64,000 nucleotides of DNA, taken from positions 806,001-870,000 of the forward strand of contig NZ_JAMXLE010000001.1 in assembly GCF_024055895.1 (NCBI RefSeq), read 5' to 3'. The notes under the pieces were generated by a model. That model worked only from the letters and a program-made list of their open reading frames with translations, ran no database searches and was not told the DNA's origin. The translations under genes were made by a program, and so were the position numbers. Source of the stretch: Rhizobium sp. L1K21. Its GTDB lineage: Bacteria; Pseudomonadota; Alphaproteobacteria; Rhizobiales; Rhizobiaceae. Shown here piece after piece: positions 1-64,000 of this stretch. Position 1 is the stretch's first letter, and the number at the start of each line of letters is the position of its first letter.

Positions 1-283
1 ATTCACTCTCCACCTTGTAACCCAGTTCCCTCATGCCATTGTCGTAGCATTGCAGCCTTTGCGCTTGTGCCTTGATTTCTGCGCAGTGCGCAAAGGCTTC
101 GTCAACGGCAACGATGCCAGCATTTTCAATATCTCGCTCTGAATATTCGATAGGCGGTTCGTCACGATCTTCGTCAATCGACCATGACGCGGCAACAGCC
201 GAGGCGTGTATAGCTAAGACAAGAAACGCTGAAAAAGCGAATGCCGGTAATTTGTTGAGAAATTCAGACCTCGACGAGTTCAA
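1..283 (-). CDS. Partial secreted protein with a C-terminal RLxCYD motif
   Basis: Reading the minus strand from a TTG at 283 gives an open frame that runs off the left edge (about 94 residues visible). It begins with a few polar residues, then a hydrophobic stretch (LPAFAFSAFLVLAIHASAVA) ending in an AxA-like cleavage site, so export is likely. The mature part is acidic and contains CAEIKAQAQRLQCYDN, a C-x(n)-RLxCYD pattern seen in many small periplasmic proteobacterial proteins. The frame overlaps the end of the upstream 68-residue gene by 20 bases. No ATG exists in this frame near the signal peptide, so the TTG start is inferred and the ribosome-binding site is weak. The function is unknown. 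Confidence 0.6.
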   Translation of the reverse strand, partial: MNSSRSEFLNKLPAFAFSAFLVLAIHASAVAASWSIDEDRDEPPIEYSERDIENAGIVAVDEAFAHCAEIKAQAQRLQCYDNGMRELGYKVESE

Positions 284-470
284 GCCTGCGCTCGACCCTC
301 TCCAAGCGCTCGTCAATGCGGTCGATGCGTCTCGAAATGCTCGCGTATTGTTGTTCAATGAAGCCGAGACGCTCTTTTGTCTCGAGGTGGTATTGCGTGT
401 GCAGGGCGAGCGTCTCCTGCATTCGCTTGAGCGTTTCATAGATGAGCTCGTTCGTGACCTTGTCGGACAT
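264..470 (-). CDS. Small coiled-coil hypothetical protein (68 aa)
   Basis: This 68-residue protein is almost entirely charged and helical. Residues 25-68 show heptad-like repeats (RRIDRIDERLERVERRLELVEV), so a short coiled coil is likely. An AGGTG ribosome-binding site lies just upstream of the ATG at 470. It lacks a signal peptide or membrane segment. Its stop overlaps the start of the secreted-protein gene to the left, which suggests the two are cotranscribed. No family is recognised. Small coiled-coil proteins of this type are common in rhizobial genomes without an assigned role. Confidence 0.65.
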   Translation of the reverse strand: MSDKVTNELIYETLKRMQETLALHTQYHLETKERLGFIEQQYASISRRIDRIDERLERVERRLELVEV

Positions 471-510
471 GATGTCACCTCGTTATGCCTTGAACATAGT
501 GCGATTGCGC

Positions 511-1761
511 TCACTCCACAATCCCCGCCGTCTCAACAACCGCGCGCATCAACACATCAGCGCCCGCCGCCGCCCATTCCTTGGAAATCTCTTCGGCTTC
601 GTTGTGGCTGAGGCCGCCGACGCAAGGGCACATGACCATGGTGGCGGGGGCGACCTTGGCGGCCCAGCAGGCGTCGTGGCCCGCACCGGAAATCAGGTCC
701 ATGTGGCTGTAGCCGAGGTCTTCTGCTGCTTTGCGGACGGAAGCGACCAGCGTCGGGTCGAAGGTTACGGGGTCGAAGTGGCCGATGGCCTCGATTGAGC
801 ATTTGACGCCGAGTTCGTCACAGATTTTTGGAGCCGCTGCCTCAATGGCGGCACGCATGCCGTTCAGCTTTTTCTCGTCCGGCGAGCGGATGTCGACGGT
901 GAAGACGACTTTGCCGGGCAGCACGTTGCGCGAATTCGGGGTGAAGAACATCTGGCCGACGCCGCCCACAGCGCCCGGTTGGGCATCCATGGCCACGCCC
1001 TGAACCATTTCGAGAATACGAGCCATGGCAAGGCCTGCGTTCACGCGCATGTTCATCGGGGTGGAGCCGGTATGGGCTTCCTTGCCGGTGAGGGTAAATT
1101 CAAGCCACCAGAGGCCCTGGCAATGGGTCACGACGCCGATGGACTTTTCTTCGGCTTCCAGGATCGGGCCCTGCTCGATGTGGTATTCGAAATAGGCGTG
1201 CATCTTGCGCGCGCCGACCTCTTCGTCGCCGACCCAGCCGATGCGCTTCAGTTCGTCGCCGAATTTCTTGCCTTCGGGGTCGGTGCGCTCATAGGCCCAG
1301 TCGAGTTCGTGCATGCCGGCGAAAACGCCTGAGGCCAGCATGGCGGGCGCAAAGCGTGCGCCTTCTTCATTGGTCCAGTTGGTGACGACGATTGGATGCT
1401 TGGTCTTGATGTTAAGGTCATTCATGGAGCGCACGACTTCGAGGGCGCCGAGCACACCCAGAACACCGTCATACTTGCCGCCCGTCGGCTGTGTGTCGAG
1501 GTGAGAGCCGACATATACGGGGAGCGCATCGGGGTCTTCGCCGGGGCGGGTGGCAAACATGTTGCCGATCTTGTCGACGCCCATGGTCATGCCGGCGGCC
1601 TCGCACCATTTCTGGAAGAGTGCACGGCCTTCAGCGTCGGCGTCAGTCAGCGTCTGGCGGTTGTTGCCACCCGCGATACCCGGGCCGATCTTGGCCATTT
1701 CCATCAGGGAATCCCACAGGCGGTCGCCGTTGATCCGCATGTTTTCGCCAGGTGCCGCCAT
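511..1761 (-). CDS. Zn-dependent M20-family hydrolase (N-carbamoyl-amino-acid hydrolase / beta-ureidopropionase type)
   Basis: This 416-residue protein has the normal length for the M20 allantoate amidohydrolase / carbamoylase family, which hydrolyses N-carbamoyl amino acids or ureido acids to the amine, CO2 and ammonia. The metal-binding pattern is complete: GSHLDTQPTGGKYDG (His and Asp), the NEEGARF glutamates, HIEQGP, and a C-terminal GAGHDACW histidine. No signal peptide is present, so it is cytosolic. The ATG at 1761 follows GAGGAG at good spacing. It diverges from a TetR regulator of RutR type with a RutR-like box between them, which points to reductive pyrimidine or hydantoin breakdown. 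Dihydropyrimidinase and the dehydrogenase subunits are not in this window, so the substrate (N-carbamoyl-beta-alanine or another carbamoyl amino acid) is inferred. Confidence 0.88.
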   Translation of the reverse strand: MAAPGENMRINGDRLWDSLMEMAKIGPGIAGGNNRQTLTDADAEGRALFQKWCEAAGMTMGVDKIGNMFATRPGEDPDALPVYVGSHLDTQPTGGKYDGVLGVLGALEVVRSMNDLNIKTKHPIVVTNWTNEEGARFAPAMLASGVFAGMHELDWAYERTDPEGKKFGDELKRIGWVGDEEVGARKMHAYFEYHIEQGPILEAEEKSIGVVTHCQGLWWLEFTLTGKEAHTGSTPMNMRVNAGLAMARILEMVQGVAMDAQPGAVGGVGQMFFTPNSRNVLPGKVVFTVDIRSPDEKKLNGMRAAIEAAAPKICDELGVKCSIEAIGHFDPVTFDPTLVASVRKAAEDLGYSHMDLISGAGHDACWAAKVAPATMVMCPCVGGLSHNEAEEISKEWAAAGADVLMRAVVETAGIVE

Positions 1762-1885
1762 CGTGCTTACTCCTCAGTTTTTGAAGGCTTTTTCATATGC
1801 TGAAAAGCCTTTTTCATTGTTCCCGAGGTCAAACTTCGCTTTATTGATTTTTGTTATTGCGTTTCATCAGCGCTTGTCTGATAAT

Positions 1886-1901
1886 TTGACCGATTGGTAA
1901 A
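1886..1901. promoter_or_regulatory. RutR-like operator
   Basis: TTGACCGATTGGTAAA lies between the divergent hydrolase and TetR genes. It matches 12 of the 14 specified positions of the E. coli RutR site TTGACCANNTGGTCAA, with mismatches at positions 7 and 14. The regulator next to it belongs to the RutR-like TetR group, so a regulator-operator pair is plausible. Binding itself is inferred. Confidence 0.5.
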
Positions 1902-2028
1902 CAATACAATTTCTGAGGCGTCACTCAAGAAGAAAAATCGGGGTGCTGCACATTTTTCTTGCAGCGCCTTAATGATCGGCACTGTATGCGGTAGCGCCAA
2001 AGGTGTTTTTAAAAACGGGGGATCGTTC

Positions 2029-2664
2029 ATGCCTGTACCCAGAGCCGCGAAAACGCAGCGCCGGACGCGCATTCAGGAAGAAAAAGAACAGATCATTCTC
2101 GAAGCCGCTCTCGACGTTTTTTCGCTCCATGGTTTCAAGGGTTCGACAATCGATCAGATTGCGGAAGTGGCAGGCATGTCGAAGCCGAATCTGCTTTATT
2201 ATTTCCGCACCAAGGAGGCGATACACCGCGCACTTCTGGATCAGGTACTGGACACCTGGCTTGATCCCTTGAGGGAACTGGATGCCGAGGGCGATCCCGT
2301 CGCGGAAATCAGAAGCTATGTGCGCCGCAAGCTGGAAATGTCGCGGGACTACCCGCGTGAAAGCCGGCTTTTTGCCAACGAGGTTTTGCGCGGCGCACCC
2401 TCGATTCAGGAGGAACTGGCGGATTTGAAAGCGCTGGTGGATGAGAAGGCGCAGGTGATCCGAGCCTGGATCAAGGCCGGCAAGATTGCGCGTTGCGACC
2501 CTTACCATCTGATCTTTTCTATTTGGGCGACGACGCAGCACTATGCCGATTTTGATGCGCAGGTGCGTGCTGTGCTGGGTCCGGATAAGAGCGGAGAAGG
2601 GCGGTTTGAAGATGCCGCCCGATTCCTGGAGCAGTTTTATATCGGCGGGCTTCAGCTTCGCTGA
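2029..2664 (+). CDS. TetR-family transcriptional regulator, RutR-like
   Basis: This 211-residue regulator starts at ATG 2029 behind a GGGGG ribosome-binding site. Residues about 15-65 form the TetR helix-turn-helix (ILEAALDVFSLHGFKGSTIDQIAEVAGMSKPNLLYYF), and the C-terminal part (FANEVLRGAP, IWATTQHYADFDAQV) resembles the TetR_C_5 ligand domain of RutR, the uracil/thymine-sensing regulator of pyrimidine catabolism. It is divergent from the carbamoylase-type hydrolase across about 270 bases that carry a RutR-like palindrome, and convergent with pobA. A role in controlling the neighbouring hydrolase is inferred. The native ligand could be a pyrimidine or a related ureide. Confidence 0.85.
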   Translation: MPVPRAAKTQRRTRIQEEKEQIILEAALDVFSLHGFKGSTIDQIAEVAGMSKPNLLYYFRTKEAIHRALLDQVLDTWLDPLRELDAEGDPVAEIRSYVRRKLEMSRDYPRESRLFANEVLRGAPSIQEELADLKALVDEKAQVIRAWIKAGKIARCDPYHLIFSIWATTQHYADFDAQVRAVLGPDKSGEGRFEDAARFLEQFYIGGLQLR

Positions 2665-2700
2665 AACCGAAGCCGCCGAATTTACTCTGCGTGGCAGATC

Positions 2701-3906
<1,206 letters not shown>

Positions 3907-4063
3907 TCATAGCGACGGGCCGCTTCCCAACAATGTAGAAAGCAATCAATTACTGGTACTTTTCATTCGTTTTGGGCAAAGGATTGCCGCTGGGTTCTGG
4001 ACGAATTATCCATGGCCGATGGTATTAATGTTTCGGCCTTGGCTTGGTGCTGCATTTTACCCG

Positions 4064-4834
4064 TCAGACATTGCCCTCGTTGGGGATGTTCAAAACCGTG
4101 CCGCAATGCTTGCAGTGGATGGCGTCGCGTTCGTGATGGGAGAGGCCGCAGTTGGGGCAGGGATAGCGCACGCGCGACGGCCTGAAAATCGTCTGAATGA
4201 GACGCAGGAAAAGCGAAACGCCAAAGACCATGATGAGGATCGACAACAGTCGCCCGCTCTGTCCCTGCAGGGTTATGTCACCAAAGCCGGTGGTGGTCAG
4301 TGTGGTGATGGTGAAATACATCGCATCGAGAAAGTTCTTCACGTTTTCGTTGACGGCAAATTGGGAGACGAAAACGGCTTCTGTCATCACGAAGATGAAG
4401 ATGAACAGATTGACGGCAGAAAGAATGACATCCTGATTGCGTTTGAAATAGGGGAAATCCTGTCCGAGTTTTTGTTGCAGACGATAAGACCGCAGGAGCC
4501 GAAGTACACGCAGGCTGCGCAGAAACGAGAAGTCTGCGCCCAGAACCGGCGCGAGAAACGAAATCATGGCAACAAGATCGGCCAGATTCAGCGGATGAAG
4601 AAAGAAGCCCAGTCTCTGTGGTGAAATCCAGAGTCGGGCCAGCAAATCGATCAGCAGGTAAGCGCCGAAAATCGCATCGATCTTTTCGGTCACCATTGAA
4701 CCGTAGAAGAAGGTGGAGACGACCAGATAGACGATGGTCAGCACGTCCAGCGCGAGCAAGGCATAGCGGAATGTGTGCGCGGCATTGCTTTCACCTTCGT
4801 AGAGTTCCTCCAGCCGTGCCTTCAAATTTGCCAC
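4064..4834 (-). CDS. Voltage-gated-type potassium channel protein with C-terminal zinc ribbon
   Basis: This 256-residue membrane protein starts at GTG 4834 behind AAGGAG. It has about four N-terminal hydrophobic segments including an arginine-rich S4-like stretch (FLRSLRVLRLLRSYRLQQKL), then a two-helix pore module with the selectivity-filter sequence TLTTTGFGDI. That fits the six-helix Ion_trans / Ion_trans_2 potassium channel family, although GFGD replaces the commoner GYGD. The C-terminus carries two CxxC pairs (CPNCG and CKHCG), a small cytosolic zinc ribbon not usual in this family. It stands alone between pobA and a divergent EamA transporter. Ion selectivity is predicted from the filter only. 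Confidence 0.85.
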   Translation of the reverse strand: MANLKARLEELYEGESNAAHTFRYALLALDVLTIVYLVVSTFFYGSMVTEKIDAIFGAYLLIDLLARLWISPQRLGFFLHPLNLADLVAMISFLAPVLGADFSFLRSLRVLRLLRSYRLQQKLGQDFPYFKRNQDVILSAVNLFIFIFVMTEAVFVSQFAVNENVKNFLDAMYFTITTLTTTGFGDITLQGQSGRLLSILIMVFGVSLFLRLIQTIFRPSRVRYPCPNCGLSHHERDAIHCKHCGTVLNIPNEGNV

Positions 4835-4935
4835 ACAATTCTCCTTCCACTCGATGCCGCCTACTGATACTGGATTTTGCCTGCACGTGAAACCGGCTTG
4901 CACACAACATCAAGGCCTGAGGAAAACCTGTCCAC

Positions 4936-5856
4936 ATGAACGCGTCGACTGTGACCCACAATACGCACGCCAAAGGCATAGAAAAGGTGAAGGCCCATCT
5001 TGCGGTGCTGCTTTTTGCCTTGCTGATTTCCGGCTCCTTCTCACTCGGCGGCATGGCGGCGAAATATATCCCGTCGGCAGCAATCAACGTGCCGCGCTAT
5101 GCTGTCGCTGTTTTGGCGATGTGGCTTTATGCCAGCCGCGTTCAAGGTGTCTCACTGACGTTTCCAAAATCGCCATGGCGCTTTGCCGTGCTGGGACTTC
5201 TCATGGCTATCTACATGTTCACCATGTTTGTGGCGCTGGAGTTCACCTCTCCGGTTGCCACCGGGGCGGTCTTTACGCTCATGCCGCTTCTGTCGGCTGT
5301 CTTTGCCTGGATATTAATGCGCCAGCGAAGCAAGCCAGCTGTCATTCTCAGCCTTATTGTTGCGGCAAGCGGAGCGATATGGGTCATTTTCCGCGGCAAT
5401 GTCGAGGCGCTGCTTGCTTTTAATGTCGGCCGTGGTGAGATGATCTATTTTGTCGGCGTTGTTGCGCATGCCGCCTATGCGCCGTTGCTGCGTCTTTATA
5501 ATCGCGGTGAGGATGCCGCATTTGTGGGTTTCTGGGCAGTGGCGGCAACCGGCCTGTGGCTGCTGATCCCCGGCATCCCAAGCCTGTTGCAGATCAATCT
5601 TCTGGCGATGCCGCCGATTGTCTGGGTGACGATCTTGTATCTTGGCATCATTACAACCGCGTTGACCTATATGCTGCTGCAATATGCGACGCTACGCCTG
5701 CCGACTTCCAAGACCTTGGCCTATGGCTATCTCATCCCGACGTTCGTGATCGTTCTGGAGGGGCTGATCGGTCACGGTTGGGTGGATATCTCCATTTGGG
5801 CCGGCGCATTGGTCACGGCCACGGCGCTTGCAATCGCGGCACTTTTGCCGGACTAG
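4936..5856 (+). CDS. EamA/DMT-family transporter
   Basis: This 306-residue inner-membrane protein has ten predicted helices arranged as two EamA repeats (about residues 20-150 and 165-303), the standard layout of drug/metabolite exporters. An N-terminal GSFSLGGMAAKYIPSAAIN motif and the repeated AALEF/YATLRLPTSK-type loops fit the family. A GAGGAAAA element lies upstream of ATG 4936 at slightly long spacing. It is divergent from the channel gene. The substrate cannot be predicted from sequence; members export amino acids, metabolites or drugs. Confidence 0.85.
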   Translation: MNASTVTHNTHAKGIEKVKAHLAVLLFALLISGSFSLGGMAAKYIPSAAINVPRYAVAVLAMWLYASRVQGVSLTFPKSPWRFAVLGLLMAIYMFTMFVALEFTSPVATGAVFTLMPLLSAVFAWILMRQRSKPAVILSLIVAASGAIWVIFRGNVEALLAFNVGRGEMIYFVGVVAHAAYAPLLRLYNRGEDAAFVGFWAVAATGLWLLIPGIPSLLQINLLAMPPIVWVTILYLGIITTALTYMLLQYATLRLPTSKTLAYGYLIPTFVIVLEGLIGHGWVDISIWAGALVTATALAIAALLPD

Positions 5857-5875
5857 GTCCGTGACTTAAGGCGTG

Positions 5876-7375
5876 CTATTCCCAGGTGTGTAGCGCACGG
5901 AGCGTCGGGGTCTTCTTGAAGACGTGTCCATCCATGCGCGCCAAAAGCGTGTCGAGAAGGGTCACGGCTTCGCCGACGGCGGGTCCCTTGTTCAGCATCA
6001 CGCATTCAGCGCGCGAGGCCATTGCGGCGTCGGTCATTTCTCCGCGGGAGGGCAGGCCGGTCTTTACCAGATCTTCGAGAACCTGTGTCGCCCAGATGAC
6101 GGGGATGGATGCCGCTTCGCAGATCCACAGGATTTCCTCCTGCATTTCCGCCAGCCTTTCAAAGCCGATTTCGGCCGCCAGATCACCACGCGCGATCATG
6201 ACGGCGAATGGCCGGTTCTGCCGCCGTGCTTCCAGGATCAGGGCCGGCAGATTGCGCAGCGCCTGCGGTTGTTCGATCTTGGCGACCAACCCGAGCGGTG
6301 CGCCGAGATATCCGATTTCGGCCAGTGCCTCATCAAGCAACGGGATGTCTTTTGGCTCGCTGACAAAGGAATAGCCGATCATGTCCGCGATAACGGATAC
6401 GGCTTCGAGGTCGCTCTTGTCCTTGGAGGTCAGCGGCGAAAGACCGAGGGCCGTGTCAGGCAGGTTGAGGCCCTTTTCAGGCTTCAGTTTGACACCGCCT
6501 GCTTTCGCGTGTGTTACTTTCACAATCACTTCATTTTGACCTGTGGCGATGGCCTCGCCTTCAAGTTTGCCATCGTCGTAGCGGATACGGTGTCCAAGTT
6601 CCAGGCGCGTCACAATCTCGGGCAAGGACGCCCGCGCGCTGGCTTTGACATCGTCGGCGAGATGCGGTTCACCCTCTGCAACCAGCCGCAGGAGATCGCC
6701 GCGCTTGAGCCGGGCCTTTTTCTGCATCAAGACGTCTTCGGTCCTGATTTTGGGGCCGGCAATGTCCATCAATATCTTGACCGGGCGACCTGCGGCATTG
6801 GCTGCGGCGCGCACATTTTCAGCGATTTTGTTCCAGCATTCCTTGTCGTCATGGGCGCAGTTGATGCGGGCAATGTCCATTCCACGCGCCACAAGGTCGG
6901 ATACGAAATTGGTGTCGTCGGCAGCGGTGGAGGGCATCGTCACCATGATACGCCCGCGGCGGCTTGCGCGCGGCGCTCCAAACAGCTCATCGGCTGCCTG
7001 GATCAACGCTGTCTCGCCGGCGAAAAATAAGGCGCTGTCATAGGGCTGTTTTTCAGTGCTCGTGCCATTGATGGCCGAGAGTGCATTCAGCGTTGCCTCA
7101 AGGGTCGGCATAACGCGACTTTCAAGCCGCCCGAGCGAGGAGAGGCCCAACACCATCAGCCTGCGTTGAAGTGGGCGAATGTCATGGCGGCGCAGCGCGA
7201 GATAGTGGCAGAGATTCTCCACTCTTTGTCGATAAGCTCCCTCCAGTGGCGTATCGTCCTCTAGACGGCTGAGAATGGCAGCACCCTCGACTGCGACTGC
7301 GTCTTTCAGAGCACGCAGTTCTGCCTCGAGGTTTGCAGCTTCATTGGCGAGGGTGGTTTCGGTGAGTTCGAACAT
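5876..7375 (-). CDS. Pyruvate-kinase-like protein with N-terminal extension and no C-terminal domain
   Basis: This 499-residue protein contains the pyruvate kinase barrel from about residue 135: IMVTMPSTAADD, ARINCAHDD, MDIAGPKIRTE, the active-site VAKIEQPQ, the ARGDLAAEIGFE metal/substrate loop and IWATQVLEDLVKTGLPSRGE. It is not a normal pyruvate kinase. About 130 extra helical residues precede the barrel, and the sequence stops shortly after the barrel (about residue 485), so the allosteric C-terminal domain is missing. The signature Asn/Ser after KIE is Gln. The lysine and acidic metal ligands remain, so catalysis of phosphoenolpyruvate or a related phosphoenol is possible but not shown. 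It is a single gene with no glycolytic neighbours. Confidence 0.8.
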   Translation of the reverse strand: MFELTETTLANEAANLEAELRALKDAVAVEGAAILSRLEDDTPLEGAYRQRVENLCHYLALRRHDIRPLQRRLMVLGLSSLGRLESRVMPTLEATLNALSAINGTSTEKQPYDSALFFAGETALIQAADELFGAPRASRRGRIMVTMPSTAADDTNFVSDLVARGMDIARINCAHDDKECWNKIAENVRAAANAAGRPVKILMDIAGPKIRTEDVLMQKKARLKRGDLLRLVAEGEPHLADDVKASARASLPEIVTRLELGHRIRYDDGKLEGEAIATGQNEVIVKVTHAKAGGVKLKPEKGLNLPDTALGLSPLTSKDKSDLEAVSVIADMIGYSFVSEPKDIPLLDEALAEIGYLGAPLGLVAKIEQPQALRNLPALILEARRQNRPFAVMIARGDLAAEIGFERLAEMQEEILWICEAASIPVIWATQVLEDLVKTGLPSRGEMTDAAMASRAECVMLNKGPAVGEAVTLLDTLLARMDGHVFKKTPTLRALHTWE

Positions 7376-7496
7376 GACATACCTGACATTTTTTCGTTCA
7401 TTCCAGCTAACCCGCTATTTCTAAGGCATTATGACAGTGGTGGAGATTGCTGCATTCCCGGCAGCCAAAGGCACGAACGTCCTCTCGAAATTAATA

Positions 7497-7511
7497 TGAG
7501 TTGGATTGTCA
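7497..7511. promoter_or_regulatory. Candidate IRO/RirA box (TGA-N9-TCA)
   Basis: TGAGTTGGATTGTCA fits the rhizobial iron-responsive operator TGA-N9-TCA recognised by RirA. It lies 70 bases before the DUF2325 gene that opens a small operon containing an IsdG/ABM-type putative heme monooxygenase. Only six bases are specified by the motif, so a chance match is possible. Confidence 0.3.
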
Positions 7512-7580
7512 TGTTTATACTTTACTCGAATACTCAAGTTATATAACGTCACCACCAATCACAGGATTGGAGGTGAGACA

Positions 7581-7961
7581 ATGGGGAAAAAGAAGAATCG
7601 CAAACCGCAGCAGGAAGCGTCGTTTGAGGTGGGCTCGAGCCCTGCTGAAAACGGTGCGGGCGTTCGCAGCTTTCTCTATGTCGGCGGACGGGATTGTCAG
7701 GTTGCCCATCTGCGCAAGATTGCGCAATCACATGGTGCCGAATTGATCCACCACGATGGCGGTCTTCGTGAGGCGGTGAGCCGCATTGATACCGTTCTTC
7801 CCTCTGTCGATTGTGTTTTCTGCCCGATCGACTGTATCAGCCATGATGCGTGTTCGCGCGTGAAGTCAGGCTGCAAGAAACATGGAAAGCGTTTCATTCC
7901 GTTGCGCAACGGTTCCAAATCCAGCCTGGCGCGGGCGCTTGACGAACTCTCCGGAAGGTAA
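7581..7961 (+). CDS. DUF2325 domain protein
   Basis: This 126-residue protein starts at ATG 7581 behind GGAGGTGAGACA. After a basic tail (GKKKNRKPQQE) it carries the DUF2325 core: FLYVGGRDCQVAHLRKIAQSHGAELIHHDGG, then CVFCPIDCISHDACSRVKSGCKKHGKRFIPLRNGSKSSLARAL. The VGG and the His/Cys-rich middle are typical; the cysteines could bind metal. The family has no settled function. Here it leads a four-gene, tightly spaced set (next start 9 bases later) with a putative heme monooxygenase and a VOC protein, and a candidate iron box lies upstream, so a link to heme or iron metabolism is a reasonable guess. Confidence 0.8.
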   Translation: MGKKKNRKPQQEASFEVGSSPAENGAGVRSFLYVGGRDCQVAHLRKIAQSHGAELIHHDGGLREAVSRIDTVLPSVDCVFCPIDCISHDACSRVKSGCKKHGKRFIPLRNGSKSSLARALDELSGR

Positions 7962-7969
7962 ATCTCAAA

Positions 7970-8212
7970 GTGAAAGACAGTGACGACAGGCGGTTTGACA
8001 GCGGTCAGCCGCTCTTCAGGCTGCATGATATGGCAGCCCAACGCGGCGATGGGCTGATCCCTCAACTGCGCGATCTTTTCATGGGCGAAATAGAGCGGCG
8101 ACCAACCGGAGACAACATTGTTGTTTTTCCTGCCGTTGAGCGTGACACTTCGCTCAAATTTCCCGATGCCGCGGAGGTGGTTGACCTCACGGCCCGCCGG
8201 GTCAAAGATTAA
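7970..8212 (+). CDS. Conserved-looking hypothetical protein (80 aa)
   Basis: This 80-residue protein starts at GTG 7970, nine bases after the DUF2325 stop, with GGAAGG upstream. It is soluble, without signal peptide or cysteines, with a helical middle (MAAQRGDGLIPQLRDLFMGEIERR) and a beta-rich end (NIVVFPAVERD, AEVVDLTARRV). No family is recognised. Its place between DUF2325 and the ABM-domain gene, with 22 bases to the next start, argues it is translated as part of the operon. Confidence 0.6.
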   Translation: MKDSDDRRFDSGQPLFRLHDMAAQRGDGLIPQLRDLFMGEIERRPTGDNIVVFPAVERDTSLKFPDAAEVVDLTARRVKD

Positions 8213-8234
8213 ACGAAAGACAGGAGTGACAACG

Positions 8235-8552
8235 ATGTTCGTTGCGATGAACCGTTTCAAGGTCGCCAAGGGGTCCGAAGAGCGATTTGAAGAAATCTGG
8301 CGCAGCCGCGATTCGAAACTGAAGGAAAATCCCGGTTTCGTGCAGTTCCACCTTTTGCGCGGCAAGACATTTGATGAAGAAGGCTACACGCTCTTCGCAT
8401 CTCATACGATCTGGGAGCGTGCTGAAGATTTCGAGGCATGGACGAAATCGGAGCATTTTCGCGAGGCGCACAAGAATGCGGGTCAGCACCGGGAAATCTA
8501 TATGGGGCCCCCGGTTTTTGAAGGCTTCAGTTCTGTTGAGGGGATCAGTTGA
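8235..8552 (+). CDS. Antibiotic-biosynthesis-monooxygenase-fold protein, putative heme-degrading monooxygenase
   Basis: This 105-residue protein (ATG 8235, CAGGAGTG upstream) is a single ABM/IsdG-fold domain: FVAMNRFKVAKGSEERFEEIWRSR at the start, then NPGFVQFHLLRG, YTLFASHTIWERAEDFEAWTKSEHFREAH. This matches the HmoA/HmuQ/HmuD-like proteins that cleave heme to release iron in rhizobia and brucellae; the conserved Trp and terminal His-containing helix are present. It would act as a cytosolic dimer. The neighbours are DUF2325 and a VOC protein, and no heme transporter is in view, so heme as substrate is inferred from the family. Its stop overlaps the next start as TTGA. Confidence 0.8.
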   Translation: MFVAMNRFKVAKGSEERFEEIWRSRDSKLKENPGFVQFHLLRGKTFDEEGYTLFASHTIWERAEDFEAWTKSEHFREAHKNAGQHREIYMGPPVFEGFSSVEGIS

Positions 8553-8914
8553 GCATCCATCCCGATGAAATGGCTGTGGAGGCGCTGCCGGTGCTTCCGT
8601 CGCTGGATATCGCCGAGACGCAGGACTTTTATGCCGGCAAGCTCGGCTTTTCCAATGTCATTTATCGCGATGATACCTATCTCATTTTGAAGCGTGACAT
8701 CATGGAGCTGCATTTCTGGCTCTGTGATAACCGCACGATCTGCGAGAACACCTCAGTCTATCTGCGCGGTGGTGGAATCGATCAGCTTTACGAAGAATTC
8801 TGTCGCGCCGATATTGAGCGCCTGAGCGATTTCACCGTGCGGCCCTGGCGGATGAAAGAATTCTACATCCACGATCCGCACGGCAATCTATTGCGTTTTG
8901 GCCGAAATGCTTAA
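8549..8914 (+). CDS. VOC-superfamily protein, bleomycin-resistance (BLMT) type
   Basis: This 121-residue glyoxalase/bleomycin-resistance fold protein begins at TTG 8549, overlapping the previous stop, with GAGGGG six bases upstream; a later ATG (8570) has no ribosome-binding site. LPSLDIAETQDFYAGKLGF and MKEFYIHDPHGNLLRFGR are the paired beta-alpha-beta-beta-beta modules, and the aromatic-rich ELHFWLCD strand resembles bleomycin-binding proteins. Such proteins sequester glycopeptide antibiotics or serve as small VOC enzymes. Position in a putative heme/iron operon makes resistance uncertain. Its 3' end overlaps the convergent DUF423 gene by 27 bases. Confidence 0.78.
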   Translation: MSIHPDEMAVEALPVLPSLDIAETQDFYAGKLGFSNVIYRDDTYLILKRDIMELHFWLCDNRTICENTSVYLRGGGIDQLYEEFCRADIERLSDFTVRPWRMKEFYIHDPHGNLLRFGRNA

Positions 8915-9277
8915 GGGGCGTTTGAAAAACGCTCCAATTGCCACAACAAGCCAGCCACCCATCATCAGGAAACCGCCTGTCGGGGCCGACATGGGGAAAA
9001 AGCCGGTGCCGACGACGTGGCGGTTGACAAGGTCTCCGGCAAAGAGAAGTGTCCCGGCAAGCAGAAGGACACCTGCGGGTGCGGCGGTTTTCAGCTTGTC
9101 ATAGGCAAGGGCAAGTGCAAGCAGAGCCGGCGCATGTGCAAGGCACATGGTTGACGCCCCGCCCAGAAGCCGTTCATCGCCCATATGCGAGGCTGCTGCA
9201 GCGAGAGCGACACCAGCCAGTCCGAAAAGCCCTGAAAAGAGGATGAAGAGGCGCTGCCAATTTGCATCAGCCTTCAT
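8888..9277 (-). CDS. DUF423 small membrane protein
   Basis: This 129-residue protein has four hydrophobic helices (LFILFSGLFGLAGVALAAAASH, LAHAPALLALALA, AGVLLLAGTLLFAGDL, GGFLMMGGWLVVAIGAF) and the DUF423 hallmarks AAASHM, HAPALL and GTLLFAGDLV. It is an inner-membrane protein of unknown function (YgdD type). ATG 9277 follows AAGGAAG and overlaps the end of the truncated-haemoglobin gene by 11 bases, so the two are coupled. Its 3' end overlaps the opposite-strand VOC gene. Confidence 0.85.
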   Translation of the reverse strand: MKADANWQRLFILFSGLFGLAGVALAAAASHMGDERLLGGASTMCLAHAPALLALALAYDKLKTAAPAGVLLLAGTLLFAGDLVNRHVVGTGFFPMSAPTGGFLMMGGWLVVAIGAFFKRPLSISAKTQ

Positions 9278-9683
9278 GCGCGTCTTCCTTGTTTTGCATG
9301 TGATAGGCCAATCGCTCGATTGGCTCCCAGATGATTTCACGCAGCTTGGGATGTTCAACCGTGTCGTCTAGAGCGCCACGGAAGCACAAGAGCCATTCAT
9401 CGACCTCCCGCTTGGTGATCGGCGCATGGAGATGTCGTGCGCGCAGGCGCGGATGGCCGTATTTTTCCACGAAGAGCGGTGGGCCACCGAGATAGCCTGT
9501 CAGGTATTCGTAGAGCTTTGTTTCTGCATTTTGGAGGCTTGGCGGATGGATGGCACGCGCATTTTGCGCTTCCGGCAAGGTCTCCATCAATTCGTAGAAA
9601 CGACGCACCAGTTTGCGCACCGTATCGTCAGCACCGATGGCCTCGTAAAGGGTGATCGTTTCCTTGTCTTCGGACGTCTCCAC
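9267..9683 (-). CDS. Group II truncated haemoglobin
   Basis: This 138-residue globin (GTG 9683 behind AAGGAA) shows the TrHbII pattern: ITLYEAIGADDTVRKLVRRFYELM for helices A-B, GGPPLFVEKYGHPRLRARHLHAPI with the proximal histidine in RARH, and EWLLCF with the conserved G8 tryptophan. It binds heme and O2 or NO in the cytosol; family members serve in NO detoxification or oxygen handling. An earlier ATG at 9752 would add 23 residues not typical of the family. It follows recQ on the same strand and overlaps DUF423. Confidence 0.9.
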   Translation of the reverse strand: METSEDKETITLYEAIGADDTVRKLVRRFYELMETLPEAQNARAIHPPSLQNAETKLYEYLTGYLGGPPLFVEKYGHPRLRARHLHAPITKREVDEWLLCFRGALDDTVEHPKLREIIWEPIERLAYHMQNKEDAHEG

Positions 9684-9770
9684 GGACAAATTCCTTCGGA
9701 TCGATTTCGCTTGTTTCCAGCGGCTTATGACATGATTGTATGCAACCGACAACGCGGCGAAACGGCGCTC

Positions 9771-11630
9771 CTAATCTTCGTGAGCGGAGATAACGGCAAG
9801 GAAATCATCGCCGTAGCGCTCCATCTTGGCTTGCCCCACACCTGATATGCCCAAAAGCGCGTCTTGCGAGGTTGGGCGTTCCGTGGCCATGGCGACCAGT
9901 GTGGTGTCGGGAAAAACCACATAAGGCGGGACGCCGTTTTCCTTGGCAATCTCCATACGCCTGGCGCGCAGTTCTTCAAACAGCGCCTGATCGGCCTCGG
10001 CCAAGGCAGATTTTGCCTTTGATGCACTGGCCGAACTGCTTTTGGTCTTTTTGCCTGCAGCAGGGCGGTCCTTGCGGAAATGGATGTCGCGCTCGCGTTT
10101 GAAAACGGCGCGCGCCTCTGGCTCAAGCTTCAAGGCACCAAACGCGTCATGATCGACGCGAACGAGGCCCATGGCGAGAAGCTGGCGGAAGACCGATTGC
10201 CATGTCTTTGCCGGAATATCCTTGCCAGCGCCGAAGACCGGCATATCGGCATGGCCGAAGCGCTGTGTCTTTTCGTTATCATTGCCGGTGATCACATCAA
10301 TGACGTGGCCTGCACCGAACCGCTCGCCGGTGCGGTAGATGGCGGCAAGCGCAATGATAGCGGCTTCTGTGCCATTCCAGGTTTCCACTGGTTTCAGGCA
10401 GGTATCGCAATTGCCGCAATGACCCGGATGCGCCTCGCCGAAATGGGCAAGAATGGCCTGCCGTCTGCAACCTGCCGTCTCGCATATTCCGAGAAGCGCG
10501 TTCAGCTTGGCGCGTTCTACCCGCTTGATCTCCGGGCTTGCGTCTCCCTCCTCAATCATGCGGGTGCGGCTTACCACGTCGGTCATGCCATAGGCCATCC
10601 AGGCTTCCGAGGGCAGGCCGTCGCGTCCGGCGCGTCCGGTTTCCTGATAATAGGCTTCCACCGAGCCGGGCAGGTCGAGATGGGCAACATAACGCACATT
10701 AGGCTTGTCGATCCCCATGCCAAATGCGACCGTTGCTACCAGGCAAAGCTCTTCTTCTTTCAGAAAAGCGTCCTGATTGGCGTCGCGCACGGCTCTATCC
10801 ATACCTGCGTGATAGGCGAGTGCCCGAATACCCTGACCGTTCAGCCATTCTGCCGTGTCCTCCACCTTGGCGCGGGACAAGCAATAAACGATGCCGCTTT
10901 GCCCCTTGTGGCGGCTCAAAAACTGCAGAAGCTGCTGGCGGGCCTGCTGGCGCTCGACGATTTCATAGGCGATGTTCTTGCGGTCGAAGGAGGTGGTAAA
11001 AACCTCTGCCGACTGCAGGTTCAACCGCTCAATAATGTCATCGCGTGTGTGCGGATCTGCTGTTGCCGTCAAGGCCATGCGCGGCACGCCGGGATAATCG
11101 TCTTTCAGGGACCCCAGCGCCCGGTATTCGGGGCGGAAATCATGGCCCCATTGAGACACACAGTGGGCTTCGTCGATGGCAATCAGTGCGATCTTCGTGC
11201 GACCGATCATGTCCTTGAATGCCGGTGTGACAATGCGCTCCGGCGTGACATAGAGGAGGTCCAGGCTGCCGGAGGAAAGGGCATTCCGGACTGCGGCAAA
11301 CTCGTCCTGCGACAGGGACGAGTTCAAGGCCGCCGCCCGCACGCCAAGCTGCTTCAACGCTTCCACCTGGTCACGCATCAGGGCAATCAGTGGTGACACG
11401 ACAATGCCGATGCCATCACGGCACAGCGCCGGGATCTGATAGCAGAGAGATTTACCTGCCCCTGTTGGAAAAAGCACCACGGCATCCCGCCCGGACACGA
11501 CGCGCTGGACAACCGCTTGCTGCTTGCCGCGGAAGGCAGGATAGCCATAGACGCGTTTGAGAACGGCGAGGGGATTTTGAGCGCCCTGATCTTCAAATAC
11601 CGGATCAATGCGCTCCGACAGATTTGGCAT
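9771..11630 (-). CDS. recQ: ATP-dependent DNA helicase RecQ
   Basis: This 619-residue superfamily 2 helicase unwinds DNA 3'-5' in recombination and replication-fork repair. Motifs in order: [12 protein letters not shown] (Walker A, residue about 60), [13 protein letters not shown] within [35 protein letters not shown] and [10 protein letters not shown]. The RQC region holds the zinc-binding cysteines (CETAGCRRQ and HCGNCDTC), and residues about 535-615 form an HRDC domain ([24 protein letters not shown]). The length is normal for RecQ. ATG 11630 follows AAGGAA. It reads towards the haemoglobin gene 87 bases on. Confidence 0.95.
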
Positions 11631-11863
11631 GGAATCGCTTTCCTTCAACTGGATTGACTATGGCACAGGCCGCTCCGGACATGCCAGCCGTTCACAACAC
11701 CTGTAGGAATCTTTTGCGCTCCAATCCTTTATTGCGAAGGGCTTCAGCCTGTGGACAGGCGAAACATATCGATCAGTCTATGTCGCAATTGGAACATCTA
11801 TTTTGACAGCGACACATTTTCACCACTACAGTGTCTTGTGAGAAGACAGAAATGGAGGGGCGG

Positions 11864-12280
11864 ATGTTCAAGAAAATCATGGTCCCCGTCGATTTGGCGC
11901 ATGCCGAGAAGTTATCAAGGGCGCTTTCAGCGGCGGGTGAATTGTCAAAGCTCTATGGTGCGCCAATCGTCTATGTGGGTGTCACCGCCGAGACGCCGGG
12001 CGCGATGGCCCATAATATCACCGAATATGGTGAGAAGCTGAAGGCTTTTGCGGCGCAGGAGGCTGCGAAATACGGTTTGGAAGCTACCTCTCACAGCGTC
12101 GCCAGCCATGATCCGGCGGTGGATCTGGACCAAGCGCTTGTAAAGGCTGTTGGCGACACGGGAAGTGATCTGATCGTGATGGCGACGCATATACCCAATG
12201 TTGCCGACCACATCTGGCCCTCCCATGGAGGCAAACTGGCGACGCATACGAATGCATCCGTATTTCTCGTGCGCTCCTAA
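11864..12280 (+). CDS. Universal stress protein (UspA domain)
   Basis: This 138-residue single-domain Usp starts at ATG 11864 behind GGAGGGGC. The fold markers are MFKKIMVPVDLAHAEKLSRAL, PIVYVGVTA, DLIVMATH and the ATP-binding-type end (SHGGKLATHTNASVFLV), although the usual GSxxxxVxxxxxxPV is changed to GGKLATHTNASV, keeping only part of the nucleotide loop. Such proteins form dimers and aid stress survival. It lies 68 bases upstream of a BCCT transporter on the same strand, so the two are probably co-expressed, perhaps under osmotic stress. Confidence 0.85.
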   Translation: MFKKIMVPVDLAHAEKLSRALSAAGELSKLYGAPIVYVGVTAETPGAMAHNITEYGEKLKAFAAQEAAKYGLEATSHSVASHDPAVDLDQALVKAVGDTGSDLIVMATHIPNVADHIWPSHGGKLATHTNASVFLVRS

Positions 12281-12348
12281 GTCGAAATAAGGGGACATCG
12301 GCTTTGGGATCGCCGGGCTGATCAGAACATAAAAATCAGGAGAGACCC

Positions 12349-13962
12349 ATGACGGACACAGGAATTCCGGCACCGGAAGGGCCAACCGACATAATTGAAA
12401 CCGATTATGAAATCGGTCAGGACAATATCACCGCTTCAATCGGGCCTTTCGGCCTCGACGTTCACAATCCGGTCTTCATGGTGTCCGGTTTGACCATTGT
12501 CGCGTTCGTTCTGCTGACGCTCGCATTTCAGGAGCAGGCCGGATCGATGTTCAACAGTTTGCGCGATTGGCTGACGGCGACATTCGATTGGTTTTTCCTC
12601 CTGTCGGCAAATGTGTTCGTCCTTCTTTGCTTCTTCCTGATCGTTTCGCCCTACGGCAAGGTTCGCATCGGCGGCAAGGAAGCGACACCGGACTATTCCT
12701 ATTCCGGCTGGTTTGCGATGTTGTTTGCCGCCGGCATGGGCATCGGGCTGATGTTTTACGGCGTGTCTGAGCCGATTTCGCATTTCTCCTCATCGGTTGC
12801 CGAAAATGCTGGGTCGCCGGAAAGCTGGGCGCCGCTCGGCGGTGCTGCTGGCAACAATGAAGAGGCGCATAATCTCGGTATGGCTGCGACCATCTTCCAC
12901 TGGAGCCTGCATCCATGGGCAATTTATGCCATCGTGGCGCTGGCGCTGGCGATCTTCTCCTATAACAAGGGCCTTCCACTGACCATGCGCTCGGTTTTCT
13001 ATCCGATTTTCGGTGAGCGCGTGTGGGGCTGGACAGGGCATGTGATCGATATCCTGGCTGTTTTTGCAACATTGTTCGGTCTTGCCACGTCGCTGGGCTT
13101 TGGTGCCGAACAGGCCAATGCCGGTCTCAATCACATTTTTGGACTGCCGGTCAGCGATGTTTCCAAGGTGCTGCTGATCGTGGCGATTACTGCGGTTGCA
13201 CTTACCTCGGTGGTTGCGGGCCTTGATGCCGGCGTCAAGCGGCTCTCAGAGATCAACATGATGCTTGCAGCCCTTCTGCTGCTGTTTGTTTTGTTTGTCG
13301 GGCCGACGCTTGCCATCATCTCCGGCTTCTTCACCAACCTTTATGAATACGCCCGCTATCTGCCTGAGCTTTCCAATCCCTTCGGTCGAACGGACGATAA
13401 TTTCCGCGATGGCTGGACGGCGTTTTATTGGGCGTGGTGGATTTCCTGGTCGCCGTTTGTGGGCATGTTCATTGCCCGCGTCTCACGTGGCCGCACGGTG
13501 CGCGAGTTCATCACCTGCGTTCTGATCATTCCGTCGCTCGTTTCGGTATTATGGATGACAGCCTTTGGTGGTACCGCAATCGACCAGATCGTCAATGATG
13601 GTTATCAGGCCGTGGCCAACGCGCCGCTTGAACTGAAGCTGTTTTCGATGCTGGAGGCATTGCCGCTGCAGCAGATCACGTCCTTCATCGCCATCGTTCT
13701 GGTCATCGTGTTCTTCGTCACCTCATCCGACTCCGGTTCGCTGGTGATCGATACGATCACGGCCGGCGGCAAGGTGGATGCGCCTGTTCCGCAGCGCGTG
13801 TTCTGGGCAAGCTTCGAGGGCATTGTGGCAATTGCGCTGCTGCTCGGTGGCGGTCTTGGTGCATTGCAGGCGATGGCCGTTTCGACCGGCTTTCCCTTCA
13901 CCATCGTGCTGCTTCTGGCGTGTTATGCCATTGTGAAAGGGCTTGCGAGCGAGCCTCGGTAA
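12349..13962 (+). CDS. BCCT-family betaine/carnitine/choline transporter
   Basis: This 537-residue inner-membrane protein has the twelve-helix BCCT layout. The Trp/aromatic signature in the eighth helix is present (GWTAFYWAWWISWSPFVGMFIARVSRGRTVREF), as are GMGIGLMFYGVSEP and FFVTSSDSGSLV. These transporters import glycine betaine, choline or related quaternary ammonium compounds with sodium or protons. The cytosolic C-terminal tail, used for osmosensing in BetP, is very short here, so regulated activation may differ. It follows UspA and is followed by a clear terminator. Another choline system (choXWV) lies at 47-50 kb. Confidence 0.92.
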   Translation: MTDTGIPAPEGPTDIIETDYEIGQDNITASIGPFGLDVHNPVFMVSGLTIVAFVLLTLAFQEQAGSMFNSLRDWLTATFDWFFLLSANVFVLLCFFLIVSPYGKVRIGGKEATPDYSYSGWFAMLFAAGMGIGLMFYGVSEPISHFSSSVAENAGSPESWAPLGGAAGNNEEAHNLGMAATIFHWSLHPWAIYAIVALALAIFSYNKGLPLTMRSVFYPIFGERVWGWTGHVIDILAVFATLFGLATSLGFGAEQANAGLNHIFGLPVSDVSKVLLIVAITAVALTSVVAGLDAGVKRLSEINMMLAALLLLFVLFVGPTLAIISGFFTNLYEYARYLPELSNPFGRTDDNFRDGWTAFYWAWWISWSPFVGMFIARVSRGRTVREFITCVLIIPSLVSVLWMTAFGGTAIDQIVNDGYQAVANAPLELKLFSMLEALPLQQITSFIAIVLVIVFFVTSSDSGSLVIDTITAGGKVDAPVPQRVFWASFEGIVAIALLLGGGLGALQAMAVSTGFPFTIVLLLACYAIVKGLASEPR

Positions 13963-13990
13963 AAGCGGCATTCAGATTGAAGCTTGAGGG

Positions 13991-14027
13991 ACCCCGGTGC
14001 CATGCGCCGGGGTTTGTGCTTTTTTTC
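13991..14027 (+). terminator. Rho-independent terminator after the BCCT gene
   Basis: ACCCCGG and CCGGGGT form a 7-bp stem around a 9-base loop, followed by TTGTGC and a run of seven T. It lies 28 bases after the transporter stop. Confidence 0.85.
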
Positions 14028-14129
14028 GCCATGTGCGGTCTGTGGAGCCTGGCGCTTCAGCGGGCATTTCAGAATTCATAATCCTGTTTTGATTTAGAAT
14101 TGGACACGATTCATGATCAATGCTTATAA

Positions 14130-15032
14130 ATGGGAATGCCTATTTCTCATCTCACATTGCGGCAGCTTCAGGCGATCAGAGCCGTCTATGAAACGGGCCG
14201 TATTTCCGCGGCGGCAGAGCGGCTGAATGTCAGTCAGTCGGCGGCGAGCGTTTTGTTGTCCCAGGCCGAGGCAGCGCTCGGAAACCGATTGTTCGACCGC
14301 ACCACGCGCCATATCGCGCCCACGGAAGCTGCAGAGCTGACCATTGGAACGATCACGCGCATTCTCGACGATGTGCAGGCGCTCGGGGTTCTGACCGATG
14401 ATTTGCGCAATCTTGACCGTGGACGCATTCGCATTGCTGCGACACCGGCCACAGGCATTGCGCTGCTTCCGACGACAGTTCGGCGCTTCAAGACGAAATA
14501 CCCGAATGTCGAACTGTCGATGAACGATTGCGCGCCCGACCAGTTCTTCTCCATCATCCGCGATGAGAAGGTGGATTTCGGGCTGGGCATCGCTTCGGTA
14601 GATCGCGGTGAATTCGATGTGCAGGTGGTCCATTCCGACCCGCTCTGCCTGTTGTGCAATGTCGATCACCGGCTGGCGAAGCAGTCAACGGTCAGCTGGG
14701 CAGACTTGAAGGGTGAACCGATGATTATCTCGCGGCGCGACTATGGTGTACGCGCCGTGGTAGAGCATCATCTGCGCAATGCTGGTGCCGGTCTCGAGAT
14801 CGCCAATGAAATCGGCTTTCTCTACAGCGCGGAGTGGATGGTGACTTGCGATATGGGGGTGAGCGTGTTCCCAAGCCGGTTGGCAGAGGAGATCAGGAGT
14901 CGTGACGTTTGCAAGGTTCCGATTGTCGAGCCTGTCGCCACGCGTGACATCGGTATCGTCACCAAGAAGGGGCGTTCCCTGCCTGAGGCAGCGGCAAAAT
15001 TTGCCGAGATGCTGGTCGAGGACCTGCGTTGA
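14130..15032 (+). CDS. LysR-family transcriptional regulator
   Basis: This 300-residue protein has a LysR winged helix (LTLRQLQAIRAVYETGRISAAAERLNVSQSAASVLLSQAEAALGNRLFDR, residues about 7-60) and a substrate-binding-like effector domain from about residue 95 (GRIRIAATPATGIALLPTTVRRFKTKYPNVEL). It stands upstream of and in the same direction as a TAXI-TRAP transporter and TPP enzyme, with about 350 bases between, so it probably regulates them. The start at 14130 or 14136 is not distinguished by a clear ribosome-binding site. The effector is unknown. Confidence 0.88.
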   Translation: MGMPISHLTLRQLQAIRAVYETGRISAAAERLNVSQSAASVLLSQAEAALGNRLFDRTTRHIAPTEAAELTIGTITRILDDVQALGVLTDDLRNLDRGRIRIAATPATGIALLPTTVRRFKTKYPNVELSMNDCAPDQFFSIIRDEKVDFGLGIASVDRGEFDVQVVHSDPLCLLCNVDHRLAKQSTVSWADLKGEPMIISRRDYGVRAVVEHHLRNAGAGLEIANEIGFLYSAEWMVTCDMGVSVFPSRLAEEIRSRDVCKVPIVEPVATRDIGIVTKKGRSLPEAAAKFAEMLVEDLR

Positions 15033-15386
15033 TTGGTAAAGTCAGCTGCGGGTTTCGCGTCATTCATAAAGGGGCTTCATTAATCTCTTTCATAATTTCG
15101 CTTTTTTATTGAGTGGTTCCTGTGCACATTGAGGGCTCTTCAGGGAGTAGAGTGGCTTTGGATGTTGAGGAGCATTGAAAGTCGCCACCGAAAGTCCGGA
15201 CAATAACAAACGGACTGGCCGCCCGGCCAAAATCTCCTTTATCATGCCGTGCTTTTTGAAACGGCGTCTGGATGATTTGACCGAGTATAGAACCGACTTG
15301 CGCGCGCGCCTTAATGTCGGTGGCACAAGACCTCTCTGCAGTTAACCTGGGTGGCGGTGGGCTGCCCGACAAAATGGGAGGATGAC
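15033..15386. other. Intergenic region between lysR and the TAXI-TRAP operon
   Basis: These 354 bases carry no convincing gene. The left part is AT-rich with repeated TTCATAA/TTCATTAA words (15062-15095), the likely place for LysR sites. A short GC-rich inverted repeat (TGGCCGCCCGGCCA) lies near 15218. The right part should contain the promoter and leader of the transporter operon; no strong promoter could be assigned. Confidence 0.4.
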
Positions 15387-16370
15387 GTGAAGAAATCATT
15401 TGTTGCTGCACTCGCTGTTGGGCTCGCGATTGCCGGTGGTCCGGCTCTGGCGCTCGATCGGCTGACGATTGGTACTGGGCCAAGCGGCGCACTTTACAAC
15501 CAGATCGGAACCACACTTTCGGCTCTCTTTCAGAAGGAAACCGGAAAGCCTGGAACCGCCCAGCCCTTCACCGGAACAACCAGCTATATGCCCATGGTGC
15601 ATCTGGGTGAAATCGAAGCTGGCATTCTGGGCGGTCTGGAGTCCAGCGATGCTTATCTCGGCAAGGGCAATTATCCGCAGGCAATGGACAATATTCGCGC
15701 CCTGATGGTGGTTTCGCGTCCGGCCTTTCAGTTCTTCGCCCGTGCATCGGATGGCATGACGTCGGTCGCAGATCTCGCGGGCAAAACCGTGGTGACACGC
15801 TACAAGGCATTGGCTGGCTTTGATCAGGTGATCATGGCGGGTCTTGCCACTGCAGGTTTGACGGAAAAGGATGTCAAAGCCGTTGAAATGGGCGGTATTG
15901 TCGAAGCCATCGACGCTGTGCAGGATGGCCGTATTGATTCTGCCATGGTGGCACTCGGTATCGTGCCGTTGCGGCAGGCTGATGCCTCGATCAGCGGTGG
16001 CGTGCGCATGCTGACGCTGGGCGACAATCTCGACGTTGTGGACGAGGTGCCGGACCTTCAGGCTGTCGATATTGAGCCCTCGCCGGCGCAGATCGGCGTG
16101 CCGGAGCCGATCAAGGCCCTGTCCTTCAACACATTCCTTGATGTCGGCGCGTCCATGTCCGACGATGATGCCTACAATCTCGTCAAGGTCATCTACACCC
16201 ACTGGGCGGATGCTCAGGCTGCCTTGCCGGCCTTGAAAGGCATGAAGCAGGAGTGGATGGTTCCGCCGCGTCTGGCATTCCCCTTCCATCCGGGCGCCAT
16301 CCGGTTCTTCAAGGAAGTCGGCTTGTGGACACCGGAACACGACGCGCAGCAAGCCGCGTTCCTGAACTGA
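15387..16370 (+). CDS. TAXI-family TRAP transporter substrate-binding protein
   Basis: This 327-residue periplasmic protein starts at GTG 15387 behind GGGAGGATGAC and opens with a signal peptide (KKSFVAALAVGLAIAGGPALA). The mature part begins LTIGTGPSGALYNQIGTTLSALFQ, the TAXI signature, followed by the paired domains of a TRAP binding protein (GTTSYMPMVHLGEIEAGI, VVTRYKALAGFDQVIMAGLATAGL). It would deliver a carboxylate-type solute to the fused permease encoded 20 bases downstream. The substrate is unknown; the TPP enzyme next in the operon suggests a 2-oxo acid or precursor. Confidence 0.9.
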   Translation: MKKSFVAALAVGLAIAGGPALALDRLTIGTGPSGALYNQIGTTLSALFQKETGKPGTAQPFTGTTSYMPMVHLGEIEAGILGGLESSDAYLGKGNYPQAMDNIRALMVVSRPAFQFFARASDGMTSVADLAGKTVVTRYKALAGFDQVIMAGLATAGLTEKDVKAVEMGGIVEAIDAVQDGRIDSAMVALGIVPLRQADASISGGVRMLTLGDNLDVVDEVPDLQAVDIEPSPAQIGVPEPIKALSFNTFLDVGASMSDDDAYNLVKVIYTHWADAQAALPALKGMKQEWMVPPRLAFPFHPGAIRFFKEVGLWTPEHDAQQAAFLN

Positions 16371-16390
16371 TCCGGGCATAGAGAGTGTTG

Positions 16391-18268
16391 ATGATGAAGC
16401 GCGTTTCCAAAAGCTTGTTGAACCTCTATCTGGCGGTGCTGTTTGTGGCCGGGATCGCGTGGATCATCAACCTTCCCGAACGTCTGGGTGTGTCGCTTAT
16501 TCAATATGAATGGCTGGCGACCTACTTGGGTGTGGCGGTGGCAGCGGTTCACCTTGCCTATCCCTATGGCAAGAAGACCGCTTGGCTCGATATCGCTGTC
16601 GGTCTTCTGGGGCTTGCAGCCTGGACCTGGTCTGCGGTGCATACCGAAGCCTGGATGTTTTCAATCACGGGCAAGTCTCCGGACAAGATTATTCCGGGTG
16701 CGATTGCTCTCATCGCTCTGATGGAGGGGTTGCGCAAATCCTGCGGTCTCTCCATCACCATCCTCGTTTGGGCAATGATCGTTTATGGTCTCTTCGGTTA
16801 TCATCTTCCGCAGCCCGTTCAGGCTAACTATACGAACCTGAACAGTCTGATTTATTATCTTTATACGGACTCGAACGCCGTGGTCGGGGCGATCCTTTCC
16901 ATTGTCGCCACGCTCGTTCTTGCCTTTCTCGTTTTCGGGCGCATGCTCGATGTTTCCGGCGCCACACGGTTTTTCACCGACATTTGCCTTGCCTTTATCG
17001 GGCATCGTCGGGGCGGGCCAGCCAAGGTGGCGGTGGTGGCATCGGGCCTTTTCGGCTCTGTCTCATCCTCGCCAGTCGGCAACATCATGTCGACCGGGGT
17101 GGTGACGATACCGCTCATGCAGAAGTCGGGGTTTCGTGCCTATCAGGCGGCGGCCATTGAGGCTGTGGCCTCAACCGGGGGGCAGATTGCGCCGCCAGTG
17201 ATGGGCGCAACGGCGTTCCTGATCGCCGAATTCCTGCAGATATCCTATGTCGACGTGGTCAAGGCCGCTCTTATCCCGGCACTGTTTTACTATCTCTGCC
17301 TGTTTTTCCACGTGGATGCGCTGGCGCGCCGTGAAAAGGTTGTTGGTCTTTCAAAGGCTGATCTTCCTTCCGCGCTTGCCGTGCTGCGCACTGGCTGGAT
17401 TTTTCTCTTTCCGCTCGCTTGGCTGATTTACCTGCTGTTCTGGGCCGGAACCCAGCCAGCGATGGCCGCGCTTTGGTCCGCGCTCGTCCTTCTCGCGTTT
17501 GCTCTGGTCAAGGGCCGTTTCCTGAACCTGGAAGACTGGAAGCAGCTGGTCCTTGAAGGCGGCGCCAACATGCTGCCGATCCTGATGATTGCAGGTGGGG
17601 CGGGCATTGTGGTCGGCGTGATGAATGTGAGTGGGCTGGCGCAATCGCTGTCCTTCCTGCTGACACAGGTGGGCGAGTCCTATGGCCTGTTTACCGTACT
17701 CTTCCTGACCGCTGTTCTCTGCGTGATCCTGGGCATGGGCATGCCGTCGACCGCCATTTATGTGGTTCTGGCAACGCTGATCGGGCCGACCTTGACGGAG
17801 CTGGGGGTGCCGCCGCTCGCATCACACCTCTTCATTTTCTATTTCGGCGTGATGTCCTTCCTGACGCCGCCGGTTGCCGTTGCTTCTTATGTGGCGGCGG
17901 GCCTTGCCAAGACCAGCATGTGGCTCACCAGCGCGCTTGCTCTGAGGGCCGCACTTGCCGCCTTCGTTCTCCCCTTCATCTGGTGCTATCGGCCGGAGAT
18001 CCTGCTCATGGGATCGCCCATCGACATAGCGCTCGTTTCGATCACCACGCTCATTGCATTGTGGCTCTATGCAGAAGCCAGTGCGGCAGTCTCTTTTGCC
18101 ATGCGGGCTGGCTTGACGGGCATCTGCGCGATCATGTTGCTTGTGCCGGTGGTGACCGGACCGCAGTCACCCTGGATTTTCGCGACCGCTGTCGTCGGTG
18201 CCATTCTGGTGTTTCTGGTGCGCCGGTCTGAGCCTGAAACCTTGAATACCAGCCGGGAAAGCGCATGA
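16391..18268 (+). CDS. TRAP transporter fused permease (4TM/12TM)
   Basis: This protein of about 625 residues fuses the small (DctQ-like) and large (DctM-like) TRAP permease subunits, as is usual with TAXI binding proteins. Many helices are seen; the large-subunit core has SSSPVGNIMSTGVVTIPLM, AVASTGGQIAPPVMGATAFLIAEF and LGMGMPSTAIYVVLATLIGP. It moves the solute using a sodium gradient. Four in-frame starts (GTG 16385, TTG 16388, ATG 16391, ATG 16394) lie together; 16391 is chosen. Its stop overlaps the next gene as ATGA, so expression is coupled to the TPP enzyme. Confidence 0.9.
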   Translation: MMKRVSKSLLNLYLAVLFVAGIAWIINLPERLGVSLIQYEWLATYLGVAVAAVHLAYPYGKKTAWLDIAVGLLGLAAWTWSAVHTEAWMFSITGKSPDKIIPGAIALIALMEGLRKSCGLSITILVWAMIVYGLFGYHLPQPVQANYTNLNSLIYYLYTDSNAVVGAILSIVATLVLAFLVFGRMLDVSGATRFFTDICLAFIGHRRGGPAKVAVVASGLFGSVSSSPVGNIMSTGVVTIPLMQKSGFRAYQAAAIEAVASTGGQIAPPVMGATAFLIAEFLQISYVDVVKAALIPALFYYLCLFFHVDALARREKVVGLSKADLPSALAVLRTGWIFLFPLAWLIYLLFWAGTQPAMAALWSALVLLAFALVKGRFLNLEDWKQLVLEGGANMLPILMIAGGAGIVVGVMNVSGLAQSLSFLLTQVGESYGLFTVLFLTAVLCVILGMGMPSTAIYVVLATLIGPTLTELGVPPLASHLFIFYFGVMSFLTPPVAVASYVAAGLAKTSMWLTSALALRAALAAFVLPFIWCYRPEILLMGSPIDIALVSITTLIALWLYAEASAAVSFAMRAGLTGICAIMLLVPVVTGPQSPWIFATAVVGAILVFLVRRSEPETLNTSRESA

Positions 18269-19962
18269 CAGAAACACGAATTCCAGCCGGCTCGGCTATT
18301 TTTCCACGACTGAAAGCGCTCGGTGTCGACTACGTCTTTTGCAATTCCGGAACCGATTTTCCACCCATTATCGAGGGTCTGGCAACCGCAAAAGCGCGCG
18401 GTGAGGCGTTGCCTGAGGCTGTGGTTATTCCCCATGAGAGTGCGGCACTCGGTATGGCGCATGGTTATACGCTGATGACCGGGCGCGCGCAGGCGGTGAT
18501 GATGCACACCAATGTGGGTCTGGCCAATGGCGCTATGGGCGCGATCAATGCCGCTGCCGAGCAGATACCGGTTATTCTCATGTCCGGCCGCACACCGACG
18601 CTCGAAGCCGGGCGGTTGGGCGCGCGCACGGTGCCGATCGGCTGGGGCCAGGAGATGCGGGACCAGCACGCCCTGGTGCGCGAGGCAACAAAATGGGATT
18701 ACGAGCTGCGGTTCCCCGAGCAGATCACCGAGCTTCTCGACCGCGCGCATGCGATTGCCAGCTCTACGCCGAAGGGGCCTGTCTATCTGTCCCTGCCGCG
18801 TGAGGTTCTTTGCGAGGAAATCGTCTTTGACGATCTCACCGCTGAGCCATCAATTGCACCGGCAACGGGGGCTGCGGATCAGGCAAGCATTGAAAAGCTG
18901 GCGGCCATGCTGGCAACGGCCAAGTCCCCTCTGATCATCGCTCAGCGCGGCGTTGGTGATGCGGACGGTTTTGCTGCTTTTGCCCGGTGGGCGGAAGAAT
19001 GGGGCATTGCGGTGTCATCCTGGTGGGTCAATCAATTGGCGATAGCAACAGATCATCCGTGTCATGTCGGCCCCAATCCCGGCCCATGGATGGCCGAGGC
19101 AGATGTGGTGTTGGCAATAGACTGCCTTGCGCCCTGGATGCCGGAAGCACACGCGTTGAAACAAGATGCAAAGGTTGTGCATCTGGGGCCTGACCCGCTT
19201 TATGCCCGTTTTCCGGTGCGCAATTTTCCGTCTCATCTTTCTCTCGCAGGTGATACGGGCGCGACCCTGACGGCGCTGTTCAAGGCGATGCAATTGCATG
19301 CCCGCGATGAGGGGATGATTGCAGAACGCCGCAAACGGATAGCGCAGGCCAATCAAAGCTGGCGGGATGACGTGTCGCGCGTCAGCACCCCTGTCACCGG
19401 CCAGACACTGACCAAACCGCAATTGAGCCGGGCGCTTTCTGACGCACTCAAAGGCAGGAAATCGACCGTCTTTTGCGAATTGGGGGCAGTGCTGGGGCCG
19501 ATGGAGCGCAGCGAAGCGCATAGCTGGTTCGACACGCCGCATTCCGGCGGGCTCGGGTGGTCGTTTCCGGCTGCCATGGGCGCGCAGCTTGCCGATCCTG
19601 ATCGGCTTTGCGTCGCGGTGATGGGCGACGGCTCCTATATGTTTGCAAACCCCACGGTCTGCCATCAAATCGCCGAGGCAATGCAGCTTCCCATCCTCAT
19701 CGTGATTGCCAACAATAGCGAGTGGGACGCGGTGCGTCGCTCGGTGACGTCGATCTATCCCGAGGGCCATGCGGCCAAATCCAACCAGATGCCGCTGGTG
19801 GAGCTCAAGCCGTCACCGGATTTCTGCAAGACGGCGGAAGCCAGCCGCGCCTTTGCGCGCCGGGTGGAAAAGCCTGAAGAGCTTTCGGATGCGATTGAGG
19901 CAGCGCTCAAGGCTATCGAGACTGAAGGCCGTTGTGCGGTGCTGGATGTGAAAATCCGCTGA
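18265..19962 (+). CDS. Thiamine-pyrophosphate-dependent enzyme, acetolactate synthase / benzoylformate decarboxylase-like
   Basis: This 565-residue protein has the three-domain POX/ALS layout: an N-terminal pyrimidine-binding domain with the activating glutamate in IPHESAALGMAHGY, a central domain, and a C-terminal TPP domain with GDGSYMFANPTVCHQIAEAM...IANNSEW (the GDG-x-NN cofactor motif). Family members decarboxylate or ligate 2-oxo acids. Because it is translationally coupled to a TAXI-TRAP permease (ATGA overlap) rather than to an ilvN-type small subunit, it is more likely catabolic than biosynthetic. The substrate is not determinable from sequence; benzoylformate-like or aliphatic 2-oxo acids are options. 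Confidence 0.85.
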   Translation: MTETRIPAGSAIFPRLKALGVDYVFCNSGTDFPPIIEGLATAKARGEALPEAVVIPHESAALGMAHGYTLMTGRAQAVMMHTNVGLANGAMGAINAAAEQIPVILMSGRTPTLEAGRLGARTVPIGWGQEMRDQHALVREATKWDYELRFPEQITELLDRAHAIASSTPKGPVYLSLPREVLCEEIVFDDLTAEPSIAPATGAADQASIEKLAAMLATAKSPLIIAQRGVGDADGFAAFARWAEEWGIAVSSWWVNQLAIATDHPCHVGPNPGPWMAEADVVLAIDCLAPWMPEAHALKQDAKVVHLGPDPLYARFPVRNFPSHLSLAGDTGATLTALFKAMQLHARDEGMIAERRKRIAQANQSWRDDVSRVSTPVTGQTLTKPQLSRALSDALKGRKSTVFCELGAVLGPMERSEAHSWFDTPHSGGLGWSFPAAMGAQLADPDRLCVAVMGDGSYMFANPTVCHQIAEAMQLPILIVIANNSEWDAVRRSVTSIYPEGHAAKSNQMPLVELKPSPDFCKTAEASRAFARRVEKPEELSDAIEAALKAIETEGRCAVLDVKIR

Positions 19963-20029
19963 TTGCGTTCGCATGCAGGCTTTGTAAGGGTCCGAAGCGC
20001 TGCTGTTTCATCTCGGAATACCAACGCAG

Positions 20030-20060
20030 AAGGGGCGGCCCGTCTGGACCGCCCCTTTGG
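20030..20060. terminator. Hairpin between convergent TPP-enzyme and amidohydrolase genes
   Basis: AAGGGGCGG and CCGCCCCTT make a 9-bp stem with a 10-base loop, placed between two converging genes. The T-run is poor on both sides, but the position fits a shared bidirectional terminator. Confidence 0.6.
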
Positions 20061-20081
20061 TTATTCTATGCGTGGATTGTT

Positions 20082-21149
20082 TCAGATTTTGAAGACCTTG
20101 CGGGCTGTATCTTCGAAGAATGCCTTCTTCGTCTTGTCGTCCACATCCATATGATCGAAGACGCCGACTTCGCCCTGGACGAACTGCCAGGGGTAGTCCA
20201 TCGCATACATCATGCGGTCGGGGCCGATGACGTCCATCACGTATTTGACCGGCGGGGTCCAGCCAACGCCCGAGGATGTGTAATAAAAATTGTCGATGAG
20301 GTAGTCCCAGGCTCGGCGCTTGAGCGGCTGCACGTTCGGATAGCGGCCGGTCTTCGAAATATGGCCGTGCATATAGTCGATGCGGTAGAGCCAGTAGGGC
20401 AGGGCCTCGCCGCAATGGCCCAGCACGATGTTGAGCTTGGGGAAGCGGTCGAAGAGGCCGGAAACCACAAGCCGCAGCGCGTGCAGGCCGGTTTCGCAGG
20501 CAAAGCCGTAGACGGCTGCATCCAGCCCGCGAGGCAGGAAAGGATCGATCATATCGGCCGGGGGCGTGTTGGGGTGCAGATAGATCGGCACGTTGAGCGC
20601 TTCGGCGGCTTCAAACAGACCCCAGTATTTCTCGTCATCCAGATAGACGCCCAGCGTGTGCGAATTCAGGATGCCGCCGCGAAGCCCGAGTTTGGTGACA
20701 CCACGCTCCAGCTCCTTTTCCGCTGCACCGATATCGAGTGGCGAGAAGGCGGCGAGCCCCACGAAGCGGTCGGGATGGTTGGCTATGCCTTCGGCGAGCA
20801 TGTCGTTCGCCATTACGGCAAGTGATGTGGCCTGAGCGGGCTCAAAGACCTGTACGCCGGGAGACGAAAGCGCCAGAACCGCCATATCGATGCCGCTCTC
20901 GTCCATGTCTTTCAAGCGTTCGCCGTCGAGCGAGGTGATGCGCCGGTTATGGGCGCGCGCCTTTTCGGTGGTGGATTTGCCGAAGAAGCCCCAGAGGCTG
21001 CGAAAGCCCGGATCGCTGATAGAACCGTCATCGAGCCCCTTGATGTACATGTCCATGATTTCCTGCGGGAGCCATGCCTCTTCGGTGGCAATCCGCTTGT
21101 AAGGCGGGTTCGGGTTGCGCTCCGGCATGGGCGGATAACGTTCACTCAT
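20082..21149 (-). CDS. Amidohydrolase-2 family protein, aromatic-acid decarboxylase-like (LigW / gamma-resorcylate decarboxylase group)
   Basis: This 355-residue cytosolic metalloenzyme starts at ATG 21149 behind AAGGAGGAG. The metal ligands expected for 5-carboxyvanillate and gamma-resorcylate decarboxylases are present: TEEAW near the N-terminus, the histidine in YLHPNTPP, the histidine in IVLGHCGEALPYWLYRID, and the aspartate in MMYAMDYPWQ. These enzymes remove CO2 from hydroxylated aromatic acids without an external cofactor. It is followed in the same direction after the aldehyde dehydrogenase, 120 bases away. The combination suggests lignin-type aromatic breakdown, but the exact substrate is inferred. 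Confidence 0.8.
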   Translation of the reverse strand: MSERYPPMPERNPNPPYKRIATEEAWLPQEIMDMYIKGLDDGSISDPGFRSLWGFFGKSTTEKARAHNRRITSLDGERLKDMDESGIDMAVLALSSPGVQVFEPAQATSLAVMANDMLAEGIANHPDRFVGLAAFSPLDIGAAEKELERGVTKLGLRGGILNSHTLGVYLDDEKYWGLFEAAEALNVPIYLHPNTPPADMIDPFLPRGLDAAVYGFACETGLHALRLVVSGLFDRFPKLNIVLGHCGEALPYWLYRIDYMHGHISKTGRYPNVQPLKRRAWDYLIDNFYYTSSGVGWTPPVKYVMDVIGPDRMMYAMDYPWQFVQGEVGVFDHMDVDDKTKKAFFEDTARKVFKI

Positions 21150-21269
21150 AGATTTCTCCTCCTTGATTACGAATGAAGTGTGTTTTTGAGATTGTGCCTT
21201 TGCCAAAATGCGCCTGATTGCGGGTTTGCTGCCCGCGTTCTCCCGGCGTCAATACGGCGACAACGCGCC

Positions 21270-22721
21270 TCAAAGTTGATGGATGCTTTTTGTGACGAGG
21301 CAGGCGGCAACACCTTCTGGACCGTCCTCAGAGCCGTGACCTGACTGTTTCACACCCTGGAAGGGGCTGTCGGGGGCTGCCAGCACGACTGCGTTGATGC
21401 CAACCATGCCGCTCTCCAGCGCGGCGCCGATCCGGTTGGCGGTGCGGGCGTTTTCGGTGAAGGCATAAGCGGCGAGGCCGAAGGGCAGGCGGTTTGCCTC
21501 TTCCACGACCTGATCGAACTCGCGAAAGCTCTGCGTTGCCGCCACCGGCCCGAAAGGCTCCTCGTTCATGATACGCATGTCGTTGCTGACATTGGTCAGC
21601 ACGGTTGGCTGAAAGAAGAAGCCTTCGTTTCCGATCCGCTCGCCGCCGGTCAAAATGCGCCCGCCGCGGCTCATGGCGTTCTGCAGGAAACCTTCGATGG
21701 CCTCGGGTCGGCGGCTGTTGGCCATTGGTCCCATCTGCACGTCCGGATCCAGACCGTTGCCCACCTTGAGGGCCGCCATGCGTTCGCTGAGTGCTGAAAC
21801 GAAGCGGTCGTGAATGTTTTCGTGAATGTAATAGCGGGTGGGGGCCACGCACACCTGGCCGGCATTGCGGGCTTTCGCCGTGGTCAGAAGCTGGATCGTC
21901 TTGTCGAAATCGCAGTCATCAAACACGATCACCGGTGCATGGCCGCCCAGCTCCATTGTGGTGCGCAGCGCATTGTCGGCGGCCAGTTTCATCAGATGTT
22001 TGCCAACCACCGTGGAACCGGTGAAGCTGACCTTGCGGATGATCGGCGAGGCCAGAAGATGCGTCGAGACCTCGTTTGGAACGCCGAACACCAGTTGGCA
22101 GACGCCAGCAGGAAGGCCGCTTTCAACGAGCGCTTCGACAATGGCTATGGCAGAGGCCGGTGCTTCTTCTGCAGGTTTCAGAATAACCGAGCAGCCTGCA
22201 GCAATGGGCGCACCGAGCTTGCGGCCCGGGTTTGCAATAGGGAAGTTCCAGGGCGCAAATGCTGCAACAGGGCCGACCGGCTCTTTCATGACGATTGAAC
22301 GTGCACCATCTGGCCGCACGAGAACCCGGCCATAAATGCGCTTGGCCTCGCCCGCGTAAAACTCGAAAAGCCCGGCCGTTGCCAACACCTCTATGCGGGT
22401 TTCTGCAACGGTCTTGCCTTCTTCCAGGGTGGCGTTGCGGGCAATCACATCAATGCGCTCGCGCAAGAGGCGGGCGGCACCGTTCAACACGGCGGCGCGC
22501 TCTTCGGGTGACGAATTGCGCCAGATCTTGAAGCCTCTTTGGGCTGCATCCAACGCGCGGTCGAGGTCTGCAGCGTCGACCAGGGGGAGGGCTGCCAGAA
22601 CAGAACCGGTTGCCGGATTGACGACGTCAAAGGTGCGGCGGTCGCCGGCCTCCACCCACTCGCCATCAATATGCATTCTGAGTGCCGGATAGGTCTCGGC
22701 AGAGTGGATGGACGTGTTCAT
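21270..22721 (-). CDS. NAD(P)-dependent aldehyde dehydrogenase
   Basis: This 483-residue enzyme of the ALDH superfamily oxidises an aldehyde to the acid. The catalytic cysteine is in NAGQVCVAPTR, the general-base glutamate in MELGGHAP, the cofactor loop in FTGSTVVGKHL, and APWNFPIANPGRKLGAPIAAG is the usual binding stretch. It most resembles the succinate-semialdehyde / benzaldehyde dehydrogenase group. ATG 22721 follows GGGAGGAAAA. It precedes the aromatic decarboxylase-like gene on the same strand. Given the hydroxycinnamate block close by, vanillin or 4-hydroxybenzaldehyde are attractive substrates, but a semialdehyde cannot be excluded. Confidence 0.88.
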   Translation of the reverse strand: MNTSIHSAETYPALRMHIDGEWVEAGDRRTFDVVNPATGSVLAALPLVDAADLDRALDAAQRGFKIWRNSSPEERAAVLNGAARLLRERIDVIARNATLEEGKTVAETRIEVLATAGLFEFYAGEAKRIYGRVLVRPDGARSIVMKEPVGPVAAFAPWNFPIANPGRKLGAPIAAGCSVILKPAEEAPASAIAIVEALVESGLPAGVCQLVFGVPNEVSTHLLASPIIRKVSFTGSTVVGKHLMKLAADNALRTTMELGGHAPVIVFDDCDFDKTIQLLTTAKARNAGQVCVAPTRYYIHENIHDRFVSALSERMAALKVGNGLDPDVQMGPMANSRRPEAIEGFLQNAMSRGGRILTGGERIGNEGFFFQPTVLTNVSNDMRIMNEEPFGPVAATQSFREFDQVVEEANRLPFGLAAYAFTENARTANRIGAALESGMVGINAVVLAAPDSPFQGVKQSGHGSEDGPEGVAACLVTKSIHQL

Positions 22722-23114
22722 AGTTTTCCTCCCGACACGTGTGCCGACTTCCCCCATGAACGCGGTACATTGCCTCGCATGAGAGGCCGCCATCGAACAG
22801 GCATCGGCTTTTTCTATACGTCATGGCCCGGCTCCAATTGCCCGCACTCCTCGCCTGTGGGGCAGGCCACGGCCATGACGCTCCATCATACTGGCGGCAA
22901 ACAACTCAACAAAAAAGCGAAATCATCGGCACGATTGATGAAGTCGCTTTATGAATGAGATGCGCGGATTTCGAGTGGAGGTGCCCGCGAGGCCATCTGC
23001 ACTGCGGTGTTCTCCAGTTTCCCCAAACGTTGCGTGAATTCGCGCGATCGACACGCGAAAGTTCACTGTACGCAAATCGAGTCGAGAATGGGCCGTAAAG
23101 GGAAATCTGATAAA
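22722..23114. other. Intergenic region between aldehyde dehydrogenase and tRNA-Arg
   Basis: These 393 bases hold no convincing gene. A perfect 10-bp inverted repeat (CGTCATGGCC at 22818-22827 and GGCCATGACG at 22871-22880) lies about 100 bases before the aldehyde dehydrogenase and could be regulatory. The right part is plain GC-rich sequence downstream of the tRNA, without a clear tRNA terminator. Confidence 0.4.
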
Positions 23115-23191
23115 TGGCGCGCCCGACAGGATTCGAACCTGTGACCTTTGGAATCGGAATCCAACACTCTATCCAGCTGAGCTACGGGCGC
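23115..23191 (-). tRNA. tRNA-Arg (anticodon CCG)
   Basis: The minus strand folds into a full cloverleaf: a 7-bp acceptor stem (GCGCCCG with CGGGCGC), D arm AGCTCAGCTGGATAGAG, anticodon stem TTGGA/TCCAA around loop TTCCGAT giving anticodon CCG, and the T loop GGTTCGAATCC. The 3' CCA is encoded. It reads CGG arginine codons. No integrase or duplicated 3' end was noticed next to it. Confidence 0.96.
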
Positions 23192-23247
23192 ACTGGAACG
23201 GGACTTGCGAGATTCGCTCTAGCACCGTTCGAGAGCGGTCTTAGCGC

Positions 23248-23284
23248 AGAGACGCGTTTGCTTCAATCTTAAAAACGCGTCTCT
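23248..23284. terminator. Strong hairpin downstream of the enoyl-CoA hydratase gene
   Basis: AGAGACGCGTTT and AAACGCGTCTCT form a perfect 12-bp stem with a 13-base loop, 30 bases past the hydratase stop. A weak T-rich tract (TTGTTGTTT) follows on the plus strand only, whereas the gene is on the minus strand, so it may stabilise or end the minus transcript without a classical U-run. Confidence 0.55.
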
Positions 23285-23313
23285 TTGTTGTTTCGGGCTG
23301 AAAGCCTCTCTGT

Positions 23314-24087
23314 TTAAGAGAAGTTGGGCTGGCGCTTTTCCAGGAAAGCGTTCAGCCCTTCGCGGGCGTCGGGGCCGGTCTGGGTCAGGGCGGCCGTCAG
23401 GCTTTCGGTGTAGAGGCCGTCTGCGCGGCTCATGTCGTTGATGCGCGAAATGCCCTGGATCACCATATTGTTGATGAGCGTGGAGTTGGAGGCGATGTTT
23501 TCGGCCAGTTCTCTCGCCTTGGCGAGCGCTTCGCCTTCGCCGACGCAATAGTGGGCGAGGCCAATTCTCTGGCCCTCTTCGCCGCTATAGATACGGCCGG
23601 TGAGCATCATTTCGGTCATGCGGTCGGGGCCGATGATGCGGGAGATGCGCGCTGTTGCGCCACCGCCGACATAGATGCCGCGCTTGCCCTCGGGGAGCTG
23701 GAACTTCACGGAGGGTTCGGCAATGCGCACATGGGTTGCCGCGGCGATTTCAAGGCCGCCGCCCATAACCGCACCCTGCATGGCAGCCACAATCGGCAGG
23801 CCGCCGAACTGCATCATTTCCATCACCGCGTGCCAGCTGCGCGAATGTTTAAACACATCGACGGATTCACGGTGGACGGCTTCGGAGAGGTCGAGGCCGG
23901 CAGAAAAATGACCGCCTTCGCCATGCATGATCACACAGCGAACACCTTCGGGCGGATTGGAGAAGAAGGACCGCAGTTCATCCAGGGTTCTGTCGTTGAT
24001 GGCGTTGCGTTTTTCCGGACGGCAGAATGTGAGAATTGCAAGCTTGCCTTCCACACTCACACGAATATTCTGTTTGTCGTCCTGCAT
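23314..24087 (-). CDS. Enoyl-CoA hydratase/isomerase family protein (crotonase), probable hydroxycinnamoyl-CoA hydratase
   Basis: This 257-residue crotonase starts at ATG 24087 behind GGGAGGAAA. Family markers: CRPEKRNAINDRTLDEL, the oxyanion-hole loops GEGGHFSAGLDL and AAMQGAVMGGGLEIA, and a glutamate in KFQLPEGKRGIYVGGGA placed like the catalytic acid of hydratases and hydratase-lyases. It is divergent from a MarR regulator with a perfect palindromic operator between them, and the same palindrome precedes a feruloyl-CoA synthetase-like gene and a TRAP operon. Hydration of feruloyl- or coumaroyl-CoA, with or without retro-aldol cleavage to the aldehyde, is therefore likely; which of the two cannot be told from sequence alone. 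Confidence 0.85.
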   Translation of the reverse strand: MQDDKQNIRVSVEGKLAILTFCRPEKRNAINDRTLDELRSFFSNPPEGVRCVIMHGEGGHFSAGLDLSEAVHRESVDVFKHSRSWHAVMEMMQFGGLPIVAAMQGAVMGGGLEIAAATHVRIAEPSVKFQLPEGKRGIYVGGGATARISRIIGPDRMTEMMLTGRIYSGEEGQRIGLAHYCVGEGEALAKARELAENIASNSTLINNMVIQGISRINDMSRADGLYTESLTAALTQTGPDAREGLNAFLEKRQPNFS

Positions 24088-24143
24088 CAGCGCTTTCCTC
24101 CCGTTGAGTTGAGGCACAACTCGAATTGATATAAGGTGATTTT

Positions 24144-24158
24144 GTTATATAGTATAAC
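24144..24158. promoter_or_regulatory. MarR-type operator, copy 1 (perfect palindrome)
   Basis: GTTATATAGTATAAC is a perfect GTTATA-N3-TATAAC inverted repeat in the 140-base gap between the divergent hydratase and MarR genes. Two near-copies precede the CoA ligase (28963) and dctP (33223), which marks it as the regulon operator. Confidence 0.75.
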
Positions 24159-24227
24159 TTTATCGACGTTCGGGCAAGCGCTTCATCTTTGCTTTTGAGG
24201 TTTGTGCCGGCGTCGCGGGGGGTATGG

Positions 24228-24671
24228 ATGTCGGGGGACAGGACGATCATCAATTATTCGGTACTGGACGAGGCGATCGGTTATCACCTGCGGCGGGCTC
24301 AGCTTGCGGTGTTTCAGGATTTTACGGAAACATTTTCAGAACTTGGCCTGAGGCCGGCGGATTTCTCCGTCCTGTTGATCATCGCGCATAATCCGGGTCT
24401 CAAGCAAAGCGAGGTGGCCGAGGCGCTGGGCATTCAGCGCGCCAATTTCGTGGCGATTATCGATGGGCTTCAGGCGCGCGGGCTGGCTGAAAGGCGCAAG
24501 TCGGAAGAGGACAGGCGCGTGCAGGCGCTTCACCTGACCGCGCAAGGCGAAGCCTTTGCCAAAACTATGATGACGCGCTGGGCCGAGCATGAAAAACGCT
24601 TTGTCGACAAATTGGGCGGCGAGGATGCGCGCGACCAGCTTGTCCAGTTGCTGGCAAGGTTGATGGGGTAA
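24228..24671 (+). CDS. MarR-family regulator, likely hydroxycinnamoyl-CoA responsive
   Basis: This 147-residue winged-helix protein starts at ATG 24228 after a GGGGGG tract. The MarR core is clear: LGLRPADFSVLLIIAHNPGLKQSEVAEALGIQRANFVAIIDGLQARGLAERRKSEEDRRVQALHLTAQG (residues about 40-110), including the wing DRR. It is divergent from the enoyl-CoA hydratase gene with a perfect GTTATA-N3-TATAAC site between. MarR proteins such as CouR and FerC repress hydroxycinnamate genes and release DNA on binding the CoA thioester; the same logic is inferred here, including autoregulation. Confidence 0.88.
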   Translation: MSGDRTIINYSVLDEAIGYHLRRAQLAVFQDFTETFSELGLRPADFSVLLIIAHNPGLKQSEVAEALGIQRANFVAIIDGLQARGLAERRKSEEDRRVQALHLTAQGEAFAKTMMTRWAEHEKRFVDKLGGEDARDQLVQLLARLMG

Positions 24672-24734
24672 GAGTAAAGGCGGGCGGGGCCTTCAATGGC
24701 CTGAAGATATACATATCTGCGAGCGGTTTTATCG

Positions 24735-25502
24735 ATGCGAAGACGTCTGGCGCGCTTTTTCACCTTCGTATTCATTACAACAATGGTTCCGGTTAGTGCC
24801 GAGGCGGCGGATTACAAGCTTCTGCTTCTGGAAGGCAGGGCAGTGAAGTGGGGCGAGGCTGATTACAGCCGTCCTGCAGTCGTTCGCTACGCCTTTGCCA
24901 AGGACCACTATGCTGATCCCGGCGCGCGCAATTGCGCCAGCATTTCGGGCATAGAGCCCCTTGCCGAGCGCGCGAGGGTTTCGACCGAGGTGGTGGAAGA
25001 GGAGGCCGCAGCGGCCTTTGCTGCCTGGGAAGCTGTGGCCAATCTCCGGTTTATAAAATCGGACGACGTAGAGCATGCCGATATCGTGATCGGCGCGCAG
25101 ACGAAACCGCGCGGTTTTGCCTATACCAATGTCAGGCCGGTCGCTCCCGGCCTGATTGGGCAATCGGCAGCAAAGCGCGGTGAGCGTGCATTCAGTATAC
25201 CCGATTCTCAGTTGCAAAAACCCGAGGGGCATGTTCGTGCGCCGGTTTCTCCCATCGCCAAGGCATTGATCTGCTTCAATCCGGAAAAGCATTGGAAGGT
25301 CGGGCTGGATGGCGATCTCAATGTTTATGACTTGCGATACACATTCATGCACGAAATCGGCCACGCCATCGGGCTTGATCACGTTGGGCAGCGGGGCTTT
25401 CTGATGAACTTCCGATATACCGAAGACTTCACGAAGCCTCAGCCAGGTGATGTTGCCGGCGCAATCGTACTTTATGGTCCTGCTGTTCCGGCCGACAAAT
25501 AA
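24735..25502 (+). CDS. Secreted matrixin-like zinc metalloprotease
   Basis: This 255-residue protein has an N-terminal signal peptide (RRRLARFFTFVFITTMVPVSAEA) and a metzincin zinc site near residue 214, HEIGHAIGLDH (HExxHxxGxxH), followed by a Met-turn-like FLMNFRY. The preceding region (VVEEEAAAAFAAWEAVANLRFIKSDD, ADIVIGAQ) resembles the matrixin (M10A) domain. It should act outside the cytoplasm on proteins or peptides. No propeptide cysteine switch is evident. It starts 63 bases after marR on the same strand, but nothing else ties it to aromatic catabolism. Confidence 0.82.
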   Translation: MRRRLARFFTFVFITTMVPVSAEAADYKLLLLEGRAVKWGEADYSRPAVVRYAFAKDHYADPGARNCASISGIEPLAERARVSTEVVEEEAAAAFAAWEAVANLRFIKSDDVEHADIVIGAQTKPRGFAYTNVRPVAPGLIGQSAAKRGERAFSIPDSQLQKPEGHVRAPVSPIAKALICFNPEKHWKVGLDGDLNVYDLRYTFMHEIGHAIGLDHVGQRGFLMNFRYTEDFTKPQPGDVAGAIVLYGPAVPADK

Positions 25503-25650
25503 AAGAGCCGCATTGCCCAAATATTTCCGTCTAAAGTCCTCAATTTTGGCGCGAAAACGCCGGTTTTTCGTTCTCTGATAGATTGGGCATTCAGCACTTA
25601 TTGAAATTCTACATACGAGGCGCTGAGTGAAACATCGAGAGGAGAACGTC

Positions 25651-26220
25651 ATGCTTACGGGAAAACTACTCGCGACCAATGCGTTGCTGTTGACGATGGT
25701 AACACCTGTTTTTGCACAGGAAGCTCCACAGGTCGATCCGATCGCGCCAACGGGCGGCACAATGGAGATGAATGATGGAGCAGCACCTGCGACAAGCCCA
25801 GGCGATACGGCTGGCGCACAGACCGATGGTGGATTTATTGCCGCGCAGGCTGAAGGTCAGTGGCTTGCCAGCGATTACATCGGCCAGAATGTCATGTCTT
25901 CAGGCGGCGAGACTGTTGCCGAAATCAATGATGTGATCGTCGATCAGGACGGCACGGTCTCCGGTTTCACGCTTTCTGTTGGTGGTTTCCTGGGCATGGG
26001 CGACCGCACGGTTGCTGTCCCGGCTGATGCCATTCAGACCTCGACCGATGAAAACGGGGCGAAGACCATGATGCTCAATACATCTGTCGAGCAGGTGGAA
26101 GCCGCGCCAGAGTTTGTGACGCTCAAGGCCGCCAAGCTGGAAGAAGAGCGCGCAAAGGCCGTTCAGGAGAGCGAACAGATGAATTCTGTGCCGGCTGCGC
26201 CTTTGGAGCCGGCAAATTAG
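25651..26220 (+). CDS. Secreted PRC-barrel domain protein
   Basis: This 189-residue protein starts at ATG 25651 behind GAGAGGAGAA. A signal peptide (LTGKLLATNALLLTMVTPVFA) is followed by a low-complexity Pro/Ala/Thr/Gly stretch to about residue 65. A PRC-barrel follows: WLASDYIGQNVMSSGGETVAEINDVIVDQDGTVSGFTLSVGGFLGMGDRTVAVPADAI, then a charged helix. Periplasmic PRC-barrel proteins of this kind are common in Rhizobiales and usually lack an assigned function. A strong terminator lies 31 bases after the stop. Confidence 0.82.
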   Translation: MLTGKLLATNALLLTMVTPVFAQEAPQVDPIAPTGGTMEMNDGAAPATSPGDTAGAQTDGGFIAAQAEGQWLASDYIGQNVMSSGGETVAEINDVIVDQDGTVSGFTLSVGGFLGMGDRTVAVPADAIQTSTDENGAKTMMLNTSVEQVEAAPEFVTLKAAKLEEERAKAVQESEQMNSVPAAPLEPAN

Positions 26221-26250
26221 AGGCCGTTCGAATAACCTCAAGGGAGACTT

Positions 26251-26283
26251 GCCGCGCGGCTATTTCAACCGCGCGGCTTTTTG
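26251..26283 (+). terminator. Rho-independent terminator after the PRC-barrel gene
   Basis: GCCGCGCGG and CCGCGCGGC form a 9-bp stem with a 9-base loop and then TTTTTGTT. It reads on the plus strand and abuts the stop codon of the convergent SDR gene. Confidence 0.88.
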
Positions 26284-27045
26284 TTATTTCGGCTGCATGC
26301 GCAGTGCACCGTCGAGACGGATCACTTCGCCGTTGATATAGGGATTCTCGATGAGCGATTGCGCCAGATGGGCGAAATCGTCCGGCGTGCCGAGACGTGA
26401 AGGGAAGGGGATGGAGTTGGCCAGTCCCTGTTGAATGTCTTCAGGCAGTTCATCCATGAGCGGGGTCTTGAAAAGGCCCGGTGCGATGGTGAGAACGCGG
26501 ATCCCGATTTTCGTGAACTCACGGGCGGCGGGAAGCGTCAGCGCCACGATGCCGCCCTTTGAGGCAGCATAGGCGGCCTGGCCAATCTGGCCCTCGAAGG
26601 CTGCGACGGAGGCCGTGGAAATGATCACGCCGCGCTCGCCGAATTCGCCGGGTTCGAGCTTCTGCATGCGGTCGGCGGCAAGCCGCATCATGTTGAACGT
26701 GCCGATGAGATTGACGCGGATGACCCGTTCGAAGGCTGAAAGGTCCATGGGGCCATTGCGGCCGACAATGCGTGATGCGGTGCCGATGCCGGCGCAATTG
26801 ACCAACACGCTTGCCGTTCCGTGAGCGGCTTCGAGCTTGTCCAGCGCGGCTGTTGCACTTTCTTCACTGGCCACATCACATTTGGCAAAAGTGCCACCGA
26901 TCTCTGCCGCGATGGCTTCGCCTGCCGTTTCATTCAGGTCGAGAATGCCGACCTTAGCCCCTTGTGCGGCCAGCCGGCGGGCAACGCCAGCACCCAGTCC
27001 CGACGCGCCGCCGGTGATGGCGACTGCCTTTCCCTTGATATCCAT
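26284..27045 (-). CDS. Short-chain dehydrogenase, 3-hydroxyacyl-CoA dehydrogenase type II-like
   Basis: This 253-residue Rossmann enzyme has TGGASGLGAGVARRLAAQGA (NAD(H) loop), a DLNE acidic residue favouring NAD, NCAGIG, the catalytic Ser and YxxxK in ISTASVAAFEGQIGQAAYAASKGG, and APGLFKTPLM. The pattern matches the HSD17B10 / 3-hydroxyacyl-CoA dehydrogenase group. It lies 12 bases after the CoA ligase on the same strand, so it is cotranscribed with it. Oxidation of the 3-hydroxyacyl-CoA made by the hydratase would fit a beta-oxidation-type shortening of hydroxycinnamoyl-CoA; this step is inferred. Confidence 0.88.
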   Translation of the reverse strand: MDIKGKAVAITGGASGLGAGVARRLAAQGAKVGILDLNETAGEAIAAEIGGTFAKCDVASEESATAALDKLEAAHGTASVLVNCAGIGTASRIVGRNGPMDLSAFERVIRVNLIGTFNMMRLAADRMQKLEPGEFGERGVIISTASVAAFEGQIGQAAYAASKGGIVALTLPAAREFTKIGIRVLTIAPGLFKTPLMDELPEDIQQGLANSIPFPSRLGTPDDFAHLAQSLIENPYINGEVIRLDGALRMQPK

Positions 27046-27057
27046 GTCGAAGCCTCC

Positions 27058-28926
27058 CTATTTGCCCTTTTTATCGGCGACGAGAACATGTGCGGGAATG
27101 GTGTCCGCGTAGAGGTCGTCGCATTCCTGTTTTCTGTTGGCCATGACGGCGCGCTGGTTGATCGATCCCTTGTCGGTGATTTCGCTGGCATCGGGGGAAG
27201 GGGGTGTTTCCAGAATGATAACGCGGCTGACAAGCGTCGATGAGCCTGTGGCCTGGCGTGCAAGCGCGTTGATCCCCGACTGAATGCGTTCCACCAGCGC
27301 AGGATGACGGGCAATCACACCGGGGTCTTCCTCGCCGGCGAGCTCGGGAAATTCCGTCCGGCAGGCGTCGTAATCGAGAAACAGCAGGGCACCGATATGC
27401 GGCAGGTCCAGGCCGGTCAGCACCATGTCGCGCACCAGCGGGGCAAGACCGCGGATGGTGGCGGCGCGAACGCCGGCCATGTTCACCCAGGTTCCCGTAT
27501 TCAGCTTGAAGTCTTCCGTGACACGACCGTCGAAGAGCAATCCTTTGGACGGGTCTTCCGGATCGTGGAATTTCAGGGCATCCTGCATGAGATAGTAGCC
27601 CTCTTCGTCGAAGGCTTCCTTGGTCTTGTCGCTCTGTCGCCAGTAGCCAGGCGTAATGGAAGCGCCCTTGACGCGCACTTCCAGCTTCTCGCCATTGGGC
27701 ACGAGCTTCATCTCCGAGCCTGGAACGGGCAGGCCAATTTCTCCCGGGCGTCCCACAGGCCACGTGGTGGTTGCCAGGAATGGCCCGGTTTCCGTCGAGC
27801 CGTAGCCCGTGATGATCATCACTTTCTTGCCAATCGTCTGCTCGCTCATTTCTTCGAGCGCCTGGAAAACGTGATCTGCAAGGCTGGCACCGGCATATTG
27901 GAGGACGTTCAGGCGGGAGTAGAAGCGCTCACGCAGCGTCTTGTTCTGGCGCAGGTGCTCCACCAGCATTTCATAGCCCTTCGGCACGTTGAAATAGAGG
28001 GTTGGGGCAATGTCGAGCAGGTTGTGGACGGTTTTGTGTATGCCAATCGGCGTCGGGCTGCCGTCATCAACATAGAGCGTGCCGCCGTTGAAAATCGTAA
28101 TGCCGACATTGTGATTGCCACCAGCGGTGTGGTTCCAGGGCAACCAGTCAACGAGCACAGGCGGCTCGTCCTTGAGGAAGGCGAGCGTGTCACGGATCAT
28201 GACCTGGTTGGCGCAGAGCATGCGCTGCGTGTTGATGACTGCTTTCGGCTTTCCAGTCGAGCCGGAGGTGAAGAGAAATTTCGCAATCGTGTCAGGGCCG
28301 ACTTCCGACAAGGCGAAATCGACATCTGTGGTTGCCTCACGCGTCATGATTTCAGACAGGTCATGGGCTTCATGGACCGTTGACAGGTCGCCCGTTCCGA
28401 AGACCGGTACGCTTTCCAGAACCACGGCCTTGATGGCATCTTCGTAGAGTTCGATATGTTCTGCGAAGACTAGACCCGGTGTGATCAGATCGAACACATG
28501 ATGAAGCTTGTCGAAATCCTTCGATTTCGTTGAATAGGCAGGCGCAATCGGCGCATGGGGAACGCCGGCCATCATGGAGCCAAGCGCCACGAGCGCGTGG
28601 TTGACCGAATTGCCTGAAAGGATTGCTACAGGGCGATCCACCGATAGGCCCTGATCAATGATGAACTGAGCGACGGAGCGCGCGTATTTGCGCGCTTCGC
28701 CGTAGGTCACCTTTCGCCACTCGCCGTTCGGCAGACGGTCGGCAATGAAGAGGCGATCCGGGGTCTTTTCTGCCCATTCTTCCAGCTTGGCGATCATGGA
28801 AACCGGGACTTCGCTCAATTGATCCTTGGGGCGAATGTACATGACGCCGTCTTTGCCCTTATCAAGCGTGACAGACAGATCACCCATGTTGACTGGCCGG
28901 ATGCCCGGCATATTCACCACTGGCAT
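27058..28926 (-). CDS. Feruloyl-CoA synthetase-like AMP-dependent acid-CoA ligase
   Basis: This 622-residue ANL-family enzyme activates an acid to its CoA thioester via an adenylate. Motifs: the P-loop FLFTSGSTGKPKAVINTQ (about residue 230), DWLPWNHTAGGNHN, YGSTETGPFLATT, and the hinge LLFDGRVTEDFKLNTGTWV. The whole-length character, including DWLPWNHT and FDGR.EDFKL, fits the feruloyl-CoA / trans-feruloyl-CoA synthase group rather than acetyl- or fatty-acyl-CoA ligases. The usual C-terminal catalytic lysine region is modified, as in that group. ATG 28926 follows GGGAGGAGAAA, and a MarR-type palindrome lies 36 bases upstream. It heads an operon with the SDR dehydrogenase. Confidence 0.88.
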   Translation of the reverse strand: MPVVNMPGIRPVNMGDLSVTLDKGKDGVMYIRPKDQLSEVPVSMIAKLEEWAEKTPDRLFIADRLPNGEWRKVTYGEARKYARSVAQFIIDQGLSVDRPVAILSGNSVNHALVALGSMMAGVPHAPIAPAYSTKSKDFDKLHHVFDLITPGLVFAEHIELYEDAIKAVVLESVPVFGTGDLSTVHEAHDLSEIMTREATTDVDFALSEVGPDTIAKFLFTSGSTGKPKAVINTQRMLCANQVMIRDTLAFLKDEPPVLVDWLPWNHTAGGNHNVGITIFNGGTLYVDDGSPTPIGIHKTVHNLLDIAPTLYFNVPKGYEMLVEHLRQNKTLRERFYSRLNVLQYAGASLADHVFQALEEMSEQTIGKKVMIITGYGSTETGPFLATTTWPVGRPGEIGLPVPGSEMKLVPNGEKLEVRVKGASITPGYWRQSDKTKEAFDEEGYYLMQDALKFHDPEDPSKGLLFDGRVTEDFKLNTGTWVNMAGVRAATIRGLAPLVRDMVLTGLDLPHIGALLFLDYDACRTEFPELAGEEDPGVIARHPALVERIQSGINALARQATGSSTLVSRVIILETPPSPDASEITDKGSINQRAVMANRKQECDDLYADTIPAHVLVADKKGK

Positions 28927-28962
28927 GTTTCTCCTCCCAAAGACAATGTGATGCCGAAATTA

Positions 28963-28977
28963 GTTATGTTGTATAAC
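28963..28977. promoter_or_regulatory. MarR-type operator, copy 2
   Basis: GTTATGTTGTATAAC matches GTTATA-N3-TATAAC with one arm mismatch. It lies between the CoA-ligase gene and the divergent EamA gene, close to where the ligase promoter should be. Confidence 0.7.
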
Positions 28978-29138
28978 AAACTTTGGAGTCCGACAAGGGG
29001 AAGTTTGAAGCCGTTTCGGGAAATATGATCAGCAGAATTGAAATGATTTTCAATAAACCTGAACATAATGGAATTCGGCTTGATTCCGATAGCTTCGCAA
29101 ATCATGGTGCTGGCTCGCTTTCAGAAAGTATAGAAGCC

Positions 29139-30044
29139 ATGACCTCCACTGAGACACCGGCCGGGAAGCCCAAGTTTTCCGGACTGGAAATTATTGCGAC
29201 AACCGCACCCTATATTTTCCTTCTTCTTTGGGGTTCGGGATTTGGTGTGGCCAAGGTCGGGCTTCAGCATGTTGAACCGTTGACGTTCCTGACCTTGCGG
29301 TTCGGGATCATCGTTGTTGTCGTCACACCGCTGTTCTTTATTATGCGGCCTTCGAAGCCAACGAACTTCAAGGACTGGTTTCATATCGCTTTTGTCGGCG
29401 TCATGATGCAGGCGGTTTATTTCGGCGCGGCCTTTACCGGTATGAGCCTGGGTGTCTCTGTCGGCGCGGCCGCCGTGATTGCCTCAACCCAACCGTTGAT
29501 CGTTGCGCTGGCGTCTCCCTTCGTCACCGGCGAGCGTTTGAGCGGGCTCAAATGGCTGGGGCTTCTGATTGGTGCGGCGGGTGCGGTTACGGTTGTTGTG
29601 GCCGGAACGCGCTTTGATGGGACGATCGATTATGGGCTGGCTTTCAGTGTGCTGTCAGCGCTCGGCATGTCGGCAGGGACGCTCTATCAGAAGCGTTTCC
29701 CGGTCGTCGCCCATCCGGTGACGGTCAATTTCGTGCATTATTGGGTCGGCCTTCTCGGCGTGCTTCCGCTGGCGCTTATGTTGGAGACCATGCAGGTGGA
29801 ATGGGCGGGCGAGCTGATTGCCGCATTGAGCTGGCTGGTGGTGGCAAACTCTATCGTTGCCATTTCGCTGTTGCTGTTCATGATCCGCAGGTCAGACGCG
29901 TCGCGGGTTTCTGCTCTATTCTTCCTCGTGCCACCGGTATCGGCGGTTTATGGATGGGCGCTGCTGGGTGAGGTGCTCACCGCGGGTTCACTTGCCGGGA
30001 TGGGCCTGACTGTTTTCGGTGTCTGGCTTGTCTCCCGGCATTGA
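29139..30044 (+). CDS. EamA/DMT-family transporter in the hydroxycinnamate region
   Basis: This protein of about 301 residues has ten hydrophobic helices in two EamA repeats (IFLLLWGSGFGVAKVGLQHVEPLTFLTLRF at the start; FLVPPVSAVYGWALLGEVLTAGSLAGMGLTVFG at the end). ATG 29139 gives the normal family length; earlier in-frame ATGs at 29025 and 29043 would add a polar tail without a good ribosome-binding site. It is divergent from the CoA ligase across a MarR-type operator and convergent with dctM, so it is probably part of the regulon, perhaps exporting a toxic aromatic intermediate. The substrate is not known. Confidence 0.82.
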   Translation: MTSTETPAGKPKFSGLEIIATTAPYIFLLLWGSGFGVAKVGLQHVEPLTFLTLRFGIIVVVVTPLFFIMRPSKPTNFKDWFHIAFVGVMMQAVYFGAAFTGMSLGVSVGAAAVIASTQPLIVALASPFVTGERLSGLKWLGLLIGAAGAVTVVVAGTRFDGTIDYGLAFSVLSALGMSAGTLYQKRFPVVAHPVTVNFVHYWVGLLGVLPLALMLETMQVEWAGELIAALSWLVVANSIVAISLLLFMIRRSDASRVSALFFLVPPVSAVYGWALLGEVLTAGSLAGMGLTVFGVWLVSRH

Positions 30045-30055
30045 GCTTCATTGTA

Positions 30056-31378
30056 TCAATAGAGCATACGCACCAGAACCAGGCTGATTGCCGGGAACAT
30101 GGTCAGAATGATGATGCGCAACAGATCGGCGCTGATGAAGGGCACGATACCGGCATAGGTTTCCCGTGTCGGCGTATCTTTCGCCAGCGCATTGATGATG
30201 AATAGATTGAGCCCCACAGGTGGCGTTATCAACCCGATCTCAGCCACCATCAGGATGAGAATGCCGAACCAAAGGGCGAATTCTTCCGGTGGCAGGCCGA
30301 AGTCCATGGCCGTGACGATGGGGAAGAAGATCGGCACCGTCAGCAGGATCATCGACATGGAATCCATGATGCAGCCAAAGATGATGTAGAGCAGCAGAAT
30401 GATGCTGAGCACCAGCATGGGGGAGAAGCCCTGGGTGACCACCCATTCCGCGCCAATCTGCGGCAGGCGCGAAAAGGCGAGGAAGGCATTGTAGGTGCCG
30501 GCACCGAGAACGATGAAGAAAATCATGCCGGTGGACACAGCCGTCTCCTTGAAGCAGGCGATCAGTTCCCTGCGGTTCAGGCCACCCTTTGCCCAGGCGA
30601 TCAGGCCCGTGCCTGCCGAACCGATGGCGGCTGCTTCTGTCGGGGTAAACCAGCCCAGATAGATACCGCCGACAACCAGAATGAAGATTGCCATGACCGG
30701 CCAGACGTCGAGAATGACGGGTATGCGCTCACGCCACGGCATACGGTCGCGATGACCTGCGCTTTCAGGCTTCAGGCGAACATAGATTGCTATCACCACC
30801 ATGTAGGAGACGGCTGCCAGCATGCCGGGTATGAATGCGGCCATGAACAGCTTGGCGATATTCTGCTCGGCAAGGATTGCGTAAATGACGAGAACGACGG
30901 ATGGCGGAATGAGAATGCCAAGCGTGCCGCCGGCTGCCAGTGCGGCAGTGGAAATGCCGCCTGCATAGCCATATTTGCGCAGTTCCGGCAGGGCCGCCTG
31001 CGCCATGGTTGCCGCGGTGGCGAGCGAGGAGCCGCAGATGGCACCAAAGCCCGCACAAGCGCCCACTGCGGCCATGGCAACGCCGCCTTTGCGGTGGCCA
31101 AGAAATGCTTGTGCGGCCTTGAACAGTGCAGTCGACATGCCGCCGCGGGCCGCAAACTGCCCCATGAGCAGGAAGAGCGGAATGATGGACAGCGAATAGC
31201 TGGAAAAGGTGCTCCACGTGTCCGTTTTCAGCTTGGACAGAACGACGACCCAGCGGCCGGTGACCTCATAGGTGCCGACAATACCGACGAGCAGCATCGC
31301 AGCCCCGATTGGAATGCGCAGGAAGATCAGCGCGATGAGGATAGGGAAGGACCAGAGCCCGATTTCAAAGCTGCTCAT
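30056..31378 (-). CDS. dctM: TRAP transporter large permease subunit (DctM type)
   Basis: This 440-residue inner-membrane protein has the 12-helix DctM fold: LIALIFLRIPIGAAMLLVGIVG at the start, ARGGMSTALFKAAQAFLGHRKGGVAMAAVGACAGFGAICGSSLATAATM, AAGGTLGILIPPSVVLVIYA, and ITPPVGLNLFIINALA near the end. It catalyses sodium-driven uptake of an organic acid delivered by DctP. The start overlaps the dctQ stop as ATGA. The operon dctP-dctQ-dctM lies downstream of a MarR-type operator shared with hydroxycinnamate genes, so aromatic acids are likely substrates. The symbol names the subunit type, not the substrate. Confidence 0.93.
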   Translation of the reverse strand: MSSFEIGLWSFPILIALIFLRIPIGAAMLLVGIVGTYEVTGRWVVVLSKLKTDTWSTFSSYSLSIIPLFLLMGQFAARGGMSTALFKAAQAFLGHRKGGVAMAAVGACAGFGAICGSSLATAATMAQAALPELRKYGYAGGISTAALAAGGTLGILIPPSVVLVIYAILAEQNIAKLFMAAFIPGMLAAVSYMVVIAIYVRLKPESAGHRDRMPWRERIPVILDVWPVMAIFILVVGGIYLGWFTPTEAAAIGSAGTGLIAWAKGGLNRRELIACFKETAVSTGMIFFIVLGAGTYNAFLAFSRLPQIGAEWVVTQGFSPMLVLSIILLLYIIFGCIMDSMSMILLTVPIFFPIVTAMDFGLPPEEFALWFGILILMVAEIGLITPPVGLNLFIINALAKDTPTRETYAGIVPFISADLLRIIILTMFPAISLVLVRMLY

Positions 31379-31920
31379 CAGTGTCCCCCGGAGCCGACTT
31401 CAAGAGTGGTGTTGGTGCGCAGATCATGGATGTCGCGCCATACGGTGAAGAGCGTCACGATGCACAGGAGAACCATGATCACAGCGGAAAAGGCAAACCC
31501 CCACCAGATGGGAAAGGCCAGAATGAAGCTTGTTTCGCCTGAATCGTATTTGTCGATGGCACCCAGAATGTGCCGCCAGGTCAGAAGAAGTGTGAGACCG
31601 GCGATCACGAGGTCGCCCAGAAGCTGTGTCAGGAGCATCGCCCGGTTGCCAAACGGCATGATGAAGAGATCGACGCCGACATGGCCGCGCGCCAGCTGGC
31701 AATAGGGCAGAAAACCGAAAACGGCGAGGCCGACAAACGTTTCCACCAGCTCGTAGTCGCCGGGAATTGAGGACAGACCCAAGGGAATGGCCAAGCGGCC
31801 GGCAATGCTCAATGAGGTGATGATGACGGCGATGAGCAGAAAAACACCGCTCAAGAGTGCCAGCCAAAGAGCAAGCGAACCCATCGCCTTCTCAGCCTTG
31901 GCATAAAAGCTACCGTTCAA
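31378..31920 (-). CDS. dctQ: TRAP transporter small permease subunit (DctQ type)
   Basis: This 180-residue protein has four membrane helices (LALWLALLSGVFLLIAVIITSL, ELVETFVGLAVFGFLPYCQL, LLTQLLGDLVIAGLTLLLTW, WGFAFSAVIMVLLCIVTLF) and the GHVGVDLF motif of DctQ. It bridges the binding protein and the large subunit. It is preceded by a strong intergenic hairpin after dctP and followed by dctM with a 1-base ATGA overlap. Confidence 0.9.
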   Translation of the reverse strand: MNGSFYAKAEKAMGSLALWLALLSGVFLLIAVIITSLSIAGRLAIPLGLSSIPGDYELVETFVGLAVFGFLPYCQLARGHVGVDLFIMPFGNRAMLLTQLLGDLVIAGLTLLLTWRHILGAIDKYDSGETSFILAFPIWWGFAFSAVIMVLLCIVTLFTVWRDIHDLRTNTTLEVGSGGH

Positions 31921-31965
31921 TGGAATCCCCCGGTTTATTTTTGTTTACGCGCTTCTTTGCAAGAA

Positions 31966-31991
31966 GATCGCGGGGAAGGGTCCCCGCGATC
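31966..31991 (-). terminator. Intercistronic hairpin between dctP and dctQ
   Basis: A perfect 11-bp stem (GATCGCGGGGA with TCCCCGCGATC) encloses an AGGG loop 35 bases after the dctP stop. Only a short TTCTT follows in the transcript direction, so it more likely protects the dctP message or attenuates read-through, giving excess binding protein over permease. Confidence 0.65.
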
Positions 31992-32026
31992 CTTTTCACA
32001 TCAGATAAAAGGCACAATTGTGCGAA

Positions 32027-33061
32027 TTACATCGCTGTGTACTTGGCCACCAGGTCCTGGGCGTCCTTGTAAAGGCCGGTTCCATCGAGACCCTTGTCGT
32101 CCATTTCCTTGACCCAGTCCTGGCTGACCTTGTCGGCAACTTCCTGCCAGCGTGCTGTTTCTTCTTCAGAAAGCGTCACGATTTCGTTGTTGTCCTTTTC
32201 GGCAATCGCAAGACCAGCTGCATCGCCGTCGGCCATGGCCTGACCGAATGCCTTGGCAACTTCCATGCCGGTATTGTCATCGATAACCTTTTTCAGGTCA
32301 TCCGGCAGGTTGTCGTAGGTGTCCTTGTTCATCGCAAAAAGGAAGGTTGCGGTGTAGAGCGCCTTGCCGCCGGAGAACTGGGTATGGTGGGGAGCAAGCT
32401 CTGACACTTTCACCGTCGGGGTTACTTCCCACGGAATAACCGTGCCATCGATAACGCCCTTGGAGAGGGCTTCCGGAACAGCGGGAACCGGCATGCCGAT
32501 GGCGCTGGCGCCAAGCGTGGTCAACATGCTGTTCACCACGCGCGATGTGCCGCGCAGCTTCTTGCCGTTCAGGTCTTCCATCTTGGTGATGGCAGCTTCA
32601 CGCATATGGATGAGGCCAGGGCCATGCACATGCACGGCAATGACGTGATAGTCCTTGAACTCGTCCGTGAGGTGCTTTTCGTAATATTCCTGAAATGCCA
32701 TGGAAGAGGCGACAGGGTTGGTCACCATGAACGGAAGCTCAAAGGCTTCTGTCTTGGGGAAGCGGCCTGGTGTGTAGCCGATCACTGTCCAGATCAAGTC
32801 CACAACGCCGTCCTTGACCTGATCCACCAGATCAGATGGCTTTCCACCGAGCTGCATGGCCGGGTAATGCTCGATGGCGATACGCCCGCCAGATTCATCC
32901 TGAACCTTCTTGATCCAAGGGTCGATCGCCTTGGCGGGAATCGTCGCCTGTGGCGGCAGCATCTGGTGAAGGCGCAATGTAACGTCGGCTGCGAAGGCGC
33001 TGCCCGTCATCGCCAGCATTGCTGCACCCGTAAGGGCAGCCTTAAGCATCTTGTTTAACAT
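32027..33061 (-). CDS. dctP: TRAP transporter solute-binding protein (DctP type)
   Basis: This 344-residue periplasmic protein starts at ATG 33061 behind GGGAGGAA and has a signal peptide (LKAALTGAAMLAMTGSAFAAD). The DctP fold is evident: LRLHQMLPPQATIPAKAIDPWIKKVQDESGGRIAIEHYPAMQLGG, DLIWTVIGYTPGRFP, and the arginine-containing binding strand KKLRGTSRVVNSMLTTLGA. A MarR-type palindrome lies about 160 bases upstream. Known relatives such as TarP and CouP-type proteins bind aromatic or hydroxycinnamic acids; that substrate class is inferred from the shared operator. Confidence 0.92.
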   Translation of the reverse strand: MLNKMLKAALTGAAMLAMTGSAFAADVTLRLHQMLPPQATIPAKAIDPWIKKVQDESGGRIAIEHYPAMQLGGKPSDLVDQVKDGVVDLIWTVIGYTPGRFPKTEAFELPFMVTNPVASSMAFQEYYEKHLTDEFKDYHVIAVHVHGPGLIHMREAAITKMEDLNGKKLRGTSRVVNSMLTTLGASAIGMPVPAVPEALSKGVIDGTVIPWEVTPTVKVSELAPHHTQFSGGKALYTATFLFAMNKDTYDNLPDDLKKVIDDNTGMEVAKAFGQAMADGDAAGLAIAEKDNNEIVTLSEEETARWQEVADKVSQDWVKEMDDKGLDGTGLYKDAQDLVAKYTAM

Positions 33062-33222
33062 ATATTATTCCTCCCTGAAGGCGGCCCGTGTGGTGCCGCA
33101 AGTTCTCCCTCAAGCTAAAACGGGGTGAGTTTTAACCGCAAATGCCCCGGCTCCCCCCTTTAGCACTGACAGCCAAATTAGCATTGTTTTCCCAAGCTAA
33201 AAAGGCTGTCCGCGAAAAAGAT

Positions 33223-33237
33223 GCTATAACGTATAAC
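33223..33237. promoter_or_regulatory. MarR-type operator, copy 3
   Basis: GCTATAACGTATAAC matches GTTATA-N3-TATAAC with one arm mismatch. It lies in the gap upstream of dctP and downstream of the J-domain-like gene, where the TRAP-operon promoter should be. Confidence 0.7.
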
Positions 33238-33298
33238 TTTTCTATATTGGACTTTGGTAGGGGGTGAAAACCAAACCGCCTTTGCCCATCGGCTTCAG

Positions 33299-33802
33299 TT
33301 ACCGCGCTTTGGACATCCCGCTTGCAGATTTCTGCAACTTCATCGCTTCGTCGATCAGCAGATTGGCAATTTTCATGCGCATATTGGCCTTTTCGCGCCA
33401 CTCCGGCGGCACCCTGTCCGGGTGATTGATGCGGGCGAATTGACGGCGGCTTTCAATCAGCTTGGCGGTGGTGTCTTTGTCGGATATTCCGAGGTCGTGG
33501 GCGATTTCCTCGAGACTGAGGCGCTCAAACGGTGCCGGATCGAAGTCCGAGGCTGCGGATGAGCTTTCCCTCGTCGCATCCGCTGTCATTTCATCATCGA
33601 CAAGATCGAAATAGGCTTTGCCGAGCATATTCGAGACGCCGGGGTCTTCGCGCAGCGTGGATGTCAATAGGAAGCTGGAGCCGAGCCCGCGCGCACCTGT
33701 CCAGGCTTGCTGATGGGTTTGAGCACCGCCTTCGCCACGCTCTTCCCACTCTTCCTCCAAACGTGCCATTACGGCATCGAAAATGCTTTGACCGATGATC
33801 AT
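33299..33802 (-). CDS. Protein with a degenerate C-terminal J domain
   Basis: This 167-residue soluble protein carries LGISDKDTTAKLIESRRQFARINHPDRVPPEWREKANMRMKIANLLIDEAM near its end, which keeps the helix II-HPD-helix III pattern of a J domain. The N-terminal 90 residues (ARLEEEWEERGEGG, GARGLGSSFLLTSTLREDPGVSNMLGKAYFDLV) are not recognised. J domains stimulate the ATPase of DnaK-type chaperones through HPD, so a role as a dedicated co-chaperone or adaptor is possible. The ribosome-binding site before ATG 33802 is weak. It is not obviously in an operon. Confidence 0.65.
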   Translation of the reverse strand: MIIGQSIFDAVMARLEEEWEERGEGGAQTHQQAWTGARGLGSSFLLTSTLREDPGVSNMLGKAYFDLVDDEMTADATRESSSAASDFDPAPFERLSLEEIAHDLGISDKDTTAKLIESRRQFARINHPDRVPPEWREKANMRMKIANLLIDEAMKLQKSASGMSKAR

Positions 33803-33882
33803 GTTTCGCGCCGTTGTCGGTTTCCGATCGTTGATTGAGACAAATCACGGAAGCATTTCGCGAAACTTGTGGGCAGGCTTCA

Positions 33883-34007
33883 TTGAAATGTCATGTTGAC
33901 GCACTATATAGAAATCATACGAAGCTTTGGAGCCACGGATGTACTGGCGCGAAGACTTCGTTCGAAGGAAGGTCAGGCAAATGGTTGCTTGGCCTTTTTT
34001 GTTTTTT
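33883..34007 (+). ncRNA. Candidate small RNA with its own promoter and terminator
   Basis: A sigma-70-like promoter (TTGAAA at 33883-33888, 16-base spacer, TATATA at 33905-33910) is followed within 100 bases by a strong terminator: a 12-bp stem with two G-U pairs (33969-33980 with 33985-33996), an ATGG loop and TTTTTGTTTTTT-type tail. Both read on the plus strand, while the flanking genes are on the minus strand and no convincing plus-strand open frame exists. A transcript of about 90 nt starting near 33917 is inferred. No known RNA family was recognised. Confidence 0.45.
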
Positions 34008-34028
34008 GCGCCGCTCTCGATAGGTGGT

Positions 34029-34784
34029 TTAATCCAGCGTCACGATCCCCATTGAGGCGAGAATATTTTCGTGCTGGTCGCTGCTGACAACCACCCTGCG
34101 GTGAGAACCCATGGCGGCGAAATCGATCTGGTCGAAACTCGCATGCGCCAGAATTGCGCCATCCAGAACGGCCTCGCTGAAATCAGCATTGTTCAGCGCC
34201 GAACCGCGCAGACTTGCATGACTGAGACCACAGCCGGCAAAATTGGCGTCGCGAAGGTCGCAGCTTTCCAGGCGGCTTTCCGTCAGGTCCATTGATGAGA
34301 AGTCGGCATATTGCAGCTTGCATTTTTCCGCGGTCAGGCCACCGAACATCGTTTTGGTGGCGATTTTGCGGTGAACGTTCAGGTCGAACTTGACGCCCTG
34401 GGCCGAACAATCCTCCAGCGTCAAACCATAGGCCTCGCAGCCGATGAACTTGTTGAGCGAAATGTTGCAGCGCCGGAAGCTTGCCTTGGAGAGCTCGCAA
34501 TAGCGCCAGACCGAGCCCGTTTCGTCTTCGCAGAAATGGCAATCTTCGAAAACCGCTTCCTTGAATGAACAGCCTTTGAAATCGCAGTTGATGAAGTTGC
34601 AACGTTGGAACGTTGAGAGTTCGAGAACGCAGTCGCAAAATCGGCTGTTCCGAAATGTCTTGTCCGCAACAAGCGCATCTTCCCGATCTTTCTTATCGAG
34701 CACAGCATCACTGATTAGCGCGCTACCGGGTATTAACCAGGTGGGCAGTTGGTTGGACACGGTCGGTTTCTGGTCGGCGCTCAA
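34029..34784 (-). CDS. Pentapeptide-repeat protein
   Basis: This 251-residue protein is built of repeated A(D/N)LXX-like pentapeptides over residues about 50-225, for example NSRFCDCVLEL, CNFINCDFKGCSFKEAVFEDCHF, KASFRRCNISLNKF, LRDANFAGCGLSHASLRGSALNNADFSEAVLDGAIL. Such repeats fold into a right-handed quadrilateral beta-helix; some members mimic DNA and protect gyrase, many are unknown. It is unusually rich in cysteine. The TTG start at 34784 overlaps the transglutaminase stop, so it is translated as the last gene of the ATP-grasp/alpha-E/transglutaminase operon. Its exact start is uncertain. Confidence 0.8.
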   Translation of the reverse strand: MSADQKPTVSNQLPTWLIPGSALISDAVLDKKDREDALVADKTFRNSRFCDCVLELSTFQRCNFINCDFKGCSFKEAVFEDCHFCEDETGSVWRYCELSKASFRRCNISLNKFIGCEAYGLTLEDCSAQGVKFDLNVHRKIATKTMFGGLTAEKCKLQYADFSSMDLTESRLESCDLRDANFAGCGLSHASLRGSALNNADFSEAVLDGAILAHASFDQIDFAAMGSHRRVVVSSDQHENILASMGIVTLD

Positions 34785-35605
34785 CTTTGGCTCTGGCTCT
34801 GGCTTTGCCCCTGTTCTTCGACCTTGATCGTCACCTTCATATCCTCGCCGGAAATGCCGGTGACCATGCCTGAAATCGGGCCTGCATCCCGGTAATCAAG
34901 GCCGCTGGCGATCCGCACATAATGCTCGTCGGGACAAATATTGTTTGCCGGATCGAAGCCAACCCAGCCCAGACCCTCCAGGTGCACCTCGGCCCAGGCA
35001 TGACTTGCTGTCTGCTCCTGCTGTTCCGGCATCATCAGGTATCCGGACACATAGCGGGCCGGCAGACCCAGACTACGCGCTGCCGAAATGAAGATGTGCG
35101 CGTGATCCTGGCAAACGCCGGATTTCTGTTCCAGCGCCTGTTCTGCCGATGTTGCCGAGGTCGTGGTGCCTGGCACATAGGCCACCTTTTCGTGGATGGC
35201 GGCCATCAGGGAGTGCATGCGGGCGAGCTCGTCACCCGGCTCCAGTGTCTTTACAAGATCGCGCACCAGCTTGCCGGCTTTCGTCAGCGGCGTTTCGCGG
35301 CGGAAAAGCCACAACGGGGCGAAAGATTTATGCTGGCCGAAAACGCCACTGCGATCAAGCGTTTCCACCTCGCCATTTGCTGTGATGCGGATGACGTGCT
35401 GGTCGCCGTTGGTGGAGACCAGTTCAGTGCGATTGCCGTATTGGTCGATGTAGAAAACCTCCGGCTCGGCCCCTTCAACCTTGGTCTCCCAGGAGATCAC
35501 ATTCTGGGTCGGTCCGGTTTCCGGTGTCAGGCGCAGGCGTTGCAGCGAGTGCTGGACCGGTTCACTGTAAACATATTCCGTCGTGTGGCTGATTTTCAGT
35601 CGCAT
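34781..35605 (-). CDS. Transglutaminase-like cysteine protease-fold protein
   Basis: This 274-residue protein has the bacterial transglutaminase N-terminal beta region (MRLKISHTTEYVYSEPVQHSLQRLRLTP) and the catalytic core with Cys in KSGVCQDHAHIFISAAR, His in TASHAWAEVHLEGLGWVGF and Asp in DPANN. It may cut or cross-link peptides. It sits 20 bases after an alpha-E gene and downstream of an ATP-grasp gene, the conserved trio predicted to make and process a peptide modification. The C-terminus is a Gln-Ser repeat (QGQSQSQSQS) encoded by tandem six-base units, an easy site for length change. Confidence 0.88.
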   Translation of the reverse strand: MRLKISHTTEYVYSEPVQHSLQRLRLTPETGPTQNVISWETKVEGAEPEVFYIDQYGNRTELVSTNGDQHVIRITANGEVETLDRSGVFGQHKSFAPLWLFRRETPLTKAGKLVRDLVKTLEPGDELARMHSLMAAIHEKVAYVPGTTTSATSAEQALEQKSGVCQDHAHIFISAARSLGLPARYVSGYLMMPEQQEQTASHAWAEVHLEGLGWVGFDPANNICPDEHYVRIASGLDYRDAGPISGMVTGISGEDMKVTIKVEEQGQSQSQSQS

Positions 35606-35625
35606 CGCTTCAAGGTCCGTCGTTC

Positions 35626-36564
35626 TCAGTAAAAGCGATAGCCTTCGGAAATTTCCAGGCCAAGCTTGTTGTTGTGGTGGATGAATTCTTCGATGAATTC
35701 GTGCAAGCCCTGATCCATGATTTCTTCAATCGAACCCTTTTGCAGCGATTTCAAGGTCGCGGCCGCGGTGTCATGGGCTTTAATCGTCTGGCCATATTGT
35801 TTGGCCAGATAGCCGAGGTTTGAGCACATCTTTTCATAACAATAAGCCAGCGAGCGCGGCATCTGGCTGTTCAGGATGAGAAAATCGGCGATATGGGCCG
35901 GGGTAATTTCGCCATCATAGGCCCAGCCGAAAGCGCGGTAGGCCGAGACCGACCGCAGGATCGATTCCCACTGAACGTTGTCCAGCGACGAGCCGATATG
36001 GGAGAGCGAGGGCAGGAGCACGTAATATTTCACATCGAGAATACGTGCCGTGTTGTCAGCCCGCTCGATGAACGTTCCCATGCGGGCGAAATTATAGCCG
36101 TCGTTTCGAAGCGTGGTGCCGTGAAACGCGCCACGCACGAGGCCGGCCCGCTGCTTGATGCTGCCGATCACGGCGGGCAGATCCTGCTGGCGAACCCGGC
36201 GCGCCAGCAGTTGCTTCATGTCGATCCAGAATTCGTTCGTGGCTTCCCAGCATTCGCGGGTCAGCGCAGTGCGCACCATGCGGCCGTTGCTGCGCGCCGA
36301 ATCGATGCAGTGCATGATGCTGGACGGGTTGTTCTTGCCCCTCAGCATGAAATCAACAGCATCCACGCTCGTCACGTCGTCATAGGACTCGCTATAGGCG
36401 GTGTGCATGCCTGCACTTTGCAGCACGCCCTCCCAATCACCCTGTTCTCCGGATGAATGGGTCAGTGACATTCTCAGGCCCGCATCCAGAAGACGGGCGA
36501 TATTTTCGGCTCTCTCGATATAGCGGAACATCCAGTAGAGGCCGTTTGCAGTTCTTCCCAGCAT
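35626..36564 (-). CDS. Alpha-E domain (DUF403) protein
   Basis: This 312-residue all-helical protein matches the alpha-E family over its full length: MLGRTANGLYWMFRYIERAENIARLLDAGLRM at the start, FIERADNTARILDVKYYVLLPS in the middle, and the second repeat NSQMPRSLAYCYEKMCSNLGYLA. Alpha-E proteins always travel with circularly permuted ATP-grasp enzymes and are thought to serve in a peptide-ligation system. It is placed 14 bases after the ATP-grasp gene. GAGAGG precedes the ATG at 36564. Confidence 0.9.
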   Translation of the reverse strand: MLGRTANGLYWMFRYIERAENIARLLDAGLRMSLTHSSGEQGDWEGVLQSAGMHTAYSESYDDVTSVDAVDFMLRGKNNPSSIMHCIDSARSNGRMVRTALTRECWEATNEFWIDMKQLLARRVRQQDLPAVIGSIKQRAGLVRGAFHGTTLRNDGYNFARMGTFIERADNTARILDVKYYVLLPSLSHIGSSLDNVQWESILRSVSAYRAFGWAYDGEITPAHIADFLILNSQMPRSLAYCYEKMCSNLGYLAKQYGQTIKAHDTAAATLKSLQKGSIEEIMDQGLHEFIEEFIHHNNKLGLEISEGYRFY

Positions 36565-36578
36565 GTGTCAGCCTCTCA

Positions 36579-37988
36579 TCAATCTTCCAGAACCCAGGTG
36601 TCCTTCGTGCCGCCGCCTTGCGAGGAGTTGACGACGAGCGACCCCTCCTTCAACGCGACACGGGTCAGGCCACCAGGGATGATCTGAATGTTTTTCGAGA
36701 CCAGCACGAAGGGGCGCAGATCGACATGGCGTGGTGCGATCCCGTTTTTCACCAGGATTGGCACCGTAGATAGCGACAGCGTTGGCTGGGCAATGTAGTT
36801 GTTGGGCTTGGCGGCGAGCTTGGCGGCAAAGTCAGAACGTTCCTTCTTCGTGGCCGTGGGGCCAACCAGCATTCCGTAACCACCTGAACCATGCACTTCC
36901 TTCACCACCAGCTCTTCGAGGTGTTCCAGCACATATTTCAGACTGTCGGGCTCCGAACAGCGCCAGGTCGGCACGTTTTCCAGGAGGGCCTTGCGGCCGG
37001 TGTAGAACTCGACGATTTCGGGCATGTAGGAATAGATGGCCTTATCGTCGGCAATGCCGGTGCCGGGCGCATTGGCAATGGTGATATTGCCGGCGCGGTA
37101 GACATCCATGATGCCGGGAATGCCAAGCGCGGAATCTGGGCGGAAGGTGAGCGGATCAAGGAAGTCGTCATCCACACGGCGATAGAGAACGTCGATCGTC
37201 TTGTAGCCCAATGTCGTGCGCATACAGACCTTGCCGTCGATCACGCGCAAGTCGGAGCCTTCAACCAGTTCCACACCCATCTGATCGGCCAGAAAGGCAT
37301 GCTCGTAAAAGGCGGAATTGTAGATGCCGGGTGTGAGAACGGCGACGCGCGGCCTGCCGTCGCAACCGGGTGGTGCCAGTGATTCCAGGCTTTGGCGTAA
37401 GAGGGCGGGATAATCTTCCACCGGGCGCACCCGGTTCCGCTGGAACAGATCGGGGAACATCTGCATCATCGTTTCCCGGTTTTCCAGCATATAGGAAACG
37501 CCGGACGGCGTGCGCGCATTGTCTTCCAGAACGTAGAACTGGTCTTCGCCAGTGCGCACGATATCGGTACCGACGATGTGCGTATAGACGCCGCCAGGCG
37601 GGCGCATGCCGATCATTTCGGGCAGGAACGCGTCGTTTCTTTCGATCAGTTCGCGGGGCAGGCGGCCTGCCTTGATGATTTCCTGCTTGTGGTAGATGTC
37701 ATCCAGAAAAGCATTCAGCGCCATCACGCGCTGTTCGATGCCTTGGGCCAGTTTTCGCCATTCATTGGCTGCGATGATCCGGGGGATGAGATCGAAGGGG
37801 ATGAGTTTCTCGGAGGAATCTTCGTGTCCGTAGACTGCGAAGGTTATGCCGGTCTTGCGAAAGATGTTTTCGGCATCTCTCGATTTGACCATCAGGCTAC
37901 CGGGTTCCTGTGCGGAATACCATTCGTAATAGTTTTTGTATGGTTCCCTGGGCGCGGATCCCGCATTCAACATTTCATCGAATGCCAA
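36579..37988 (-). CDS. Circularly permuted type 2 ATP-grasp protein
   Basis: This protein of about 469 residues matches the circularly permuted ATP-grasp family (DUF404/DUF407): FDEMLNAGSAPREPYKNYYEWYSAQEP at the start, GVSYMLENRETMMQMFPDLF, RRVDDDFLDPLTFRPDSALGIPGIMDVYRAGNITIANAPGTGIADDKAIYSYMPEIVEFY, and VVKEVHGSGGYGMLVGP with the nucleotide-binding lysine. Such enzymes form amide bonds with ATP. TTG 37988 behind GAGGGA gives the usual family length. It leads the operon with alpha-E, transglutaminase and a pentapeptide-repeat gene. The product of this system is not known. Confidence 0.9.
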   Translation of the reverse strand: MAFDEMLNAGSAPREPYKNYYEWYSAQEPGSLMVKSRDAENIFRKTGITFAVYGHEDSSEKLIPFDLIPRIIAANEWRKLAQGIEQRVMALNAFLDDIYHKQEIIKAGRLPRELIERNDAFLPEMIGMRPPGGVYTHIVGTDIVRTGEDQFYVLEDNARTPSGVSYMLENRETMMQMFPDLFQRNRVRPVEDYPALLRQSLESLAPPGCDGRPRVAVLTPGIYNSAFYEHAFLADQMGVELVEGSDLRVIDGKVCMRTTLGYKTIDVLYRRVDDDFLDPLTFRPDSALGIPGIMDVYRAGNITIANAPGTGIADDKAIYSYMPEIVEFYTGRKALLENVPTWRCSEPDSLKYVLEHLEELVVKEVHGSGGYGMLVGPTATKKERSDFAAKLAAKPNNYIAQPTLSLSTVPILVKNGIAPRHVDLRPFVLVSKNIQIIPGGLTRVALKEGSLVVNSSQGGGTKDTWVLED

Positions 37989-38140
37989 TGCTTTGTTCCC
38001 TCTGTTTTTTTCATTTGAATACAACACGAGAGGGAATGCAAGAAGCATGCACAGTTTTAGCGGAAAACGTATGCTTCGATTAAGCCACTGATATAAATAG
38101 TAAATTTAGATACTCATATCGCTTCTGGCAAAAAATGATG

Positions 38141-38166
38141 AAAAAAAAGCCTGCTTTGTGGCAGGC
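38141..38166 (-). terminator. Rho-independent terminator for the DEAD-box helicase gene
   Basis: GCCTGC and GCAGGC pair around TTTGTG, followed in the minus direction by eight T. It is 110 bases past the helicase stop and upstream of the ATP-grasp operon. A second hairpin (AGCGCCGG at 38239-38246 with CCGGCGCT at 38262-38269) lies between, with T-run on the opposite strand. Confidence 0.82.
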
Positions 38167-38276
38167 CCTGTTACACGTTTGGCTTTGCTGCGTAAAATTT
38201 GGGCAGTCCGTTAGGTGCGTTCATCCTTGCAGCCGGGAAGCGCCGGTCAGCATCAGGCTGCCCGGCGCTTTTTCTG

Positions 38277-39620
38277 TCAGTTCGCGCCGGACTGGCGGCG
38301 CTCGGCGTTGCGGTTCGGCCGGCGGCGATTTGTATTGTTGTTGCCGCCTGCGTTTGCACGCCGTTTGTTCTTGTTGCGTGCAGGGCGCTGTTGACCGGGT
38401 GCGCGTTCGCCGCCCTCGCTCTTGGCCTGCTGTCCGCCACGTCCACGACGGCGTGCAGGTTGTGCGGATTTGGCCGGGCGTTCGTTTGCCGGTGGCTCGC
38501 CGCTTGCAACAGTCAGTGCGATGCCGGTAAGCTTTTCGATATCGCGCAGCAGCTTGATGTCGTCCGGTGCGCAGAATGCGATGGCAATGCCGTCGCGACC
38601 GGCGCGCGCGGTGCGACCGATGCGGTGAACATAGGCGTCCGGCACCGTGGGCAGGTCGTAGTTGTAAACGTGGGTAACGCCTGGAATATCGATCCCGCGG
38701 GCTGCAACATCGGTTGCCACCAGCACGCGTGCCTCACCGTCCTTGAACGCCTTCAATGCCCGTTCGCGCTGGCCCTGGCTTTTGTTGCCGTGGATGGAGG
38801 CAGCGGCAAAGCCGATATTAATCAGGTGCTTGGACAGCTTTTCAGCACTGTGCTTGGTGCGCAGGAAAACGATCGAGCGGCCGTCGGGATTTTCCTTTAG
38901 CGTGTCGCGCAGAATTTGCGCCTTCTGGTCGCGTCCAGCCACGAAATGGACGAACTGCTCAACCTTGTCGGCAGCCTTGCCGGGCGGGTTGACTTCCACC
39001 TTTGCCGGATCGGTCAGATAGTCTGCGGCCAGATCGGCTATGGCTTTCGGCATTGTGGCCGAGAACAGCATGGTCTGGCGCTTCTTCGGCACCAGTCTGA
39101 CGATCTTGCGCAGGTCGTGGATGAAGCCGAGGTCGAGCATCTGATCGGCTTCGTCCAGGACGAGGTAACGCGTGGCCGTCAGGTTCAAGGCGCGGCGTTC
39201 GGTCAGGTCGATCAGACGTCCAGGCGTTGCCACCAGAATGTCGGTGCCGCGTGCCAGCACTTCGGTCTGGCGGTTGATGGAGGCGCCGCCGACAACGATG
39301 TTGACCTTGAGTTTCGTCTGGCGCACGAGCGCCTTCAGGTTGGTCGCAATCTGGGTCACGAGTTCGCGCGTCGGAGCCAGGATCAGCGCACGGACAGCCT
39401 TCGGCTCGCGCTGTGCTTCGTCGCGCAGCAGGTGTTCAATCAGCGGCAGGCCGAAAGCGGCGGTCTTGCCGGTGCCGGTCTGGGCGAGGCCGATCAGGTC
39501 GCGGCCAGAGAGAACGACAGGAATGGCTTGTTTCTGGATGGGGGTGGGTTCGGAGAAGTTCAGCGCTTCAAGAGCTGCCAGGTTTTTCGGGCCGAGGCCC
39601 AAATCGGAAAACTTCGTCAA
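38277..39620 (-). CDS. DEAD-box RNA helicase (RhlE type)
   Basis: This 447-residue RNA helicase carries all motifs: the Q motif FSEPTPIQKQAIP, AQTGTGKTAAFGLPL, APTRELVTQI, TPGRLIDL, VLDEADQMLDLGF, FSATMP, VATDVAARGIDIPGV and YVHRIGRTARAGRDG. The C-terminal tail after residue 375 is Arg/Gly/Asn-rich (RRRGRGGQQ, NKNKRRANAGG), typical of RhlE-type helicases and likely to bind RNA. It unwinds structured RNA in ribosome assembly or decay, often in the cold. TTG 39620 with AAAGG upstream is preferred over another TTG nine codons earlier. The gene is alone, divergent from ade. Confidence 0.92.
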   Translation of the reverse strand: MTKFSDLGLGPKNLAALEALNFSEPTPIQKQAIPVVLSGRDLIGLAQTGTGKTAAFGLPLIEHLLRDEAQREPKAVRALILAPTRELVTQIATNLKALVRQTKLKVNIVVGGASINRQTEVLARGTDILVATPGRLIDLTERRALNLTATRYLVLDEADQMLDLGFIHDLRKIVRLVPKKRQTMLFSATMPKAIADLAADYLTDPAKVEVNPPGKAADKVEQFVHFVAGRDQKAQILRDTLKENPDGRSIVFLRTKHSAEKLSKHLINIGFAAASIHGNKSQGQRERALKAFKDGEARVLVATDVAARGIDIPGVTHVYNYDLPTVPDAYVHRIGRTARAGRDGIAIAFCAPDDIKLLRDIEKLTGIALTVASGEPPANERPAKSAQPARRRGRGGQQAKSEGGERAPGQQRPARNKNKRRANAGGNNNTNRRRPNRNAERRQSGAN

Positions 39621-39978
39621 AATATATACCTTTCGAGGCGTGCGCAAAACAGCAAATGCCGGAAGCCCAGGGTTTGGTTTCCGGTTGCGTTCAGCGTCAA
39701 GAACCCCGCGTGAAATGGGAACTTGTGAGTTTCAAGATTTGCTTAGAGGCGCGTGCCGTATTCGGTTTCTTACGCGCCTGGTTCAATTGCCGTTTTTTGT
39801 TGGACGGCGGCCCGCTCACGCTGCGGCCTGCAATAGATAAGCTGGCCAGCTTGTCCTATTAATCGCGCCGTTTGTCAAGCATTTCCTTTCGCTTGCATCG
39901 GCGCTGTCCAATCCTGTTGAGCTTTGGCAGCCGGCAGGCTAACCTTTACGGATTGAGAATAAAGACAAAGGCATTTCA
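39621..39978. other. Intergenic region between DEAD-box helicase and adenine deaminase
   Basis: These 358 bases hold the divergent promoters of both genes and no convincing open frame. An 8-bp inverted repeat (AGGCGCGT at 39747-39754 with ACGCGCCT at 39772-39779) could fold in a long helicase leader, as cold-induced helicase messages often have. No purine riboswitch was recognised before ade. Confidence 0.4.
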
Positions 39979-41676
39979 ATGGTTTCTTCGCTCGAGCGCC
40001 GGATTGATCAGGGTACTGGTCGCCAGAAAGCGGATATTGTTCTCAAAGGCGGACAGTTTTTCGATCTCGTGACCGGTGCGCTTGTCGCTTCCGATATTGC
40101 CATCTGCGGCGACACCGTCGTTGGCACATGTGGTGACTACGAAGGGGAAACCGAAATCGACGTATCGGGGCGGATCGTGGTTCCCGGCTTCATTGATACG
40201 CATCTGCATATTGAAAGCTCACTCGTGACACCGCACGAGTTCGACCGCTGTGTTTTGCCCTATGGCGTGACCACTGCGATTTGCGATCCGCATGAAATTG
40301 CCAATGTGCTGGGGGCAACGGGCATTGAGTATTTCCTGAACTCAGCACTCGAAACCATCATGGATATTCGCGTTCAGCTTTCCTCCTGCGTTCCGGCGAC
40401 CCATCTGGAAACATCCGGAGCCGATCTGCCGGTCGAAAAGCTGCTGCCATATCGGGGCCATCCCAAGGTTATCGGCCTTGCGGAGTTCATGAATTTTCCA
40501 GGCGTCGTCCACAAGGACCCGATCTGCATGGCCAAGCTCGAGGCCTTCCAAGGCGGGCATATTGATGGGCATGCACCGCTCTTGAGCGGCTATGACCTCA
40601 ACGGCTATCTATCTGCCGGGGTGCGCACTGAGCATGAGACGACCAATGTCCCCGAAGCGATGGAGAAGATCCGCAAGGGGATGCATATCCTTGTGCGCGA
40701 GGGCTCGGTTTCCAAAGACCTTGAAGCGCTGATTCCCATCATTACCGAGCGGCTGTCGCCCTTTCTGGCGCTTTGCACCGACGACCGCAATCCGCTCGAT
40801 ATCGCGGAGCAGGGCCATCTCGATTACCTGATCCGAACGGCGATTGCGCGCGGCGTGGAGCCGCTGGCGATTTATCGGGCGGCCTCAATCTCTGCGGCAA
40901 GGGCGTTCGGTCTTCGTGATCGCGGGCTTGTAGCGCCCGGCTGGCGAGCCGATCTGGTGGTGATCGACAGTCTTGAGGGGTGCCATGCTGATATGGTGTT
41001 TGCTGCCGGGCGACTGGTCACCGATGCGCTTTTTGCCAGCCGCAAATCTGTGGCTCCTGTGGGATTGGAAAGTGTCAAGGCCCGCGAAGTGCAGGCCGCT
41101 GATTTCGTGATCCCCGCAACGGAGGGCGAGAGTTCGGTCATCGGGGTCATGCCCGGCAAGATCATCACCGAACACAGGCGTTACCGCCTGCCGGTGGTGG
41201 GCAATGAGACAACAGCGGACTTTGAGCGGGATATTCTCAAAGTTGCCGTGGTTGAGCGTCATGGCAAGAACGGAAATCACGCGAACGGCTTCGTTCAGGG
41301 TTTTGGTCTGAAGAGGGGAGCGATTGCCTCAACGGTTGGACATGACAGCCACAATATCTGCGTGGTGGGGGCAAGCGATGAGGATATGGCTGTCGCCGTC
41401 AACCGTCTGTCCGATATCAATGGCGGTTTTGTCGTGGTGGAAAATGGCAAGGTGACAGGCGAGATCGCCTTGCCAATTGCGGGTCTGATGAGTCTGGAAC
41501 CTTACGAAACGGTTCGCGATATCCTCAAAGATTTGAGAAAGGCGGCCTTCAATCTCGGCGCGACGCTGGATGAACCGTTCCTGCAACTGGCCTTTCTGCC
41601 GCTGCCGGTCATCCCGCATCTGAAGATTTCGGATCGCGGTCTGGTGGATGTGGATCAGTTTGCCATTATCGGCTGA
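39979..41676 (+). CDS. ade: Adenine deaminase
   Basis: This 565-residue amidohydrolase-superfamily enzyme converts adenine to hypoxanthine and ammonia in purine salvage or catabolism. The metal site is in [17 protein letters not shown] (HxH), with [12 protein letters not shown], the histidines of [12 protein letters not shown] and the aspartate in [11 protein letters not shown]; the C-terminal half has [25 protein letters not shown]. The full length matches bacterial Ade. ATG 39979 follows AAAGG. It is followed by a 270-base palindromic element rather than a simple terminator. Confidence 0.93.
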
Positions 41677-41689
41677 CGGGTGCGCGGCC

Positions 41690-41959
41690 AGAGCATCGGG
41701 CGATAATATTAAGCCATTCTGCGGCAAGGAATTTCCGTCAGGATCGAGGACTTTACCGAAGGCTGTACCCGCAGGTACAGTCGAGGTGAAGGCCGACGAT
41801 GATGGCGGAAATTGGTGCCGCCCGAAGGGTTGGCCGAAACCGGCCCGCCACAGCGTCGAAGGGTTTGACTGTAGCTTTGGCTACAGCCTGCACCCTTCTC
41901 CTCGTGGAACGAACCGGTTTGGGCCAACAGAATGGATCAATATTATCGCCCGTTGCTCT
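41690..41959. repeat. 270-bp imperfect palindromic intergenic element (MITE-like)
   Basis: The two ends are 32-base inverted repeats with 29 matches (41690-41721 and 41928-41959, beginning AGAGCA and containing CGGGCGATAATATT). The symmetry continues inward at identical offsets (AGGCTGTA and TACAGTC blocks), and each arm holds its own small hairpin: CTGTACC-CGCA-GGTACAG at 41763-41780 and CTGTAGC-TTTG-GCTACAG at 41869-41886. A GGCCG-AAAC-CGGCC hairpin is near the centre. The element fills the gap between ade and the hybrid kinase stop. No gene is convincing inside it. Confidence 0.65.
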
Positions 41960-41960
41960 A

Positions 41961-45599
<3,639 letters not shown>

Positions 45600-45691
45600 G
45601 CGCTCTTCCCTCGGGTGTCACCGGTATGCGGTAATGTGGATCATGCTTAGCGCCAATCCTTAACACTACGCACGATAACGAAGGGTTAACC

Positions 45692-45889
45692 ATGCAAGCG
45701 GAAGTGCGTTCAGAGGATGAAAAGTTTGTTTTTGCAACCTGGATGCGATGCTTGATATTGGGCGGTCTTTTGGCAGCCTGCCTATTGCCATCCAAAATGA
45801 ACAGGTCCGGACAAGTTTGTCATGTCATCAAAGCGACACAAGCCGCTTTCCAAAGCTTGTTGCTTTGGATGGCGAATAATGAATATTGA
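45692..45889 (+). CDS. Possible small membrane protein (65 aa)
   Basis: This 65-residue frame has a plausible ribosome-binding site (AAGGG, six bases before the ATG) and one hydrophobic segment (CLILGGLLAACLLP) after a charged N-terminus. A plus-strand terminator follows about 80 bases later, and no other plus-strand gene is near, which supports a real plus-strand transcript. The protein has no recognised relatives and the codon pattern is not decisive, so the transcript could also be a non-coding RNA. Confidence 0.3.
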   Translation: MQAEVRSEDEKFVFATWMRCLILGGLLAACLLPSKMNRSGQVCHVIKATQAAFQSLLLWMANNEY

Positions 45890-45969
45890 CCTGCTACAGC
45901 GGCTGAAAGCACCAATCGAAGGGCAAAACAGATTGGCTTTCATATGTTTCTAACGACCGGCGGCAGAGT

Positions 45970-46013
45970 TGGCCTGTGTCATCTTTTAAGATGGCACAGG
46001 CCACTTCTTTTTC
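45970..46013 (+). terminator. Strong plus-strand terminator without an assigned upstream gene
   Basis: A 15-bp stem with one G-U pair (45971-45985 with 45988-46002) and a two-base loop is followed by ACTTCTTTTTC on the plus strand. Flanking recognised genes are on the minus strand. In the minus direction there is no T-run, so it can end arsR only as a plain hairpin. Confidence 0.7.
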
Positions 46014-46039
46014 AGGAACCTCGAAAAGAACACGGCTTT

Positions 46040-46357
46040 TCACGCGGCAGACTTGCCGCAGGAACCCTTCTCGAAGATACCGTTCAGTGTCTGCAGCATT
46101 TCGTGAACGCGCTCGTCAGTGCACGAGTAATAGATGGTTTGCGCATCGCGACGGGTCGCGACAAGATCCATGGCTCTGAGTTTTGATAGGTGCTGAGAAA
46201 GTGCCGATTGGCTGAGACCAATCTTGTCGGCAAGCGCCCCCACCGTGATCTCTGCCTCAACAAGATTGCATAAAATCAGAAGTCTTTTTGCGTTGGCCAT
46301 TGCGGAGAGGAACTCCGAGGCCGGGTCTGTATTATCGTGTAGAAATTTCAAGTCCAT
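46040..46357 (-). CDS. ArsR/SmtB-family regulator, NolR-like
   Basis: This 105-residue protein is a winged helix: SEFLSAMANAKRLLILCNLVEAEITVGALADKIGLSQSALSQHLSKLRAMDLVATRRDAQTIYYSC. The stretch is strikingly like NolR, the global regulator of Rhizobium nodulation and growth-phase genes (SAMAN-KRLLIL, VGALA-K-GLSQSALSQHLSKLRA, STRRDAQTIYYS in both). No metal-binding cysteine set (such as ELCVCDL) is seen in the recognition helix region, though Cys appear at the C-terminus (KGSCGK). ATG 46357 follows GAGGGA. It is monocistronic. Target genes are not evident in the window. Confidence 0.85.
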   Translation of the reverse strand: MDLKFLHDNTDPASEFLSAMANAKRLLILCNLVEAEITVGALADKIGLSQSALSQHLSKLRAMDLVATRRDAQTIYYSCTDERVHEMLQTLNGIFEKGSCGKSAA

Positions 46358-46476
46358 ATGTACCGATTCCCTCACATCTATAATGTGTGGGACTTTCCAG
46401 CAAACTTTACAAAAAATTGGCAAAAAAATCCCCGCCCGAGAATAACCCAAGTATGTAAAATTGTATATCGGCAAAC

Positions 46477-47208
46477 TTATGTATAATCGGCGAAAAAGCC
46501 GCTTTTCAGGATGTTTTTCACACCTTCTGTTTTCATGGTTTTTTGAAAAGCCAACCGTAAGAACTGACTGCCGCGCCTCAGGTCAAATCCTTCCGGATCA
46601 AGAGAGCAGACGACATAGTTCCCTAGTCGCGAATCTTCGTGGTCGCGATTTTTCCAGTCGCGATTTGCAATTTCCAGAAGTTTGTCCTGGTAATCAGCCA
46701 TCATGGTCGTCGCATCGGAGTCGATTGCCAGGTCGTTTTCAGTCAAAGCGTAGGCCTTCCCGAAACCGCCGTTGAGGCTGGCTCTTAATGGTCGTAGTCG
46801 CATGAAGAGGAAGTCTGCGAAATCGGCGTATAGCGCGGCCTTCTTGTGACGTCTCAGGAACCGGGCGCGAATGGTGCGGTCATCTTCGCTCTGCCGGGCC
46901 ACGGGAAGAGCATCGCACTGGATGGTCAGCCTTGGCGAGGCGAGGGGATCGCCCTTGCCGGGTTCTCCCACCAAGAGTGAGGCGCGAGCATCGGAAAGCA
47001 GCGCCTTTGTGTGCGCCGATAGCCGTGAGATGAGTATGACAGGCATGCCGTCGGGAGCGGTGCCAAGCAAAACCCGGCTGCAATTGGGATATCCGGTTTC
47101 AGGATCAAGAGCAGCAATCGACCCGAAGGGTGAACCGCGCAAGAGAAGCCGAGCTTGCCGGCGCGCGTCTTCATCTGTTTCCCTTATCGGATTGATCTTC
47201 TCACTCAT
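46477..47208 (-). CDS. HugZ-family protein (split-barrel, pyridoxamine-phosphate-oxidase-like)
   Basis: This 243-residue protein has an N-terminal flavin-reductase-like split barrel (ARLLLRGSPFGSIAALDPETGYPNCSRVLLGTAPDGMPVILISRLSAHTKALLSDARASLLVGEPGKGDPLASPRLTIQCDA) and a C-terminal DUF2470-like part (MADYQDKLLEIANRDWK, VCSLDPEGFDLRRG). This is the HugZ/HutZ architecture, linked to heme use or degradation. Its start overlaps the choV stop by 4 bases (ATGA), so it is translated as the fourth gene of the choline ABC operon, an unexpected partner. Whether it handles heme or another ligand is not established. Confidence 0.82.
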   Translation of the reverse strand: MSEKINPIRETDEDARRQARLLLRGSPFGSIAALDPETGYPNCSRVLLGTAPDGMPVILISRLSAHTKALLSDARASLLVGEPGKGDPLASPRLTIQCDALPVARQSEDDRTIRARFLRRHKKAALYADFADFLFMRLRPLRASLNGGFGKAYALTENDLAIDSDATTMMADYQDKLLEIANRDWKNRDHEDSRLGNYVVCSLDPEGFDLRRGSQFLRLAFQKTMKTEGVKNILKSGFFADYT

Positions 47209-48242
47209 GCCTCTCGCCGTTTGTGTTTTGTCAGTCCGGCGACAATGTCCTGAGCCGAAATCGTACCGATAATCTTGCCGTTATCGACAATGCCCACATC
47301 GCCCGGCTTATCGGCCATCGCGCCCAATATATCCTCCAGCGGCGTGTTAGACCTGGCCGTTGCCGAGACCGGGCCGTCAGAGGGACCAGGGCGCATGATA
47401 TCTGCTGCCGAAAGCATGGCGATCGGATTCATGTTCTGCACGAACTCGGCGACATACTGGTTGGCGGGGTTCTTGACGATTTCCTGAGGCGTGCCGCACT
47501 GAACAATGCGTCCGCCTTCCATGATCGCAATGCGATTTCCGATGCGGAAGGCTTCGTCGAGATCGTGGCTCACGAAGATGATGGTCTTTTTCAGTCTGCT
47601 CTGGAATTCGATCAACTCGTCCTGAAGCCTGGTTCGGATCAGCGGGTCGAGAGCCGAAAAAGGCTCATCCATCAAGAGAATTGGCGCGCCGGTCGCAAAT
47701 GCGCGAGCAAGGCCCACGCGCTGCTGCATGCCGCCGGAAAGCTCGTTGACCTTGCGGTCTTTCCATTGCGAAAGATTGACGAGTTCAAGCTGTTCGGCGA
47801 CCTGCTTTTCACGTTCTTTTTCAGAAACGCCGGCCAGTTCCAGACCGAAGCCGACATTGTCGGCCACGGTTCGCCAGGGCAGGAGGCCGAATTGCTGAAA
47901 CACCATCGACACGGTGTGCATGCGAAGGTTGCGCAAGGCCTTTGCGCCTGATGTGTAGGGATTGACCGGGCCGTCTTTGGTTTGCACCTCCACGCTGCCT
48001 CTAACCACAGGTGCAAGTCCGTTGACGGCGCGCAGCAGGGTCGACTTGCCAGAGCCGGAAAGGCCCATGAGCACGACGATTTCGCCTTCCTCAATTGTCA
48101 GGTCCGCGTCGGCGACGCCCAGAACCAAGCCGGTCTCGGCGCTGATCTCATCGCGGTTTTTCCCCTCGTCGGCCAATGCAAGGGCGCGCTCCGGACGGTC
48201 GCCGAAGACGATGCTGACATTCTTAAAAACGACCGCGGTCAT
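47205..48242 (-). CDS. choV: Choline/glycine betaine ABC transporter ATP-binding protein
   Basis: This 345-residue ATPase has Walker A GLSGSGKSTLLRAVNG, the signature NELSGGMQQRVGLARAFA, Walker B PILLMDEPFSALDPLIRTRLQ and the switch histidine in IIFVSHDLDEAFRIGNRIAIMEGG. The C-terminal extension (MLSAADIMRPGPSDGPVSATARS...GIVDNGKIIGTISAQDIVAGL) is a CBS-type regulatory region as in ProV/OpuA. It overlaps choW upstream and the HugZ-like gene downstream by 4 bases each. It powers uptake of choline or betaine bound by ChoX. Confidence 0.92.
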   Translation of the reverse strand: MTAVVFKNVSIVFGDRPERALALADEGKNRDEISAETGLVLGVADADLTIEEGEIVVLMGLSGSGKSTLLRAVNGLAPVVRGSVEVQTKDGPVNPYTSGAKALRNLRMHTVSMVFQQFGLLPWRTVADNVGFGLELAGVSEKEREKQVAEQLELVNLSQWKDRKVNELSGGMQQRVGLARAFATGAPILLMDEPFSALDPLIRTRLQDELIEFQSRLKKTIIFVSHDLDEAFRIGNRIAIMEGGRIVQCGTPQEIVKNPANQYVAEFVQNMNPIAMLSAADIMRPGPSDGPVSATARSNTPLEDILGAMADKPGDVGIVDNGKIIGTISAQDIVAGLTKHKRREA

Positions 48243-49120
48243 GCACCTTCTCCTTCGCCGGAAACCTTGAAGAGGCGATCAAGAATGATGGCCAATATAA
48301 CAATGCACAGGCCTGCTTCGAAGCCTTTGGCAATGTTGACGGTGTTGAGAGCGCGGACAACGGGAACGCCAAGTCCGTTGGCTCCCACGAGGGCCGCGAT
48401 GACGACCATGGAGAGCGAGAGCATGATGGTTTGGGTGAGGCCAGCCATGATTTGAGGCAGGGCAAAGGGAAGTTCCACTTTGCGCAGCACCTGCGATGGA
48501 GTTGCGCCAAACGCCTCGGCCGCCTCGACCAAGGAGCCTGGCGTGGATATGATGCCAAGCCGCGTGAGCCGCACCGGCGCGGGGATGGCGAAGATAACGG
48601 TCGCGATCAGACCGGGGACCATGCCGAGACCAAAGAGAATCAAAGCCGGGATGAGATAAACGAAGGTCGGGATCGTCTGCATGAGATCCAGTATGGGCCG
48701 GAGGATTGCGTAAACCCAGGGCCGGCGCGCAGCAGCAATGCCCAGCGGCACACCGATCAACATGCACACGGCAGTTGCGGCCAAAACCAGCGCCAGAGTG
48801 TCCGTCGTTTCTTCCCAGTATCCCTGATTGACGATCAGCAGGAGACCAAGCGCCGTCAGAACGACAACAGAAACGGAGCGTCGCATGAACCAGGCGAGTG
48901 CCGAAATCAGAACGATGACAAACAGAGCGTAATATATTTCTCCATTCGCGCTTCGGGTGACGAATTCGGGACCTTGGAGAACAAGAAGAAGCGCATCGAT
49001 AACGACGCGTAAGAACGACGAAAGCGCATCAAAAAACCAGCCCGCGCTGTCTGTGAGCCAGTCTACGGCCCATTGAGCCCACTTGCCGATCGGCACCTTG
49101 TTGTCGGTCAGAAAATCCAC
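48239..49120 (-). CDS. choW: Choline/glycine betaine ABC transporter permease
   Basis: This 293-residue inner-membrane protein starts at GTG 49120 behind AGGGG. It has about six helices and the binding-protein-dependent transport EAA-type loop in SLVEAAEAFGATPSQVLRKVELPFALPQIMAGLTQTIMLSLSMVVIAALVGA, where GATPxQxLxKVxLPxALP is the ProW/ChoW signature. Residues 95-290 form the transmembrane domain. It lies between choX (hairpin in the 80-base gap) and choV (ATGA overlap). Confidence 0.92.
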   Translation of the reverse strand: MDFLTDNKVPIGKWAQWAVDWLTDSAGWFFDALSSFLRVVIDALLLVLQGPEFVTRSANGEIYYALFVIVLISALAWFMRRSVSVVVLTALGLLLIVNQGYWEETTDTLALVLAATAVCMLIGVPLGIAAARRPWVYAILRPILDLMQTIPTFVYLIPALILFGLGMVPGLIATVIFAIPAPVRLTRLGIISTPGSLVEAAEAFGATPSQVLRKVELPFALPQIMAGLTQTIMLSLSMVVIAALVGANGLGVPVVRALNTVNIAKGFEAGLCIVILAIILDRLFKVSGEGEGA

Positions 49121-49162
49121 CTTTGTCGCCCCTGAGAGAAATTGTTTTTTGCGCAATGAGGA

Positions 49163-49184
49163 AGGGCGGGATTAATCCCGCCCT
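49163..49184 (-). terminator. Perfect 22-base palindrome between choX and choW
   Basis: The sequence reads AGGGCGGGATT and its exact reverse complement with no loop, 16 bases after the choX stop. No U-run follows in the transcript direction (TCCTCATTG). As an mRNA hairpin it probably protects choX or limits read-through into choWV. Confidence 0.6.
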
Positions 49185-49200
49185 CTTGTGTTTGGCCTGA

Positions 49201-50142
49201 TCAGCTGCCAAGCGCCGACTTGACGGCTTCTGCTGCATTTCCACCGTCTTTGGTCGTAACACCCTCCAGCCATGAGGCGTAGGCATCGGGATGGGCCTTG
49301 AGCCATTCGGTGGCGGCCACCTTGGCATCCTCGCCGTCATCGAGAATTTTGCCCATGATGACGTTTTCCATGTCCAGGGTGAATTTCAGGTTCTTGAGGA
49401 ATTGCCCGACATTGGGGCATTCTTCGAGATAGCCTTGACGAACATTGGTGTGCACTGTCGCCGCGCCAAAACCGCTGTCGCCCATTCCGTCCAGATAGGC
49501 GATATCCATAGCCCCCATGATGGGGTGGGGTGTCCAGCCGAGGAAGGCCACCCATTCGCCGTTTTTCATAACCTTTTGTGCCTGAGAGATCATGCCGGCT
49601 TCCGAAGATTCCACCAGTTCGAAATTCGCCAGCGAACCATCCTTGATCCAGTCGAGAATGATACGGTTGCCGTCGTTTCCGGGCTCAATCCCGTAGATCT
49701 TTCCATCAAACTTGTCGGCATTCGCTTCGAGGTCTGAAAGCGACTTGACGCCAGCATCGAAAGCATCCTGCGACACGACAATGCCGTAGCCTGCGCCAGT
49801 GAGGTTTTCGGTGATGGATTCAACGGACTTGTCGTCGAGGAAAGGCTGAACGTCAGCGGCCATGGAAGGCATCCAGTTGCCGAGGAAGACGTCGATGTCC
49901 TTGTTCTTCAGGGACGTGTAGGTTACCGGCACAGAGAGCAACTCGGTTTTTGTTTCGTAGCCGAGAGCTTCAAGAACGACTGATGTTGCTGCCGTTGTTG
50001 CCGTGATATCGGTCCAGCCGACATCGGAGAAGCGAACGGTGCCACAGCTTTCCGGCTCTGCTGCATTGGCAGAGGCAATGCTCAGCACAAGGACGGAAGC
50101 GGCGGCTGCCAGAGCGGATTTTCCAGCGAATTTCATGAACAT
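49201..50142 (-). CDS. choX: Choline-binding periplasmic protein
   Basis: This 313-residue binding protein opens with a signal peptide (KFAGKSALAAAASVLVLSIASANAAE). The mature part has the OpuAC/ChoX fold: CGTVRFSDVGWTDITATTAATSVVLEALGYETKTELLSVPVTYTSL, DVFLGNWMPSM, and AFLGWTPHPI, whose Trp/Tyr and Asp residues form the aromatic cage for a quaternary amine. GGGAG lies before ATG 50142. It is the first gene of choXWV. Choline is the likely main ligand by similarity to rhizobial ChoX; betaine is an alternative. Confidence 0.92.
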   Translation of the reverse strand: MFMKFAGKSALAAAASVLVLSIASANAAEPESCGTVRFSDVGWTDITATTAATSVVLEALGYETKTELLSVPVTYTSLKNKDIDVFLGNWMPSMAADVQPFLDDKSVESITENLTGAGYGIVVSQDAFDAGVKSLSDLEANADKFDGKIYGIEPGNDGNRIILDWIKDGSLANFELVESSEAGMISQAQKVMKNGEWVAFLGWTPHPIMGAMDIAYLDGMGDSGFGAATVHTNVRQGYLEECPNVGQFLKNLKFTLDMENVIMGKILDDGEDAKVAATEWLKAHPDAYASWLEGVTTKDGGNAAEAVKSALGS

Positions 50143-50346
50143 TTGATTGTTCTCCCTCTTTGAAGTTGGCTTAACGAAACATCAATGCCCGGTAATATCA
50201 AGGGCTTTTTGGCAACTGTTAAGGTGCATTTCGCAAATGATGCAGTTTCTGTCGCATTGAGGTTGTCGATGCAAATTGCTGTGGTTTTTCGAGGTGCGCG
50301 CTTGGCTTTTCGCACGGATGGCCGCATGGAAAAGGGGAGGTGAACC

Positions 50347-50928
50347 ATGGCCAAACTCTACTTTTCCTATGCCGCAATGAACGCCGGCAAGTCAACAAAC
50401 CTGCTGCAGGCGTCCTATAACTATCGGGAACGGGGCATGCGGACGGTGATTCTCATTGCTGCCATCGACGAAAGGGCGGGCAAGGGAACGGTTTCCTCGC
50501 GTATCGGCCTTTCATCCGACGCGATTGCTTTTGACAACGGCGACGATCTTTTTTCGATGATCGCGCGCATGCATGCTGAGGGTGAAATTGCCTGTGTCTT
50601 TGTGGATGAAGCGCAGTTTCTCACTGCTGAACAAGTCTGGCAGTTGGCACGCGTTGCAGACCGGTTGAAAATTCCCGTCATGGCCTATGGTCTCAGAACC
50701 GATTTTCAGGGCAAGCTTTTCCCGGGCTCACGGGAGTTGTTGGCGATTGCCGACGAGTTGCGTGAGGTGCGCACGATCTGCCACTGCGGGCGCAAAGCGA
50801 CAATGGTCGCCAGGCTTGATGAAAATGGAAATGTCATCAAGGAAGGCGCGCAGATCGATATCGGTGGAAACGAAAAATATGTGTCGTTTTGTCGCCGCCA
50901 CTGGGAAGACAAAATGCGCTGCGATTGA
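50347..50928 (+). CDS. tdk: Thymidine kinase
   Basis: This 193-residue type II thymidine kinase phosphorylates thymidine in pyrimidine salvage. The P-loop is [17 protein letters not shown], the Walker B/DEAQ is [10 protein letters not shown], the lasso has [22 protein letters not shown], and the zinc site is ICHCGRKAT...FCRRHW. It is cytosolic and usually tetrameric. GGGGAGGTGAACC precedes the ATG. It is divergent from choX and followed by cytochrome c. Confidence 0.95.
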
Positions 50929-51056
50929 TTTCCGTCAAGGCGCAGTTGCAATTCGAGCTTTAGTAGCAACGGTATGATAGCAGTTTTGTGATACAGGCTG
51001 CTTATGCCAATGATTGTGCCTTGGCAATCATGATTGAAACCTGGAAAGGGGAATTG

Positions 51057-51452
51057 ATGCTGAAGAAAATTCTTATCACGTTTGGCTGTCTCGCGCTGTC
51101 TGCCGGCGTATCTCAAGCCGCTGGCGATGCTGCAGCAGGCGAGAAGGTGGCGAAGAAATGTGTTGCCTGTCATACGTTCGAGCAGGATGGCAAGAACAAG
51201 GTTGGCCCCAATCTGTTCGGCGTTGTCGGACGCACTGTTGGTGCCGTGGATGGCTACAAGTATGACGAGTCTTACACAAAGCTCGGCGAACAGGGCGCTG
51301 TCTGGAGCGAAGAAGAACTTGCTGCATATCTGAAGGACCCGAAGGCCTATATCAAGGACAAGGTCGAGGGCGGCAAGACAAAGATGACCTTCAAGCTGAC
51401 AAAGGACGAGGACGTTCAAAACGTGATCGCCTATCTGGCGACGTTGAAATAA
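51057..51452 (+). CDS. Small soluble c-type cytochrome
   Basis: This 131-residue protein has a signal peptide (KKILITFGCLALSAGVSQAA), a single heme site CVACH, VGPNLFGVVGRTVG, and a methionine ligand in KTKMTFKL. It is a class I cytochrome c of the cytochrome c2/c550 group, an electron carrier in the periplasm. AAAGGGG precedes ATG 51057. It is monocistronic and ends in a clear bidirectional terminator. Confidence 0.93.
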   Translation: MLKKILITFGCLALSAGVSQAAGDAAAGEKVAKKCVACHTFEQDGKNKVGPNLFGVVGRTVGAVDGYKYDESYTKLGEQGAVWSEEELAAYLKDPKAYIKDKVEGGKTKMTFKLTKDEDVQNVIAYLATLK

Positions 51453-51476
51453 GCCAGCCGAATTCCAAGGTAAAGA

Positions 51477-51508
51477 AAGCCGCCCAGGACATTCCGGGCG
51501 GCTTTTTC
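51477..51508. terminator. Bidirectional terminator between cytochrome c and DUF2333 genes
   Basis: AAGCCGCCC and GGGCGGCTT form a 9-bp stem followed by TTTTTC on plus; the A-rich left flank gives TTTCTTTA on minus. It separates convergent genes. Confidence 0.88.
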
Positions 51509-51526
51509 ATTTGTATGGTGGATGCT

Positions 51527-52642
51527 CTACCGGTCGAGCACGTCGCGGATTTCAGTGATGTTGGCGCGCACGCGCAGAATGTAAAAGCCCATTGTGGCGA
51601 GGTGGGTCGGCATGATCCAGCCGTCTTCACTGCCGTTGGAGATAATGGCGGGCTGAATTCTCAAGGCAGACTGAAACTGCTTGTCCAGGCGATCCCAAAG
51701 AGAGCCGACATTGCGTTCACGCACGACATTGGAGAAGTCGGAACGGGCAGCCTCGAGAATGCCGTAATAGGCGTAAAGCTGGCCGTAGGCGAACCAGAAG
51801 CGGTCATCAGCGCGTGTGTCGAACCAGCCGGAGCTGTAGTTTTCGGACCGTTCGCGCAGAATGTCGGAGGTCGAGCCCAGGTCGTTGGCAATGCGATCAA
51901 GGAAGCTCATCAGGTTATCGGCGCGACCATCAAATACGGCATCGCAATTTTCAAGCGATGAATTGAACTTGCGCAGATCCTTCATGGCCGAGCGGTAGAA
52001 GCTCGGTGAGGGGGTCTTGGGTCCGAAGGGGCTCAAACCAAAATACCAGGTATATTCATCGAACTGCAGATTGCCGCGGGCGTTCTGAAGGTCGCTGTTG
52101 ACCGCCGATGTGCCGCGCACACGGCCGAGCGTATCCACCAGTTCGACAGCTGTGCGGCGAAGCGCCTGGTTGATGCCGCGCTGGAAGCTTGCCTTGTTGT
52201 CGAGGAAGGGCGTGTCGTCCCAGTCGAGACCGAAGAGCCCCATCTTGTAGGCAATCATGGAGGAGATCCAGGCGTTCTGATTGACGTTGAAATCGATAAG
52301 ATCCGCCGTTACTGCCACGATGCCTGAATTTTCACACTTCCTGCCGGAAGCGTCGCCTGTCAGCTGCTCCCCGGCAGAAGCTGTACGTTTTGAAAATTCA
52401 TATTTATCGGGATAGGCGGCGTTGAAGTTCGTCCAGCTTTCCGCCTGCACGATAAAGTAGCCGTACAGTAGCGCGAGGCCGATCAGCACCAGCGCAATGG
52501 GTCCCTTGATCACCCAATGGCGACCGCGAAACCAGCGGGTGATGGCAACAAAGGGCCAGGCAAGCCAGCTTATGAAGATGCCGAAGGCACGGCCGATGCG
52601 CAGAAACATCCCTTCGAAAAACATGATGATGGGATCAAGCAT
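51527..52642 (-). CDS. DUF2333 family membrane-anchored protein
   Basis: This 371-residue protein has one strong membrane helix near residues 45-65 (GPIALVLIGLALLYGYFIVQ) after an amphipathic aromatic N-terminus. The large C-terminal part looks periplasmic (SWTNFNAAYPDKYEF, CENSGIVAVTADLIDFNVNQNAWISSMIAYKMGLFGLDWDDTPFLDNKASFQRG, ENYSSGWFDTRADDRFWFAYGQLYAYYGILEAARSDF). The family is conserved in proteobacteria without known function. GGAGG precedes ATG 52642, which overlaps the DUF6638-like gene by 8 bases. It is the last gene of the AAA ATPase operon and the only one with a membrane anchor. Confidence 0.8.
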   Translation of the reverse strand: MLDPIIMFFEGMFLRIGRAFGIFISWLAWPFVAITRWFRGRHWVIKGPIALVLIGLALLYGYFIVQAESWTNFNAAYPDKYEFSKRTASAGEQLTGDASGRKCENSGIVAVTADLIDFNVNQNAWISSMIAYKMGLFGLDWDDTPFLDNKASFQRGINQALRRTAVELVDTLGRVRGTSAVNSDLQNARGNLQFDEYTWYFGLSPFGPKTPSPSFYRSAMKDLRKFNSSLENCDAVFDGRADNLMSFLDRIANDLGSTSDILRERSENYSSGWFDTRADDRFWFAYGQLYAYYGILEAARSDFSNVVRERNVGSLWDRLDKQFQSALRIQPAIISNGSEDGWIMPTHLATMGFYILRVRANITEIRDVLDR

Positions 52643-53933
52643 GGGTAGGGCCTCCAATACCGTATAGCCGCTGGCGGAATGTTTTCTTGTCTTTCAGATA
52701 TGTGTCTGCGAGCGTGCTGACAACATGTTCCCTGAACATTTCGCCGAAGTGCTCATAGCTATCGTAGAAGCCCTGCTTGTCAAACACAAAGCGTGATACA
52801 TAGTCGCGCGGTGTCAGCTGCGCAATCAGGCGACCGACAAGCCAGAAATCGGGATGATCGGGCTTTGCGCGCACGGCGAGAAAACGCCATTTGTGTGGAA
52901 TGTCGTTGATATTGGCCTGACCGGTCTGCGCGAGTTTGCGGCTAAGATCCTGAAGGAACGGGTAGGAGCCTTCCTCCGCGACCAATCCGACGTGGCGCGA
53001 GAGCCATGTCTGGCGCCAGATCGGATCGCTGGCCTTGAAGTCTGCGTCGGCCACGGTCTCGCGGATCAGCCCTTCCAGCGTCATGTTGGCACGGTGCTGC
53101 AAAAGGCCGGTGGCTGCCGCCCAGGAGCCGCGCGGCAGTTCTATGCGGCCCGAACGCATGAGGAATTCAAAGACGCGCTTATGATCGTCGATGGGGATAT
53201 AGCTCACCTGCCACGGGCGCGAGCGCCGGAAGCCGGGCGCATCCTTGTCGCAGATCACGGTCGCGTCGCGGCCTTCGTGGAAAATGTAAACGCCACCGAA
53301 GTGGTTGGCCCAGTAGCTTTCGTGACGGAAGACGAGCTGGTCGGGGACCAGCTTGTTTTCGCGTATGTCGCCGGTCTTTTTGGCCAGCTCCACCATGCGG
53401 TTCAGCATGGCATCGTCGCGCCATGCATCCGGTTCGGCCTTCAGCCGATCGACGAGACCCCGCAACTCCGCGGCCCGGCTCAAAATGTCTTCTGCAGAGA
53501 GGACACGAAAAGAGACTTCATTGATCTTGAGTAGGTCTTCAAGTGTATCGACCTTGGCGACGCTATCCTCGATCTCGCCATAGAGCGCATCGCGGATGGT
53601 GACTGCGGAAATCGCTCGCGCATTGGCCTCGTAAAATTCGTGCATCAGGCCGGCGGTGTTGGAAAAACTCGTATGCACCACCGGCAGGTTCTCCTGATCC
53701 GGGGTCATGATGATGAAACGGCGGTTCACCTTGAGCGGGTCAAGATAGTCCTTGTCGTTGAGCTCGGACGCCACTTGCGGCGAAAAGCCGGTCATGTCGA
53801 TTTCGAATTCGCTGAGCCTGGTTTCCGGCAGGCCAAAGCCTTTCATCGCCTTGTTATAACGCTCGACAAGATGCGGCTCGGAAATGGTGAGCAGGCGTCC
53901 ATAAATCAGTTCGGCTTCCAGGAGGCGCTGCAT
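52635..53933 (-). CDS. DUF6638-like conserved protein of the AAA operon
   Basis: This 432-residue soluble protein has no membrane segment or signal peptide. A helical N-terminal region (MQRLLEAELIYGRLLTISEPHLVERYNKAMKGF) is followed by a mixed alpha/beta body with FRHESYWANHFGGVYIFHEGRDATVICDKD, PWQVSYIPIDDHKRVFEFLMRSGRIELPRGSW and IPHKWRFLAVRAKPDHPDFWLVGRLIAQLTPRDYVSRFVFDKQGFY. I associate it with DUF6638 by size and gene order; confidence in the family name is moderate. ATG 53933 lies one base after the antitoxin stop, and its AAGAG ribosome-binding site is inside the antitoxin gene. It overlaps the DUF2333 gene. Confidence 0.72.
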   Translation of the reverse strand: MQRLLEAELIYGRLLTISEPHLVERYNKAMKGFGLPETRLSEFEIDMTGFSPQVASELNDKDYLDPLKVNRRFIIMTPDQENLPVVHTSFSNTAGLMHEFYEANARAISAVTIRDALYGEIEDSVAKVDTLEDLLKINEVSFRVLSAEDILSRAAELRGLVDRLKAEPDAWRDDAMLNRMVELAKKTGDIRENKLVPDQLVFRHESYWANHFGGVYIFHEGRDATVICDKDAPGFRRSRPWQVSYIPIDDHKRVFEFLMRSGRIELPRGSWAAATGLLQHRANMTLEGLIRETVADADFKASDPIWRQTWLSRHVGLVAEEGSYPFLQDLSRKLAQTGQANINDIPHKWRFLAVRAKPDHPDFWLVGRLIAQLTPRDYVSRFVFDKQGFYDSYEHFGEMFREHVVSTLADTYLKDKKTFRQRLYGIGGPTHA

Positions 53934-53934
53934 G

Positions 53935-54342
53935 CTACTCTTCACTCGGTCCTTTTTCTTCGCGATTCCAGTACAGGTCGTCGAGGTCGAGTTTCAAGAC
54001 ATCCGCGATCGATTTCAACGCGGCAATGCTGCCGTCTTTCTTGCCGGTTTCGATTTCTGAGAGATATGCGGGGCTCAGTCCTGCCTTCGCCGCCAGTTCC
54101 TTTGCCGTCAGCCCGCGAAAGTCGCGCCACACGCGCACAGGGCTCTCGCCATCAATCATGCGGCTGACGTATTCGGCGGGGACAAGTTCCTCTTCACCTG
54201 CCGCAACGCGCGCCTCATGGCGGCGGATTGCTTCCATGTCCTCCAGATCTTCGATCCGCTCAATCAAGGCGTCATATTGTGCTCTGGTCAAAACGATCAA
54301 TTCCTCGCCACCTGGCGAGACGAAAGAAACTGCCTTATTCAT
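53935..54342 (-). CDS. Xre-family antitoxin
   Basis: This 135-residue protein has a Phd-like N-terminal segment (VSFVSPGGEELIVLTRAQYDALIERIEDLEDMEAIRRHEARVAAGEE) and a C-terminal Xre helix-turn-helix (LTAKELAAKAGLSPAYLSEIETGKKDGSIAALKSIADVLKLDLDDLY, residues about 80-125). The ATG at 54342 overlaps the toxin stop as ATGA. It should bind and neutralise the RelE-like toxin and, via the HTH, repress the pair at the 19-bp palindrome upstream. It ends one base before the next operon gene, so read-through could couple it to the host operon. Confidence 0.88.
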   Translation of the reverse strand: MNKAVSFVSPGGEELIVLTRAQYDALIERIEDLEDMEAIRRHEARVAAGEEELVPAEYVSRMIDGESPVRVWRDFRGLTAKELAAKAGLSPAYLSEIETGKKDGSIAALKSIADVLKLDLDDLYWNREEKGPSEE

Positions 54343-54605
54343 AGGTCTATTCCCTTATAAACGTCGCCGCGGGGCGCAACCCGGACAACATCGACCACAG
54401 TGCCGTCTTCCTTGAAAATCACCCGCCAGTCACCGATACGCAGCCTGTAATAATATCCGCCCTGAAGCTTCTTGATATTGTTGGCAAGCGATGCCGGGTC
54501 ATTGGCGTATTGTGCCATTTTCGATCTGATGCGTTTTGCGTCATTGGCTGGCATCCTGCTCAGGTTTTTGCTGGCTTCCCGACTATATATAATAGTTTTC
54601 TGCAC
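54339..54605 (-). CDS. RelE/ParE-superfamily toxin
   Basis: This 88-residue basic protein matches the RelE fold: TIIYSREASKNLSRMPANDAKRIRSKMAQYANDPASLANNIKKLQGGYYYRLRIGDWRVIFKEDGTVVDVVRVAPRGDVYK. The YRLRIGDWRVIF strand and C-terminal basic residues are typical; family members cleave ribosome-bound mRNA or act on gyrase. GTG 54605 lies behind GGAG. The toxin-first order with an Xre antitoxin resembles HigBA-type modules. It lies inside an otherwise conserved operon. Confidence 0.88.
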   Translation of the reverse strand: MQKTIIYSREASKNLSRMPANDAKRIRSKMAQYANDPASLANNIKKLQGGYYYRLRIGDWRVIFKEDGTVVDVVRVAPRGDVYKGIDL

Positions 54606-54634
54606 TATAGCCGCTCCAGCAAGACTTTCAATAT

Positions 54635-54653
54635 AATTCGCTAAAAGCGAATT
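54635..54653. promoter_or_regulatory. 19-bp palindromic operator of the toxin-antitoxin pair
   Basis: AATTCGCTAAAAGCGAATT is a perfect inverted repeat (8-bp arms, AAA spacer) lying 29 bases before the toxin start and 4 bases after the AAA ATPase stop. A TATATT-like -10 element follows in the minus direction. The position fits autoregulation by the Xre antitoxin. Confidence 0.7.
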
Positions 54654-54657
54654 TCTG

Positions 54658-56574
54658 CTACACCTGCCACCTCCCATCCTTCTTCATGGTCTCGATTTCG
54701 CGGATGGCCTTCTCGCGCTGGCGTTCGCGGCGGATGATCTCTGAGACTGCTGCGTCGTCTGACTTATCTGTGTAGCGGAATTCGCTGTCAGCGTAGCGGT
54801 TGATTTCCTGCAGCACGATATCGATGGTGATCGGTCCGCGCAGCGCCTCGATCATGGCCTTCTTCTCATCGTAGGGTTTGTGCATAAAGGATTCCGGGGT
54901 TTCGAACCATTCGTCCGGTAATTCCACATCCATGGTGCGCATCTTGATGGCATCGGTGATGTTCTTGATGGCGCGACCGGTGAAGCGTGGCTCGGCCTGT
55001 TTGATGCGATGGAGATAGGTGCCGATATCGGCAAGCGTCTTGACCGCGCCGATTTCCTTCTCGAAAGTATCCCAGACGGCGCGTAAGCCTTCTTCCTGCG
55101 GGCGCGTGTAGCTCGAATAGGCTTCCGACACCGCCTTTTGAATTTGCTGAGCGGCAAAAAGTTCATGATCGCCCAGCGGAATCCTGTGGTTCTTGCCGGC
55201 AAGCAGGGCGAATATGTCAATATAGTCGTCGCGTGTTTGCGGGCCGTCCACCAGCCAGCGGGCACCTGCGCGCTGGCGCAGCGCATCATCGACATTTTCG
55301 GGATAGTTGGAGAACATGCCGAAAGAGCAATTGCCGCGCACAACGGTGGATGCACCGGCGAAACTCTCCATCAGCACTGCGGTTACTTCCTGCTGACCGG
55401 CAGAGGCGCGGTCGTCGGAGCGTTTGGCGGCCACCTGGTCGATATCGTCAATCGTGCCGAAGCCGATGGCGCGCGGGCTCATTACATTGTTGATGAATTC
55501 CTTGGCGTTCTGACCGGATTTTCCCTGATAGGAAGAAATCTGGTCGACGCCGAAATTTTCATAATGGAAAGCATAGCCCGCGACCTCACAATAATCGTTC
55601 AGCAGGCCCGCGATCATCTGGATCAGGATCGTCTTGCCGGTTCCCGGATTACCGTCGCCGATGAAGGTGAAGAGGAAGCCACCGAGCTCGACAAACGGGT
55701 TCATCTGCCGGTCGAAATCGTAGGCCATCAGCATCTTGGCAAGCTTGAGCGCCTGATATTTGGCGATGTGATTGCCGATGATTTCGTTCGGTTTCTTGAA
55801 GCTCATCACCAGCGGCTTGCGCTTGGTGCCGGGTGCGACATCGAAGCCGTTCAGATCGAAATCATCCTGATCGATGCGAATATGGGTGTTTTCGAAGCTC
55901 GCCAGACTGGTGAAGCGCGCCTTGCGGGAAATCAGTCCCTCAAGGGCCTCACGCACGAAGGCTTTGGCGCGGGCCGTCATGGCGGTTTCGTCGGGCGAAC
56001 CGGCAATAGCCTTGTCGAGGCCGGAGATCAGCGATTTCAGCGCATCCTGCGGCGTGTCGAACAGGAAATCCGGCTCATGCGTGTCGTTGACCGGCTCCGT
56101 TTCGCCATCGATTTTAACACCGAGATAGGCACTAAAGGTGAAGGCTGCGATATAGGCGGATGCGGCCAGGAGTGACTTGAACCGTGTTGCCTCATCCCCG
56201 GCGAGTGGAGCTGATGCATTGCGGCTTTTGAGCGTTTCCAGATCGGTCTGTTCGGCGAAGACATCGGCTATGGCCAGCGCAATCTGCAGGCCACGCCGGG
56301 CGCGATAGAGCAGCGTGTGCTGCGCAATGGTCATCAACGGATCGCCGGGGGGAATGGACTGGATTGTCCGGGCGAGTTCCACCTCGCGGGTGCGGCGCGT
56401 TGGCGTGGAAGACACAGTGGAAATGAAACGGCGACCTGTGCCGGCAAGCGCACTTTTCGCGCCCGGATCATCCGCTTCAATGATCACCATGCGCGTCACC
56501 AGCGATTGTGCGGCTGCCTGATGTTTGGCGATATCGTCTTCGTGGATCGTGGTGAGGCCTGCATTGAGCGCCAT
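54658..56574 (-). CDS. AAA-family ATPase of an uncharacterised operon
   Basis: This 638-residue protein has an N-terminal helical region (1-230) and an AAA ATPase core with Walker A GDGNPGTGKTILIQMIAGLL (about residue 315), Walker B IGFGTIDDIDQVAA, a sensor 1 asparagine in GMFSNYPENVDDALRQRAGARWLVDGP with an arginine-finger-like RQRAGAR, and a C-terminal lid with ITDAIKMRTMDVELPDEWFETPE. It should remodel protein partners using ATP. GAGGAG precedes ATG 56574, 10 bases after the upstream unknown gene. The neighbours are a coiled-coil protein and DUF2333. The toxin-antitoxin pair begins right after its stop. Confidence 0.85.
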   Translation of the reverse strand: MALNAGLTTIHEDDIAKHQAAAQSLVTRMVIIEADDPGAKSALAGTGRRFISTVSSTPTRRTREVELARTIQSIPPGDPLMTIAQHTLLYRARRGLQIALAIADVFAEQTDLETLKSRNASAPLAGDEATRFKSLLAASAYIAAFTFSAYLGVKIDGETEPVNDTHEPDFLFDTPQDALKSLISGLDKAIAGSPDETAMTARAKAFVREALEGLISRKARFTSLASFENTHIRIDQDDFDLNGFDVAPGTKRKPLVMSFKKPNEIIGNHIAKYQALKLAKMLMAYDFDRQMNPFVELGGFLFTFIGDGNPGTGKTILIQMIAGLLNDYCEVAGYAFHYENFGVDQISSYQGKSGQNAKEFINNVMSPRAIGFGTIDDIDQVAAKRSDDRASAGQQEVTAVLMESFAGASTVVRGNCSFGMFSNYPENVDDALRQRAGARWLVDGPQTRDDYIDIFALLAGKNHRIPLGDHELFAAQQIQKAVSEAYSSYTRPQEEGLRAVWDTFEKEIGAVKTLADIGTYLHRIKQAEPRFTGRAIKNITDAIKMRTMDVELPDEWFETPESFMHKPYDEKKAMIEALRGPITIDIVLQEINRYADSEFRYTDKSDDAAVSEIIRRERQREKAIREIETMKKDGRWQV

Positions 56575-56584
56575 GATTTTCTCC

Positions 56585-57718
56585 TCACACCTGGCTGACG
56601 ATATTGTGGCCCGAAATCACGTGGACCTTGTAGCCTGCAAAGATGTTGTCGGCCTCGCCCTCGGCATAGAGCGCCTGATAGGCATCGTGGGGAACGAGGG
56701 CATGTTTTTCATAAAGGCTGACGCCTTGCCGGGTGGCTTCCAGATCGTCGGTATTGATGTGGAATTCTTCTTCCGCCGGTGTGGATGAAAACCAGCCGCT
56801 TTTGGCCGGCTTCTCGTTTTTGGAAAAGACTTCCTGCACGGTCCAGGTCAGAACCCAGGCGTTTTCGGGCTTGCGCACCTTGGAAATGATATCGTTCACG
56901 CGGGCATTGTTTTCCGTAATACCGGCTGAATAGAAGGGGCCGAGAATGGCGCGCTGCAGGCGCTTGGGATGCAGGTCGGCAAAATCCCGGTCGAGGTTCC
57001 GGGCGATTGTCAGTGGTGACAGGCCGTAGGCGCTGTTCTTTTCAGCAAACGCGTCGAAGGGTTTGGCAAGCTCGGGGTTTAAAAGTCCTCCAACGGGCAA
57101 CTGGATCTCGACATCCTCATTCAGCGTGCCATCTTTCGTCACCAGAATGTCGGCGATTTTCGGAGACGAATCCTCTGTCACCAGCGCGTAGATGATTGGC
57201 AGCATCTGCGAGCCGTCAAACGTTGCCCACCGCACCCCATAGGCAGGGCGACGCGTCTTGGTGTTGACGTCGACATTCACCGTTTCGGGCAGGATGAAGG
57301 GCGAAAAAAGCTGGCCTTTACCGATTTCCTCAAGGTAGAGCCGCTCGGCCATGCGGGCTTGCAGATCGGATGGGAAGGACTTCTGGCGCAGAATGAAATC
57401 GGCCATCTCCTCGCGCAGCAGGTCGGCTGCGGGAATGGCGGAGAGGCGTTCGGGGGCGGTTTTGCGGTCGTTTTCCAATTCCAGCAGGTTCTGGAAAACC
57501 GGAAAACCGCTTTCTGCGCGGGAAATGCGGAACTGCTCCATAAAGCCGAGGCGATTGCGCCAGCAGGCAAAGGAGGTTGCCAATCGCTCCACATAAGGCC
57601 CCATGATCCGGCTCGCCCGGTTCACCTCGGTGTCCATCGAAAGAAACCGCTGCAAACCATCGAGCGCGGCTTCCATCGACTGGAAATAGTGTGCAGCGGT
57701 GGGGGACTGTTCGTTCAT
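56585..57718 (-). CDS. Conserved-looking unknown protein of the AAA operon (377 aa)
   Basis: This 377-residue soluble protein has a helical N-terminal half (MEAALDGLQRFLSMDTEVNRASRIMGPYVERLATSFACWRNRLGFMEQFRISRAESGFPVF) and a beta-rich C-terminal half (AYGVRWATFDGSQMLPIIYALVTEDSSPKIADILVTKDGTLNEDVEIQLPVGGLL, WVLTWTVQEVFSKNEKPAKSGWFSSTPAEEEFHINTDDLEATRQGVSLYEKHALVPHDAYQAL). No motif for catalysis is seen. It sits between the coiled-coil gene (17 bases) and the AAA gene (10 bases), so it is a fixed partner of both. The family is not recognised. Confidence 0.72.
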   Translation of the reverse strand: MNEQSPTAAHYFQSMEAALDGLQRFLSMDTEVNRASRIMGPYVERLATSFACWRNRLGFMEQFRISRAESGFPVFQNLLELENDRKTAPERLSAIPAADLLREEMADFILRQKSFPSDLQARMAERLYLEEIGKGQLFSPFILPETVNVDVNTKTRRPAYGVRWATFDGSQMLPIIYALVTEDSSPKIADILVTKDGTLNEDVEIQLPVGGLLNPELAKPFDAFAEKNSAYGLSPLTIARNLDRDFADLHPKRLQRAILGPFYSAGITENNARVNDIISKVRKPENAWVLTWTVQEVFSKNEKPAKSGWFSSTPAEEEFHINTDDLEATRQGVSLYEKHALVPHDAYQALYAEGEADNIFAGYKVHVISGHNIVSQV

Positions 57719-57735
57719 TTCAGATGCCGAAGACC

Positions 57736-58824
57736 TTATTTCTGCACGTAGTCAGCGGCGTTGTGCTTATCCATCACGTCCTTGAAGCGGCGGGCAAAAG
57801 CATCGTCTGCGAGCTTCTTGCGGCGTTGAATATCCTGGGTGGAGAGCATGTTCTTCTCATGCATTTCCAAGAGGTCGCCAATGTGGCTCTGGGCAGCGGC
57901 GCCAATACCGGCCATGGTCTCTTCAGCGGCCGTGTCCACCTGGCTGCCGAGCGTGTTGATGCGGTGGGCAACGTCCTGCTGGGCTGCGGTTTTCAGCGAG
58001 TCTTCCAGCGCCTTGTACAGCACGATGCGCTGCTCGGTATCGATGGTCAGCTTGTTGATCAGCGTGTTTTGCGCGGCAATCTGGTTGTTCAGCGAATCCA
58101 CGAAGGTCTGGAACATTGAGGTGTAGCGCTCCAGCGTCTGGCTTTCGGCCAGAAGCTCCTGCTCTTTGGCCTGCATCTGGTTATATTCGGTCGCCATGGC
58201 CGAGCGCTCGCTTTCCAGGTCTGCGCGGGTCTGCTGGTCGGTGGAGGAGGCGATCTTGTTTTCAATGTCCATGAGCATTGGATTGAGTTCTTCAATGCGC
58301 TTTTGCGTCTGTTCAAGTGCGTCCAAGGTTGACTTGCGGCGCTCGATCACCTGTTTCAGGCTGGTTTCGGAATTGGCGTAGCGCTCTTCGAGTACGCTTT
58401 TCTGCTCGCGCAGAATGCCGACGATCGTGTCTGACTTGGCAAGCAATTCCTGCAGGTTACCGGCCAGCGACATGTTGCGCACACGGTCGGTGCGCATGCG
58501 CTGGGCGCGCTGCTTTGAGAAAATGCCGACGAACTTCTCATAACCGGAGAAGGTCTTCATGCTTTCGAATTCTTCGCCGAAGACGTTGGTCGCATCTTCC
58601 AGCCCGATGATCAGGTCGGCAATATTGGCCTCCATCACCTTCTGCTGTTTCAGCACATCCTGAATGCGGGCGTTTTCGATATCGAAATTGGCATCGCCGA
58701 TTTTCGTTTCGGCCTTGGAAAATTCGTCGAGAACCTTGCCGGATTGTTCGAGCTTGCCGCGCATCTCGCTGACAACAGAACGGGTCTTTTCGATTTCGGA
58801 ATCGAGCGATTGAAGCGTTGCCAT
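57736..58824 (-). CDS. Long coiled-coil protein leading the AAA operon
   Basis: This 362-residue protein starts at ATG 58824 behind AGGGGACG. It is nearly all helix with heptads from about 1-60 and 120-270 (LEERYANSETSLKQVIERRKSTLDALEQTQKRIEELNPMLMDIENKIASSTDQQTRADLESERSAMATEYNQMQAKEQELLAESQTLERYTSMFQTFVDSL). There is no signal peptide or membrane helix. The overall helical build and central LxNKL-type region recall TelA-like toxic-anion-resistance proteins, but the match is weak. It is the first of five co-directional genes and may be a scaffold for the AAA ATPase. Confidence 0.75.
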   Translation of the reverse strand: MATLQSLDSEIEKTRSVVSEMRGKLEQSGKVLDEFSKAETKIGDANFDIENARIQDVLKQQKVMEANIADLIIGLEDATNVFGEEFESMKTFSGYEKFVGIFSKQRAQRMRTDRVRNMSLAGNLQELLAKSDTIVGILREQKSVLEERYANSETSLKQVIERRKSTLDALEQTQKRIEELNPMLMDIENKIASSTDQQTRADLESERSAMATEYNQMQAKEQELLAESQTLERYTSMFQTFVDSLNNQIAAQNTLINKLTIDTEQRIVLYKALEDSLKTAAQQDVAHRINTLGSQVDTAAEETMAGIGAAAQSHIGDLLEMHEKNMLSTQDIQRRKKLADDAFARRFKDVMDKHNAADYVQK

Positions 58825-58972
58825 ATTGCGTCCCCTGAAAAATCTGACTGGCGCGAGATTAGCGGATGTGGTGGAGGTGACAAACTCCCAATCGCGCAAT
58901 CCCCGGAAGTTTATTTGGATACGCCGGAGCAACGTTCAAGAGGTGGACTTTATTCCCTTGCTGGCGGGGGTC

Positions 58973-59764
58973 TCAGCGGCAGTAGCGATATCCGCGCGAC
59001 CGCTCCAGAATATCGATATGGAAGTGCGTTTTGTGCGCATCGTCGCTGCCGGGCCCGAGAACCGTGGTGAAATAGAGGCAGGCGGTGGCTCTGGCGGCCC
59101 GCTGGAACGCCCCTTGAAGGGTCGAATCGGTGTCGCGCGCTTCAACATCAAGACGCTTTCCGCTGGCAAAGCGGAAGCCGCCAATGTCGATTGCATTGCC
59201 ATGGGCATGTTCGGATATTTTGCCCGTCTTGGCATTGTTGCGTTTGCGGCAAACGTAGTCGGAGGCGTTTTCAATCACCGTCAGCTTGTCGCCGGAGAGG
59301 GCGACTTTCGCAGCGGGCAAGACGCTGTCTTTGGTCCACCGGGAAAGCTGGAGTGCGGTCTGGCAGCGCAGTTTTGCCTCCGGTATCACCTTGATGCCGG
59401 GCAGCACTTCACTGAGGATGATCGGCTTGTCGATCCCGCAACCGTCCCCGTCGTCGATCTGTTCAGCCGTTTTGAACGCCGCACCTTCAGCCCTGAGATC
59501 GCTCAGGCATTGGGCGAGCTCTTTTAGGTCTTCTTTTTCAAGTTTTGCGACAGGTGCCTTCGGCTCTTCCGTCTCTTGATCGGTGCTTTCGGGCGAGGGC
59601 TTATCTGTGCTTTCCGAACTCGGCGATGTGGGGGTCGGGACTGGGAGCGAGGCAGGTGCTGGCGTTTCCAACTTCGGCCTTTCCTGCGGGATCGGAATAT
59701 CCTCAGCCGCTGCCCCTTGAGCCAGTGCCAGTGCCGTGACGGCTATCAATATCCACTTTGTCAT
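58973..59764 (-). CDS. Secreted extensin-like-domain protein
   Basis: This 263-residue protein starts at ATG 59764 behind GAAGGA and has a signal peptide (KWILIAVTALALAQGAAAED), a Pro/Ser/Thr-rich linker to about residue 70, and an extensin-like C-terminal domain (PF06904 type) with CGIDKPIILSEVLPGIKVIPEAKLRCQTALQLSRW, the histidines in SEHAHGNAIDIGGF and the terminal HFHIDILERSRGYRYCR. The His/Asp pattern resembles LAS/M15-type peptidoglycan peptidases, so a cell-wall role is likely. It is separated from the AAA operon by about 150 bases and is divergent from trpL. Confidence 0.85.
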   Translation of the reverse strand: MTKWILIAVTALALAQGAAAEDIPIPQERPKLETPAPASLPVPTPTSPSSESTDKPSPESTDQETEEPKAPVAKLEKEDLKELAQCLSDLRAEGAAFKTAEQIDDGDGCGIDKPIILSEVLPGIKVIPEAKLRCQTALQLSRWTKDSVLPAAKVALSGDKLTVIENASDYVCRKRNNAKTGKISEHAHGNAIDIGGFRFASGKRLDVEARDTDSTLQGAFQRAARATACLYFTTVLGPGSDDAHKTHFHIDILERSRGYRYCR

Positions 59765-59915
59765 CGCCATTCCTTCTCGGGCCTTCGTGGAATGGAAATG
59801 AAGCGGGAGCGGGATTGTTCGTTTCAAAAAATGTTACGGTCATAAATAAAAGAGGCCAAGGTGAAGGCTTTCACCAGCCTTGCAGGGCGCGGCACCTGAA
59901 TTTTCCCCAAGGCTC

Positions 59916-59943
59916 TTGCGATTTCAACAAAGCCACGCTAACA
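59916..59943 (+). promoter_or_regulatory. Probable trp promoter
   Basis: TTGCGA, a 16-base spacer and CTAACA lie so that transcription would begin at or within a few bases of the trpL ATG (59953). A leaderless trpL transcript is what is known for Sinorhizobium trp. Confidence 0.55.
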
Positions 59944-59952
59944 CTTTTCGCC

Positions 59953-59997
59953 ATGATCAAGACGCTGAACATTGCTAACTGGTGGTGGGCTCGCTAA
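59953..59997 (+). CDS. trpL: trp leader peptide (14 aa)
   Basis: The frame encodes MIKTLNIANWWWAR. Three consecutive tryptophans just before the stop make it a classical attenuation sensor: ribosome stalling at low charged tRNA-Trp favours the antiterminator. It is almost the same design as the rhizobial peTrpL peptide. The promoter places it at the very 5' end of the transcript, so translation is probably leaderless. It is followed by the attenuator and trpE(G). Confidence 0.9.
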   Translation: MIKTLNIANWWWAR

Positions 59998-59998
59998 A

Positions 59999-60067
59999 GG
60001 CGGCCGTGACCAGTCATGTGAAGCGTTAAGCTACAAGCCGCCCCGAGAACCTCAGGCGGCTTTTTTT
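59999..60067 (+). promoter_or_regulatory. trp attenuator (antiterminator and terminator)
   Basis: The terminator is AAGCCGCC (60035-60042) with GGCGGCTT (60055-60062) and seven T. GGCGGC at 59999-60004, right after the leader stop, can pair with the GCCGCC arm instead and so disrupt the terminator. When termination occurs, the released leader RNA of about 115 nt corresponds to the rnTrpL small RNA described in Sinorhizobium. Confidence 0.88.
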
Positions 60068-60111
60068 GTGTCTGGCTGCCTGAGGAAGGGGCCAGATAAG
60101 GAAGAGGGACT

Positions 60112-62301
60112 ATGAGTACGCGGGTTTTGGACGACGGTTCGGAGGCATATGTCACAAAGGGTGGCGTGACAGTCGTCCGCCAGCGGCGCGAGGTCGACTA
60201 TAGCGATGCGCTTTCCAGCTATATCGACATGCTGGATGAGCGCCGCGGCGCGGCTTTGTCGTCCAATTATGAATATCCCGGCCGTTACACCCGCTGGGAT
60301 ACGGCCATCGTCGATCCGCCGGTCGGTATTTCCTCTTTCGGACGCAATGTCTGGGTGGAAGCCTATAATGAGCGCGGCGAGGTCATTCTTGACTTTATAG
60401 CCGGTGCGCTTGCCAAGGTCGGCGAGTTGACGATGGGAGAGCGAACCGCTCGTCGGCTTGATCTGAGCGTCAACGAGCCTGATCGGACATTCACGGAAGA
60501 AGAACGGTCGAAAATGCCGACGGTCTTCACCGCCATTCGTGCCATCACCGAGCTTTTCCATTCCAAGGAAGATGCCAGCATCGGCCTTTACGGCGCTTTC
60601 GGCTATGATCTCGCCTTCCAGTTCGATGCCATCAAACTGCAGCTCGAGCGGCCCAAGGATCAGCGCGACATGGTGCTTTTCCTTCCCGACGAAGTGCTGG
60701 TGGTGGATAACTATTCGGCGCGCGCCTGGGTCGACCGTTACGATTTCGAGATGGGCGGCAAGACCACCAAAGGCAAGGCGGGCGACATTCCGGCAGAGCC
60801 GTTCAAACAAACGGACTCCATTCCGCCGCGCAGCGACCATCAGGTCGGCGAATATGCAAAACTGGTGGTGAAGGCCAAGGAGAGTTTCCGCAAGGGTGAT
60901 CTTTTCGAAGTGGTGCCGGGGCAGAAGTTCATGGAGCGCTGCGAAAGCAAGCCATCGCAGATTTCCCGGCGGCTGAAGGAAATCAACCCGTCGCCCTATT
61001 CCTTCTTCATCAATCTCGGAAACCAGGAATATCTGGTTGGTGCCTCGCCTGAAATGTTTGTGCGTGTGACCGGCCGGCGCATCGAAACATGCCCGATCTC
61101 CGGGACGATCAAACGCGGTGAAGATGCCATTGCCGATAGCGAGCAGATCCTGAAGCTGCTCAATTCGAAGAAAGATGAGTCCGAACTGACCATGTGTTCG
61201 GATGTGGACCGCAACGACAAGTCGCGTGTTTGCGAGCCGGGTTCGGTGAAGGTGATCGGCCGTCGCCAGATCGAGATGTATTCGCGCCTCATCCACACTG
61301 TGGACCATATCGAGGGGCGGCTGCGGGAAGATATGGACGCCTTTGACGGTTTCCTCTCGCATGCCTGGGCGGTGACAGTGACGGGTGCGCCGAAACTGTG
61401 GGCCATGCGGTTTATCGAAAATCATGAAAAGAGCCCGCGCGCCTGGTATGGCGGGGCCATTGGCATGGTGGGCTTTAATGGTGATATGAATACCGGCCTG
61501 ACGCTGCGCACCGTTCGCATCAAGAACGGCATTGCCGAGGTGCGTGCGGGTGCCACGCTTCTCAATGATTCCAATCCGGAAGAGGAAGAAGCAGAAACGG
61601 AACTGAAAGCTTCAGCCATGATTTCAGCCATTCGCGATGCCGGTGCCGGCAATTCTTCAAAAGCCTCTCGCGAGGCGGCGAAGGTGGGCAGCGGAGTGAA
61701 AATCCTGTTGGTGGATCACGAGGATTCCTTCGTGCATACGCTTGCCAACTATTTCCGCCAGACCGGCGCGACGGTCACGACCGTACGCTCACCGGTGGCC
61801 GATGATGTGTTTGATCGGATTGATCCTGATCTTGTTGTGCTGTCGCCGGGGCCGGGCTCTCCGCAGGATTTCGATACCAAGACGACGATCAAGAAGGCGC
61901 GGTCACGCTCGCTTCCAATCTTCGGCGTCTGCCTCGGGCTTCAGGCGCTTGCCGAGGCCTATGGCGGTGAGCTGCGCCAACTTGCCATTCCCATGCATGG
62001 AAAGCCGTCGCGGATCCGGGTGCTGGAGCAGGGGACTGTATTTTCGGGTCTTTCGAAAGATATCACCGTTGGACGGTATCACTCCATTTTCGCCGATCCT
62101 TCGACCCTGCACCCCGATTTCATGATCACGGCAGAAAGCGAAGACGGAACGATCATGGGGATTGAGCATTCCAAAGAGCCGGTTGCCGCCGTTCAGTTCC
62201 ATCCCGAATCCATCATGACACTCGGTCAGGACGCCGGCATGCGCATGATTGAAAACGTGGTGGCGCATCTGTCCAAACGGGCGCGCGTGAAAGCGGCTTA
62301 A
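60112..62301 (+). CDS. trpE: Fused anthranilate synthase TrpE(G)
   Basis: This 729-residue protein fuses the chorismate-binding TrpE part (residues about 1-520) to a TrpG glutamine amidotransferase (about 535-729). TrpE marks: [74 protein letters not shown]. TrpG marks: [22 protein letters not shown], the nucleophile in [13 protein letters not shown] and FHPESIM. The fusion is characteristic of Rhizobiales. It makes anthranilate from chorismate and glutamine and is feedback-inhibited by Trp via the N-terminal LSS site. GGAAGAGGGACT precedes the ATG. It is controlled by the trpL attenuator and followed by a terminator. Confidence 0.96.
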
Positions 62302-62323
62302 GCGCATTCAAACTATGCTGAGT

Positions 62324-62358
62324 GGGCAGCGGTGCCGTTCAACACCGCTGCCCTTTTT
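62324..62358 (+). terminator. Rho-independent terminator after trpE(G)
   Basis: GGGCAGCGGTG and CACCGCTGCCC form a perfect 11-bp stem with an 8-base loop, followed by five T. It sits just before the stop of the convergent YcnI gene. Confidence 0.92.
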
Positions 62359-62360
62359 GA

Positions 62361-62894
62361 TCAATGATGATGATGCGCCGGCTCTGTCACCATCAGCAAG
62401 GGAGCGGGATGTTTTAGCGCGTGCGGATCCTCTCCATCCTTGGCGATTTCATTCCATTCAAGTTTTTCATCTCCGCATGTTTGGGTGACGATGAAGGGCA
62501 GGGCCGTTCCGGCTTCAATGCCTGTGACTTTCCCTTGCATGGTAAATACATCGTAGAAGTCGTCCGGCAGGCTGCCGTCCTTCCAGATGATTTCCACAGG
62601 TCCCGATTTTACCTCAGTACCGTGATTTTCGTAGGTCTTTTGATAGTCGCCCTTGATGATCTCCAAAGTCCAGCCTGCCTTTGGCATCGGCTTGGCGAGA
62701 ATGAAACCCTCCGGCATTTTCACTGAAACCGCGTTGGTATCCTTGCCGTCGCAGCCATGCGGGATTTGCACTTGCGCCACGAAATAGCTTTCAGCAGCTG
62801 CTTCGCGTGTGACCAATGTTGAGTGGGCGAGAGCCTGTGTGGATGAAATCGCGGCAAGGCCAAGGGTGATCGTCATCAATTTGTTGAAGTTCAT
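62361..62894 (-). CDS. YcnI-like (DUF1775) periplasmic copper-associated protein
   Basis: This 177-residue protein starts at ATG 62894 behind GGAGAAA and has a signal peptide (FNKLMTITLGLAAISSTQALA) cleaved before a histidine (mature N-terminus HSTLVTREAA), as in YcnI, where the N-terminal His helps bind Cu(II). The DUF1775 core includes YFVAQVQIPHGCDGKDTNAVSVKMPEGFILAKPMPKAGWTLEI and a FIVTQTC strand. The C-terminus ends in four histidines. A role in periplasmic copper handling is likely. It follows a DUF2946-like gene on the same strand. Confidence 0.88.
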   Translation of the reverse strand: MNFNKLMTITLGLAAISSTQALAHSTLVTREAAAESYFVAQVQIPHGCDGKDTNAVSVKMPEGFILAKPMPKAGWTLEIIKGDYQKTYENHGTEVKSGPVEIIWKDGSLPDDFYDVFTMQGKVTGIEAGTALPFIVTQTCGDEKLEWNEIAKDGEDPHALKHPAPLLMVTEPAHHHH

Positions 62895-62969
62895 CGCATT
62901 TCTCCAAGGCGCACGGGTTCTTTGACAGCCGTGGCCAAAAATCTGTTGAAGTTTGATTTGTTTCGAGAT

Positions 62970-63326
62970 TCAGCCGATGAACGGTGGCGCACGGGACCGC
63001 GGCCTTGCTATCGCGGTCTTCTGCTCAGGTCCTTCGTACTTCCGGGAAAGCAGGCGTTTCCCGGCAATAGTAGATGGAAGGTATGTCTCGTAGTTGCAAT
63101 TTTGACTGAACAGAGAGTGGGAAAGTGTGCAGAATTCACAAGGATGCGACTGGTGTTCCGGCGCGCCGGGTTCCTGCCCTTGTGCACAAAGCGACGCAAA
63201 GCTTCCATCTGGAAGTTGATAGGCGACGTCATAATTGCCGGCGTGAACAAGCGGTGGCCTGTACGTGAAGCCAGCAAGCATCAGCGCAACAATAAACAGA
63301 AGTCTTATGACATGACCCCGGCGCAT
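62970..63326 (-). CDS. DUF2946-like small exported protein
   Basis: This 118-residue protein has one N-terminal hydrophobic segment (LLFIVALMLAGFTYRPPLVHA), probably a signal or anchor, then SLCAQGQEPGAPEHQSHPCEFCTLSHSLF, a Cys/His cluster (HPCEFCTLSH) that could bind copper. Small proteins of DUF2946 type are common next to periplasmic copper genes. It begins at ATG 63326 and precedes ycnI by 75 bases. The family assignment is by pattern only. Confidence 0.65.
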   Translation of the reverse strand: MRRGHVIRLLFIVALMLAGFTYRPPLVHAGNYDVAYQLPDGSFASLCAQGQEPGAPEHQSHPCEFCTLSHSLFSQNCNYETYLPSTIAGKRLLSRKYEGPEQKTAIARPRSRAPPFIG

Positions 63327-63451
63327 GAAATGCCGTCATTCCTTTAAAAGTTTACCGTCGCAGTTAGCTTATTTATCTGCCATTAACAACTGGCATTTTG
63401 CCCCGTCTCGCACTTGCCAATCAGTCACCTGCAATGGGACGAAATCTGCCT

Positions 63452-64000
63452 TCAAAACCGCACCGGGCGCAGCGGCTCCACGTCAATCAGCGTTTGTTGT
63501 CCCGCGATATTCTGCGCGACGAGATAGCCGGTCAGAGCACCCAGCGTCAGGCCGATATGGCCGTGGCCGAATGCGTAGGTCACATTGGGTGATTTGGGCG
63601 AGGGGCCGATGACGGGCAGCGAGTCCGGCATGGAGGGACGAAAACCCATCCACTCGTCGGTTGCGGTTCCCACATTGGGGAGCAATTTGGGTGTCGCATT
63701 GCGCAGCATGGCGGTGCGTTTGGGATTGAGCGGCCTTTTGAGCCCGCCGAATTCAACGGTGCCGACGGTGCGAATGCCATTCTGCATCGGCACCATGTAA
63801 AATCCGTGTTCAGGGTAGCAGACGGGCCGGTTCAGAAGATCGCGACCTTCCGGGAAAAGGACGTGATAGCCGCGTTCGGTGTCAAGCAGGACCTTGTCGC
63901 CCAACTGCGCACAAAACCGCTTGGAATGCGCACCGGCGGCGATAACAATATGACCGGCCTCGACGGGATCGCCGCTTGTGTGAACTTTGCCGCCGGTTTC
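63452..64000 (-). CDS. D-amino-acid dehydrogenase-like FAD oxidoreductase (partial, C-terminal 182 residues)
   Basis: The frame runs off the right edge. The visible part contains AGHIVIAAGAHSKRFCAQLGDKVLLDTERGYHVLF, NRPVCYPEHGFYMVPMQNGIRTVGTVEFGGL, and the C-terminal FAD region GFRPSMPDSLPVIGPSPKSPNVTYAFGHGHIGLTLGALTGYLVAQ, typical of DAO/DadA family enzymes that oxidise D-amino acids to 2-oxo acids and pass electrons to the respiratory chain. The N-terminal Rossmann motif lies outside the window. It is followed by the DUF2946-like/YcnI genes on the same strand, with 125 bases between. Confidence 0.85.
   Translation of the reverse strand, partial: ETGGKVHTSGDPVEAGHIVIAAGAHSKRFCAQLGDKVLLDTERGYHVLFPEGRDLLNRPVCYPEHGFYMVPMQNGIRTVGTVEFGGLKRPLNPKRTAMLRNATPKLLPNVGTATDEWMGFRPSMPDSLPVIGPSPKSPNVTYAFGHGHIGLTLGALTGYLVAQNIAGQQTLIDVEPLRPVRF

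Follow-up and report, generated by a model that had tools for sequence, protein, structure and literature searches.

A conserved AAA ATPase operon with an alternating membrane partner and an internal slot for toxin–antitoxin genes in Rhizobium and its relatives

The genes for a coiled-coil protein (CC), a 377-residue protein of no known family (u377), an AAA ATPase (AAA), a DUF6638 protein, and a membrane protein form a real and strictly kept operon. In Rhizobium sp. L1K21, it occupies positions 51527 to 58824 of the window (the whole 64,000-nucleotide stretch of DNA analysed). We tentatively favour a reading in which the operon encodes a four-protein ATP-dependent machine with an inner-membrane partner, acting in stress proteostasis or envelope maintenance. 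Judged by the content of related loci, the slot between the AAA and DUF6638 genes is a recurrent landing site, where toxin–antitoxin or DUF559 cassettes enter, leave, and replace one another. The features of the window, in the order of transcription, are as follows.

57736–58824, − strand: CC, 362-aa coiled-coil protein; the operon begins with this gene (open reading frame)
56585–57718, − strand: u377, 377 aa, no known family; genome distribution identical to that of AAA (20 of 299)
54658–56574, − strand: AAA, 638 aa (PF00004; AAA domain match at residues 308–438)
54637–54651, − strand: 15-bp inverted repeat, putative antitoxin operator, with a related motif at other RelE/XRE slots
54604–54631, − strand: putative sigma70-like promoter of the toxin–antitoxin pair (10 of 12 consensus bases)
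54339–54605, − strand: ParE/RelE-type toxin (PF05016, E 3.3e-8; PHROG RelE-like toxin, E 3.5e-16)
53935–54342, − strand: XRE/HTH antitoxin (PF01381, E 2.7e-11), 4-base overlap with the toxin gene
52635–53933, − strand: DUF6638 protein (PF20343, E 9.9e-71), likewise distributed as AAA (20 of 299 genomes)
51527–52642, − strand: DUF2333 protein, 371 aa (PF10095)

Conservation of the operon

The five genes named in an earlier note on this DNA all exist, on the − strand and with no internal stops. The spacings given there are exact: 17 bases between CC and u377, 10 bases between u377 and AAA, and an 8-base overlap of DUF6638 and DUF2333, the last with the ATG at 52642 taken as the DUF2333 start. 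The domain calls are upheld for DUF6638, for DUF2333 (E 2e-21), and for AAA (E 1.2e-11). However, the interval contains seven genes instead of five, the ParE-type toxin and the XRE antitoxin having been overlooked. The genes are packed together, as described, within CC/u377/AAA and DUF6638/DUF2333, but AAA and DUF6638 are not neighbours in the window genome, because the toxin and antitoxin genes lie between them. For DUF6638, the ATG at 53933 is the preferred start according to the alignment of starts with relatives, and the GTG at 53945 is also possible.

The gene order (CC, u377, AAA, DUF6638, membrane gene) is unchanged in all 107 complete loci, which puts the gene set far beyond chance; four further loci, cut by contig ends, bring the total to 111. 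Two pairs of loci (L032 and L063, L038 and L099) gave identical tree rows, which were dropped. Each pair very probably represents one genome present in both of two collections; the 107 complete loci thus correspond to 105 distinct ones. The 80 named loci are the best 80 of 521 confirmed, and are thus biased toward close relatives. The presence of DUF6638 was scored by six-frame profile search and not by ORF calls alone. Co-occurrence across genomes had been named beforehand as the test on which the proposed unit could fail, and the unit withstood it. In profile searches, AAA, u377, and DUF6638 are each carried by an identical set of 20 of the 299 phylum genomes. The operon ranges over Rhizobiales, including Sinorhizobium meliloti, and another alphaproteobacterial family (code f60).

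The AAA ATPase and its constant partners

AAA consists of a long N-terminal part with no family assignment, followed by the AAA domain. All 109 AAA proteins contain the Walker A motif GDGxPGTGKT, which fits the classical pattern GxxxxGK[T/S], and the motif FGMFSN, which we take to be sensor 1. An arginine-finger motif of the DDALRQRAGAR type, presumably in the second region of homology, is present in 108 of the 109. The Walker B motif of classical AAA proteins is hhhhDE, in which the Glu is catalytic. Here, DD replaces DE in 109 of 109 proteins, and alignment with a VCP-like ATPase places the second D where the latter has E. Given that the protein passes the PF00004 cut-off despite DD, we count it among the AAA-domain proteins and treat its Walker B as a variant. 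The constant DD suggests that hydrolysis may be slow, or that the ATPase may be a switch and not an unfoldase. The closest solved structures are VCP-like and proteasomal ATPases, matched weakly (best E 2e-5); in a second comparison with the PDB, the domain E is above 0.1. There are 63 relatives with an AAA match, including G064 (short and marginal) and G016 (a fragment at a contig end).

No match to u377 is found in Pfam (up to E 1), NCBIfam, PADLOC, or PHROG at the limits used, or among PDB sequence profiles. Its AlphaFold2 model (mean pLDDT 91.2, pTM 0.89) predicts a helical N-terminal part up to about residue 133 and then a mixed alpha/beta part. One relative of u377 gives a weak PD-(D/E)XK hint (DUF2161, E 0.077). 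For DUF6638, the best match among PDB sequence profiles has an E of 0.042.

CC is 33–84% identical to 15 relatives. Its profile matches in every one of the 20 sampled AAA-bearing genomes, in four further genomes with a diverged CC and no AAA, and marginally in one more. CC reaches no Pfam cut-off, and its NCBIfam matches are SMC-type coiled coils below cut-off. Assignment of CC to TelA (PF05816) was rejected, there being no Pfam match and hhalign probabilities of 0.1% and 1.8%.

An alternating membrane partner

DUF2333 has one strong transmembrane segment by hydropathy (residues 49–67). Together with the AAA domain, this segment fits the earlier proposal of a cytosolic ATPase with a membrane component, but DUF2333 is not obligate. 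The fifth gene encodes DUF2333 in 96 of the 107 complete loci and a different membrane family, DUF1523, in the other 11, an exchange that maps to a single change on the AAA tree. Neither family was found beside the core on two plasmids, one from Vibrio and one from R. leguminosarum. Of the 68 phylum genomes with DUF2333 (of 299), 59 have no AAA gene. All 96 aligned operon copies other than that of the window retain cysteines 103 and 233 of DUF2333, as against just 4 of 20 copies from core-free loci.

A slot for toxin–antitoxin genes

The two overlooked genes have the predicted layout of a type II toxin–antitoxin pair, with a ParE-type toxin adjoining a DNA-binding antitoxin. The start of the toxin is uncertain: the GTG at 54605 overlaps the putative −10 element, and the listed ORF starts at 54677. 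The putative promoter is weak evidence alone (one found versus 0.6 expected in shuffles). Of 10 other RelE/XRE slots, 9 have a motif related to the inverted repeat close to their start, versus 0 of 43 slots with other content; the pattern was fitted to the very slots on which it was scored.

Toxin–antitoxin genes, of at least three types, occupy the slot in 24 of the 110 loci that have both flanking genes. In 23 other loci, it contains DUF559 genes, and all of these inserted genes run in the direction of the operon. In 55 loci, the slot is empty and the core is kept. Close relatives differ in their cassette, and RelBE changes six times on the tree. At L083, the slot holds what we read as a lone MqsR-like ORF; a similar ORF at L050 has no Pfam match. 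In one strain, the slot holds an IS element. Some cassettes look truncated, with a short toxin ORF at L082 and an antitoxin that aligns over 70 residues only at L094. Fic genes are also found inserted in the operon. A flank control gave one XRE match downstream of the operon, with profiles seeded from the slot, which unrelated toxin families in the flanks could escape. Turnover of the cassettes probably proceeds by recombination through the conserved flanking genes.

A heat-shock-like motif upstream of CC

Of 108 loci, 25 have a motif of the CTTG-spacer-TATAT type upstream of CC, versus 0 of 712 control upstream regions, an optimistic contrast since this narrower pattern was designed after the sequences were seen. 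A looser pattern matches 44 of 108 loci versus 4.7 expected from simple shuffles and, with redefined starts, 35 of 108 versus 41 of 712 control regions. All but one of the 25 motif-bearing loci are related Rhizobiaceae-type loci (24, one genome being counted twice). The window has no such motif ahead of CC, and a stricter alphaproteobacterial RpoH consensus matches 1 of 108 loci. The hints of an envelope stress role are indirect only, namely the membrane partner and the motif in this subset of loci.

Proposed function and alternatives

In the machine that we tentatively favour, CC, u377, AAA, and DUF6638 would be cytosolic proteins working at the inner membrane and linked to a membrane protein, DUF2333 here and DUF1523 in other lineages, that would serve as anchor or sensor. 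AAA would most likely assemble into a ring and remodel or extract a client, CC would be a scaffold or adaptor, and u377 and DUF6638 would be obligate cofactors. The co-occurrence, the gene order, the AAA motifs, the membrane segment, the exchange of DUF2333 for DUF1523, and the toxin–antitoxin slot are read from sequence; functional equivalence of DUF2333 and DUF1523 and a stress role of the machine are inferred. Several observations weigh against the model: the invariant DD of Walker B, the weak PDB matches of the AAA domain, the lack of the heat-shock-like motif in the window and its near restriction to one group of loci, the plasmid cores with no membrane gene alongside, and the absence of the core from many relatives. 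Taken together, the data suggest a stress machine in whose operon small selfish genes also find a landing site. A bolder version, to which we give little credence, is an ATP-driven trans-envelope machine of a new kind (an AAA ring, two constant partners, a coiled-coil scaffold, and interchangeable DUF2333/DUF1523), retained by swappable toxin–antitoxin guards inside the operon.

DUF2333 might instead be an independent housekeeping membrane protein that merely shares a promoter with the four-gene core. Its occurrence in genomes lacking AAA, its persistence as sole survivor at the locus in five of five same-genus genomes that have lost the core, and the plasmid cores without it are in line with this idea. 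However, it is the last gene in 96 of the 107 complete loci, the remainder have a different membrane protein at that place, and the cysteine pair separates operon copies from others; we consider this independence unlikely. Selection of the cassettes as addiction modules that keep a loss-prone core in the genome, although possible, is rather doubtful. Several co-directional toxin–antitoxin types share one slot and vary between close relatives, the core is missing from many relatives, and toxin–antitoxin guards are reported for CRISPR-Cas (PMC9458426 and PMC10097628). Nevertheless, half of the slots are empty and yet the core is retained, some cassettes look truncated, and the slot is shared with DUF559 genes and an IS element, which fits a merely tolerant landing site.

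A role in anti-phage or anti-plasmid defence, with the AAA complex sensing infection, the membrane protein as effector, and the toxin–antitoxin, Fic, and DUF559 genes marking a defence locus, would agree with those insertions, with the patchy occurrence of the core within the family, and with its carriage by large plasmids, including Vibrio plasmids on which the four genes lack the membrane gene. It is nonetheless distinctly improbable. None of the operon proteins qualifies as a member of a known anti-phage system by PADLOC: u377, DUF6638, and DUF2333 have no match up to E 1, the AAA domain matches TRIP13 (E 3e-4) and IetA (E 0.006) weakly, and CC has coiled-coil matches at E 0.25 or weaker. 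In many of the relatives examined, the locus again lies between tdk and an extensin-like gene, full-length AAA matches in the family are 68–81% identical to the AAA of the window, and no relative was found in phage records or, by one pattern-based scan, in viral contigs. We judge very unlikely an ESCRT-III/Vps4-like membrane remodeller, in which CC would polymerise on membranes and AAA would disassemble the polymer. The operon does join an AAA protein, a conserved coiled-coil protein, and a membrane partner; in addition, 2 of the 111 loci have an SPFH/band-7 gene inserted between CC and u377 (identified with Pfam at L050 and by similarity, in an open frame, at L082), and a PspA gene lies close to one locus, L048. 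By similarity to two PspA proteins, however, PspA is near only 1 of the loci and outside the operon, Pfam reports no MIT-like domain, and CC has neither a PspA/IM30 (PF04012) nor a Snf7 match in Pfam and no significant PDB match.

Significance and relation to known systems

In the literature searched, mostly outside subscription journals, no function is described for the operon, no paper on DUF6638 was found, and DUF2333 appears in a single paper, on type VI secretion. A strictly conserved unit with no described function that reaches the model symbiont S. meliloti is directly testable. The alternation of DUF2333 and DUF1523 provides a shared functional hypothesis for two orphan membrane families. 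Close relatives with different toxin–antitoxin pairs inside the operon, or with none, form a natural series at the slot, which opens the disputed "addiction" role of chromosomal toxin–antitoxin pairs to testing.

AAA resembles the CDC48/VCP and proteasomal ATPase group in its Walker A, sensor 1, and second region of homology, and this group gives its best, though weak, PDB profile matches. It differs in its unassigned long N-terminal part, in the invariant DD of Walker B, and in having constant partners with no known function. CC presumably resembles TelA in length and coiled-coil make-up, but the higher of the two profile–profile probabilities (1.8%) extends over 13 columns only. PspA/Vps4-type AAA associations, described in a PSP survey (PMC11237479), likewise place an ATPase gene beside a coiled-coil gene and membrane partners; unlike theirs, CC falls outside the PspA and Snf7 families by Pfam, and the main text of that survey contains neither DUF2333 nor DUF1523. 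As with guards such as CreTA of CRISPR-Cas, a toxin–antitoxin unit sits at the locus of another system. Here, however, ordinary protein toxin–antitoxin families alternate in one slot.

The operon in the window

The five genes named in the earlier note, encoding a coiled-coil protein (cc), a 377-residue protein (u377), an AAA ATPase, a DUF6638 protein, and a membrane protein with DUF2333, are all intact on the minus strand, and the spacings it claimed (gaps of 17 and 10 bases and one 8-base overlap) are exact. Its gene content was incomplete, in that a ParE-type toxin gene and an XRE antitoxin gene between AAA and DUF6638, a gap hereafter called the slot, were overlooked. The favoured start of DUF6638 lies one base past the antitoxin stop.

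51527–58824, minus strand, five-gene operon
53935–54605, minus strand, toxin-antitoxin pair inside the operon, in the AAA/DUF6638 slot

Conservation of the gene order

Among 151 genomes searched, comprising 150 relatives plus the one the window comes from, 63 have a match to the AAA protein, including one short, marginal match (G064) and one fragment (G016). In this search, it is absent from all five other genomes of the genus. Gene order was scored by six-frame profile searches in the window and 110 further loci (20 from relatives, 80 being the best of 521 confirmed, and 10 from a phylum sample). The order cc, u377, AAA, DUF6638, DUF2333 is present in 96 loci, and the same order with DUF1523 in last place in 11. 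A single order of five genes is thus present in 107/107 complete loci, excluding four cut by contig ends (L047, L095, L105, and L129); 105 are distinct, as two genomes appear twice (L032 = L063 and L038 = L099, with identical AAA).

Profile searches of a 299-genome phylum sample place AAA, u377, and DUF6638 in one and the same set of 20 genomes. The coiled-coil protein occurs in the same 20 and in five others. In four of these (G033, G250, G395, and G051; loci L193, L194, and L195, with G395 placed by coordinates), a diverged cc adjoins DUF2333 without AAA; the fifth match (G350) has a marginal E-value. Loci L193, L194, L195, and L220 each have a strongly diverged cc beside DUF2333 and have lost u377, AAA, and DUF6638.

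Loss of the core and exchange of the membrane protein

DUF2333 is present in 68 of the 299 phylum genomes, 59 of them without AAA. At the syntenic locus with tdk, cytochrome c, and extensin-like genes, DUF2333 alone is left in all five same-genus genomes and in G008, and DUF2333 plus a diverged cc is left in G021. In the window and in all five same-genus genomes, DUF2333 has an inverted orientation with respect to tdk; the operon and tdk have the same direction in 9/9 relatives in which both were found (of 20 relatives examined widely). The shared inverted orientation favours, by parsimony, a reading in which the four-gene core would have been lost in the same-genus species rather than gained in the window.

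Plasmid-borne copies of the core in Vibrio parahaemolyticus and Rhizobium leguminosarum have neither DUF2333 nor DUF1523 within the flanks examined. The Vibrio core (L250, NZ_CP062152.1 120000–165000) lies on a 0.88-Mb plasmid near annotated secA, mfd, and recN. In a distant phylum genome (L206, 4770–5450 and 7457–8449), a PspA gene and a DUF2333 gene standing alone are some 2 kb apart, possibly by coincidence.

The 11 DUF1523 loci comprise nine of family f60, one of f41, and one from outside the class (G196); Pfam confirmed DUF1523 in 3/3 loci tested. On the AAA tree, the exchange of DUF2333 for DUF1523 maps to a single change. Hydropathy gives a single transmembrane segment for the window's DUF2333 protein and one or two for each of three DUF1523 proteins. 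We read DUF1523 as a membrane partner substituted for DUF2333.

Cassettes in the slot

The slot exceeds 300 bases in 55 of the 110 loci having both AAA and DUF6638. Toxin-antitoxin genes occupy it in 24 loci (11 RelE/XRE, including the window, 9 RelBE, 3 VapBC, and 1 MqsR-like alone), a DUF559 gene in 23 loci, none shared with the former, and other content in 8. Pfam searches on representatives identified ParE and XRE (L059), ParE and a ribbon-helix-helix antitoxin (L060), PIN and Phd (L092), and DUF559 (L032). We read the ORFs of L050 and L083 as MqsR-like; that of L050, the sole copy tested, has no Pfam match.

All recognised cassette genes are co-directional with the operon, and in 12/12 cassette-bearing junctions inspected, the insert sits after the stop codon of AAA and before the start of DUF6638. 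An inverted-repeat motif accompanies the RelE/XRE type in 10/11 cases, including the window. ParE-type toxins have 20 matches in the slot and none elsewhere in 2157 kb, a result favoured by the slot-seeded profiles, which give one XRE match downstream of the operon. The window's own genome has three ParE-family matches in total.

A quick-method AAA tree of 109 rows, with corrected labels, requires at least 8 changes for RelE/XRE, 6 for RelBE, 3 for VapBC, 15 for DUF559, and 11 for the presence of any toxin-antitoxin cassette. Between L059 and L060, DNA identity is 93–97% for cc, u377, and AAA, 92% for DUF6638, but only 79% for DUF2333; L059 has a RelE/XRE cassette and L060 a RelBE cassette, 51% identical in a forced alignment. 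The slot of S. meliloti Ak57 contains an endonuclease-domain gene and an ISRm16 transposase. Our conclusion is that cassettes land in this slot recurrently and are exchanged there; the pairs may guard the core or may simply make use of a tolerant place.

Unlike the small co-directional cassettes, the slot of L038/L099 (one genome) carries a 566-residue ORF on the opposite strand, which we read as probably encoding a protein of the phospholipase D/cardiolipin synthase type. At other junctions, Fic/DOC-type genes lie between u377 and AAA in two loci (L108 and L129), and an SPFH/band-7 gene separates cc from u377 in another two (L050:4480–5385 and L082:7798–8580).

A motif upstream of cc

A CTTG-spacer-TATAT-type motif, whose pattern was shaped after the sequences were seen, lies upstream of cc in 25/108 loci versus 0/712 control upstream regions; all but one of these 25 are related Rhizobiaceae-type loci, among which one genome appears twice. 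Loosening the pattern gives matches in 35/108 loci versus 41/712 controls. Upstream of cc, the window has neither pattern. The motif resembles heat-shock promoters; a stricter alphaproteobacterial consensus is matched in 1/108 loci. Many RpoH-type promoters are reported in S. meliloti (PMC3616915).

The proteins and their probable function

The AAA protein keeps Walker A, sensor 1, and the arginine-finger region. Its Walker B is DD in 109/109 sequences, which would be expected to slow hydrolysis. Residues 135–153 form a borderline hydrophobic stretch by hydropathy, taken to be a buried helix. DUF2333 residues C103 and C233 are kept in 96/96 aligned operon copies besides the window and in 4/20 copies encoded at loci lacking the core, making a periplasmic disulphide plausible. 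No family in Pfam, NCBIfam, PADLOC, or PHROG matches u377, nor does any PDB profile. Its AlphaFold2 model is confident (mean pLDDT 91.2), with helices up to about residue 133 and a mixed alpha/beta part after.

Most likely, the AAA protein would form a cytosolic machine with cc, u377, and DUF6638 that acts at the inner membrane alongside DUF2333 or DUF1523 and serves either stress proteostasis or the maintenance of the envelope. The main functional rival is a less likely role in defence; no relative was found in phage records or, in one pattern-based scan, in viral contigs, and no PADLOC system fits.

As for known systems, we rejected cc as TelA on profile-profile comparison and as PspA for want of a Pfam match, and both DUF2333 and DUF1523 are absent from the main text of a PSP survey (PMC11237479). 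In a search mostly of literature outside subscription, no publication on DUF6638 was found, and DUF2333 appears in one paper, on type VI secretion. Among solved structures, the nearest relatives of the AAA domain are VCP-like and proteasomal ATPases, in weak PDB profile matches.
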